From contig WAKQ01000019.1 in the NCBI GenBank assembly GCA_015523295.1, forward strand, positions 1 to 39,902: DNA of 39,902 nucleotides. Direction: 5' to 3'. The position numbers were made by a program, and so were the translations under genes. This DNA is from Desulfurococcales archaeon. Lineage in GTDB: Archaea > Thermoproteota > Thermoprotei_A > Sulfolobales > NBVN01. How positions within the stretch are numbered: the stretch's first letter is position 1; the number at the start of each line of letters is the position of its first letter. The notes below the pieces were generated by a model. That model was not told the DNA's origin and made no database searches. It worked only from the letters and a program-made list of their open reading frames with translations. Positions 1 to 39,902 of the stretch are shown here, piece after piece.

Positions 1-2
1 AC

Positions 3-1340
3 TCAACAATATATATGGCGTTTTACACTGTCATCCATAAGATCAGGAGTTATGGTATAAAGCCAGACCAGCTCACTCCAGAGTTTTGGGACTTTATAAT
101 GCTTGGTAAAGGAGATCCTGAAAGATTAGCTGATGAGTTGGGAGTTCCAACAGAGGAGCTCATCAGCTTAAGAAGCGAATTCGATTATTGGTATCCTCTA
201 GACTCTAGACATAGTGGAAAAGACTTAATCCCTAATCACCTAACTTTCTTCATATTTAATCATGCAGCGATCTTTCCTAGAGAGAAATGGCCTAGACAAA
301 TAGTTGCTAATGGTTGGGTCTTACTTAAAGGAGAGAAAATGTCTAAATCCAAAGGTAATGTGAGAACACTTCACGGGCTCATAGATACATTCTCTGCAGA
401 CGCTGTGAGATTAGCCCTATCTGTGGAAGCTGAGGTGGAGGCTGACCTCAACCTAGATGTTGATTCGATGGGGAAGATCTATGATCATTTAAAAAGGATT
501 AAGTCTTTAGTGCATTCATTAAGTGAAGGGGGGAAGTCTGATGAATTGGGAATTCCAGAAAAGTGGTTGCTTAGTAGAGTGGCCAGACATCTTCTATACC
601 TCTACGACGAGCTTGATAGGGTAAGGATCAGAGCTGCGGGTGTGAGGTTGTTCTTCCTAATACCTAAGGACTTAGAGGATTATCTGGACATGGTAAAGAA
701 ACCTTCCCCTTCCGTGAAGAAGATAATTGAAGCTTGGGTGAAGGTGCTTTCAGCCTATACGCCATTTCTAGCTGAGGAGCTATGGCATGAAGAGCTAGGT
801 AAGAAGTCGTTTGTAGTCACTGAGAGATGGCCGTCAATTGAGGAGTTGCAGGAGATGATTGATGTAAAGTCAGAGGTTATGGTAGAGTATGGCAAGAGAC
901 TGATCGAGGATATAAGATCCATAACCAGGGTGGTGGGTTCAGGTCAAGCGATAATCTATGTGGCACCAAAGAACATGCAGAACATCATCATAGCCATCAG
1001 GGACATGGTTGATAAAGGAGGAAAGGTAGGTGATGTCCTCAGGTACCTTTCAAAACGTCTGGGCAATGTGCCTAGAAAGAAACTACCTAAGGTGGGAAAA
1101 GCCCTCCTAGATCTCTCTGTATCGCTTGATAAGCACGTAATCGAAGGTCTAAGGGAGCTAGGAGGAATTGATGAGCTGGAGGCAATACAGGTTCTTAAGA
1201 GCTATATCGAGAGAAAGGCTGGGGTGAAGATCGAGGCTGCATATTTATCGACAGATCCTAGCGCCCCCGATAATAAAGGGAGGAAGTCCCAGGCCCTTCC
1301 ATGGAGGCCGAGCATTTACATAGAGGGTGGGAGTAAGTAA
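3..1340 (+). CDS. leuS: Leucyl-tRNA synthetase, C-terminal part (5' truncated by window edge)
   Basis: Class I aminoacyl-tRNA synthetase that charges tRNA-Leu in the cytoplasm. The frame is open to the window edge: the four codons before the first ATG (position 15) read S-T-I-Y and continue into MAFYT, as inside archaeal LeuRS, so that ATG is not the start. About 445 residues are present of an expected 900 or more. Visible signs are the YWYPLDSRHSGKDL segment, the HLTFFIFNHAAIFP segment and the KMSKS catalytic signature (nt 336-350), followed by a helical anticodon-binding domain and a C-terminal domain. The gene ends with TAA; a box C/D sRNA with its own promoter begins about 38 bases later. 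Identification rests on motif recognition and is firm. Confidence 0.95.
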   Translation, partial: STIYMAFYTVIHKIRSYGIKPDQLTPEFWDFIMLGKGDPERLADELGVPTEELISLRSEFDYWYPLDSRHSGKDLIPNHLTFFIFNHAAIFPREKWPRQIVANGWVLLKGEKMSKSKGNVRTLHGLIDTFSADAVRLALSVEAEVEADLNLDVDSMGKIYDHLKRIKSLVHSLSEGGKSDELGIPEKWLLSRVARHLLYLYDELDRVRIRAAGVRLFFLIPKDLEDYLDMVKKPSPSVKKIIEAWVKVLSAYTPFLAEELWHEELGKKSFVVTERWPSIEELQEMIDVKSEVMVEYGKRLIEDIRSITRVVGSGQAIIYVAPKNMQNIIIAIRDMVDKGGKVGDVLRYLSKRLGNVPRKKLPKVGKALLDLSVSLDKHVIEGLRELGGIDELEAIQVLKSYIERKAGVKIEAAYLSTDPSAPDNKGRKSQALPWRPSIYIEGGSK

Positions 1341-1349
1341 TAACTTTAA

Positions 1350-1362
1350 TATTTTATTTTAA
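1350..1362 (+). promoter_or_regulatory. TATA-like promoter of the first C/D sRNA
   Basis: An AT-only run (ATATTTTATTTTA) lies directly after the leuS stop and 16 to 28 bases before the terminal stem of the C/D sRNA. This is roughly the expected distance for an archaeal TATA box and suggests independent transcription of the sRNA. Confidence 0.45.
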
Positions 1363-1377
1363 TGGTTAGTTTAACGC

Positions 1378-1434
1378 AGCGATGATGTCTACGACGGGCG
1401 GTCTGAATGTGATGATCCACTGTAGCTCTGAGCT
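1378..1434 (+). ncRNA. Box C/D sRNA; D' guide fits 16S rRNA C1402
   Basis: All parts of an archaeal box C/D 2'-O-methylation guide RNA are present in order: a terminal stem AGC (1378-1380) with GCT (1432-1434), box C ATGATGT (1382-1388), a 14-nt guide (1389-1402), box D' CTGA (1403-1406), a 2-nt spacer, box C' GTGATGA (1409-1415), a 12-nt guide (1416-1427) and box D CTGA (1428-1431). One unpaired base between stem and box C gives the three-base bulge of a kink-turn. The D' guide contains CGACGGGCGGT, complementary over 11 bases to the universal 16S rRNA segment ACCGCCCGUCG. Counting five bases upstream of D' places the methyl group on C1402 (E. coli numbering), a site that is ribose-methylated in other domains. 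The D guide would target AGCUACAGUGGA. Its 5' neighbour is leuS; its 3' half is antisense to the tail of a small ORF. Confidence 0.85.
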
Positions 1435-1676
1435 TCCCTTAACTTAGAGGTTCTCATAAACTTGGTTATTCTGTACCAGCTATAAAGTAAGCCGGCGTCT
1501 ATGAAGATGATTATGGTTAGAGCTAAGAAGTTTTTAATAGAGCTATTTGACATTGGGAGGAGAGTAGTGGCCTTTATGAATATGGGCTGGACAGCTACAA
1601 TGAGGAGGCCGTACAAGGTAAGCGTAAGTGGCACCTCCAATGCCTTTAAGATCTTCGCTAACAACATTGCCTCCAC
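1389..1676 (-). CDS. Small two-helix membrane protein, hypothetical
   Basis: Not recognised as a known family. It encodes 95 residues from GTG at 1676, or 92 from ATG at 1667, which has GGTGGAGG just upstream. Two hydrophobic stretches look like membrane helices (roughly residues 15-35 and 48-68), separated by a short polar loop; the C-terminal 25 residues are polar and basic. An AT-rich TATA-like run at about 1699-1711 lies at a suitable distance upstream. The last 15 codons lie antisense to the first C/D sRNA, and the stop codon falls in its D' guide. The overlapping plus-strand reading frame has no promoter or family match. Existence as a protein is plausible but not certain. Confidence 0.45.
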   Translation of the reverse strand: MEAMLLAKILKALEVPLTLTLYGLLIVAVQPIFIKATTLLPMSNSSIKNFLALTIIIFIDAGLLYSWYRITKFMRTSKLREAQSYSGSSHSDRPS

Positions 1677-1715
1677 CGCAAGTCAAATCTTTTTACATGT
1701 AAAATAAAAGATTAC

Positions 1716-1771
1716 CCGGATGATGTCTACCTCCGGTACTGAACTTTGATGAGAAGGCATTTGCCTGACGG
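1716..1771 (+). ncRNA. Box C/D sRNA, targets not identified
   Basis: The box order and spacing are exactly those of an archaeal C/D guide RNA: stem CCG (1716-1718) with CGG (1769-1771), one unpaired G, box C ATGATGT (1720-1726), a 12-nt guide (1727-1738), box D' CTGA (1739-1742), a 3-nt spacer, box C' TTGATGA (1746-1752), a 12-nt guide (1753-1764) and box D CTGA (1765-1768). The D' guide CTACCTCCGGTA would target UACCGGAGGUAG with methylation at the fifth base (G). The D guide GAAGGCATTTGC would target GCAAAUGCCUUC with methylation at the fifth base (A). I could not place either in rRNA or tRNA from memory. A TCTTTTTACA element at about 1688-1697 could be its TATA box. Confidence 0.8.
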
Positions 1772-1786
1772 CCAATGTAACCTGAT

Positions 1787-1849
1787 TTGGGGTCAACGCG
1801 TGGGTTTGTCATCACAGGTCAGCGCTTATAGACCCATATCATGCCCCAA
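1787..1849 (-). ncRNA. Box C/D sRNA with a variant C/D kink-turn
   Basis: Read on the minus strand: stem TTGGGG (1849-1844) with CCCCAA (1792-1787), one unpaired C, box C ATGATAT (1842-1836), a 13-nt guide (1835-1823), box D' CTGA (1822-1819), a 3-nt spacer, box C' GTGATGA (1815-1809), a 12-nt guide (1808-1797) and box D TTGA (1796-1793). Boxes C and D both deviate, but in a matched way: the usual G-C pair between C position 6 and D position 1 becomes A-U, so the kink-turn is kept. The predicted targets are CGCUUAUAGACCC (methyl at the fifth base) and CGCGUGGGUUUG (methyl at the fifth base). It faces the preceding sRNA tail to tail with 15 bases between. An AT-rich element at 1869-1884 fits as its promoter. 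Confidence 0.7.
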
Positions 1850-1868
1850 GATCCTAGTCAGGTCCATG

Positions 1869-1884
1869 GGTTATATTTAATATG
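1869..1884. promoter_or_regulatory. AT-rich box shared by the minus-strand sRNA and the PRTase-like gene
   Basis: The run GTTATATTTAATATGT contains TATA-like elements in both directions. It lies 20 to 35 bases before the 5' end of the minus-strand C/D sRNA and about 30 to 45 bases before the ATG at 1914 on the plus strand. A bidirectional promoter is inferred from spacing only. Confidence 0.45.
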
Positions 1885-1913
1885 TTATTCAGCTGATTTA
1901 AGGGACGGTGCTG

Positions 1914-2582
1914 ATGCTTAACTGGCCTCCAGGAAGGAAGAAGCTAGATCTGATAAGCAGGTTGGAGGCAGTGAACGTATTGACTGCCGTGAAGGATGTC
2001 TTCCTTCTAAGAGAGCTTACGTCAATACTCGGCATCCCTGAGGCAGTTTTAAGTAGGTATGTTATGGGAAGTGTAATCCCTACCCCCTCAAAGGCAAGGG
2101 CAATTATCGATACCTTGATGAGGACGGATTTTATGGTTGAGTACCTTCGGAGAGCTTTGGAGAGGAAAGGATGGGACATGGATCTCCTTCTCAATGACCC
2201 TCATTTCGTAACTCTAACTGCAATTTACTTTAGAAGGGAACTACTTAAGGCTGTGGCAGGTTCTAAGCTTGACCTTATAATAACATTTAATGATACCTCA
2301 GCCCTGATAGCATCTCAAGTGTCAACAGCTATAGGGGTAACCACTTGCGTATGCTCTGTACATGAGGAGAATAAGAGAATATCACCTCCAATTATCAAGA
2401 GCAGGCACTCAAGGTCTGCGGCGGTAATTGCCTCCTATTTCAGTGAAGAACATGCTAAACTCTTAAGAAAACTAATCGATGATACTGGAGTAACGCTTCA
2501 AACTATAGTGACTGTTGTTCTCATGGATCCGCTATCATTAAAGGTAATAGGTTACCCCCCGCTGATCAAGTTATTGCCTTAG
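1914..2582 (+). CDS. HTH plus phosphoribosyltransferase-like regulator
   Basis: About 222 residues. Residues 1-70 look like a helix-turn-helix region (LTSILGIPEAVLSRYVMG is a typical recognition segment). The remainder resembles the archaeal PRTase-like regulators related to orotate and purine phosphoribosyltransferases (PyrE-like, COG0856/GfcR type). The usual PRPP loop is degenerate: near the C terminus only LIDDTGVTL remains where enzymes have a DDVxTTG pattern, so a ligand-sensing regulator is likelier than an enzyme. The start was placed at ATG 1914, preceded by AGGGACGGTG; GTG at 1908 is an alternative. It stands alone, with tRNA-Lys convergent directly downstream. The family call is moderate and the regulatory role is inferred. 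Confidence 0.6.
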   Translation: MLNWPPGRKKLDLISRLEAVNVLTAVKDVFLLRELTSILGIPEAVLSRYVMGSVIPTPSKARAIIDTLMRTDFMVEYLRRALERKGWDMDLLLNDPHFVTLTAIYFRRELLKAVAGSKLDLIITFNDTSALIASQVSTAIGVTTCVCSVHEENKRISPPIIKSRHSRSAAVIASYFSEEHAKLLRKLIDDTGVTLQTIVTVVLMDPLSLKVIGYPPLIKLLP

Positions 2583-2588
2583 GGAGTG

Positions 2589-2697
<109 letters not shown>

Positions 2698-2819
2698 GCC
2701 AAGATCACTTATAAGTAAGGTAATTAAATCTTACATTTGGAATAGTTAGTGCGGAACATGTTAAAGCTTAAAATGAGTCTATCAGATTTCATAGGTAGCG
2801 GTAGGTGGGTTGATAAGTT

Positions 2820-3068
2820 ATGGTGAAAGCACATAAGTTTAAAGTCACAGACCATGAGCTTGTTCCCAAGCATGAAATAGTTCCGGTTGAGGAAGCGATC
2901 AAAATTCTTAAGGAGCTCGGCGTCAAGCCTGAGCAACTGCCATATCTAAGGGCATCGGATCCTGTAGCTAGGGAGATAGGAGCAAAGCCAGGTGACTTAG
3001 TAAGGATTATTAGGAAATCACCTACCGCTGGCAGAGTAGTTGTTTATAGGTATGTGATGGCGGGGTGA
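2820..3068 (+). CDS. rpoH: DNA-directed RNA polymerase subunit H (Rpo5)
   Basis: 82 residues, the normal size for archaeal subunit H, the counterpart of the C-terminal domain of eukaryotic Rpb5, which sits in the jaw region of the polymerase. Characteristic segments are [10 protein letters not shown] near the N terminus, [12 protein letters not shown] in the middle and [17 protein letters not shown] towards the end. The ATG at 2820 follows GGTGGG at a suitable distance. It is the first gene of the RNA polymerase operon, and rpoB starts 8 bases after its stop. A TTAAAGCTTAAAA element at about 2761-2773 may be the operon promoter. Confidence 0.96.
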
Positions 3069-3076
3069 GGTAACGG

Positions 3077-6000
3077 TTGTCAGGCATTTCAAGTCATTCT
3101 GATTCGGAAGCTAATTTGCTTAACCCGGAGAACCGTTGGTTAATTATAGAATCCTTCATCAAGGAGAAGGGGTTAGTGAGGCAACACCTAGATTCGTATA
3201 ACGAGTTTGTGACGTCATGGATTAAGAAAATCGTTAGGGAGTTGGGACATATTGAGACGAGTCAGCCAGGCGTCTATATTGAGGTCTTAAATATCAAGAT
3301 CGGGGAACCAGAGTTCAAAGAAATTGAGGGAAACCGCATAACGTTGACCCCCATGATTGCTAGGTTGAGGAACTTATCCTACACAGCCCCAATGTCTTTA
3401 GTTGTGGCTCTTTATGAGAACGGAATTGAGGTAGCTAAGCAGGAAATCCCTCTAGGAGACATGCCGGTCATGATAAGGTCTGTTCTTGACCCAACATCAA
3501 AGATGAGTAAGGAGGAGCTGATAAAGATAGGGGAGGATTGGAGGGATCCTGGAGGCTATTTTATAATAAACGGCTCTGAGAAAGTAATAGTTACTCAGGA
3601 AGACCTAGCTCATAATAGGGTATTCGTTGACTACGCTAAGGAAGGTTCTAATATGACCCACACAGCCAAAGTGATCTCTGCCTCTGCAGGTTACAGAGTA
3701 CCCATAATCCTAGACAGGCATAAGGATGGCACCCTCATGATCAACTTCCCGCCTATACCGGCTAAGATTCCATTTGCTGTGATGATGAGGGCCTTAGGCC
3801 TAGAAACGGATAGGGATATCGCGCTTGCTGTATCAGCAGATCCAGAGATCCAGAACGAGCTCATGCCTTCGCTTTATCAGGCCAGGGAAATCTCAACTGT
3901 CGAGGATGCTCAAGATTTTATAGGCTCTAGGGTGGCGCTAGGTCAGCCAAGAGAGGCTAGGATTGAGAGAGCAAGACAGATACTAGACAATTATTTCCTC
4001 CCGCATCTTGGTTCATCACCGGAAGCAAGGATCCTTAAAGCCCTTTACCTAGGGCAGATGGCAAACAAGCTACTTGAACTCGTTCTGGGGAGACGAAAGC
4101 CAGATGATAAAGATCACTATGCTAACAGGAGACTAAGGCTTGCCGGCGATCTGATGTCGCAGCTCTTCAGGGTTGCCTTCAAGCAGTTCGTCAAGGACTT
4201 CAAATACCAGATTGAGAGGCATAGACTCAGGGGAAGGAGGCTTAATCTAAGAGCCTTAGCTAGGCCCGATCTGGTAACTGACCGGATCAAGCATGCATTA
4301 GCTACAGGTAATTGGGTTGGGGGTAGGACGGGAGTCTCCCAAATAATAGACAGAATGAACTGGATCTCCCTCCACAGTCATCTCAGAAGAACTATTGCAC
4401 CTCTAAGCAGAGGGCAGCCTCACTTCGAGGCCAGGGATCTTCACCCCACCCAATGGGGTAGGATCTGCCCCTTCGAAACTCCTGAAGGGCCTAACTGTGG
4501 TTTAGTGAAAAATCTGGCCTTAAGCGCCTATATATCGGTTGGGACGGATGAGGAATCTGTTAAGGCGGTTCTCAGGGAACTTGGAGTTGTGCCTATTCTG
4601 ACAATTTTTGAGCGCCTTCGAGAAGGAGATGAGGATCTCCTCCAGAACCTCCCATCATACGCTAAGGTGTTCCTTAACGGCACATTAATAGGTTATTATT
4701 TAAGTGAGGACGCATCAGACCTAGTTAATAAGGTGAGAGAGTTAAGGCGTTCGGGCAGGCTGCATCATGAGGTCAACATCTCTTACTTAAGAACAGAGCA
4801 TCTTAATGAGATCTATGTGAACTGCGACCCTGGTAGGGTTAGAAGGCCGTTATTAATAGTTGAAAACGGTAAACCTAAGATAACACGTGAAGTGTTAGAA
4901 AGTCTAAGGAAAGGTGAGCTGTCCTTCTCCGACCTCGTAGCAATGGGCTTTGTGGAGTATATTGACGCCGAAGAGGAGGAAGACACCTACATAGCTCTAG
5001 ACCCTGAGAATCTGACCCCGGAGCATACCCACTTAGAGATATGGCCTCCAGCAATACTAGGCATAGCTGCCGCAACCATACCATACGCCGAGCATAACCA
5101 ATCACCGAGAAATGCATATCAGTCTGCTATGGTTAAGCAGGCGGTAGGTTTCTATGCAGCAAACTTCCATCAAAGATTTGATAGTAGAGCCCACTTCCTC
5201 CACTATCCTCAAAAGCCATTAGTTCAAACAAAGTTCTTGGACGTGATAGGATATAATGATAGGCCAGCGGGTCAGAACTTCATAGTAGCAATTCTTTCAT
5301 TTACAGGCTACAACATGGAGGACGCCCTAATAATGAATAAGTCTTCTGTGGAGAGAGGTCTGGCAAGATCAACTTTCTATAGGGAGTACACCACGGAAGA
5401 GTTAAGATATGCTGGCGGCCAGAGGGATCGGATAGAGATACCTGACCCGAGTGTTAGGGGGTATAAAGGAAGAGATCATTACAGGTTGCTGGATAGTGAT
5501 GGGGTGATCAGCCCTGAGGTAGAGGTTAACGCAGGAGATGTCCTCGTAGGCAAGACATCTCCACCGAGATTCCTTGAAGAATACAAGGAATTCGGTCTCA
5601 CCGGCGTGTCAAGGAGGGACACCTCTCTCACACTCAGACATGGAGATAAAGGAGTTGTGGATAGCGTGGTCATCACTGTTAGTGGGGAAGGCAATAGACT
5701 CATAAGGATCAAGGTAAGGGATACCAGGATCCCTGAGCTAGGCGATAAGTTTGCGTCGAGGCACGGGCAGAAAGGTGTTATTGGGCTTCTAGTCCCACAA
5801 TATGATATGCCTTATACTCCAGAAGGGATAACGCCAGACCTCATTGTGAATCCCCATGCTTTGCCTTCTAGAATGACTGTAGGGCAACTTATGGAGAGCA
5901 TAGCAGGTAAAGTAGCTGCTCTTGAGGGAAGGACTGTAGATGGGACTCCTTTCTACGGTGAGAAGATACACGACCTTCAAAAGAAGCTACTTTTACTAGG

Positions 6001-6490
6001 TTACCCCTCTGATGGGACAGAACCTATGTATGACGGAAGGACGGGAGAGCTGATAATGACTCCTGTCTTCATAGGCGTTGTTTACTATCAGAGGCTTCAT
6101 CATATGGTTGCCGATAAGATGCATGCTAGGGCCAGAGGACCTGTTCAGCTGCTCACAAGGCAACCGACGGAAGGGAGAGCTCGTGAGGGTGGGTTAAGAT
6201 TCGGCGAAATGGAGAGGGACTGCCTTATAGGTCATGGAGCCCCTATCCTCCTGAAGGAGAGGTTGCTAGATAGTTCAGACAGGACAACTATTTACGTTTG
6301 TGAAAAATGCGGGCTTATAGGGTGGTACGATAAACGCAAGGGCAAGTACGTCTGCCCGATACATGGAGATAAGGCAAAGTTATACCCTGTTGAAGTGAGT
6401 TATGCGTTCAAGCTATTGCTTCAGGAGATGATGAGTATGATGATATACCCGAAGCTAATCCTCAAAGATAAGTATCCTGGAGGGGAGTGA
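3077..6490 (+). CDS. rpoB: DNA-directed RNA polymerase subunit B (Rpo2), unsplit
   Basis: 1137 residues, the full length of the undivided archaeal second-largest subunit, carrying the catalytic-side wall, lobe and hybrid-binding regions. Recognisable parts are the FETPEGPNCGL segment, the GYNMEDALIMNKSS segment, the RHGQKGV segment near the active centre, and a C-terminal zinc ribbon starting at Cys1075 (CEKCG ... CPIHG). Unlike many methanogens and haloarchaea, B' and B'' are one gene. The start is TTG at 3077, supported by GGGGTGAGGT eight bases upstream, which overlaps the rpoH stop. The gene is followed after 6 bases by rpoA1, so the subunits are translationally linked. Confidence 0.98.
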   Translation: MSGISSHSDSEANLLNPENRWLIIESFIKEKGLVRQHLDSYNEFVTSWIKKIVRELGHIETSQPGVYIEVLNIKIGEPEFKEIEGNRITLTPMIARLRNLSYTAPMSLVVALYENGIEVAKQEIPLGDMPVMIRSVLDPTSKMSKEELIKIGEDWRDPGGYFIINGSEKVIVTQEDLAHNRVFVDYAKEGSNMTHTAKVISASAGYRVPIILDRHKDGTLMINFPPIPAKIPFAVMMRALGLETDRDIALAVSADPEIQNELMPSLYQAREISTVEDAQDFIGSRVALGQPREARIERARQILDNYFLPHLGSSPEARILKALYLGQMANKLLELVLGRRKPDDKDHYANRRLRLAGDLMSQLFRVAFKQFVKDFKYQIERHRLRGRRLNLRALARPDLVTDRIKHALATGNWVGGRTGVSQIIDRMNWISLHSHLRRTIAPLSRGQPHFEARDLHPTQWGRICPFETPEGPNCGLVKNLALSAYISVGTDEESVKAVLRELGVVPILTIFERLREGDEDLLQNLPSYAKVFLNGTLIGYYLSEDASDLVNKVRELRRSGRLHHEVNISYLRTEHLNEIYVNCDPGRVRRPLLIVENGKPKITREVLESLRKGELSFSDLVAMGFVEYIDAEEEEDTYIALDPENLTPEHTHLEIWPPAILGIAAATIPYAEHNQSPRNAYQSAMVKQAVGFYAANFHQRFDSRAHFLHYPQKPLVQTKFLDVIGYNDRPAGQNFIVAILSFTGYNMEDALIMNKSSVERGLARSTFYREYTTEELRYAGGQRDRIEIPDPSVRGYKGRDHYRLLDSDGVISPEVEVNAGDVLVGKTSPPRFLEEYKEFGLTGVSRRDTSLTLRHGDKGVVDSVVITVSGEGNRLIRIKVRDTRIPELGDKFASRHGQKGVIGLLVPQYDMPYTPEGITPDLIVNPHALPSRMTVGQLMESIAGKVAALEGRTVDGTPFYGEKIHDLQKKLLLLGYPSDGTEPMYDGRTGELIMTPVFIGVVYYQRLHHMVADKMHARARGPVQLLTRQPTEGRAREGGLRFGEMERDCLIGHGAPILLKERLLDSSDRTTIYVCEKCGLIGWYDKRKGKYVCPIHGDKAKLYPVEVSYAFKLLLQEMMSMMIYPKLILKDKYPGGE

Positions 6491-6496
6491 TGGAGG

Positions 6497-9136
6497 ATGA
6501 CTGATGAGAAAGTGATTGGTGGGATCAAGTTCGGCATTCTTTCACCAGAAATGATTAGGAGCATGTCAGTTACAGCAATAGTGACTTCGGAGGTCTATGA
6601 CGAGAACGGGCTGCCTGTCGAAGGAGGTGTAATGGATCCGAGGTTAGGCGTTATTGAGCCAGGTCAGAGATGTGCTACGTGTGGTAACACACTCGCACGC
6701 TGTCCCGGCCATTTCGGACATCTTGAGCTTGCAAGGCCTGTAGTACATATTGGATTCGTCAAGCACATATATGACCTTCTCAGAGCTACATGTAGAAAGT
6801 GTGGAAGACTGAAGCTGCCTCAGGAAGAGATAGACAGATATCTCGATCTCTATAAAAGGCTAAAGGACAGGTGGCCTCAACTAGCCCAGTCGCTATCGGA
6901 CTACGTTAAGAGGAAGGCAATCAAAGCAACTAAGTGCCCTCATTGTGGTGAGCCTCAATACAAGATCAGGCTGGAGAAACCTACCTCGTTTATTGAGGAA
7001 GGACCTCTTGGTAGGCTCTGGCCTAATAAGATAAGGGAATGGCTAGAGAGAATACCAGATGATGACTTGAGGCTGTTGGGTTACGATCCTGAGGTCGCAA
7101 GGCCAGAATGGATGATAATTACCGTCCTACCGATACCGCCTATAGCTGTAAGGCCTTCAATCCTCTTGGAGACTGGGATTAGGTCAGAGGATGACCTAAC
7201 GCATAAGCTCGTTGATATCATAAGGACGAATGAAAAGCTCCGTGAAAGCATTAACTCAGGTGCTCCTGAAGTTATTGTTGAGGACCTATGGGAGCTGCTA
7301 CAGTATCATGTCACAACTTATATTGACAATGAAGTGCCAGGTGTCCCTCCAGCAAAGAGGAGGTCTGGCATGCCTCTGAGAACCCTGGCTCAGAGGCTTA
7401 AAGGTAAGGGCGGAAGATTTAGAGGTAATCTATCCGGGAAAAGAGTTGACTTCTCAGCCCGTACTGTGATAAGCCCAGACCCTAACATTAGCATAAATGA
7501 GGTGGGAGTTCCTAGAGATATAGCAATGACATTAACAGTTCCGGTAAGGGTGACTCCCTGGAACATTGATGAGGTTAGGAAGTATATTCTCAACGGACCT
7601 GGTAAATACCCCGGAGCTAACTACGTAATAGATCCGAATGGCAGGAGGATTGACCTGAGATTCATTAAGGACTTGAAGGCCATAGCAGAGGGACTTAAGC
7701 CGGGATATGTTGTCGAGAGACATTTAATCGACGGCGATATAGTGTTGTTTAATCGGCAGCCCTCCCTTCATAGGATGTCAATAATGGCTCACGTGGTTAA
7801 AGTTCTTCCAGGAAAAACATTCAGACTTCATCTGGCTGTTTGCCCTCCATATAATGCAGACTTCGACGGAGACGAGATGAACCTCCATGTGCCTCAGAAC
7901 GTTGAAGCAAGGGCTGAAGCGAAGACGTTACTCCTTGTTCAGGAACACATACTTAGCCCCAGATATGGTGGCCCTATCATAGGAGGAATTCAGGACTTCA
8001 TAAGCGGCGCGTATCTCCTCTCATCAAAAGCCACGCTTCTAACGAAAGATCAGGTCTCCGACCTGCTCGCAAGCATTAGTTATGAAGGTGAAATACCTGA
8101 GCCAGCAATTCTTTCACCTAAGAGGTCTTGGCTAGGGAAGCAGATCTTTAGCCTCCTCCTTCCAGAGAACTTTAACTTCATGAAGGAAGCCAATATCTCA
8201 AGCGGTGAACTTAAATGCAGTGATGAGGAATGCTTCTGGGATTCCTACCTCGTTGTAAAGCGCGGCAAGTTGCTTCTAGGCGTTCTCGATAAGGCAGCCA
8301 TAGGAGCGCAGAAGCCGGAATCAATGCTTCACTACCTGATAAGAGAGTACGGGAACACATTTGGCAAGGAGTTCATGGATAAGGCGTTCAAGATGTTCCT
8401 AAGGTTCATCGAGATGAGAGGCTTTACAATGTCAATCAACGACATCGTTATTCCTAGGGAGGCTTATGAGGAGATCTGGCAAGTTTATGAGAAGGCGAAG
8501 GAGGAAGTGAGAAAGCTTATCGAGGATTATCAAAATAACCGCTTGGAGGCAATGCCAGGAAGGACCTTGGAGGAGACTCTTGAGATCAAAATACTGGACG
8601 TTCTGTCAAGAGCTAGAGACGAGGCTGGTGAGATAGCTGTTAGATATCTCAACCCATTCAACAACGTCTTCATAATGGCAAGAACAGGGGCCAGGGGGAG
8701 CACTCTAAACATAACTCAGATGGCGGCGATGCTGGGCCAGCAGTCAGTTCGAGGTCAGAGAATTAGCAGGGGTTACAGAGATAGAACTTTACCTCACTTC
8801 AAAAAAGGCGATATTGGTCCAGAGGCTAGGGGGTTCGTAGCGAGTTCCTTTGTAAAGGGGTTAACACCTATTGAGATGTTCTTCCATGCTGCAGGAGGTA
8901 GGGAGGGACTTGTTGATACAGCAGTCAGGACTTCTCAAAGCGGGTACATGCAGAGAAGACTCATAAATTCATTACTTGACCTGATAGTCACCTATGACGG
9001 TGCTGTAAGAAGCACTTACGGTGAACTTATCCAGTTTAGATATGGTGAGGATGGAGTAGATCCCAAGAACACGTCATTCGGTGAGGCGGTTAAGGCATCT
9101 AGAATCGTAGATAAACACGTCGGATGGAAGAAATGA
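6497..9136 (+). CDS. rpoA1: DNA-directed RNA polymerase subunit A' (Rpo1N)
   Basis: 879 residues, the N-terminal part of the largest subunit, as is standard for archaea with a split A. The catalytic magnesium-binding motif NADFDGD is at residues 453-459. Zinc-binding clusters near the N terminus are [14 protein letters not shown] and CRKCG ... CPHCG. The [20 protein letters not shown] segment and the bridge-helix region ([19 protein letters not shown]) are present. ATG at 6497 was chosen; GGGGAGTGATGGAGG directly precedes it. The downstream partner A'' starts about 10 bases after the stop. Confidence 0.98.
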
Positions 9137-9146
9137 GGTGGTTGAT

Positions 9147-10565
9147 GTGAGCGACAATAAAGGTAAAACAGTCCATGAAGTTGTTGAGGAGCTTTCACAG
9201 CCTGGCACGCTGGTCGACCGGGTTTTATCCAGATTTAAGAAAGTTCCAGAGGAGTTAAAGGATGCGATAAGGCGGAGACTGATAAAAGACGTTATTGAGC
9301 TCGGGCTTAAAGAGGAAGAGGAAGTCTCCTCAAGATTTAAGGAGCTTAGAAAGCTAGCTGATCGTATTTTGAAGGTTACTAAGCCAGCTGAGGAGGTTCT
9401 TCCCGAAGGAATTTTCTTGGAGCTCGTGAACGAACTATTTGAGACTGCTTCGAAGATAGAGATAACTGATGACGAGATGATAATGATACGGGACGATGCT
9501 ATCCGAACGTACTTAAGAGCCCTCGTAGATCCTGGAGAACCTGTAGGTACGGTGGCGGCACAGTCAATCGCCGAGCCCGGTACTCAGATGACGCTTCGAA
9601 CATTCCACTATGCAGGTGTCAGAGAGCTGAACGTCACCTTAGGCCTTCCCCGCCTCATAGAGCTTGTAGACGCAAGGAAGGTGCCTGAAACCCCAATGAT
9701 GGAGGTTCATCTTGATGAGGAACACAGGTATGAGAGAGAGAAAGCCCTTGAAGTTGCAAGAAGGATTGAGATGACTAAGCTTGAGACAGTCGCCTCTGCA
9801 GTTGATATAGACTTGTTCAATAACCAGCTTATAATTACCCTCGATCCTGGAATGCTCCAGGATAAAGGTCTCACTAGAGATGAAATAATTAAGATCCTGT
9901 CTAAGAGCAAGACTCTTTCAGGTAAGGTTAAGCCAGATCCCAACGACCCGAACGTCATAGTTATAGATATGCCTAAAACATACGACATCATCAAGGCGCA
10001 GAAATTTAGGGATAGAATCTTTAGGATGAAGTTGAAGGGGTTAAAAGGCATCAATAAGGTGATTGCTCAAAGAAGAAGAGATCCAGATACAGGCAAGTAT
10101 TACTACGTCCTCATAACCGATGGGACTAACCTCTCAGCGGTGCTTAAAGTTGAGGGTGTAGACCCGACTAAGACCAGGTCTAACAGCGTTCATGAGATTG
10201 AAGAGGTGCTTGGCATAGAGGCCGCTAGGGAGGCGTTGATTAGAGAAATCAAGAATACTCTCGATGAGCAAGGTTTAGATGTCGATATTAGACATATTAT
10301 GTTGCTGGCTGACATGATGACACATACAGGGACTCTTAGGCAGATAGGACGTCATGGAATAGCAGGAGAAAAGCCGAGCGTCCTTGCTAGGGCAGCATTC
10401 GAAATCACGGTTAAAAACCTCTTCGACGCGGGTGCTGCTGGAGAGGTTGACAGAGTTGAGGGCGTTGCAGAGAACGTCATAATAGGTCAGATAGCCCCTG
10501 TGGGTACAGCACTTGTCGAGCTTAAGATGGATCCAACCAAAATTAAAAAGCCTGTGAGTAAGTAA
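9147..10565 (+). CDS. rpoA2: DNA-directed RNA polymerase subunit A'' (Rpo1C)
   Basis: C-terminal part of the largest subunit, containing the trigger-loop region ([16 protein letters not shown] followed by [12 protein letters not shown]) and the conserved end segment [22 protein letters not shown] at 9147 is preferred because GAGGTGG lies 6 bases upstream; GTG at 9138 would add three residues. The protein has roughly 470 residues, while typical archaeal A'' proteins have about 390. Part of the excess is a charged, probably helical N-terminal extension of some 50 residues before the conserved region. The gene is followed by rpl30e in the same operon. Confidence 0.96.
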
Positions 10566-10580
10566 GGTGGGGTGTGAGGA

Positions 10581-10892
10581 GTGCCTAAAGCCGTCAGTCT
10601 CGATAATGAAGTAAGGCTACTCATAAAAACCGGGAAGGTAGTGCTAGGTGCGAAAAAATCTATTGAGGCGGTAAAGCTTGGGAAAGCCAAAGGGGTTATA
10701 TTGGTGACAAAGTTGCCGAAGCATATAGAAAATGATGTTCTTTATTATTCGAGGATCGGAAATGTCAAAGTGATTAGGTTTAACGGCAGCAGCTATGACT
10801 TAGGGGTAGCGATTGGTAAGCCATTCCCTGTCTCCACAATAGCTATTTTAGACCCGGGAGAGTCCTCTCTATTAGAGGAAGGTGAGGCCTGA
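10581..10892 (+). CDS. rpl30e: Ribosomal protein L30e (eL30)
   Basis: 103 residues; large-subunit protein of the L7Ae/L30e fold. Seen are the N-terminal LIKTGKVVLGAKKSIEAVKLGKAKGVIL segment (given here only as a pointer to residues 13-40), the central KLPKHIENDVLYYSRIG stretch and the C-terminal GVAIGKPFPVSTIAILDPGES segment. The start is GTG at 10581, preceded by GGGGTGTGAGGA. It is placed between rpoA2 and nusA, as in other Thermoproteota. The end overlaps the ribosome binding site of nusA. Confidence 0.95.
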   Translation: MPKAVSLDNEVRLLIKTGKVVLGAKKSIEAVKLGKAKGVILVTKLPKHIENDVLYYSRIGNVKVIRFNGSSYDLGVAIGKPFPVSTIAILDPGESSLLEEGEA

Positions 10893-10893
10893 C

Positions 10894-11325
10894 GTGCCGG
10901 TTAAGCTGACTAGTGAGGAGCTGAGGTATATAGCGCTTTTAAGCGACGTGACAGGAGTATCTGCAAAGGACTGCATAATCGATGAAGAGAGCGGGACCAT
11001 AATCTTTATAGTGCCGCCAGGCCAAGCCGGTCTTGCTGTCGGTGCTAAAGGGAAGAACGTGAAGAGACTTTCAAAGATTTTAGGTAGAAGGATAGAGATT
11101 GTAGAGTACGCGGACAGTTTAGAGGATTTCGTTAAGAACATATTCCTTCCTGCTAGGGTGCTTAAGATAAGGCTTAATAAGATGCCGGATGGGAGGAAAG
11201 TTCTATACGTGAAGGTAGATCCTGAGGATAGAGGGATAGCTATAGGAAAGAATGGGAGAAACGTTGCTAAGGCAAAACGGATTCTTAGCAGGTATTACGG
11301 TATAGATACAGTATCTGTATCATGA
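10894..11325 (+). CDS. nusA: NusA-like transcription/RNA-binding protein with two KH domains
   Basis: 143 residues from GTG at 10894, with GAAGGTGAGG at a good distance; GTG at 10882 is possible but overlaps that site. Archaeal NusA consists only of the two KH domains. Their GxxG loops are visible as VGAKGKNVKRL (first) and IGKNGRNVAKAK (second). The S1 and N-terminal polymerase-binding domains of bacterial NusA are absent, as is usual in archaea. The gene lies between L30e and S12, a typical archaeal position that links transcription and ribosomal protein synthesis. Confidence 0.93.
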   Translation: MPVKLTSEELRYIALLSDVTGVSAKDCIIDEESGTIIFIVPPGQAGLAVGAKGKNVKRLSKILGRRIEIVEYADSLEDFVKNIFLPARVLKIRLNKMPDGRKVLYVKVDPEDRGIAIGKNGRNVAKAKRILSRYYGIDTVSVS

Positions 11326-11331
11326 AGTAAT

Positions 11332-11341
11332 GTTTTTAAGG
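11332..11341 (+). promoter_or_regulatory. TATA-like box before rps12
   Basis: GTTTTTAAGG lies 32 to 41 bases before the rps12 ATG in the short gap after nusA. It could give rps12 a promoter separate from the RNA polymerase operon. Confidence 0.45.
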
Positions 11342-11372
11342 TTTGGGATAAGCCGAAAGGTGGTTATAGGAG

Positions 11373-11816
11373 ATGACCGGTAAGAAGTCGCCGTATGGTC
11401 TGCATGCAGCGAGAAAGCTCAGGCTCAAGAGATTAAAGTTTAGATGGAGTCAGAGGGAATTCAGGATCAGGATGCTTAAGCTGAAGGAGAAGCACGACCC
11501 TCTAGGAGCGGCACCTATGGCAAGAGGAATTGTTCTTGAGAAGGTAGGTGTGGAGTCAAGACAGCCTAACTCAGCTTTAAGGAAGTGTGTGAGGGTTCAG
11601 CTCGTTAAGAACGGAAAGGTGGTTACGGCATTCGTTCCATATGACGGTGGTGTTAACTTCATAGACGAGCATGATGAGGTAATTATTGCTGGGATAGGTG
11701 GAAGCCAAGGTAAGTCGCTGGGAGACCTTCCTGGGGTGAGGTATAAGGTCATAATGGTTAACGGCGTCTCTCTTGATGCCTTAATAAAAGGGAAGAAGCA
11801 GAAACCCGTTAGGTGA
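11373..11816 (+). CDS. rps12: Ribosomal protein S12 (uS12)
   Basis: 147 residues, archaeal length. S12 forms part of the decoding centre; the conserved loop reads [20 protein letters not shown] and the second one [16 protein letters not shown]. The PNSALRK segment is the universally conserved decoding-site sequence. The ATG at 11373 follows AGGTGG. A minus-strand gene separates it from rps7, although S12, S7 and EF-1A form the classical str cluster. Confidence 0.97.
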
Positions 11817-11823
11817 GGACTTC

Positions 11824-12363
11824 CTAAAATTCATCGTCTTCGTCTTCACTACTAAAGAACCCTCCTTCATCATCGCTTTCTTCTTTCTCCAGCTCTTTAG
11901 ATATTTTAACTACTTCAGCTGTTACATATACAGGCTTATTGAATAAAAGTGCGAGGAAGATTGCATGGCTAGGTATCATGGTTCTCTTTAACGAAATTCC
12001 GTCAACGTTCATATACATGCTCGCACTATATGTGCCGTAAGTCCTGTTGAAGCCATCTATAACCACTCCTTCAATAGATTCCTTGAACTCAGTTAGTTTC
12101 GGTTGAATCATTATTAGGAGCTCGTAGATCGTGTCTCTCATATCTGGTTCATGAGGCTCTAGATCGTCGTACCTAACCAGTTTAGCTATCGCCCTCGTAA
12201 TCTCGAGCGGTATATTATACAGTGTCACAACATCGCCGTCCTCGAGTATACAGTTAAGGGCACCCATCTCAAACCCATCACTCTCAGTTATGAGAGGTTC
12301 AAACTCAACTATTCTCAACAGGACTGTGCTCTCTTCCAACTGCTTCACCTTGGACAACGGCAT
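11824..12363 (-). CDS. DUF151/BFN-like protein with an acidic tail
   Basis: 179 residues. The pattern of segments resembles the DUF151 (bifunctional nuclease-like) family: an IPLEITRAIAKL helix like the usual IGxxEAxAIA, an RDTIYELL segment like the THDLL segment, a beta meander with VVIDGF, and IPSHAIFLALLFNKPVYVTAEVV like the PSDAIALALR ... PI.V..EV end. The last about 20 residues are almost all acidic or Ser. It lies on the opposite strand between rps12 and rps7, and its stop is 7 bases from that of rps12. Its AUG is only 20 bases from a TATA-like stretch, suggesting a leaderless mRNA. The family is inferred from the pattern; enzymatic activity is unproven. Confidence 0.65.
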   Translation of the reverse strand: MPLSKVKQLEESTVLLRIVEFEPLITESDGFEMGALNCILEDGDVVTLYNIPLEITRAIAKLVRYDDLEPHEPDMRDTIYELLIMIQPKLTEFKESIEGVVIDGFNRTYGTYSASMYMNVDGISLKRTMIPSHAIFLALLFNKPVYVTAEVVKISKELEKEESDDEGGFFSSEDEDDEF

Positions 12364-12382
12364 CTTGGATTAGGTAACAGCA

Positions 12383-12399
12383 CTTAAATCTTTTAAAGG
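12383..12399. promoter_or_regulatory. Bidirectional TATA region between the DUF151-like gene and rps7
   Basis: The stretch CTTAAATCTTTTAAAGG contains TATA-like elements in both orientations: CTTTTAAAGG for rps7 (start 12431) and GATTTAAG on the minus strand for the DUF151-like gene (start 12363). The spacing fits a short leader for rps7 and a leaderless or nearly leaderless transcript for the minus gene. Confidence 0.55.
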
Positions 12400-12430
12400 T
12401 AGTTGATGTATTGCCGTAGGTAGTTAGGGA

Positions 12431-13024
12431 ATGAGCGAGCAGGTAGGTAAGATAGGGACCGTTGAGATTAAGCTCTTTGGAAAGTGGAGTTATGAAGGCG
12501 TTGTCGTTAGGGACCCGAGTCTCAAAAAATACATTTCGTTGAGGCCGGTCTACCTCCCGCATACAGGGGGGAGGCACGAACATAAAAGGTTTGGGAAATC
12601 TGAAGTACCTATAGTTGAGAGATTGATGAATAATTTAATGCGTCATGGACGTAATGCAGGGAAGAAGCACCTTGCCTACAATATAGTGAGGATGGCTTTC
12701 GAAATCATAAACGCTAAAACAGGTGAGAACCCGCTTCAAGTCCTTATAAGAGCGATAGAGAATGCTGCTCCCAGAGAGGAAACTACAAGAATAATGTACG
12801 GTGGCATTATCTATCATGTAGCGGTAGATGTAGCACCGTTGAGGCGTGTTGACTTGGCGCTGAGGTATCTCACCGAAGGCGCTAGAAATGCTGCTTTTAG
12901 ATCACCTAAGAGCGTGGCCGAATGTCTAGCAGATGAGATAATTCTGGCTGCCAGTAATGACCCTAAGAGCTACGCGATAGCCAAGAAGGAAGAAATAGAA
13001 AGGATAGCTCTCAGTTCAAGGTAA
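12431..13024 (+). CDS. rps7: Ribosomal protein S7 (uS7)
   Basis: 197 residues with the archaeal N-terminal extension of about 45 residues. S7 organises the head of the small subunit. Recognisable segments are [21 protein letters not shown], which binds 16S r[22 protein letters not shown], and [24 protein letters not shown] near the C terminus (residue pointers only). The start is ATG at 12431. It has its own promoter, shared with the divergent DUF151-like gene, and precedes EF-1A by about 140 bases. Confidence 0.97.
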
Positions 13025-13111
13025 AGCATTTTATCAAAACCCACTTTTTCATAATAACGGTAATCTCTTCCCGACGTAATAAGTCATTAGGGGCTTCCGC
13101 CACTTAAAAAA

Positions 13112-13122
13112 CTTTTATAAGG
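13112..13122 (+). promoter_or_regulatory. Promoter of the EF-1A gene
   Basis: CTTTTATAAGG, with a run of A upstream, is the best TATA box in the window. It lies 42 bases before the ATG, which gives a leader of about 20 bases holding the ribosome binding site GAGGTGG (13153-13159). Confidence 0.7.
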
Positions 13123-13163
13123 TAGACAAGCCTAACTACTTGACGAAGTGACGAGGTGGAACT

Positions 13164-14486
13164 ATGAGCAGTAAACAAAAGAAAGAACATCTTAATCTGG
13201 TCGTGATCGGTCACGTCGACCATGGTAAAAGCACATTAGTTGGGCACCTGCTTCTGAAACTGGGTGCCTTAGACCCTAAAATGGTAAAAGAGGTTGAGGA
13301 GGCTGCCAAGAAAGCCGGCAAGGAAACAGAGAAATACGCGTGGTTCCTTGACAGGCTTAAGGAGGAGAGAGACAGAGGTGTTACTATTGCATTAACGTTC
13401 ATGAGATTCGAGACACCAAAATACTACTGGACAATTATCGATGCCCCGGGTCACAGGGACTTCATTAAAAACATGATTACTGGTGCAAGCCAGGCCGACG
13501 TGGCGTTGCTGGTAGTATCAGCTAAGACGGGTGAGTTCGAGGCAGGTATGAGCAGGGAAGGGCAGACGATGGAGCATATTGTTCTCGCTAGGACTATGGG
13601 AATCGACCAAGTAGTAGTTGCAGTAAGTAAGATGGATATTACTGACCCTCCGTGGAGTAAAGAGCGTTATGATAAGGTCGTCAATACCTTGAAGAAGTTC
13701 ATGAAATCCCTTGGATATAAAGTTGATAAGATACCCTTTGTGCCTGTGTCCGGATGGACAGGTGATAACATAATAGAGAAATCATCTAACATGCCATGGT
13801 ATAACGGACCTACTCTAGTTGAGGCGCTTGACGCTGTCACGCCGCCGCCGAAACCTGTGGACAAGCCTCTCAGAATCCCTATCCAGGAAGTTTATACCAT
13901 TTCTGGTGTAGGAACAGTTCCTGTCGGTAGGGTAGAGACTGGAAAGTTAAGGGTCGGCGATAAGATAGTGTTCATGCCTCCAGGCGTTGTTGGCGAGGTT
14001 AGATCCATAGAAATGCATCATGAGAAACTTCAGGAAGCTCTACCTGGGGATAATATAGGCTTCAACGTCAGGGGTGTGTCTAAGAATGATATAAGGAGAG
14101 GTGATGTTGCTGGGCATTTAGAGAACCCGCCGACCGTAGTGACCGAATTTACAGCTAGGACTTACGTTGTATGGCACCCTACGGCGGTTCATGTGGGCTA
14201 CACGCCAGTAGTTCATGCGCATACAGCTTCAGTAGCGGCGCGCATAATAGAGATTGTTGGCAAGCTAGATCCTAGGACAGGTAAGATAGCTGAGAAGAAC
14301 CCGCAGTTCATTAAGACTGGAGAGTCAGCAATAATTAAATTCAAGCCAATAAAGCCTATGGTTCTAGAGAAATATCAGGAAATACCTCAGCTAGGAAGAT
14401 TCGCTATGAGGGACATGGGGAAGACAATAGGTATCGGCGTTGTAATGGATGTAGTGCCTACGAACGTTGAAATAAAGAAGAAGTGA
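13164..14486 (+). CDS. tuf: Translation elongation factor EF-1 alpha (aEF1A)
   Basis: 440 residues. This GTPase delivers aminoacyl-tRNA to the ribosome. The P-loop GHVDHGKS is at residues 16-23, the DAPGH motif at residues 93-97, and the effector segment ERDRGVTIAL lies between. The base-specificity motif reads SKMD at residues 155-158, where EF-1A almost always has NKMD. Domains 2 and 3 follow, with VGRVETGKL and the C-terminal GRFAMRDMGKTIGIG. ATG at 13164 with GAGGTGG four bases upstream is firm. The gene has its own strong promoter, in keeping with high expression. rps10 follows with a separate promoter. Confidence 0.98.
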   Translation: MSSKQKKEHLNLVVIGHVDHGKSTLVGHLLLKLGALDPKMVKEVEEAAKKAGKETEKYAWFLDRLKEERDRGVTIALTFMRFETPKYYWTIIDAPGHRDFIKNMITGASQADVALLVVSAKTGEFEAGMSREGQTMEHIVLARTMGIDQVVVAVSKMDITDPPWSKERYDKVVNTLKKFMKSLGYKVDKIPFVPVSGWTGDNIIEKSSNMPWYNGPTLVEALDAVTPPPKPVDKPLRIPIQEVYTISGVGTVPVGRVETGKLRVGDKIVFMPPGVVGEVRSIEMHHEKLQEALPGDNIGFNVRGVSKNDIRRGDVAGHLENPPTVVTEFTARTYVVWHPTAVHVGYTPVVHAHTASVAARIIEIVGKLDPRTGKIAEKNPQFIKTGESAIIKFKPIKPMVLEKYQEIPQLGRFAMRDMGKTIGIGVVMDVVPTNVEIKKK

Positions 14487-14508
14487 TATTTTTAGCTTGA
14501 ATCAGAAA

Positions 14509-14520
14509 CATCTTTTATCC
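14509..14520 (+). promoter_or_regulatory. TATA-like box before rps10
   Basis: ATCTTTTATCCC lies 32 to 43 bases upstream of the rps10 ATG in the gap after EF-1A, at a position expected for a TATA box with a short leader. Confidence 0.45.
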
Positions 14521-14551
14521 CCTTTGAATCACTCCATTAAGGGTAAGTGAG

Positions 14552-14866
14552 ATGGTAAGCAATAAGGTAAGAATAAGGCTCTGGAGCACGAACGTAGGAC
14601 ACCTTAACGATGTAGCCAACGAACTTGTGCAGATAGCTAAGAAGGCTGGTGTAGAAGTGAAGGGACCTGTTCCCTTACCAGTTAAGAAATTGGTTGTTCC
14701 CTTGCTCAGGCTCCCTCATGGAGAGGGGAAGAAAGTTTATGAGAAATGGGAGATGAGAATCCATAAAAGGCTCTTGGACATAACCGCTGATGAGAGGGTT
14801 ATGAGACAGATAATGAGGGTTAGAGTCCCTGATGACGTCTACATAGAGTTAGAGATTGTTAGGTGA
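14552..14866 (+). CDS. rps10: Ribosomal protein S10 (uS10)
   Basis: 104 residues, usual length. S10 lies in the small-subunit head. Typical parts are the N-terminal [50 protein letters not shown] across residues 38-74, and the C-terminal [15 protein letters not shown] at 14552 follows AAGTGAG. The order EF-1A, S10, tRNA-Ser is typical of Thermoproteota. Confidence 0.97.
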
Positions 14867-14950
14867 GTGCAGCGGTTTCAAATCACTTCCTGAGCTCTTA
14901 TGTCAAATCTTAAGCAATATTAATACCCTCTTAGTTGAGTATTTGTTTGG

Positions 14951-15038
14951 GCCGGGGTGCCCGAGCGGTCCAAGGGGCCGGCCTTGAGAGCCGGTGGGCT
15001 ACGTGCCCGCGCGGGTTCAAATCCCGCCCCCGGCGCCA
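14951..15038 (+). tRNA. tRNA-Ser(UGA)
   Basis: 88 bases including encoded CCA. Acceptor GCCGGGG/CCCCGGC, anticodon stem CCGGC/GCCGG with loop CTTGAGA (anticodon TGA), a long class II variable arm GGGC-TACGT-GCCC, and T-arm GCGGG-TTCAAAT-CCCGC. No intron. CAATATTAATACC at about 14911-14923 is a plausible TATA box, and a T-rich stretch follows the gene. Confidence 0.95.
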
Positions 15039-15072
15039 ATTCTTTATTAAAAATTCTTGATTTAAACGGTGA

Positions 15073-15089
15073 GCATTATTCTATAATGC
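15073..15089. repeat. Perfect AT-rich inverted repeat
   Basis: GCATTAT-TCT-ATAATGC is a 7-bp perfect palindrome with a 3-base loop. It lies in the 120-base gap between tRNA-Ser and the 3' end of the malic enzyme gene. It could be a weak hairpin near the transcript ends or a protein-binding site. The rest of this gap is AT-rich without a visible gene. Confidence 0.35.
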
Positions 15090-15160
15090 AGGGATCTATT
15101 GAAATGTAATCACTATTCCTAATATTCCTGGTAGAAACCTTACTTATTTGATGATCTTCT

Positions 15161-16468
15161 TTAGGGAAGTTGGCCAGCTTTCTGGAGAACATTTAGGATT
15201 CTTTTAGGTCTCTCCATAAGGGTCCTCACTTCATTCCGTATATCACTTCTTCCAATAATTTTTCTAGCGATACCTTCGCGTATTGCTTCTTCTGCTACGG
15301 CTTCGGCTTCCATTGCAACAGCATCCACTTCATACATTCGTGGAATGATGTAGTCTTCTCTGAGTCCTTTTTCTTCAGCATATGATGCGAGAGCCTTAGC
15401 TGCCGCCATGCACATACCATCACTGATCTTGCGGGCTCTAACAGTTAGAGCTCCTCTAAATACTCCTGGGAATCCTAGGGAATTATTTACTTGATTAGGA
15501 TAATCTGATCTTCCCGTTGCCACGATCTTTGCTCCTGCCTCCTTAGCCTCCTCAGGAAGTATTTCTGGGGTTGGATTGGCTAGTGAGAATACTATTGCAT
15601 TATCGCTCATTAGCTTGATCCATTCTTTCTTGATAGTACCTGGACCTGGCTTTGAGGCTGCTATGACGGCGTCTGCTCCCTTCAGCGCCTCCTCAGGACC
15701 TCCTGTAATTTTTTCCGAGTTTGTGATTAGAGCAGCCTCATACCAATGAGGCATGCTATCCTTAAACTCCTCAAGTCTAGGATGGGAATCATATAGTATA
15801 CCTATTCCAGGTCTTTCCACAACGATTACTTTGCCGGTGTTGACACCGTACATCTTGAGGAATTTTAAGACCGCGTAGTTAGCAGCCCCAAGGCCAAATA
15901 AAACGATCTTAGCACTCCTTAAATCCTTGCCTACAAGCTTGAAGGCATTAATTAAGGCGGCAAGAACTATGAGGGCAGTCCCTTGCTGATCATCATGCCA
16001 TACGGGGATCTCTAGTTCTTTTCTCAGTCTCTCTAAAATAGTGAAACATTTTGGACTTGATATATCCTCTAGATTGATGCCGCCGAAGCTTGGCTCAACT
16101 GCCTTGACCAAGGCTATAATCTCCTCTGGGTCCCCTGCATTGATGACTAAGGGAATAGCGTCAACACCACCGAAATATTTGAAGAGAAGGGCCTTACCCT
16201 CCATAACGGGTAGGGCAGCTTCAGGCCCTATATTCCCTAGGCCAAGAACTCTCGAGCCGTCGCTGACTATAGCTACAGTATTCCATCTCCAGGACATATC
16301 GAATGAGGCATCTCTATCCTCGGAGATAGCTTTAGAAGGGCCTGCCACGCCGGGAGTGTACCAAATAGATAAGTCTTGTAGGTCTCTGATAGGTACTTTC
16401 GGTATTATCTCTATTTTACCCTTATATCTGCGGTGGAGTTCTGTGGAAATGCGTTCCCAATCTCTCAA
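15161..16468 (-). CDS. Malic enzyme (malate dehydrogenase, decarboxylating)
   Basis: 435 residues, the size of the short prokaryotic malic enzymes. It converts malate to pyruvate and CO2 with reduction of NAD(P). Visible parts are the substrate-side YTPGVAGPSKAI near residue 33, VLGLGNIGPEAALPVMEGKA, the metal-binding INLEDISSPKCF, the HDDQQGTA segment, and a nucleotide-binding fold with GLGAAN. The proposed start is TTG at 16468; a TATA-like CACTTTTAATAC (16499-16510, minus strand) lies at the correct distance, implying a very short leader. It is divergent from malate dehydrogenase, so the two genes probably form a malate module. Cofactor preference cannot be read with confidence. Confidence 0.93.
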   Translation of the reverse strand: MRDWERISTELHRRYKGKIEIIPKVPIRDLQDLSIWYTPGVAGPSKAISEDRDASFDMSWRWNTVAIVSDGSRVLGLGNIGPEAALPVMEGKALLFKYFGGVDAIPLVINAGDPEEIIALVKAVEPSFGGINLEDISSPKCFTILERLRKELEIPVWHDDQQGTALIVLAALINAFKLVGKDLRSAKIVLFGLGAANYAVLKFLKMYGVNTGKVIVVERPGIGILYDSHPRLEEFKDSMPHWYEAALITNSEKITGGPEEALKGADAVIAASKPGPGTIKKEWIKLMSDNAIVFSLANPTPEILPEEAKEAGAKIVATGRSDYPNQVNNSLGFPGVFRGALTVRARKISDGMCMAAAKALASYAEEKGLREDYIIPRMYEVDAVAMEAEAVAEEAIREGIARKIIGRSDIRNEVRTLMERPKRILNVLQKAGQLP

Positions 16469-16526
16469 GCGGTTCGTCCCTGCAACTCTTGCGTTATCGT
16501 ATTAAAAGTGTCTCGCATCTCTAGTG

Positions 16527-16537
16527 AAAATTAAATT
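16527..16537 (+). promoter_or_regulatory. TATA-like box of malate dehydrogenase
   Basis: AAAATTAAATT lies 32 to 42 bases before ATG 16569, which lacks a ribosome binding site. This supports a leaderless or nearly leaderless mRNA. It argues against the longer open frame from 16524, whose first codons would overlap this box. Confidence 0.5.
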
Positions 16538-16568
16538 GGTAACCTCACTATGTTATGTGCTGATATGC

Positions 16569-17510
16569 ATGCATGTGGCTGTAGTGGGTGTAGGCAATGT
16601 AGGTCGGTCAATAGCTTACCGACTGCTTCTAAGCAATATCCCAGAAGAGCTAAGCTTAGTAGACACGAAGGAGGGTCTTGCGAGAGCGATTGGAGAGGAA
16701 TTTAAGCATGCTGCAAGCGGTATTGGTGTGAATACTGTCATTAACTGCTTCGACCATGACGAGGATTTATCAGGTGCTGATATAATAGTTATCTCGGCAG
16801 GTTATCCGAGACCGCAAGGCATTAGAATAAGTAGGAGAGATCTTTTGGGGAAAAACGCTGACATAATAAAGCTCTTGGCTGAGGTTCTTCCTTCAAGAAA
16901 CCCTGGAGCCAAGTATGTTATAGTAACTAACCCTGTGGACGCTAATGCGATGTTATTTAAAAGAATCAGCAAGGCTGAATTCGTTATAAGTACAGGTGAT
17001 CATCTGGAGACTTTAAGGTTCAGGTCTAGGCTTTCGGAAGTACTTCAATTACCTAGAAAGTACGTCTCAGGTTATGTGGGCGGGGAGCACGGCGAGGAGG
17101 CAGTTCCTCTCTGGTCAACTGTCGTTGTAGAAGGTAAGCCATTAAAGGAGTACCTTCAGGAAAAAAATGTCACTTTAAATAAGGGTGAAGTTGAGAACTA
17201 TATCAAAGAGGTTCCTGAAGTTATTATTGATTATGCGGGAGCAACAAGATACGGTCCTGCAGAAGCTTTTACAGCCTTAATAAGAGCTATTGCCTTAAAT
17301 GAAAATAAGGTGTTCAGCATTGCCACCCCCCTAAAAATCCCAGGTGTGGCTAGTGAGGTTTTTGTCAGCGTTCCAACAATCCTCGGAAGTGAGATTAGGG
17401 ATAGGCTTCTTCACTGGCTAAGTGAAGAGGAGATGAGGAGGGTGGCAAGGGCTGCTAATGCGGTTTACCGCACATATAGTGAGGCTGTAAGGCTTTTAGG
17501 GCTTGAATGA
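16569..17510 (+). CDS. mdh: Malate dehydrogenase (LDH/MDH family)
   Basis: 313 residues from ATG 16569, which puts the Rossmann motif GVGNVG near residue 7, as in the family. The enzyme interconverts malate and oxaloacetate with NAD(P). The active-site histidine is in GGEHGEEAVPLWS. The loop PRPQGIRISRRDLL carries an arginine where lactate dehydrogenases have glutamine, which favours malate as substrate. DHLETLRFRSRL contains the conserved Asp and Arg region. The longer frame (from 16524) would add 15 residues of no family character. Divergent from malic enzyme, with promoters in the short gap. Confidence 0.9.
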   Translation: MHVAVVGVGNVGRSIAYRLLLSNIPEELSLVDTKEGLARAIGEEFKHAASGIGVNTVINCFDHDEDLSGADIIVISAGYPRPQGIRISRRDLLGKNADIIKLLAEVLPSRNPGAKYVIVTNPVDANAMLFKRISKAEFVISTGDHLETLRFRSRLSEVLQLPRKYVSGYVGGEHGEEAVPLWSTVVVEGKPLKEYLQEKNVTLNKGEVENYIKEVPEVIIDYAGATRYGPAEAFTALIRAIALNENKVFSIATPLKIPGVASEVFVSVPTILGSEIRDRLLHWLSEEEMRRVARAANAVYRTYSEAVRLLGLE

Positions 17511-17514
17511 CCTT

Positions 17515-18756
17515 TCAGGTATTCCATTCGAGGTAGCCGATCAATTCGCTGAGGCTGGAGAAGTCCTTACGCATCCCTATATCTAATAGGGTATAGTGGG
17601 TGAAACGGAAGCCCCAATAATAGTTCCATCTCCAAAGGAGGTTGGTTAGGTTGCCCTCAGGACTTATTTCTGTAAGGTTAACCACACTGCCAAAAAGGTA
17701 ATCATACCATACCGGGGTAGCAATCCCATCCTTGACCATGTTTTCCTTATCCTGAGGGTTAAGGTCTAGGGGTTGGAGAAGATACTCAATTATTCTATTA
17801 TCTGGATTTACAGCTTTAATCCTAAAGTATAATCCGTAGCCGTTTATCCAATCTCCTGCAGTATCAAGCAAGTACCAACCACCGCTTAACTCACCTATTA
17901 CGACCGCATGTCCTCCTTGAGGCGAGGTCGCTACAAGTAACCATGCATTAGAACCGTAGGCTTTAAGTATAGAGTAAGTCAACAGTGAGAGATCTTCACA
18001 GTCACCTCCCTCGTTTAAAACTGTTTCATTAGGTAGTTTCCAGAGGTTATTGATCTTATATCCGCCTTCTCCATCTGAAACGAATATGTAGGGATCAGGC
18101 TGGTAGTACATGTTTAAAAGTACCCATATGAAGGTTGTTTCAAATGCCTCAGAAGGCGGCACCTCATTAAGTACCACGGGTGCCAGAAGACCACCTTCTT
18201 TAATAGAGGCATTCAAGATTGTGTTAAGAAGGGAAGAGTTTACTGTAAGAGGCTCTGTGAATAACTTCTCAACAGTAGATTCCCTCCTATACTCATTCAG
18301 TGCCTTCTTTAGTTCATGGACTTTAGCATCGAACAAACTCTTATTGCCAGCTAGCCATACCTTGTAGTTGGTCAGCTGCTTTTGAAGCAGGAAGTTCTCA
18401 ACGCTTAAATTACTTACCTTTTCCTTGAGTAAGGTGATGTTATCCTTTAACCATTTCCTCATTAACTCAAGTTTTTTGCGGAGGTCAGCAGTCTGGTATT
18501 GGCATAACATTACCTCCTTCTGGAGGTTAGTGTTATTCTTAAGTAGCTTGTCGTTGAGGTTCATGCAGTCGTTCAGAAGCGAGTTGAAGGATCTGAGTTT
18601 GTCATTGAGTTCCTGATTCTTTGTGTTTAAGGAAGCAGCTAGCGCTTTAAGCGAGGTCACCTCCCCTCCAAGTTGTAGATTATATGCCCATAGGTAGGCC
18701 GTAGTAAGGAAAAGAAGTAATGAGATTGCGATGAGGACGCCAGACATTCTCCTCAT
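17515..18756 (-). CDS. Membrane-anchored coiled-coil protein with a transglutaminase-like domain
   Basis: 413 residues. Residues 7-26 form an N-terminal membrane anchor. Residues 30-160 are rich in Leu, Asn and Lys and predict a long coiled coil. The C-terminal half contains a transglutaminase-like (papain-fold) domain with an apparent catalytic triad: Cys253 in GGDCEDLS, His283 in GGHAVV and Asp298 in LLDTAGD. The domain should lie outside the cell, consistent with several N-glycosylation-type NxT/S sites (for example NITL, NLSV). Related domains act as cysteine peptidases or cross-linkers. The substrate is unknown. It is transcribed alone; a TATA-like CCTTAAAACTC occurs at about 18790-18799. 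Confidence 0.7.
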   Translation of the reverse strand: MRRMSGVLIAISLLLFLTTAYLWAYNLQLGGEVTSLKALAASLNTKNQELNDKLRSFNSLLNDCMNLNDKLLKNNTNLQKEVMLCQYQTADLRKKLELMRKWLKDNITLLKEKVSNLSVENFLLQKQLTNYKVWLAGNKSLFDAKVHELKKALNEYRRESTVEKLFTEPLTVNSSLLNTILNASIKEGGLLAPVVLNEVPPSEAFETTFIWVLLNMYYQPDPYIFVSDGEGGYKINNLWKLPNETVLNEGGDCEDLSLLTYSILKAYGSNAWLLVATSPQGGHAVVIGELSGGWYLLDTAGDWINGYGLYFRIKAVNPDNRIIEYLLQPLDLNPQDKENMVKDGIATPVWYDYLFGSVVNLTEISPEGNLTNLLWRWNYYWGFRFTHYTLLDIGMRKDFSSLSELIGYLEWNT

Positions 18757-18895
18757 GATTAACTAACCATACCTCTCTCTAGCATTGAGTTTTAAGGATG
18801 CGCCTAAAAGGATATGCTGTATAAGACTCTAGACATATAATCTCTGCCCATCCACTATTTGTATGGATGATGAGAAGAGGGTCTCGTGATGTGTC

Positions 18896-19396
18896 ATGAG
18901 CGAAGCCGGAAATGCTGACCACCCCTCTAAAGGGAGGGACAGGTTATTCACCAAGGTTGCGGCCCTAGCAGTCCTAATTATAGCGTATATGCCGATATAT
19001 TTTGGTGTGGAGAATCTTCTTCAGGTAGCTAGGGCTGGAAATCCCTATATAGGCTATGACGTCTCGCTGACTGCTGTCTCTTTCTACGTGACCTCCACGC
19101 TTATTTTTCTTGCTGTTCTCGTAGTATATTTATTTATACCTTCTTCCCTCCTGCTTGATTTAGTCATCTTTAGCGGTCTCGTGTTCATTATAGCACATTA
19201 TACGTATATATCGTCAATTGTCGCTGGAAGAAGCTCGAGATTGGAAATTAAGGTGCTTCCTTTCACTATAGAGTATATAGGAGGTAACGGACATGCTTCT
19301 CTTGCTGTAGACTTAGGCCAGGTAGTGGCTTTAGGCTTAGGGATAGGAGGGTATCTCCGTCTAAAAAAGTTCCTGAGGAAGGACACCTTAAGTTAG
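18896..19396 (+). CDS. Four-helix integral membrane protein, hypothetical
   Basis: 166 residues, family not recognised. A polar, charged N terminus of about 18 residues is followed by four hydrophobic segments (approximately residues 19-42, 59-82, 84-106 and 139-156), with a soluble stretch between the third and fourth. A TATA-like GACATATAATC sits at about 18833-18843, and GTGATG precedes the ATG. It is divergent from the coiled-coil transglutaminase-like gene and lies 42 bases before tRNA-Glu. Codon pattern and promoter support a real gene; no function can be assigned. Confidence 0.6.
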   Translation: MSEAGNADHPSKGRDRLFTKVAALAVLIIAYMPIYFGVENLLQVARAGNPYIGYDVSLTAVSFYVTSTLIFLAVLVVYLFIPSSLLLDLVIFSGLVFIIAHYTYISSIVAGRSSRLEIKVLPFTIEYIGGNGHASLAVDLGQVVALGLGIGGYLRLKKFLRKDTLS

Positions 19397-19405
19397 GATT
19401 AGAAG

Positions 19406-19416
19406 ATTTTTAAAGG
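19406..19416 (+). promoter_or_regulatory. TATA box of tRNA-Glu
   Basis: ATTTTTAAAGG lies 23 to 33 bases before the mature 5' end of tRNA-Glu, the expected archaeal TATA position. Confidence 0.6.
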
Positions 19417-19438
19417 TGGCTAACCACTACCTTATGGT

Positions 19439-19544
19439 GCCGCGGTAGTATAGCCCGGCCAAGTATGCGGGCCTCTCGAGCAGTCTCCGCTGTTGCCTGC
19501 GTGGAGAGCCCGTGACCCGGGTTCAAATCCCGGCCGCGGCACCA
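19439..19544 (+). tRNA. tRNA-Glu(CUC) with a 28-nt intron at 37/38
   Basis: Acceptor GCCGCGG/CCGCGGC, D-arm GTAT/GTAT of the Glu/Asp type, anticodon stem CGGGC/GCCCG, anticodon CTC, T-arm CCGGG-TTCAAAT-CCCGG, discriminator A and encoded CCA. The intron occupies 19479-19506. Bulges CG^A and AG^A flank a central helix CTCT/GTGG with one mismatch, and an intron helix GCAG/CTGC lies beyond. Splicing gives the loop CTCTCGA. Position 37/38 is the standard archaeal site. Confidence 0.93.
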
Positions 19545-19564
19545 CCCAAAGGCCTCAGTTCTAG

Positions 19565-20236
19565 CTAGAGTAGGATTTTGAGTTTCTTCTCACACGCGTA
19601 TGCCAGCCTTGAAGCAACAACCCAAGCGTCAAGAGGCCTATGGTATACCGCATAAGTCTTTCTTGATAAGGCCTTAACGTCCTCCCTGAAATCCCCGTGA
19701 GGGAAGCCCCCGATGACTAAGGGATCTCCGCTAACTAGGGCCTCAGAGCATATCTTTTCTGGGGAAGTGATTTCCCCATCCTCGCTTAGGAGGATACATG
19801 ATTTACTTCCAGTCCCCCTAAGCACGTCTTCGAAGGTAGCTGGCCTTGCAGTCATAAGCGGTTTCACAGAATTTTTAGGAACTCTACCATAGCTGAGAAG
19901 TTGCTCCATAAGTCCAACGAACCTAATATAATTCCTTGGAATCTTAGTTCTAGGGTTGATCTCTATTCCGTAATCCCCATACGTGTGGATATATAGCTCA
20001 AGCGTTCCCTCTATGTTGAGGGGGGATGAGAGCAACTCTAGAAGAGTAAGGTGAAGGATATCAGGCCTTCCTCTTTTCTGCCTGTCCCTTAACCTCGTCA
20101 TCGCATGATAGTGTAGTGATACATCGAGTAAGGTCTCTGCAGGCCTTTTCCTTCGCTTAGCCGCATTCTTAAGGACCGAAGGATGCCCAACTATTTCGTG
20201 TGGTACTAACTCAAGTGCGGCCTCAGCAATGATCAT
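19565..20236 (-). CDS. nep1: Nep1/Emg1 rRNA pseudouridine N1-methyltransferase
   Basis: 223 residues from ATG 20236, where the family signature start (IIAEAALELVP) begins; TTG at 20260 would add eight residues. This SPOUT-type methyltransferase modifies a pseudouridine in helix 35 of 16S rRNA and helps assemble the small subunit. Diagnostic segments are the KRGRPDILHLTLLELLSSP stretch, the YIHTYGDYGIEINPRTKIPRNY region (pointer only), and the C-terminal VIGGFPHGDF, which belongs to the SAM-binding knot. It lies head to head with the RNase P subunit gene, in a cluster of RNA-processing functions. Confidence 0.95.
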   Translation of the reverse strand: MIIAEAALELVPHEIVGHPSVLKNAAKRRKRPAETLLDVSLHYHAMTRLRDRQKRGRPDILHLTLLELLSSPLNIEGTLELYIHTYGDYGIEINPRTKIPRNYIRFVGLMEQLLSYGRVPKNSVKPLMTARPATFEDVLRGTGSKSCILLSEDGEITSPEKICSEALVSGDPLVIGGFPHGDFREDVKALSRKTYAVYHRPLDAWVVASRLAYACEKKLKILL

Positions 20237-20338
20237 CTTAACTTTAAGTCCATCTTTCAAAGCAGGTCATTGCTGTTTATGCATACACCCTATTAACCTT
20301 GAGGATGTCTAATGAATTAGATGAGGCCCTGATAGCCT

Positions 20339-20683
20339 ATGAGAAATAGGAGACAGTGGATAAAAGATCTTGCCTATCAGAGGGCAATCCTGCTCTATAG
20401 ACAGGCTGTCAAAGCAGTTAAGGAGGGCGACATAGAGCTAGCGAGGAAGTATATACAGTTAGGTCTTAGATTGCTTCAGAAAGCTAACATGCGAAAGCCC
20501 TATCTGTATAGGAGGTGGGTATGCAAGAAGTGCAAAGTTCCTTTAATTCCCGGCGTAACGGTGAGTGTCAGAGTGAGAAGGAACAGGAAACAAATTATAG
20601 TGGTGAAAAAGTGTTTACTATGTGGATGGGTGAATAGGACACCATGCGAAAAGGTAAGAATAAAGAAGTCAAAGCCTCAGTAA
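20339..20683 (+). CDS. rnp4: Ribonuclease P protein component 4 (Rnp4/Rpp21)
   Basis: 114 residues, normal size. Helical N-terminal half, then a zinc ribbon with CKKCKVPLIPG and CLLCGW, the four-cysteine pattern of Rpr2/Rpp21. It is part of the RNase P holoenzyme that trims the 5' leader of tRNA precursors. ATG at 20339 was kept. The last 40 bases overlap the next gene in another frame, so the two are probably translated together. tRNA genes lie on both sides. Confidence 0.93.
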   Translation: MRNRRQWIKDLAYQRAILLYRQAVKAVKEGDIELARKYIQLGLRLLQKANMRKPYLYRRWVCKKCKVPLIPGVTVSVRVRRNRKQIIVVKKCLLCGWVNRTPCEKVRIKKSKPQ

Positions 20684-20922
20684 TGAAAGCTGTGATGACA
20701 CTCGGGAAGTCCGGGATCACAGAGGGCTGGATCGGTGAATTGCGAAGAAGGCTTAAACGTGAAGGTGTTATCAAGGTAAGGGTTTCTAAGGCTCTCATCA
20801 GGTTAGGGGTGGATACTGGTGAGGTCGCTGAGAGGGTCTCCACACTTGTGAATGCAGATGTTGCGGACGTAAGAGGGCATACCTTTACGCTAGTTAAGCA
20901 AGATATGGAGAAGTCGCGTTAG
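20644..20922 (+). CDS. YhbY/CRM-domain RNA-binding protein
   Basis: 92 residues, a single CRM domain. The conserved GKSGITEGWIGELRRRLKREG segment (residues 21-40) corresponds to the GxxG-containing loop region of the family, followed by the VIKVRVSKALI strand. Members bind RNA; the bacterial homologue associates with pre-50S particles. It overlaps the RNase P subunit gene by 40 bases, and ATG at 20644 has an in-gene binding site. It ends just before tRNA-Phe on the opposite strand. The family is clear; the archaeal target is unknown. Confidence 0.85.
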   Translation: MRKGKNKEVKASVMKAVMTLGKSGITEGWIGELRRRLKREGVIKVRVSKALIRLGVDTGEVAERVSTLVNADVADVRGHTFTLVKQDMEKSR

Positions 20923-20955
20923 ATCCTTCTTTGCAGACCAAGAAATTCGGTGGAT

Positions 20956-21032
20956 TGGTGCCGCCGCGGGGATTTGAACCCCGGACACCCCGGTCTTCAG
21001 CCGGGTGCTCTCCCGGGCTGAGCTACGGCGGC
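20956..21032 (-). tRNA. tRNA-Phe(GAA)
   Basis: 77 bases with encoded CCA and no intron. Acceptor GCCGCCG/CGGCGGC, D-stem GCTC/GAGC, anticodon stem CCCGG/CCGGG with loop CTGAAGA (anticodon GAA), variable loop GTGTC and T-arm CGGGG-TTCAAAT-CCCCG. A TTAATAA element at about 21050-21058 may be the TATA box. Confidence 0.96.
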
Positions 21033-21083
21033 TCTATTAAACCCTCTTGTAGGGAGTTATTAATCTTTATTCTGTCGCGGGTA

Positions 21084-21533
21084 TTACAGATCGAAAACCA
21101 CTCGAACGACCCAGCATCCCTCAGGCGTATGAGTGATCTCCATAAGGGAGTAAGTTACTGCCTTAACCTCGGTTCTCACCTCGTGCTTGTCAGGGTTGAA
21201 GAATTCCCCCCACGCTTCTCCTACGAACCTTATCACCCTGTCATTAAGCTCCGTGAACCTTACTGTAAAATCCTTGAAGACTAACCCCTCAGAGTCATGA
21301 AGTATTAGTAGGTCTTCAAGCCATTTATATAGAGCGTTCTCAAGGTCCATACCTTCATCGGAAATCACCCTTTTCACCTTAGCCTCTATTTTTGTGGTGT
21401 CCGTCATGAGTTCGAACAATGCCTTAGCAGCATAGGCAAATGCTTCTTCTAGAGACTTTCCAGTAGCTTCGACGTATGCGTCGGCTGTATGCTCTAAGAA
21501 CCTAAATCCCCCGCACATCATAATAATCCACAT
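21084..21533 (-). CDS. Archease (RtcB cofactor)
   Basis: 149 residues from ATG 21533; ATG at 21521 or 21518 would bring the start closer to FRFLEHTADAYVEA, the family N terminus. Archease activates the RNA ligase RtcB, which joins tRNA exons after intron removal. Conserved features are LEHTADA, the DLENALYKWLEDLLILHDSEG region (pointer only) with metal-binding Asp/His, and the AVTYSLMEI segment near the end. A TTTTAAAG element at about 21562-21570 fits as promoter. It lies between two tRNA genes, one of which (tRNA-Gly) contains an intron. Confidence 0.94.
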   Translation of the reverse strand: MWIIMMCGGFRFLEHTADAYVEATGKSLEEAFAYAAKALFELMTDTTKIEAKVKRVISDEGMDLENALYKWLEDLLILHDSEGLVFKDFTVRFTELNDRVIRFVGEAWGEFFNPDKHEVRTEVKAVTYSLMEITHTPEGCWVVRVVFDL

Positions 21534-21600
21534 AATAGAGTGTTCCTGCAGAACTCATAAGTCTTTAAAAGTTAAGGACGCAGAAAAATCTTAAACGGTA

Positions 21601-21610
21601 AGTTTTAAAC
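21601..21610 (+). promoter_or_regulatory. TATA box of tRNA-Gly
   Basis: AGTTTTAAAC lies 26 to 35 bases before the tRNA-Gly 5' end, the expected distance. Confidence 0.6.
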
Positions 21611-21635
21611 ACCTGATTAACTAGAGGTTATGGGT

Positions 21636-21734
21636 GCGGCGGTCGTCCAGCCTGGTCTAGGACGCCGGCCTTCCAAGGAGGGGTCCTCCGTAGAGCGCCG
21701 GAGATCCCGGGTTCAAATCCCGGCCGCCGCACCA
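21636..21734 (+). tRNA. tRNA-Gly(UCC) with a 20-nt intron at 37/38
   Basis: Acceptor GCGGCGG/CCGCCGC, D-stem GTCC/GGAC, anticodon stem CCGGC/GCCGG, anticodon TCC, variable loop AGATC, T-arm CCGGG-TTCAAAT-CCCGG and encoded CCA. The intron lies at 21676-21695. It forms a short hairpin GGAGG-GGT-CCTCC next to the central helix CTTC/GTAG (one mismatch) and bulges CA^A and AG^C. Splicing leaves the loop CTTCCAC. A protein-coding gene starts 15 bases after the CCA. Confidence 0.93.
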
Positions 21735-21749
21735 CAAGGTGACCCGGTT

Positions 21750-22625
21750 ATGAGGGTTGGGTTCATCGGTTTAGGTTTAATGGGCTTTAGTATGGCCTGT
21801 AGGTTAAGAGATCGCGGGCATGAGGTCATAGTCTACAATAGATCTAGGGAGAAGGCGCTGAAGTTCGTTAAGGAGTGCGGTGGTGAGGCTGTTGAGTCAC
21901 CGGAGGCTGTTGGAAAAGCTGCGGAGGTAGTACATGTAATGGTTTCAGATAATGAGGCTGTAGCTTCAGTCCTCCTAGGTAGCGGAGGGCTTCTCAACTC
22001 ACCAGTTAAGCACGTAATCTTGTCATCAACTATAACCCCTCAATTTAGTTCTACTATCAAGATGGCAGTTGAAGGACCGGACAGAAAATACACTGAAGCA
22101 CCTGTACTGGGCAGTGTTTCGGAAGCTAGGGAAGGTAAGCTCACTACATATGTTGGCGGGAGGCCTGAAGATGTATCGATCCCTACGCTTAAGGATCTGA
22201 GCGAGGAAGTTATTTATGTGGGGGAGGTGCCTAAGGCATCAGCCCTCAAACTAGCTGTTAACAACCTCTTCCTCTCGATCCTTGCATCACTAGCTGAATC
22301 TACGGCGTTAGCTGTCGGATGGGGGATCGATTTAAGCGAGTTCCTTGGCTACTTAAAAAAGACTTGGATGGAGGGCATCGTTAAGAGGTATGAGAAAAGG
22401 GGATTCGATGAAAGCTTCCCGACAAGGTTTCCAATGAGGCTTGCGGCTAAAGACCTCAGATATGCTGCCCAAGCACTTCAACGTGCATGTCTCCCATCTG
22501 TGCTGTCCTCTGCAGCCTCAGAGCTTTTCCTCAACGCATCCATGCTTGGAATGAGGGAAAACGACTACAGCCACCTACTTCTTCACATGCTTAAGATCGC
22601 GACCTCTGGAAAGTGTAAAGCTTAA
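21750..22625 (+). CDS. NAD(P)-dependent beta-hydroxyacid dehydrogenase (3-hydroxyisobutyrate dehydrogenase type)
   Basis: 291 residues from ATG 21750, preceded by AAGGTGA. The open frame extends 40 codons upstream, but these come from tRNA-Gly and are not protein. The N terminus has the Rossmann signature VGFIGLGLMGFSMACRL, followed by NRSREKA. The substrate-binding GSVSEAREGKL segment and the catalytic-lysine helix KLAVNNLF are typical of the 6-phosphogluconate/3-hydroxyisobutyrate dehydrogenase family. The substrate cannot be deduced; succinic semialdehyde or glyoxylate reduction is also known in the family. It is the first protein gene of a long same-strand series headed by ribosomal genes. 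Confidence 0.85.
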   Translation: MRVGFIGLGLMGFSMACRLRDRGHEVIVYNRSREKALKFVKECGGEAVESPEAVGKAAEVVHVMVSDNEAVASVLLGSGGLLNSPVKHVILSSTITPQFSSTIKMAVEGPDRKYTEAPVLGSVSEAREGKLTTYVGGRPEDVSIPTLKDLSEEVIYVGEVPKASALKLAVNNLFLSILASLAESTALAVGWGIDLSEFLGYLKKTWMEGIVKRYEKRGFDESFPTRFPMRLAAKDLRYAAQALQRACLPSVLSSAASELFLNASMLGMRENDYSHLLLHMLKIATSGKCKA

Positions 22626-22665
22626 TATAATCTGGTGGAGAGTTTGATGAGTAGAGGGAGGTAGT

Positions 22666-23142
22666 GTGGTGAACGTGAAAGAAGTGCCGGCTGAGCCTTT
22701 CATAAAGGAACTCGCTAGATATCTAAAGGAGAACTTCAATCAAGTAAGGCCGCCTGAATGGGCTTACTTGGTGAAGACCGGTTCACACAAGGAGAAAATA
22801 CCTGAGGACGTGGATTGGTGGTATATCAGGGCTGCAAGCATTATGAGGAAAATATACGTAGCTAGTAGACCGGTAGGCATTGAGAGGCTCCGAACAGCAT
22901 TTGGAGGTCTCAAAGACGGTGGCTCAGCCCCATCGCATTTCAGGAAAGCAGGAGGCTCTCATATAAGGATGATCCTTCAGCAGTTGGAGAGAGCAGGTTT
23001 AGTACTCAAAGAAGGCAATAAGGGTAGGGTCATTAGCCCTAAGGGCCTCTCTGTTATGAGCAAGGTAGCCAATAAAGTGTTTAATGAGCTCGTTCGCGAA
23101 ATGCCTTCTTTAGCTAAATATGGAGGGGGTACTAGAAAGTGA
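22666..23142 (+). CDS. rps19e: Ribosomal protein S19e (eS19)
   Basis: 158 residues. Small-subunit protein shared by archaea and eukaryotes. Diagnostic are RPPEWAYLVKTGSHKEK, DVDWWYIRAASIMRKIY and the C-terminal winged-helix part with HFRKAGGSHIRMILQQLE. The start is GTG at 22666 (or the next GTG codon), with GGGAGGT upstream. The stop overlaps the start of the PDCD5 gene in the sequence GTGA, so translation is coupled. Confidence 0.96.
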   Translation: MVNVKEVPAEPFIKELARYLKENFNQVRPPEWAYLVKTGSHKEKIPEDVDWWYIRAASIMRKIYVASRPVGIERLRTAFGGLKDGGSAPSHFRKAGGSHIRMILQQLERAGLVLKEGNKGRVISPKGLSVMSKVANKVFNELVREMPSLAKYGGGTRK

Positions 23143-23489
23143 GCGACTACCACGACGAAGAGCTTGAAGAGCTCAAGAGAAGGCAGATGGAGGAACTCCT
23201 CCGCAGGAAGAGTGAGGAGGAGCGAAGGAAGCAGGAGGAGATGGCAAGGGAGGCTCAGAAGCAGGAGATCTTGAGGAGGGTAATGACCCCTGAGGCTAGG
23301 GCTAGGTTAACTAATGTTAAGTTGGTAAGGCCGGAGTTAGCTACTGCTGTCGAGGACTACATAATAAATTTAGCTCTCTCTGGACAGCTTAAAAGTATGA
23401 TAGATGATGCAACGCTGAAACAGATTTTATACGTTTTAGACTCTAGAACTAGGCGTGAGTTTAGAATCAACATAAGGGAGAAGAGGTGA
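23139..23489 (+). CDS. PDCD5-family DNA-binding protein
   Basis: 116 residues. A highly charged, helical N terminus is followed by the compact triple-helix PDCD5 core, including TPEARARLTNVKLVRPELA, VEDYIINLALSGQL and DDATLKQILYVL. Archaeal members bind nucleic acid; their precise role is unsettled. The GTG start at 23139 overlaps the rps19e stop, and the stop overlaps the ribosome binding site of L39e. The grouping S19e-PDCD5-L39e-L31e-aIF6 is widely conserved in archaea. Confidence 0.93.
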   Translation: MSDYHDEELEELKRRQMEELLRRKSEEERRKQEEMAREAQKQEILRRVMTPEARARLTNVKLVRPELATAVEDYIINLALSGQLKSMIDDATLKQILYVLDSRTRREFRINIREKR

Positions 23490-23495
23490 ATGTAG

Positions 23496-23654
23496 TTGGC
23501 AAGGAATAAGCATGTCGCAAGAAAGTTGAGGCTGGGGGCAGCCCTGAATAGCAATCAGGGGATACCTGTATGGGTAGTGCTTAAGAGCCTCAGGAAAGTG
23601 CCTTATAGGCCTAAACTTAGAAACTGGAGAAGAACCAAACTTAAGAACGTCTGA
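23496..23654 (+). CDS. rpl39e: Ribosomal protein L39e (eL39)
   Basis: A 52-residue, strongly basic protein lining the peptide exit tunnel. The frame starts with TTG at 23496 (MARNKHVARKLRLG...) and ends at TGA 23652-23654. The conserved core PVWVVLKSLRKVPYRPKLRN and the ending NWRRTKLKNV match the family. GAGGTG lies 8 bases before the TTG. It fits between PDCD5 and L31e, its usual place, and is short enough to be missed by a length filter. Confidence 0.96.
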   Translation: MARNKHVARKLRLGAALNSNQGIPVWVVLKSLRKVPYRPKLRNWRRTKLKNV

Positions 23655-23665
23655 GGTGCTCGTAA

Positions 23666-23986
23666 ATGCCTGAGGAGAAAATATATGTGATAAATCTAGG
23701 GCGTGTATACTGGTCTGGTCGGGAGAGAAGAGCTGCTAGGGCTATGAGGATGGTTAAGGAGTACCTTCTCAGACACACTAAAGCTGAGAGGTTAATAATA
23801 GATGAGTCTGTGAACGAATACATCTACTCGCAATCATTCGATAAGCCTCCTCGCAGGGTAGCTGTTAGAGTTGTCCAGGTGGATGACGAAGGTAAGGTCC
23901 TTAAAGCTGCTTTGGCAGTTCCTGTTGAGGAAGCTCCTGCAGAGAAGAGAATGGAGGCCTCCCCTGCTGAAGAGGGACAACCTTAA
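23666..23986 (+). CDS. rpl31e: Ribosomal protein L31e (eL31)
   Basis: 106 residues. The first about 85 residues are the L31e domain (YVINLGRVYWSGRERRAARAM and VRVVQVDDEGKVLKA). The remainder is a low-complexity Ala/Glu/Pro tail, longer than in most archaeal homologues. ATG at 23666 is preceded by GAGGTG. The TAATG overlap with the aIF6 start suggests coupled translation. Confidence 0.95.
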   Translation: MPEEKIYVINLGRVYWSGRERRAARAMRMVKEYLLRHTKAERLIIDESVNEYIYSQSFDKPPRRVAVRVVQVDDEGKVLKAALAVPVEEAPAEKRMEASPAEEGQP

Positions 23987-24657
23987 TGCCTCTTGACAGG
24001 GTAAGCATACTTGGAAACACTAATATAGGAGTATATATATTTGCCAATAATAAGGTCGCCCTCGTCCCTCCAAGGGTTCCCAACCACGTGAAAAGGAAAA
24101 TAGGTGATGTTCTAGGCGTTGAAGTGATTGAGGCAAGGGTTGCAGGGTCCCCACTCCTGGGAATCTTCCTCGCAGGTAATGATAAAGGGTTACTTGTCCC
24201 TAGGATCATAGCAGATGACGAGTTAAGTGCAATCAAGGAAGCTGGAATTCCAGTTAAGGTATTCCCTGGAAAATTTACCGCATTAGGGAACGTTATCCTA
24301 ACTAATAACACATCTGCGTTACTTCATCCTGACCTAAGCGATAATGAGGTGAGATGCATAGTGGAGGCTTTGAGGGTTGATAAGTACGCTAGGGGGACGA
24401 TTGCTGGAATACCTACAGTAGGATCAGCGGCTGTGATCACAGACAAAGGTGGGGCTGTTCACCCAGATGTCGAGGATGAGGAGTTGCGTAACTTAGAGAA
24501 GTTCTTCGGTGTCTCCGTTGATATAGCAACAGTTAATTTTGGTGTAGCCTTTATTAAGACCGGTTTGGTAGCGAATAACTATGGGGCTCTAGTGGGGGAG
24601 AAAACCACAGGCCCCGAAATAATGCGTATAATGAAGGCATTGAATATGGGTGAGTAG
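23986..24657 (+). CDS. Translation initiation factor aIF6
   Basis: 223 residues, full length. It binds the large subunit and prevents premature joining of the subunits. The five-fold repeated domain is visible as recurring NxxGLLVP/TNxxALLHP-type segments (GNDKGLLVP, TNNTSALLHPD, TDKGGAVHPD, ANNYGALVGE). ATG 23986 shares a base with the L31e stop. It lies directly before L18a, as in other archaea. Confidence 0.97.
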   Translation: MPLDRVSILGNTNIGVYIFANNKVALVPPRVPNHVKRKIGDVLGVEVIEARVAGSPLLGIFLAGNDKGLLVPRIIADDELSAIKEAGIPVKVFPGKFTALGNVILTNNTSALLHPDLSDNEVRCIVEALRVDKYARGTIAGIPTVGSAAVITDKGGAVHPDVEDEELRNLEKFFGVSVDIATVNFGVAFIKTGLVANNYGALVGEKTTGPEIMRIMKALNMGE

Positions 24658-24658
24658 A

Positions 24659-24910
24659 ATGGATGTGAAGGTATTTAGGGTTAGAGGGGTCGCGCTCTTC
24701 AGCCCAGATAAGGTCAGGGTATGGCAGCCCTTTACTATTGATGTGAGGGCGGTGAAAAAAGAGGATGCGTTAGAGAAGGTTTACTCTGACCTGGGAAGTA
24801 AACATAAACTCAAAAGGGCTCATATCAAGATAGTCGAAGTTACAGAGATATCCCCTGATAAAGCAAAATATAGATATGTACGAGATTTGGAGAAGATTGA
24901 GGGCTGGTGA
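24659..24910 (+). CDS. rpl18a: Ribosomal protein L18a (LX, eL20)
   Basis: 83 residues from ATG 24659, two bases after the aIF6 stop and with GGGTGAG five bases upstream; GTG 24650 would add three residues and overlap aIF6. The typical LX pattern KVFRVRGVALF, YSDLGSKHKLKRAHIKI and YVRDLEKIEGW is seen. Its stop is close to the prefoldin alpha start. Confidence 0.92.
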   Translation: MDVKVFRVRGVALFSPDKVRVWQPFTIDVRAVKKEDALEKVYSDLGSKHKLKRAHIKIVEVTEISPDKAKYRYVRDLEKIEGW

Positions 24911-24912
24911 CC

Positions 24913-25386
24913 ATGGCAACTCAAGGCAGTTCAGGGAAGATCGTTGTCTCTCTAGATGCTTTGATAGCTCAACTTAATGACCTTAAAGGCTATATAGGTG
25001 CGCTTCAGGCACAGATTGATCAGCTCACTTCAGAGCTCGCTGAGATCAGGTCGAGTGAGGAGTTAATTTCAGAGTTAAAGACTAAGAAACCTGATGAGGT
25101 TCTAGCTCCCGCAGATAGAAGGGGTCACGTAATGATAAGGGCGCTTCCTAAGGTGAAGGAAGCAGTAGTAACTCATATAGGGCAGGACTTATATGTTGAG
25201 GTCCCTCTGGAGAAGGCAATATCGATTCTGCTGGAGAAGGAGAAGGATGTCAGGAATTTGCTTTCCTCTCTTCAGAAGGAGTTAGCTAAGGCCACACAAT
25301 ACTACCAACAGCTTGAGGCAGTTGTCAATACTGTGCTTTCCCAGGCACGGAAACAGGGGTCCTCTCAAGAAGTCCAGAAAGCCTAA
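24913..25386 (+). CDS. pfdA: Prefoldin subunit alpha
   Basis: 157 residues from ATG 24913 (GTG at 24907 is an alternative, overlapping the L18a stop). The chaperone holds unfolded proteins and hands them to the thermosome. Two heptad-rich coiled coils (residues about 10-50 and 100-145) flank a beta region with VMIRALPKVKEAVVTHIGQ, the archaeal alpha-subunit layout. The location between L18a and FtsY is conserved in several Thermoproteota. Confidence 0.92.
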   Translation: MATQGSSGKIVVSLDALIAQLNDLKGYIGALQAQIDQLTSELAEIRSSEELISELKTKKPDEVLAPADRRGHVMIRALPKVKEAVVTHIGQDLYVEVPLEKAISILLEKEKDVRNLLSSLQKELAKATQYYQQLEAVVNTVLSQARKQGSSQEVQKA

Positions 25387-25411
25387 GTAGAGGATTAGAT
25401 GGTGACCTTTT

Positions 25412-26326
25412 TTGTTTGGTAAAATCAAGGATGCGTTCTCTAACCTGACTAGGAAGCTCGGCGAGGCAGTCTCAAATAAGGAGCTAACCCCAGAGGACAT
25501 CGATCGAGTGTTTGATGAGATCGAGCTCTCCCTTCTTGAGGGGGACGTGGCCTATGAAGTAGTCGACATGCTTAGGGAGCTGCTGAAAAAGGAACTTGTA
25601 GGACTTAAGATCAGGAGGTTTGGTAATGCTGAAGGAGCTGTTAGGGAGAGGATAGCTAAGGTTATAGGCGGTTTGCTGGCTAAGGGAGTTGCTGGGAAAG
25701 ATCTTGTCGACCTCGTGAGAGAAGGCCCGAAACCTTATATCGTCGTCTTCATGGGAGTGAACGGAGTTGGGAAGACGACTACCATAGCTAAGGTGGGTTA
25801 CCTTCTATTAAAGAATGGGTTGAGACCGGTTATAGTCGCTGCTGACACCTTCCGTGCAGGTGCTCAGGAGCAGTTAGAGCTCCATGCTAAGAGGCTTGGC
25901 ATCGATTACATTAAGGGGAAGTATGGGGCTGACCCGGCTGCTGTTGCGAAGGATGGCCTGATCCATGCTGAGAAGGCAGGGCTTGATGCTGTACTAATAG
26001 ATACTGCTGGCAGGATGCATACTGACAGGAACCTCATGGAGGAAATTAGGAAGGTTGTGAGGGTTGTCAGACCTAACCTCAAGCTCATGGTTCTTGATGC
26101 TTTGACAGGCAATGACGCAGTGGCTCAGGCTAGGTGGTTTGACGAAGCTGTTGGTGTGGATGCAGTAATCCTCACGAAACTGGACGCTGATGCGAAAGGG
26201 GGTTCCGCTCTCAGCATAATTCTATCTATAGGTAAGCCTATAATGTATGTAGGTGTTGGACAAGGTTACGATGACTTAAAACCCTATAACCCTAGTGAAA
26301 TACTTAATAAGTTATTAGGTCAGTAG
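25412..26326 (+). CDS. ftsY: Signal recognition particle receptor FtsY
   Basis: 304 residues. The SRP receptor GTPase docks ribosome-SRP complexes at the membrane. The N domain comprises about the first 95 residues. G-domain motifs are GVNGVGKTT (residues 115-123), DTFRAGAQEQL, DTAGRMHTDRNLMEE and TKLDADAKGG. The acidic bacterial A domain is missing, as in many archaea. The start is TTG at 25412, preceded by GGTGA. It is followed by secE, and thus the targeting receptor and a translocon subunit lie together. Confidence 0.97.
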   Translation: MFGKIKDAFSNLTRKLGEAVSNKELTPEDIDRVFDEIELSLLEGDVAYEVVDMLRELLKKELVGLKIRRFGNAEGAVRERIAKVIGGLLAKGVAGKDLVDLVREGPKPYIVVFMGVNGVGKTTTIAKVGYLLLKNGLRPVIVAADTFRAGAQEQLELHAKRLGIDYIKGKYGADPAAVAKDGLIHAEKAGLDAVLIDTAGRMHTDRNLMEEIRKVVRVVRPNLKLMVLDALTGNDAVAQARWFDEAVGVDAVILTKLDADAKGGSALSIILSIGKPIMYVGVGQGYDDLKPYNPSEILNKLLGQ

Positions 26327-26345
26327 GTTCGGGGGTTGATGCCTG

Positions 26346-26525
26346 ATGAAGCTTGAGGACCTGCTTACAATGTGGAAGAAGATATTGGATATTTCGGAGA
26401 AGCCAGAGCCTGACGAATATAAGCTCCTTCTGAAGATAACCTTCGGCGGGTTATTTCTTGTGGGAGTGATCGGATACATAATACATCTCGCACTCACCTA
26501 TGCACAGGGTGGAGGAATTGCCTGA
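26346..26525 (+). CDS. secE: Preprotein translocase subunit SecE (Sec61 gamma)
   Basis: 59 residues from ATG 26346 to TGA 26523-26525. An amphipathic N-terminal helix (residues 1-18) is followed by SEKPEPDEY, a short hinge, and one transmembrane helix (about residues 30-52), the standard archaeal SecE shape. The gene is too short for common length cut-offs. Its last 26 bases overlap the spt5 gene, a conserved pairing (SecE-NusG/Spt5) also seen in bacteria. Confidence 0.95.
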   Translation: MKLEDLLTMWKKILDISEKPEPDEYKLLLKITFGGLFLVGVIGYIIHLALTYAQGGGIA

Positions 26526-27030
26526 GGAGGACAGCAAAGGTGAGGTAAGACTATCAAGCAGCGCTTCTGCAGGTGGTGGAGGTCATCTTAAGTACTTAGT
26601 CCTCAGGACTACGGTTAATCAGGAAGTTAACGTGGCGCTGATGCTAGAGTCAATAGCTTCAAGTGTTAAGGAGAGCGGCCTCTACTCTATAATCGTTCCA
26701 CCAGAAATTAAAGGTTACATAATACTGGAGGCTAGAGGTCTTCACGTGGTTAACAGGTTGATAAGGGATATCAAGCACGTTAAGGGGAGTGCTATAGGCT
26801 CTCTGAAGGAGGAAGAGGTTGAGAGACTCATTAAGGTTGTCTCTCCGATTGAGAAGTTAAAGCCGGGGGATATTGTTGAGGTAGTCTCAGGCCCGTTCAA
26901 AGGTTTAAAAGCCAGGGTTTTATCTGTAGACACGCAGAAGAATGTCGTCACCGTTAGAATGCTTGAGGCCTCCTATAGTATGGAGGCCGCTTTACCGGGT
27001 GATGATGTAAGACCTATTAAGAGGAAGTGA
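26500..27030 (+). CDS. spt5: Transcription elongation factor Spt5 (NusG homologue)
   Basis: 176 residues: a variable N terminus of about 28 residues, an NGN domain (KYLVLRTTVNQEVNVALMLE through GYIILEARG), and a C-terminal KOW domain with KLKPGDIVEVVSGPFKGLKA. With Spt4 it clamps RNA polymerase and increases processivity. ATG at 26500 lies within secE; GTG 26506 or TTG 26515 are other possible starts because family homology begins only near HLKYLV. The next gene, rpl11, starts 6 bases after the stop. Confidence 0.96.
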   Translation: MHRVEELPEEDSKGEVRLSSSASAGGGGHLKYLVLRTTVNQEVNVALMLESIASSVKESGLYSIIVPPEIKGYIILEARGLHVVNRLIRDIKHVKGSAIGSLKEEEVERLIKVVSPIEKLKPGDIVEVVSGPFKGLKARVLSVDTQKNVVTVRMLEASYSMEAALPGDDVRPIKRK

Positions 27031-27036
27031 TGTGGG

Positions 27037-27546
27037 ATGGTGTGGAAAACCGTTAGAGCTAAGGTAAAGGGGGGTCAGGCATCTACGGCTCCGCCTCTCG
27101 GCCCCGCCCTAGCCCAGCACGGCTTAGATACTGAGAAGGTAGTGAGTGAAATAAATGAGCTCACGAAAGGGTTCGAGGGCATGGAGGTAACAGTGAATGT
27201 ATACGTTAATACCGACACGAAGGAGTACAGGATAGAAGTGAAGTCACCTTCAACGACTTCACTGCTTCTGAAGGCAGCTGGCGCTGAAAGGCCTTCAGGA
27301 GACCCCACTCATAAGAAGGTAGGTAATCTCACCTTAGAGGACGTGATTAAGGTAGCTCTTCTGAAGAAACATGAGTTGACCGCCAAGACATTGAAGGCTG
27401 CGGTGAAAACTATACTATCGACAGCAGCTGCCATAGGTCTAACAGTTGATGGGAAGGAGCCTAAGGACGTACTTAAGGAGGTTGATGGCGGTGCTCATGA
27501 TGACTTATTACTTAAATATGAAGATGAATGGAAGAAGGGTAGGTGA
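27037..27546 (+). CDS. rpl11: Ribosomal protein L11 (uL11)
   Basis: 169 residues. It binds the GTPase-associated region of 23S rRNA. Typical are GQASTAPPLGPALAQHGLD near the N terminus and the C-terminal RNA-binding domain with PSGDPTHKKVGNLTLEDVIKVA. ATG at 27037. The last four bases overlap the first possible start codon of L1, in an L11-L1-L10 operon. Confidence 0.97.
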   Translation: MVWKTVRAKVKGGQASTAPPLGPALAQHGLDTEKVVSEINELTKGFEGMEVTVNVYVNTDTKEYRIEVKSPSTTSLLLKAAGAERPSGDPTHKKVGNLTLEDVIKVALLKKHELTAKTLKAAVKTILSTAAAIGLTVDGKEPKDVLKEVDGGAHDDLLLKYEDEWKKGR

Positions 27547-27551
27547 GGATT

Positions 27552-28196
27552 ATGCCCCTAACAAAGGAATTGCTTGAGGACACGATTAAGAAGGCTATCG
27601 AGTTGGGTGGAGGTCGAAGATTTAAGCAGTCTGTGGAACTGCAGGTTGTTTTCAAGGGGGTTAACCCTAAGGATCCAGAGATAAAGTTTAGGGAGGCGGT
27701 CTACCTTCCTAAAGGTTCGGGAAAGCCTGCTAAAATACTGGTTGTAGCCGATGGTGACATGCTCCTTAAGGCTAAGGAGGCCGGTATCGCTGCATACAGC
27801 TCCTCAGAGATAACCTCCATGAGTAAAAGGGAGATCAAGAAATTGGCTAGAAACTATGACTGGATCTTGGTCAAGGCAGATTTGATGGCAAGAATGGGTA
27901 GAATTCTCGGGCCGGCCTTAGGCCCTAGGGGTAAGGCCCCTGTTCCTCTTCCAGTCAACGCAGATGTTTCAGCTGTAGTTAAGAGATACGCTAATAGCGT
28001 AAGGCTGAGGAATAAAGAGCAGGCATGGGTAGGTTGCAGGATAGGTAGCGAGGATATGGATCCTTCCGACCTTGCTGAGAACGCATTGGCCGTTATTGAG
28101 AGGATAAAAGCTAAATATAAGAGGCCTTTCGAGGCTACAACCAAACTGTACGTTAAGACGACCATGGGAGTCCCCGTGGAGGTGTTTATGCTTTGA
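27552..28196 (+). CDS. rpl1: Ribosomal protein L1 (uL1)
   Basis: 214 residues from ATG 27552, preceded by AGGTGAGG; GTG 27543 would add three residues. It forms the L1 stalk. Segments seen are GGGRRFKQSVELQVVFKGVN, MGRILGPALGPRGKAPVPLP and TTKLYVKTTMGVPVEVF. Archaeal L1 commonly controls its own operon by binding a leader or an intragenic site; no obvious copy of such a site was found here. Confidence 0.97.
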   Translation: MPLTKELLEDTIKKAIELGGGRRFKQSVELQVVFKGVNPKDPEIKFREAVYLPKGSGKPAKILVVADGDMLLKAKEAGIAAYSSSEITSMSKREIKKLARNYDWILVKADLMARMGRILGPALGPRGKAPVPLPVNADVSAVVKRYANSVRLRNKEQAWVGCRIGSEDMDPSDLAENALAVIERIKAKYKRPFEATTKLYVKTTMGVPVEVFML

Positions 28197-29263
28197 AAGG
28201 TTCAACTAAGGCAGGTATGCTTAAGCTAATGGAGGAAGTTAGGAAACCATCCGAAAAAGGAGAAAGAGTTAGGGCTTCCTTGCTTCAAAAGCAGAAAGTT
28301 GTGGAGGAGATCAAAGACCTTCTGAAGAGCCATAAGGCGGTAGCAATAATAGACCTGCAAGGCGTTCCAGCGAACCAATATAAGAAAATCAAGGCTGAAC
28401 TCAGCAGATACGGAGTCATCAAGGTATTTAAAAACAACGTGTTCCTGAGGGCCTTCAAAGAGCTTGGATTAGAAGGAGCTGATGAGCTCTCGAAATATCT
28501 CACAGGAATCAATGCGTTTATGTTCACCAATGAAAACCCCTACGAGATCTCCTTAAGTCTTGAGAAGGCAGTTGCTCCAAGGTTTGCGAAGCCTGGTGAC
28601 AGGGCAGAGGATGATATCTTCGTGCCTGAAGGCCCTACGGGCATACCTCCGGGGCCTATGCTCTCCGTCTTCGGCAAACTCAAGATTAGGACTCAAGTAA
28701 GGGAGGGCGTCATATGGATAGCTAAGGAGACTAAAGTTGCAAGTGCAGGCGATGAGATAACGCCTGAGCTATCATCCCTACTCAGACGGCTTGGGATTAA
28801 ACCTGTGATGGTCAGGCTCAAGCTAAAGGCAGTATGGGAAGATGGTAAGGTCTATTCAGCTGAGGAACTTAAGGTTGATGTAGATGCGTTTAAGGCCGAT
28901 CTACTCAAGGCTGTTACAGTAGGGAAGGAGGTAGCGGTTGAGGCTGCCTTACCATTACCAGATGTGTTGCCAGAAATACTTGTACTTGCATATAGGCGTG
29001 CAGAGCTCCTGGCAGCTGAAGCAGGCTTCGTGACGCCGGAAACTGCATCAGCGGTATTCAAGGCGGCAGTAGCGAAAGCATTGGCGTTAGCCCTCAAGGT
29101 AAAGGAGAAAGCGCCGGATATAGGGATTGACGTCCAGGTTCCAGTGGCTGCTCCGGCTCCTGCCTCAGCCGCTCCTTCTGAGGAGAAGAAGGAGGAGGAA
29201 GAGGAGGAGAAGGAGGTAAGTGAGGAGGAGATCGCTGAAGGCATATCATCACTATTCGGATAA
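28193..29263 (+). CDS. rplP0: Ribosomal protein L10 (P0, uL10)
   Basis: 356 residues from TTG 28193, which overlaps the L1 stop (TTGA) and has GGAGGTG upstream. The N-terminal globular domain has AIIDLQGVPANQYKKIKAEL and VFKNNVFLRAF. The long helical region that anchors L12 dimers follows, then an Ala/Pro hinge and the acidic tail ending in ISSLFG. The N terminus carries about 28 residues before the usual beginning of the family, so a later start is possible. L12, which often comes next in archaeal operons, is not present here; alaS follows instead. Confidence 0.96.
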   Translation: MKGSTKAGMLKLMEEVRKPSEKGERVRASLLQKQKVVEEIKDLLKSHKAVAIIDLQGVPANQYKKIKAELSRYGVIKVFKNNVFLRAFKELGLEGADELSKYLTGINAFMFTNENPYEISLSLEKAVAPRFAKPGDRAEDDIFVPEGPTGIPPGPMLSVFGKLKIRTQVREGVIWIAKETKVASAGDEITPELSSLLRRLGIKPVMVRLKLKAVWEDGKVYSAEELKVDVDAFKADLLKAVTVGKEVAVEAALPLPDVLPEILVLAYRRAELLAAEAGFVTPETASAVFKAAVAKALALALKVKEKAPDIGIDVQVPVAAPAPASAAPSEEKKEEEEEEKEVSEEEIAEGISSLFG

Positions 29264-29315
29264 AATTTTCGCTAAGTAGTCCATACCCTTAACCTCTACA
29301 CGGTTTGACTATTAA

Positions 29316-29325
29316 TCTATATAAG
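29316..29325 (+). promoter_or_regulatory. TATA box of alaS
   Basis: TCTATATAAG lies 40 to 49 bases before the preferred alaS start and gives a short leader with GGTGG (29355-29359) as ribosome binding site. The 100-base gap it lies in has no other gene. Confidence 0.65.
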
Positions 29326-29364
29326 TTGTTCTTCGATTAACTCTTCAGTCCTTGGGTGGTCAGT

Positions 29365-32145
29365 TTGAGCGGCTCATCAGTTTACGAAGTCAGGATGTTC
29401 AGGGAGAGAGGCTACAAAAGACAGAGATGTAGATATTGTGGCGAGTACTTCTGGTCTTTAAGGGAGAGGGAGGATTGCGCTGATGCCCCATGCAGTGATT
29501 ACACGTTCTTCGAGCTGAGCAGGAAGTTACCTTCACTTACCGTGGAGGAGGTCAGGAACAAGTTCCTTAATTTCTTTAGGAAGGAAGGTCATGAAGTCGT
29601 AGATCCTTATCCCGTGGTCGCCAGGTGGAGGGACGACCTCTACCTTACAATCGCATCCATAATTGTTTTCCAGCCCCATGTAACTTCCGGCTTGATGCCC
29701 CCTCCAGCAAATCCATTGGTTATAGCTCAGCCCTGTATACGGCTTGAAGATATTGATAGTGTAGGCTATACTTTTGGAAGGCACCTAACGAGCTTCATAA
29801 TGGGGGGTCATCACGCCTTCAACTACCCTGATAGGAAGGTCTACTTCACGCATGAAACTGTAGAATATGCAATGCGGTTCTTCACCGAGGAAATAGGCCT
29901 GCCTGAGGATGAGCTCGTGTTTAAGGAGTCGTGGTGGGAGGGTGGAGGGAATGCTGGTCCGTCCTTTGAGGTCGCTGCTGGCGGGTTGGAGCTGGCAACC
30001 CTAGTCTTCATGATGTATGAGTCAAGAGATGGTAGATATGTGAATATGCCTCTAAAGATAGTTGATACGGGTTACGGCATAGAGAGAATTGCATGGTTTA
30101 CTCAAGGGGTGCCCACCGCTTTCCATGCAATATATGGAGGCCTTGTAAGTGAATACCACTCTCTCTTGGGACTTAAGGAGCCTCCGGAGGATCTTCTTAT
30201 CTCAGCTGTAAGACATGCTGGGAGGCTGAACCCTAAAGACCTTACCAAGTACAAGCTTCTGAAGAAGGTGGTGTCTGAGGAGACTGGCTATTCACCCGAC
30301 GATGTAGGCGAGTTCCTAGATGGTGCGGTTAAGGTTTATGCCGTCCTAGATCACGTGAAGACCGCGTCCCTAATGCTCGCTGATAATATTGTTCCCTCCA
30401 ATACTGGTGAAGGGTATCTGGTCAGGCTTGTTCTCAGGAGGATCTTTAGGCTTCTGTCGACAGTTGGAGGCCTTGAGGAGGGGCTAATTCATAAGTTATT
30501 CACGCTCCAAGCTGACTACTGGAGGGGTTTATACCCACAGCTTCTGAGATCTCAAGAGTATATCATGGATGTTTTAACGCATGAACTCAGGAAATATAAC
30601 GCATTGGTTGAGAGGGCACCTCAAATAGTGAGAAAGTATTTGAGGAAGGGCTCAAAGGGGTTAAGCACGAATGAGCTCATCGAGATGTACGATAGTCATG
30701 GATTGCCTCCGGAATTGGTGGGCGAGATAGCCAAGAAAGAGGGGGTAGATGTTCAAATCCCTTCGGACTTCTACTACCAGGTGGCCTCAAAGCATTCGAG
30801 AGCGCCTATCAAGAAGAAAGAATCAAGTAAGCTCCCAGATGATGTCATTAAGGCTTTAGACGTTGAGCATTATCCCTTAACAGAGCTTCTCTTCCATAAA
30901 GATTCTTACATCCGTGAGTTCAAAGCAAAGATATTAGGGGTAATCAACGGGAAATATCTCATCCTAGATAGAACGGCCTTCTACCCGGAGGGTGGGGGTC
31001 AGGCCGCAGATACTGGAGAAATATACTTCCTTGAGGGAGGTTTTAGGACTAGAGTGGACGACGTACAGAAACATAGGGATATTGTGGTGCATGCACTCCA
31101 CGATCCTGTCCCTGAGAACCTCAAGGGTTCTGAAGTGGTAGGTAAGATCGATTGGGGAAGGAGGTTTTCTCTGATGAGGCATCATACAGCTACTCACATG
31201 CTTTTAGGTGCTGCCAGGAGAGTTTTAGGGGATCATGTATGGCAGGCTGGTGCTGAGAAGACACCTAGGAGGGGTAGGCTGGATATAACGCATTATAAGC
31301 CTGTAACCGCTAAGGAGGTCAAGCAGATTGAGGAAATGGTTAACTCGTTAATTATTGAGGGTAGAGAGGTTAGGACTCAATTCTTGCCGAAGTATGAAGC
31401 TGAAAAGAAGTACGGTTTCAGGCTCTATGAGGGTGGTGTGATATTAAAACCGGTGATTAGGGTTGTTGAGATCGATGGGTGGGATGCTGAGGCCTGCTTC
31501 GGAACCCATGTGAGGAACACGAGGGATGTGGGGGCATTCAAGGTAGTTTCTGTTGACAGGATAGCAGATGGTGTTGTCAGGTTTGAATATGTGGCCGGCA
31601 CTGAGGTATCTGAATATGCTGAAGAACTTGAGGAAAAAATTAGGAAGGCATCTAAGATTATAGGGGGAGACCTTATTCAGAGGTCTGAATCCCTGATGAA
31701 GGAGTTAGCGAGTCTGAGGAAGCAACTCAGTATGTATAGAGACATACTAGAGGAGGAGTTGTTTAAGGATCTGCTGGGTAAGGCGCTGAATATAGAGGGA
31801 TATGAGGTAATTGTAGATAAACTAGGGATTACCGATCACGAGGTCATCAAGAATGTTCTTTTAAGATTTGCAAAGGAAAGACCCAAAGCCATTGTAGTGG
31901 CCATCATACCTAGGGCTAAAGGCTATCAAGTTGAGATATCCGTCGCTAGGGAATTGGTGAGGGTCTTAGACGCTGGTGCCCTGTTAAAGAGGATCATAGC
32001 GAAGATTCCCGGCACAGGGGGAGGTAGGGAAGATCACGCTTCAGGGTTCTTTAAAGTGAGCGACTATGAAATCTTAAGAAGGGCAGTCTTGGATGTCATA
32101 GCAGAGATATTGAAGAATGCAGGAAGGCGAAATTCTTCAGGGTAA
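29365..32145 (+). CDS. alaS: Alanyl-tRNA synthetase
   Basis: 926 residues from TTG 29365, which has GGTGG five bases upstream; GTG 29356 is an alternative. It charges tRNA-Ala. An archaeal-type N-terminal zinc motif (CRYCGEYFWSL) precedes the class II catalytic core (RWRDDLYLTIASI, then PSFEVAAGGLELATL). The editing domain has HTATHMLLGAARRVLG and CFGTHVRNT, together giving the HxxxH and CxxxH metal site. The C-terminal domain ends with GTGGGREDHASGFF. It is followed after four bases by the DUF434-type gene. Confidence 0.97.
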   Translation: MSGSSVYEVRMFRERGYKRQRCRYCGEYFWSLREREDCADAPCSDYTFFELSRKLPSLTVEEVRNKFLNFFRKEGHEVVDPYPVVARWRDDLYLTIASIIVFQPHVTSGLMPPPANPLVIAQPCIRLEDIDSVGYTFGRHLTSFIMGGHHAFNYPDRKVYFTHETVEYAMRFFTEEIGLPEDELVFKESWWEGGGNAGPSFEVAAGGLELATLVFMMYESRDGRYVNMPLKIVDTGYGIERIAWFTQGVPTAFHAIYGGLVSEYHSLLGLKEPPEDLLISAVRHAGRLNPKDLTKYKLLKKVVSEETGYSPDDVGEFLDGAVKVYAVLDHVKTASLMLADNIVPSNTGEGYLVRLVLRRIFRLLSTVGGLEEGLIHKLFTLQADYWRGLYPQLLRSQEYIMDVLTHELRKYNALVERAPQIVRKYLRKGSKGLSTNELIEMYDSHGLPPELVGEIAKKEGVDVQIPSDFYYQVASKHSRAPIKKKESSKLPDDVIKALDVEHYPLTELLFHKDSYIREFKAKILGVINGKYLILDRTAFYPEGGGQAADTGEIYFLEGGFRTRVDDVQKHRDIVVHALHDPVPENLKGSEVVGKIDWGRRFSLMRHHTATHMLLGAARRVLGDHVWQAGAEKTPRRGRLDITHYKPVTAKEVKQIEEMVNSLIIEGREVRTQFLPKYEAEKKYGFRLYEGGVILKPVIRVVEIDGWDAEACFGTHVRNTRDVGAFKVVSVDRIADGVVRFEYVAGTEVSEYAEELEEKIRKASKIIGGDLIQRSESLMKELASLRKQLSMYRDILEEELFKDLLGKALNIEGYEVIVDKLGITDHEVIKNVLLRFAKERPKAIVVAIIPRAKGYQVEISVARELVRVLDAGALLKRIIAKIPGTGGGREDHASGFFKVSDYEILRRAVLDVIAEILKNAGRRNSSG

Positions 32146-32149
32146 CCTT

Positions 32150-32815
32150 ATGAGGATAGAGGTCATAAAAGCTGCTCAAGATTATAGGTACCTACTAGAT
32201 AGAGGTTACCATCAGAAGAGTGCCCTAGATTTAATAACCTCTAGATATGGACTCACGAAAGAGGAGAGAATGCTTCTGTTCAGATGCATTCACTCAGCGG
32301 CGGATGCTGCGGAGATTGCCGGCAAGGCTGTTAGACCATATGAGATTAGAGAGAAGAAAATAATAATCGACGGCTACAATGTGCTCTTAACCATACTTTC
32401 AGCCATAGAAGGTAGGACGCTTTACTTATGTGATGACGGGTTTGTAAGGGATCTCAGATCCTCTAAAATAAAAGATTTCGGTAGCCCATTAATGGTTAAA
32501 GCGATCACCCTTCTCAAGGAAGAGCTGGAGGAGTTAAGGCCCTGCAAGGTATCTCTGATACTGGATAAGAACGTAAGCTGGAGCAGCGAGCATGCCAAAA
32601 TAATCTCTAAGGCCATGGAAGCAGAGGTCATTCTTGCATCAAGAGCAGACACCAGAGTCATATTATCAGATGGGATTATCGCCAGCAGCGATTACCTAGT
32701 ATTAAAGAAAGTCTCCAAAGCCTACGATCTAGGAGGTCATATAGTGCTGAGTAAATTCCCTCAAAGAGTGGACAAGACGATAAGTGAAGTCCTGAAAGGT
32801 GGAAACCACTCATAA
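32150..32815 (+). CDS. DUF434-type conserved archaeal protein (COG2454-like)
   Basis: 221 residues from ATG 32150, four bases after the alaS stop and with AGGGTAA upstream. The N-terminal helical region has DYRYLLDRGYHQKSALDLI and a TKEERMLLFRCIHS segment. The C-terminal region starts IIIDGYNVLLTI and contains acidic positions typical of PIN-like or NYN-like nuclease folds (IIDGYN, SLILDKN, ASRADTRVI). The family is of unknown function; a nuclease role is only a guess from the IDGYN motif. Co-transcription with alaS and the nearby tRNA-Arg suggest an RNA-related role. Confidence 0.75.
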   Translation: MRIEVIKAAQDYRYLLDRGYHQKSALDLITSRYGLTKEERMLLFRCIHSAADAAEIAGKAVRPYEIREKKIIIDGYNVLLTILSAIEGRTLYLCDDGFVRDLRSSKIKDFGSPLMVKAITLLKEELEELRPCKVSLILDKNVSWSSEHAKIISKAMEAEVILASRADTRVILSDGIIASSDYLVLKKVSKAYDLGGHIVLSKFPQRVDKTISEVLKGGNHS

Positions 32816-32857
32816 AACCTAAATACTACCCAACTCAAAAACTCATAGGGTTCCTGA

Positions 32858-32935
32858 GGGCCCGTAGCCCAGCCAGGACAGGGCGCCGGCCTTCTAAGCC
32901 GGCGGTCCCGGGTTCAAATCCCGGCGGGCCCGCCA
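32858..32935 (+). tRNA. tRNA-Arg(UCU)
   Basis: 78 bases with encoded CCA and no intron. Acceptor GGGCCCG/CGGGCCC, D-stem GCCC/GGGC, anticodon stem CCGGC/GCCGG with loop CTTCTAA (anticodon TCT), variable loop CGGTC and T-arm CCGGG-TTCAAAT-CCCGG. CCTAAATACTACC at about 32818-32830 is a weak TATA candidate. The 3' part overlaps the truncated integrase frame on the other strand, and the anticodon arm is copied at 33386. Confidence 0.96.
32888..32906 (+). repeat. att-like repeat, copy in the tRNA-Arg anticodon arm
   Basis: GGCCTTCTAAGCCGGCGGT covers the anticodon arm and start of the variable loop. It matches 18 of 19 positions of the copy at 33386-33404, in the same orientation. tRNA anticodon arms are common integration sites for archaeal tyrosine recombinases. 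Confidence 0.7.
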
Positions 32936-33431
32936 CACAACCTTTGGTTAGCTTCCTTCTTTCCGACGTTGTTCATTAGGTGACATGTTTCCTCAAGCCT
33001 AGCGCCAGAGTACAGCATTATCAGGTAAACCATTCGATAGTCCTCACGCCTGACGTTCCTCGGTACATTGCCCTTAACCAAGGCGAAGACTCTTTCCCTA
33101 TCCTCAATGCTTAATTGCCTGACTTCCCACAGGTACTGCGCTAACTTCGAATTATGTTCTCGAACCACTTATTCCTAACTAACTTAGGGATGTCCCTAAA
33201 GCTGAATTCATCAGGTAGCTTATCATAGTAGGACATGTAGTCCTTAAGCATGGCTGGCGTGACCTTCCTGACTAACCAGCCCTGGAAATCACGTTTAGGT
33301 GGCTTCCTTATTTTACCGCCCTTGAAATCCGAGGGCTTACTATCATCACTGGGGTAAACTGATGATGCCGAACGCCATGCGTTCTGGCCTTCTAAGGCGG
33401 CGGTATCACCATAAAACACCATCCAACACAT
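32914..33431 (-). pseudogene. Frameshifted, C-terminally truncated SSV-type tyrosine integrase
   Basis: Two successive frames on the minus strand make one damaged integrase. The first (33431-33141) contains FQGWLVRKVTPAMLKDYMSY and RDIPKLVRNKWFEN, a core-binding domain. A frameshift near 33160 leads into the second (to 32914), which has LAQYLWEV, DYRMVYLIMLYSGARLEE and so the first catalytic arginine. Then the protein runs only about 20 more residues and ends inside the antisense T-arm of tRNA-Arg; the His, Arg and Tyr of the active site are missing. Near its N terminus the frame reads GDTAALEGQ across an att-like copy of the tRNA anticodon arm, the arrangement of SSV-type integrases, whose attP lies within the gene. 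Confidence 0.8.
33386..33404 (+). repeat. att-like repeat, distal copy inside the integrase frame
   Basis: GGCCTTCTAAGGCGGCGGT differs from the tRNA-Arg copy at one position. Flanking bases do not continue the tRNA (no T-arm follows), so it is not a tRNA fragment of normal length but an attachment-site core. Confidence 0.7.
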
Positions 33432-33525
33432 ATCCTATATTATTCCCGAACATGCTAATCTTTGCCTTAAATTATGGAGAAACCTTAAAACCTAGCCTCC
33501 CTCTTCAATTGTTTGAGGACTCTGG

Positions 33526-34167
33526 ATGAGGAAAAGAGCAACCATATATGCTTGCCTGCTTTCAGCAGCATTCGCTGTTCTTGTTATTGGTGAGGTATGG
33601 GGATTGTTTAATTTGATAAACAGCGTTACCTACTCTTCTCTCTGCTGTAGGTGGCCCTTAGCCTCATATATCCTATCTGTAAGTGGTAGTTCTGCTGCCT
33701 TCCTCATCTATGTGGTTGCTTTCTTCATCTACGATTTCCTTAGGTTAAGGAGAGTCAGTTTTTGGACTTTGTCCTTTTTAACGGCTTTAATTTCCACCAT
33801 GGTAGTAGTATTTCTGATGAAGGTGATTTTCCAGGTTCCTAGGCCTGGTGAGGCGTTCATCCGGTATCCGTTCTTGACCGCTGTACTGCATTTCGATAGC
33901 TATTCTTTCCCTTCTGGTCATGCGGCCAGAGCATCTGTACTGGCCTATTACTTATGTAAGAAGGGAGGTAGTCATGTCAAGGTACTGGTTTGGGTTTGGG
34001 CGTTAGGTGTAGCAGCCAGTAGGCTGCTTCTAGGGGTTCACTGGCTCAGTGATGTGGTGACCTCGATAGTGCTGGGTCTCTTGGTTTCAATATTGACTGA
34101 TTTGACCAGCGGTGAATGGTCCAGACTCTATAATAAGTTCTTGGGAGGGTTGATGCTTAAGAAATGA
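33526..34167 (+). CDS. PAP2-superfamily membrane phosphatase
   Basis: 213 residues with about five or six membrane helices. All three phosphatase signatures are present: K99 to RP at 106-107 (KVIFQVPRP), PSGH at 129-132, and SR at 165-166 with H172 and D176 (SRLLLGVHWLSD). The family removes phosphate from lipid phosphates, for example polyprenyl diphosphate or phosphatidate-like ether lipids. The exact substrate is not readable. It overlaps the next membrane-protein gene by four bases (ATGA), so both are co-translated. The 95 bases upstream, after the integrase remnant, contain only AT-rich DNA. Confidence 0.88.
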   Translation: MRKRATIYACLLSAAFAVLVIGEVWGLFNLINSVTYSSLCCRWPLASYILSVSGSSAAFLIYVVAFFIYDFLRLRRVSFWTLSFLTALISTMVVVFLMKVIFQVPRPGEAFIRYPFLTAVLHFDSYSFPSGHAARASVLAYYLCKKGGSHVKVLVWVWALGVAASRLLLGVHWLSDVVTSIVLGLLVSILTDLTSGEWSRLYNKFLGGLMLKK

Positions 34168-34652
34168 GCCAATTAACTCACTTTATATATGTTTATTTAC
34201 TATCGTTAATTCCGTCATTCGAAGGCAGATATGCGTTATTGGCAGGAGTAGGAATTGGTTTATCTCCTGAGTTAAGCCTTCTCGCAGCTAGTTTAGGCGT
34301 ACTAACTCTTTCCCTGGCCTTCCCTCTAGCCCTCCCCTTATTGGACGAATTAATGACCTCCCTAGTTGAAAGTGGACACGGATCTCTCAGAGGGGCTGCA
34401 GCCTTATATCTTAGATATGTTAGGAGTGTAAGAGAGCGAAGTAGGAAGTATGTCAGAAGATATGGAGTCCTCGGATTAATTATCTTTGTGGCAATTCCTC
34501 TGCCTGGGACAGGCGTATGGACTGGGAGCTTAGCGGCTTATCTCATAGGCATGGATAGGAAGTCCTCAATCACATCTCTTGCGGTGGGGGGCTTACTCTC
34601 AAACACTATAACGTTCATGCCCATGTTTCTCACCCTCCACTTTCTCTCTTAA
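34164..34652 (+). CDS. COG2426-like small integral membrane protein
   Basis: 162 residues, three or four membrane helices. The N-terminal SLIPSFEGRYALLAGVGIG and the C-terminal VAIPLPGTGVWTGSLAAYL with the following GLLSNTI resemble the COG2426 / 'small multidrug export' family (Pfam Sm_multidrug_ex). The export function in that name is unproven. Its start lies in the PAP2 gene stop, so the pair probably act on a common membrane process. Convergent with the archaellum operon, whose last gene ends 31 bases away. Confidence 0.75.
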   Translation: MSQLTHFIYVYLLSLIPSFEGRYALLAGVGIGLSPELSLLAASLGVLTLSLAFPLALPLLDELMTSLVESGHGSLRGAAALYLRYVRSVRERSRKYVRRYGVLGLIIFVAIPLPGTGVWTGSLAAYLIGMDRKSSITSLAVGGLLSNTITFMPMFLTLHFLS

Positions 34653-34682
34653 CATGCTTTAGATGCTTTAACCTAGATAACC

Positions 34683-36368
34683 TTAGGGCATGAGACGCAT
34701 GGTCTGGTTTATTATGTTGCTCACAGGTTGCAGAAGGTAGTTCACCATTATCGAAGACGCGTAAGCGCTAACACCCCCTAAGAGTAGGAGAAGCCCTACG
34801 TAATAGGTCATAATATGTTTCCCGCTTCCGTTTGTGGCGGTAAGAGCTACTGCATTGATGATTGTCAGTAAGACGGCGACGCTAACACCTATGTAGTTGA
34901 CGAGAGATGCTGGTAGCGCGTAGAAGGGTATTAAAGTCTTAATCTGGACCAACACCTTTGAAAACATGTTCATTAATACGGTGATGAAGGATATGAGGAG
35001 GACATTAGTCATATGGAGCGCATAGACGGATGATTCGAAGGTCTTATGAATCTGGAACCTCCTTCTCCTGGTTCGGTTGACCATGAGTGTTAAGTCGGAA
35101 ACCACTAGCCCCACCTTAGACATGTTACCTCCATATTTCAGTGAATCACCCATTATTATAGAGGCCCTTCTAATGAGTTCGGATTTGCTTGCCTTAGCGA
35201 ATTCCCTGAGTGCTGTGGCGAAACTGATATTGTTAGCTAGAAGTGTGTGAAGCCTTCTTGCTGCAAGGGCTATTCTTCCAAATAACACTCCGATGAGGGG
35301 TTCGAGAGCTTTGAGCGGTGAGGGTATTATTGATAGGTTACTTCCGTACATTCTGGCGAATACAGGGAAGTCTTCGTCGATGCCCTTTACGAACTCACTT
35401 ATTCTTTTATATATTGTTCCCGGAATGAGGAGTATTGTCCCTGCTAGGATTATCATGAGGTAGGGGTCTATGTTGATTATATAGAAAAGGTATAGGACTG
35501 CAATCCATAAGATGGTTGCTATAGATGCTAGTGTGAGGAGATATGGGATCTCCAGCACCCTCTTCCTCTCCCTACCACCAATGATTAGTATATCCTTAGG
35601 AACCCCCATCCATACTACAGCGGCTACTGCACCCAGCGCGGCGAAGCTTGCGCCGAATGAAATGAGCACTATTGAGAGATCGCCTCCGAATATGAAGGAG
35701 AGTATTAGTAGGTTAGCGATAACGAATATAACTGAGGTCATGACAGCTGAGTAAACTCCTAGGAGGACGTTCGCAGAGTCCATGAGCCTGGAATACAGAT
35801 ACTCGTAGAAGTTCATGGTGTTCCTGAGCTCTGTCTCTATAAATCTCTCAGGATCCTCCCCAACCTTAACGGTGGCGGCATACCTCTTTAGGAAGTCCTC
35901 AAGGTACTTGTACTTTCTTGTCTTCTCACTAACTATTAACGCAGCTTTCGGGAAGTCGTAGCCGTACTCCTTCACTAAGACGTAAATCCGTCTGAAGAAC
36001 TTAGCGTATTTAGGATATAGGTCCTCATCGGATACTGAGTGTACTACGTTAGTATTGGAGGTCTTACTTGTTGATACGGCGAACATGTGTGCAAGTATAT
36101 AGACGAAGTCTAGGTCGGCCTCATAGCCTTTCCTAAGGCCCATTATCTGAGGGGCGTAGAGTGCGATGAAGAGGAAGAAAGCTACACCAGCTATTAACAC
36201 GTAGTTGATAGGATAGGATATATTCGAGTACCCCACCACGTAGTAGGCCATGTAAATACCTGCAGCTACGATGAAGGATTTGAGCGCTATCACGATCTTG
36301 GAGGTTTTAGTGAAGAAATCCTTTATTATATCTTTAAACCCCCCTCTTTTACCTCCACCCAGCTTCAT
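34683..36368 (-). CDS. arlJ: Archaellum membrane platform protein ArlJ (FlaJ)
   Basis: 561 residues with two T2SSF/TadC-like domains and about nine membrane helices, mainly in three groups (residues about 20-75, 205-330 and 440-555). It is the membrane platform on which the ArlI motor acts. Basic cytoplasmic loops (for example GGRERKRVLEIPYLLTLASI and NRTRRRRFQIHKTFE) fit ATPase contact. The ATG overlaps the arlI stop in ATGA, so it is translationally coupled. It is the last gene of the operon in this window. Confidence 0.9.
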   Translation of the reverse strand: MKLGGGKRGGFKDIIKDFFTKTSKIVIALKSFIVAAGIYMAYYVVGYSNISYPINYVLIAGVAFFLFIALYAPQIMGLRKGYEADLDFVYILAHMFAVSTSKTSNTNVVHSVSDEDLYPKYAKFFRRIYVLVKEYGYDFPKAALIVSEKTRKYKYLEDFLKRYAATVKVGEDPERFIETELRNTMNFYEYLYSRLMDSANVLLGVYSAVMTSVIFVIANLLILSFIFGGDLSIVLISFGASFAALGAVAAVVWMGVPKDILIIGGRERKRVLEIPYLLTLASIATILWIAVLYLFYIINIDPYLMIILAGTILLIPGTIYKRISEFVKGIDEDFPVFARMYGSNLSIIPSPLKALEPLIGVLFGRIALAARRLHTLLANNISFATALREFAKASKSELIRRASIIMGDSLKYGGNMSKVGLVVSDLTLMVNRTRRRRFQIHKTFESSVYALHMTNVLLISFITVLMNMFSKVLVQIKTLIPFYALPASLVNYIGVSVAVLLTIINAVALTATNGSGKHIMTYYVGLLLLLGGVSAYASSIMVNYLLQPVSNIINQTMRLMP

Positions 36369-38761
36369 AGTAGGGACCCCGCCCTAAGCCTTTTTAACGC
36401 CTCCTCAACGCCTAGCTCATCTGCCTTAATTACAGCCTTCCACACGTCCCAATAATTAAAGATCTTCATCTTAACCATGGTTTCAAGGAACTCCCGCCTT
36501 AGCTCCAGCTCGTCATAGATCTGCTTCATTTGACTCTTCGGTATACCCTTCATAACGGCGATCTTCTCCTCGAGTAGGTAGCTCGCCCCTCTCCCACTGA
36601 ATATGAACCTATCGGTTGTAGGATCCCAGTTAAATACGGGGATGGCTAGTATGGAATCAGTTGCTGGGTCATACCCTATAATTTCATAGAGCCGTATCAT
36701 CCTCCTAGCCAGAAGGCCCTTCTTAGTGTATACAGCGCTCTGGAACCAGGCAAAGTTAAGCGAGTCTATGTTGGTTTTAGGCACGTTGATAGGTTCGTTG
36801 GTAAGCCTTTGAATTAGCTTATCAATGTCAGCTGCATGAAACGTTGAAAGTACAGGGTGCCCTGTATTGTGAAGCGCTATAGGAACCTCACCGCCTATGA
36901 ATAGCTCAGTCTCAGGCACAGAAATATCGTATACATACCCAGAATAGCTCTTCCTTTTAACGGATGTTACACTAAGGAAGGCAAGATCGCTATTTAATAA
37001 GCGTCTGATTCTCTCAACCCGGTTACCCGATCTCCTCATGAAGACCCCATTACACGGTTCTACTAGAAGTTCAACATTACCTGAAGCTGAAGCAACGGCT
37101 CTTTTAAGTAGGTCCTCCACAGATGCATCTCTCTTTAAGTCAGTTTCCCATCCCCAATGTCTTAAGCGCCTGTTACCTAGCCGGCCAATTAGTTGCTTAG
37201 CAGTAACTAGTAAGTCCCCCGGCTTCAGTTCAGCAACTGGTTTAGGCCGTATCACAACCCTATCTTTGTCTAGAATGAAGACACTATGAGATCCTGTGGC
37301 CCTAATAACCCCACCCCCTTCATACCTCACCTCATAGATCTCATTAGCCCGGTGCCTGAGGACATATTTGATCTCAGCCCATTTTAGCCGGCCATCACGG
37401 CTAAAAGAGAGCACTTCATAACCTCTTACGTCCTTAGGTATTCTCTCCTCTCCCTCCTGATAGAAGGAGTCGACAAACTCGCCTATGGGTAGTTTTGTTA
37501 CTTCCTCATTTCTGGTGTTTCTCACACTCACAGGCGTGTCCCATGAGACGCTCTGCATTGCTTGAAAGGCTATATTTCCTTCAGCACCTCTGATTTCTCC
37601 AACAATTATGTAGTTTGGCCTTTGCCTTAGGGCAGCCCTTAAAAGGTCGAACATGGTGACACTGCTTTCCTTCTTGCCGGTATCCCTTGTTAACTCTCTC
37701 GTCCAGTTGGGGTGAGGGACAATTACCTCTGCAGTGTCCTCTATAGACACTATCTTAGCACTAGGCCTTATGAATACAAGCATTGCAGTTAGTGAGGTGG
37801 TTTTACCGCTAGCCGTCTCTCCACAGACGAAGCCGCTCATACCCTCCCTCAGCAGCATCCACACATAGGCCGCTACTCTCGCATCGAATGTCCCCCAGTT
37901 AATGAGCTGCGTCACGCTGAGTGGGGTCTTCGACACTTTTCTAATGGTGAAGTTAGAGCCTCTCAGGCTCACGTCGCTGCCGAACACGATATTAATTCTG
38001 GAGCCGTCAGGCAGCGTCGCATCCACAATAGGTCGGGCACTGGAAAGAGGTTTGCCGATTTTCTCAGCTAATGAGATGAGGAAAGCGTTTAGATCTGATT
38101 CATCTTTAAAACCTATGTTGCTTTCCATAGGACCGAATATTTTATGAATTATGAAGATATTGCCAAGACCGCTGCAGGAGATGTCCTCCAGGTAGGGGTC
38201 TCTGATGAAAGGCTCTAACGTACCCACGCTTATCTTGTCTCTGATGACGTGATATGTAACTGACTTCCCTAATTCCTCAGGAGGTATCCCATCCCTTGCT
38301 AGCTCACCAGCCCTCCTCATTATTGAAGGCATGGCCTGAGTAATGAGGTCTAATAAAAGGCATGCTTTCTCCTGTGGTGACGGAGGAATCACACCTTCAG
38401 GGATCAATGCCGCTATCTCCTCCTCAGCAAGTCTGAGAAGCCCCTCAGGAGGCCTGGGAGGCTCTATAACTATGTACTGCGTATAACCGCTCTCTGATCT
38501 CGCACTAAGAGCGTTAATGAAGATCCCTCCACCGACTGGGTAGATCACATTGAACTCTTTCCTGAACTTATATGCTGTAGATGGCTTCTCCACCAATTCA
38601 GGCTCTCCGTATTTCTCGCGTGTACTTTCAATGTAGCTCTTCAAATACCAAGGCTCTCCTTCCTTGTGATATGGTAGTTCGCAGTCGCTTCTGAACTTGA
38701 CGTTTGCCTTCCCTTTTCCCCTCCTAATCGACAGCCTTCTGAGTAACGACATGGTTATCAC
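36365..38761 (-). CDS. arlI: Archaellum motor ATPase ArlI (FlaI) containing an intein
   Basis: 798 residues as encoded; 569 after intein removal, close to normal ArlI. The type II/IV secretion ATPase drives archaellum assembly and rotation. Walker A GETASGKTTS is near residue 312, and the Walker B region YIIVGEIRGAEG is at 384-395. The conserved segment AFQAMQ-TGHPVLSTFHA is split after Q403 by the intein (residues 404-632) and resumes at T633. The C-terminal domain continues with QRLTNEPINVPKTN. The start is GTG 38761, overlapping the arlH stop (GTGA); ATG 38752 is an alternative. Because the insertion lies in the ATPase core, activity should depend on protein splicing. Confidence 0.93.
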   Translation of the reverse strand: MITMSLLRRLSIRRGKGKANVKFRSDCELPYHKEGEPWYLKSYIESTREKYGEPELVEKPSTAYKFRKEFNVIYPVGGGIFINALSARSESGYTQYIVIEPPRPPEGLLRLAEEEIAALIPEGVIPPSPQEKACLLLDLITQAMPSIMRRAGELARDGIPPEELGKSVTYHVIRDKISVGTLEPFIRDPYLEDISCSGLGNIFIIHKIFGPMESNIGFKDESDLNAFLISLAEKIGKPLSSARPIVDATLPDGSRINIVFGSDVSLRGSNFTIRKVSKTPLSVTQLINWGTFDARVAAYVWMLLREGMSGFVCGETASGKTTSLTAMLVFIRPSAKIVSIEDTAEVIVPHPNWTRELTRDTGKKESSVTMFDLLRAALRQRPNYIIVGEIRGAEGNIAFQAMQSVSWDTPVSVRNTRNEEVTKLPIGEFVDSFYQEGEERIPKDVRGYEVLSFSRDGRLKWAEIKYVLRHRANEIYEVRYEGGGVIRATGSHSVFILDKDRVVIRPKPVAELKPGDLLVTAKQLIGRLGNRRLRHWGWETDLKRDASVEDLLKRAVASASGNVELLVEPCNGVFMRRSGNRVERIRRLLNSDLAFLSVTSVKRKSYSGYVYDISVPETELFIGGEVPIALHNTGHPVLSTFHAADIDKLIQRLTNEPINVPKTNIDSLNFAWFQSAVYTKKGLLARRMIRLYEIIGYDPATDSILAIPVFNWDPTTDRFIFSGRGASYLLEEKIAVMKGIPKSQMKQIYDELELRREFLETMVKMKIFNYWDVWKAVIKADELGVEEALKRLRAGSLL
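36866..37552 (-). mobile_element. Intein in ArlI (229 residues, no recognised endonuclease domain)
   Basis: The insertion begins with Ser404 (SVSWDTPV, block A) and ends with HN (residues 631-632) before Thr633. Block B is GVIRATGSHSVF with Thr489 and His492. VAELKPGDLLV follows, typical after block B. Block F is YVYDISVPETELFIGGE (residues 610-625) and block G PIALHN. All splicing residues are present: Ser1, block B Thr and His, penultimate His, terminal Asn and +1 Thr. Between blocks B and F a linker of about 70 residues (524-592) shows no LAGLIDADG motif, so the endonuclease is absent or lost. Ser1 in place of Cys1, and Trp in place of the usual Gly before Asp-Thr, are less common. The boundary is exact because removal restores AMQTGHP. 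Confidence 0.92.
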
Positions 38762-39465
38762 GCCTTGGCCGCCTTTATGGGCACGATCTTAATTCCTAAG
38801 GCGGGATCAACGTCGAAGGTGAGGGAGGATTCCCCTCCTGGGGGGAAGCCCTTCATCTTGACAATGCTCAATACTTTGTATATCTTGCCGCCTATTACTG
38901 TGTTGCTTACTTTAAGATATCCGTCGCACATGCCTCTAATCTTAGCGCTTAAGTCCTCGGGAAGGGTGCTGGGGTGTATGGTTAATAGAAAACCCCTTCC
39001 CCTGCTTGTGACTATCCTGAGCTTTGAAAAGAGGTTGAGTATTAAATCCGTCGTAGCGTACGTGAAGAGCTGTGTCAAGCTATCTATTAGGAAGATATCA
39101 TACCTCCTATGAACCCTATCAATATATTCTCCTATTGTTGGGAGGATGAGCCTTCCATGCTCAGGGCTCCATCTAAACCTACGCAGATATACTGAGACTA
39201 TGTTAAGGCTTCCCCTAAGGTAATATTTTTCGGCAGGGATCTGGATCTCGGCCATGCTCTTTATATACTCCCTCGGCCTGCTCTCGGTAACGATTGCCAG
39301 ACCCCGCATACCCAACCTTAAGGCTCCATAGAGAAACTGCTGCGCTAACGCGCTCTTCCCCGAGCCGTGATCTCCCTCAAAAAGGATTATGTTGGGATAG
39401 GGGAAACCACCCCCTAATCTGGTGTCAAGCTCCTCATTCCCGGTAGGGATGATCTTCCTGATCAC
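38758..39465 (-). CDS. arlH: Archaellum RecA-like ATPase ArlH (FlaH)
   Basis: 235 residues, RecA/KaiC fold. Walker A GDHGSGKSA is at residues 31-39 and the Walker B strand IFLIDSLTQLF near residue 122. It binds ATP and regulates assembly of the ArlI-ArlJ motor. The GTG start at 39465 lies two bases after the stop of the preceding arlF/G-like gene, with GGGGGTGGGTAGGGG upstream. Its stop overlaps the arlI start. The order arlF, H, I, J matches archaellum operons. Confidence 0.92.
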   Translation of the reverse strand: MIRKIIPTGNEELDTRLGGGFPYPNIILFEGDHGSGKSALAQQFLYGALRLGMRGLAIVTESRPREYIKSMAEIQIPAEKYYLRGSLNIVSVYLRRFRWSPEHGRLILPTIGEYIDRVHRRYDIFLIDSLTQLFTYATTDLILNLFSKLRIVTSRGRGFLLTIHPSTLPEDLSAKIRGMCDGYLKVSNTVIGGKIYKVLSIVKMKGFPPGGESSLTFDVDPALGIKIVPIKAAKA

Positions 39466-39467
39466 CC

Positions 39468-39902
39468 CTACCCACCCCCTATCGAGTACATAGATGAAGA
39501 GCCTTCAGGAGAGACAAAAACTGTTAGGAGTGGACTACTTAAAGAGGAGTTCGTGGGTAAGTGGATGACGGCTTCGCAGATCTCACCGGGTATCAGATAA
39601 TCCCCTTCTCTCACACTCCTTGTTAACGCTCCATTGAATATGCTCACTACATCCCAGCCTGGCGTCTCTTTATAATGAAGCACTGTCGTTATTATGGCTC
39701 CAGTTGAGTTATCTGTGTACTTAACTATGATCTCTGACTTGGTTAGGGGTGTTATAGGGGTTCCTTTTACGGTAATGTTTATGTAGGCGGTTGACGCATT
39801 TACTCTAAACCCACTTAATATGTAGATCGCCTGTTTCTCGGAGGTGTATATCTGGGTTATTGTCTTGCTTATCGACTGTTGAAGCGTGATTGCCGCATTT
39901 GC
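39468..39902 (-). CDS. Archaellum stator-like protein ArlF/ArlG, N terminus cut by window edge
   Basis: 144 codons are visible; the frame is open to position 39902, so the start and probable N-terminal membrane segment are outside. The first visible residues (AAITLQQSISKTITQ) look like the end of a hydrophobic helix, followed by a beta-rich domain (ILSGFRVNAS, YINITVKGTPITPLTKSEI, SPLLTVFVSPEG), as in the FlaF/FlaG beta-sandwich proteins anchored in the pseudoperiplasm. Position directly before arlH favours ArlF, by analogy with crenarchaeal operons. The sequence alone does not separate F from G. Confidence 0.7.
   Translation of the reverse strand, partial: ANAAITLQQSISKTITQIYTSEKQAIYILSGFRVNASTAYINITVKGTPITPLTKSEIIVKYTDNSTGAIITTVLHYKETPGWDVVSIFNGALTRSVREGDYLIPGEICEAVIHLPTNSSLSSPLLTVFVSPEGSSSMYSIGGG

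What the first reader, a model, noticed from the sequence alone, without database searches (positions are those of the whole stretch)
1378..1434. Unannotated C/D sRNA predicted to methylate 16S rRNA C1402
Boxes, spacing and kink-turn are complete, and the D' guide pairs over 11 bases with the universally conserved ACCGCCCGUCG of 16S rRNA. The N+5 rule falls exactly on C1402, a decoding-centre base that is 2'-O-methylated in bacteria by a protein enzyme and, at the equivalent base, in eukaryotes by a snoRNA. The same modification thus appears to be made by an RNA guide here.
Basis: partly seen in the sequence, partly recalled or inferred. Interest (0 to 1): 0.75.

Follow-up and report, generated by a model that had tools for sequence, protein, structure and literature searches.

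The report
Archaeal guide RNA for decoding-centre methylation
A short stretch beside a leucyl-tRNA synthetase gene of an uncultured archaeon encodes a real, widely conserved small guide RNA that should direct a methyl group onto a key base of the ribosome's decoding centre, but this kind of guide for this very base was already predicted in other archaea in 2000, so it is a good new example rather than a surprise.

Summary
Window 1378-1434 (+) encodes a complete dual-guide archaeal C/D box sRNA: k-turn stem, box C AUGAUGU, D' CUGA, C' GUGAUGA, D CUGA. A box-only descriptor finds exactly two such loci in the window and none in 60 shuffles. D' guide positions 1-11 pair perfectly with 16S ACCGCCCGUCG of relatives, and the N+5 base is E. 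coli C1402. The same RNA occurs in 29 of 31 sampled genomes of the organism's family and, by a sequence model, in much of its order. Guide bases are essentially invariant while flanks are not. So this is an ortholog of an order-wide sRNA directing Cm1402 and probably Am1236, with fibrillarin and L7Ae encoded in the genome. The organism's own 16S gene is missing from the assembly, and expression and methylation are untested. The 'RNA guide instead of enzyme' idea is not new: archaeal sR12 was predicted at the snR70/U43 site (= C1402) by Gaspin et al. 2000. Low interest. A side lead: in three other families the terminal C/D boxes look lost and replaced by a 6-16 bp helix.

The parts
1345..1362 (+). 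A/T-rich, TATA-box-like stretch TTTAATATTTTATTTTAA about 16-33 nt upstream of the sRNA; possible promoter
   Evidence: sequence only; inference, not tested
1378..1434 (+). dual-guide C/D box sRNA (whole element)
1378..1380 (+). 5' arm of terminal k-turn stem (AGC)
   Evidence: pairs with 1432-1434; in many relatives the same position pairs with different bases
1382..1388 (+). box C, AUGAUGU (UGAUG core intact, last A replaced)
   Evidence: UGAUG invariant in the 18 genomes, though the search pattern required it
1392..1402 (+). D' guide: 11 bp with 16S ACCGCCCGUCG; window G1398 pairs with C1402 (N+5)
1403..1406 (+). box D', CUGA
1409..1415 (+). box C', GUGAUGA
1417..1426 (+). D guide CCACUGUAGC; best rRNA target 16S GCUACAAUGG (E. 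coli 1233-1242), N+5 = A1236, one A.C mismatch (window C1420) that is absent in other families
1428..1431 (+). box D, CUGA
1432..1434 (+). 3' arm of terminal k-turn stem (GCU)
1716..1770 (+). neighbouring second C/D box sRNA with 23S guides; the same pair of sRNAs is seen in relatives (separate element, listed for context)

Best explanation
Window 1378-1434 encodes an archaeal dual-guide C/D box sRNA. L7Ae binds the C/D and C'/D' k-turns, Nop5 and fibrillarin assemble on it, the D' guide pairs with 16S rRNA 1398-1408 and fibrillarin 2'-O-methylates C1402; the D guide pairs with 16S 1233-1242 and directs methylation of A1236. Shown here: boxes, k-turn stem, guide-target complementarity and register against relatives' 16S, conservation, and presence of fibrillarin and L7Ae genes. 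Inferred: transcription, RNP assembly, methylation, and use of the D guide despite its one mismatch.
For: Box descriptor: 2 loci in the window, 0 in 60 shuffles. 11-nt perfect D' guide match to the 16S of relatives in the N+5 register for C1402. In 18 genomes of the family D' guide positions 2-11 are identical (seven of these bases were fixed by the search pattern, the other three were not), D guide positions 2-11, which no pattern fixed, are 94-100% identical, and 60-nt flanks only 44-45%; the position next to each box varies freely, as expected for a guide. Sequence-model hits in 29 of 31 family members and 139 of 197 order members at E<=0.05; for the pattern search in the same genomes the reversed-pattern control gave none. 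Of 62 parsed loci, 57 have no mismatch at D' positions 2-11 against the 16S consensus. In G035 (family f2) the 16S has G1405A, and that genome's guide has U there, so pairing is kept. Fibrillarin E=3e-102, L7Ae E=3e-32, Nop domain in all 7 relatives tested.
Against: No expression or modification data exist for this organism. Its 16S gene is absent from the assembly. No Nop domain was found in the incomplete genome. No Rfam C/D family reaches its gathering score here. The D guide keeps one A.C mismatch in this family. MFE folding is not better than shuffles, which is expected for C/D RNAs. Parsed loci were chosen with a model containing the guides, so their mismatch counts are conditional.
Confidence: 0.9

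Rival explanations
1. The sRNA is real and binds 16S at both sites, but its main role is to chaperone folding by holding the 1236 and 1402 regions together during assembly; methylation is secondary or partial.
For: Two guides to the 3' part of the same 16S rRNA; Dennis et al. 2015 propose chaperone roles for some dual guides (PMC4644070).
Against: N+5 registers and the D'/C' boxes are kept, which a pure chaperone would not need. Not exclusive of methylation.
Confidence: 0.07
2. The conservation reflects the C-terminal codons of the small convergent ORF on the minus strand (1389-1676), not an RNA.
For: In three members of the genus the ORF ends in antisense frame inside the sRNA (...SGSS(H/R)SDRPS*).
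Against: In other genera (L076, L064) the homologous ORF stops before the sRNA, and in genus g8 the sRNA has unrelated flanks with intact boxes and guides.
Confidence: 0.01
3. Chance resemblance of box-like words and an rRNA-complementary 11-mer.
For: Short motifs; the collection-wide pattern scan does give apparently chance bacterial hits.
Against: 0 of 60 shuffles; conservation across genera and families.
Confidence: 0.005

Closest known systems
Archaeal C/D box sRNA 'sR12' (Pyrococcus, Sulfolobus), predicted by Gaspin et al. 2000 at the yeast snR70-equivalent site
   Same: Archaeal C/D sRNA; predicted target is the equivalent of E. coli C1402 (PMC3511168)
Eukaryotic SNORD43 (U43) / snR70
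   Same: C/D guide for the equivalent 18S base (human Cm1703, yeast Cm1639; PMC11542601 Table 2; guide assignment in PMC3511168)
   Different: Eukaryotic; common descent not established, and convergence not excluded by PMC3511168; no Rfam hit to these families here
Rfam snoR07 (RF01585)
   Same: Its consensus holds CGAUGGGCGG-A-CUGA, the same guide and register as orthologs of our sRNA in the order
   Different: 88-nt snoRNA model; the match is below gathering score and only to an ortholog (L142), not to the window
Bacterial RsmI (with RsmH) at C1402
   Same: Same nucleotide 2'-O-methylated (PMC5053481 abstract)
   Different: Protein enzyme that needs no guide RNA; not found in this genome

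Membership tests
Archaeal dual-guide C/D box sRNA | Box C RUGAUGA and D CUGA forming a terminal k-turn | tested here: met
   AUGAUGU/CUGA with stem AGC/GCU; last A of box C absent, UGAUG core kept
Archaeal dual-guide C/D box sRNA | Internal C'/D' motif | tested here: met
   GUGAUGA and CUGA; UGAUGA core of C' the same in all 18 genomes
Archaeal dual-guide C/D box sRNA | ~10-nt guide complementarity to rRNA with target at N+5 | tested here: met
   D': 11 bp, C1402; D: 9 of 10 bp, A1236; against relatives' 16S
Archaeal dual-guide C/D box sRNA | L7Ae, Nop5 and fibrillarin in the genome | tested here: inconclusive
   Fibrillarin and L7Ae found; Nop not found in the 77%-complete genome but present in 7 of 7 relatives
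Archaeal dual-guide C/D box sRNA | Stable transcript bound by L7Ae/fibrillarin, methylated target | not testable with these tools
   No RNA or RiboMethSeq data
Rfam sR12 (RF01147) | Match to the covariance model | tested here: not met
   No match of 1378-1434 up to E=5; sR14, sR3 and sR17 match end to end but below gathering score
SNORD43/snR70 clan | Match to RF00221/RF01238 models | tested here: not met
   Not among matches at gathering score or at E<=5
RsmI-type enzyme route to Cm1402 | RsmI gene (TIGR00096) | tested here: not met
   No match in the incomplete genome

The most novel reading that the evidence does not exclude
The C1402 guide in this archaeal order and the eukaryotic U43/snR70 (and snoR07) guide descend from one guide RNA of the archaeal-eukaryotic ancestor, making it one of the few modification guides traceable across the two domains; within the order, some families have shed the canonical terminal C/D k-turn for a long helix yet kept both guides.
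Probability: 0.25. Interest if true: 0.5.

Novelty: new member of a known kind. Interest (0 to 1): 0.2.

Why it matters
It adds an order-wide, well-conserved ortholog set for an RNA-guided Cm1402 in archaea, and so gives a comparative handle on how one of the few ribose methylations shared by bacteria, archaea and eukaryotes is made by a protein in one domain and by a guide RNA in the others. The general point was already made for Pyrococcus and Sulfolobus sR12.

Tried and rejected
The own 16S is not in the assembly, so relatives' 16S was used. The strict pattern TGATGN{3,16}ACGGGCGGTSTGA across 398 phylum genomes hit only this genome: too strict, because the base next to D' varies and many families use CGAUGGGCGG. 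The collection-wide pattern scan gave 41 hits, mostly bacterial and apparently chance; only the archaeal ones were used. An exact D-guide target GCTACAGTGG in the own genome: three places, one being the sRNA itself and the other two without any Rfam RNA; set aside in favour of 16S 1233-1242. Equating the locus with Rfam sR12 was rejected. PMC11542601's entry for P. abyssi Cm1369 stands in a table headed 'experimentally mapped', but the reference numbers given for archaea resolve to papers that are not about archaeal rRNA mapping, while Gaspin 2000 is reference 81, so I do not count it as proof of mapping. Supplementary target tables of Dennis et al. 2015 could not be opened. Its main text has no mention of 1402 or of alignment position 1389; it does mention predictions at the E. 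coli A1408 equivalent.

Full report
What is there. The window lies in contig C19 of an incomplete archaeal genome (932,587 bases, 77% complete). Two members of the same genus match public MAG records titled Desulfurococcales archaeon (loci L023 and L024 have the same match coordinates as G001 and G002). After the 3' end of a class I tRNA synthetase gene (15-1340; by its sequence the leucyl enzyme, my reading) comes a 57-nt element, 1378-1434 (+): AGC | G | AUGAUGU | CUACGACGGGCGGU | CUGA | AU | GUGAUGA | UCCACUGUAGCU | CUGA | GCU. Read as a box C/D k-turn it has a C-stem AGC/GCU, a three-base loop GAU, tandem G.A pairs from boxes C and D, and an internal C'/D' pair (k-turn reading from general knowledge).

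Chance. A descriptor of boxes and spacings only, with no guide information, finds two loci in the window, this one and 1720-1768, and none in 60 dinucleotide shuffles.

Target. The assembly lacks 16S, so I used 16S genes of relatives. Ten of eleven complete ones carry ACACACCGCCCGUCGCUCC (one with CAUCC further on), and the eleventh has CCGCCCAUCG. The D' guide pairs over 11 bases; on E. coli rrsB the same register puts the N+5 base at nucleotide 1402 exactly. In 18 genomes of the family guide positions 2-11 (CGACGGGCGG) do not vary, while the base touching box D' is T, C or A. Seven of these ten bases were fixed by the search pattern, so the fairer test is the second guide, which was not.

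Second guide. It was not part of any search pattern and is 94-100% identical per position over positions 2-11, against 44-45% in the flanks. Its best rRNA target in four relatives is 16S GCUACAAUGG, E. coli 1233-1242, N+5 = A1236, with one A.C mismatch. In other families of the order the guide is CCAUUGUAGC, a perfect match (14 of 14 parsed f9 loci, and members of f3, f4, f6, f7 and f11). That the same target is matched perfectly by orthologs makes A1236 the likely second site, with one drifted base in this family.

Distribution. A sequence-only model built from 16 members finds the RNA in 29 of 31 family members and 139 of 197 order members at E <= 0.05. The weakest of these may be other C/D RNAs. 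Of 70 loci read, 62 parsed automatically with both guides; 57 of those have no mismatch at D' positions 2-11 against the 16S consensus and 5 have one. By eye, five of the eight unparsed ones (L118, L120, L121, L153, L160) also keep a D' guide of this kind. In G035 the 16S carries G1405A and that genome's guide has U at the pairing position, so pairing is kept; since U would also pair with G this is consistent with, not proof of, co-evolution. Two f5 loci (L162, L165) appear to keep only the A1236 guide. A Micrarchaeota contig (L052) has a separate C/D RNA with UAGACGGGCGGU in the D-guide slot, aimed at the same base.

Machinery. Fibrillarin and L7Ae are encoded. A Nop domain was not found here, but was found in all seven relatives tested, so its absence is most likely due to the incomplete assembly. 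No RsmI was found.

Known or new. C/D guided methylation is the standard archaeal mechanism (PMC4644070, PMC7994747). For this very base, PMC3511168 reports that archaeal sR12, from crenarchaea and euryarchaea, was predicted by Gaspin et al. 2000 to guide methylation at the yeast snR70 site, and PMC11542601 Table 2 lines up yeast Cm1639, human Cm1703, P. abyssi Cm1369 and E. coli Cm1402. I could not see the sR12 sequences; Rfam's model called sR12 does not show this guide, so I do not claim identity with that family. Rfam's archaeal models sR14, sR3 and sR17 align end to end with 1378-1433, below their gathering scores, and Rfam snoR07 has the guide CGAUGGGCGG before ACUGA, the form found in many orthologs. 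The locus is therefore a new, unannotated member of a known kind.

How sure. That it is a C/D sRNA aimed at C1402 is close to certain on sequence evidence. That it is transcribed and that C1402 is methylated in this organism is inference from conservation.

Noticed in passing
window 1716-1770 (+): A second C/D box sRNA. Its D guide matches the organism's own 23S over 10 bases (E. coli A1938); its D' guide pairs 8 WC + 2 GU with helix 69 (E. coli G1910). Traces of it are visible next to the first sRNA in L074, L075, L076 and L064. Rfam sR11 and snoPyro_CD match below gathering score.
   Followed up: partly
L087 about 854-1471 (G000:C11); L085 about 6136-6752: In this organism and in G003 an insertion of about 585 bases, probably an rRNA intron, separates the two 23S target sites of the second sRNA, which lie 32 nt apart in relatives without it.
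   Followed up: no
L123-L128, L130, L131, L133, L136, L137, L149, L150 (family f9); L132, L135, L139, L144 (f4); L147 (f3): Orthologs keep both guides and C'/D' but have degenerate terminal boxes (GAUG / CUAA and the like) closed by a perfect 6-16 bp helix that differs in sequence between genera (L125 folding z = -6). The abstract of PMC8413462 calls the C and D motifs crucial for activity, so how these RNAs assemble is unclear.
   Followed up: partly
window 1389-1676 (-): Small membrane-protein-like ORF (95 aa, no Pfam match) between the two sRNAs, with homologues in L074, L075, L076 and L064; in this genus its last codons run antisense into the first sRNA.
   Followed up: partly
L052 about 2260-2312: Micrarchaeota C/D sRNA with GACGGGCGGU in the D guide, aimed at the same 16S base from the other guide slot.
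   Followed up: no
L009 about 2858 (G035, family f2): 16S reads ACACCGCCCAUCG, i.e. G1405A in the otherwise highly conserved decoding-site strand.
   Followed up: no
L162, L165 (family f5): Loci that seem to keep the A1236 guide but not the C1402 guide.
   Followed up: no
window 2592-2697 (-) and 19439-19541 (+): tRNA genes found by Rfam but not by ARAGORN, probably intron-containing.
   Followed up: no
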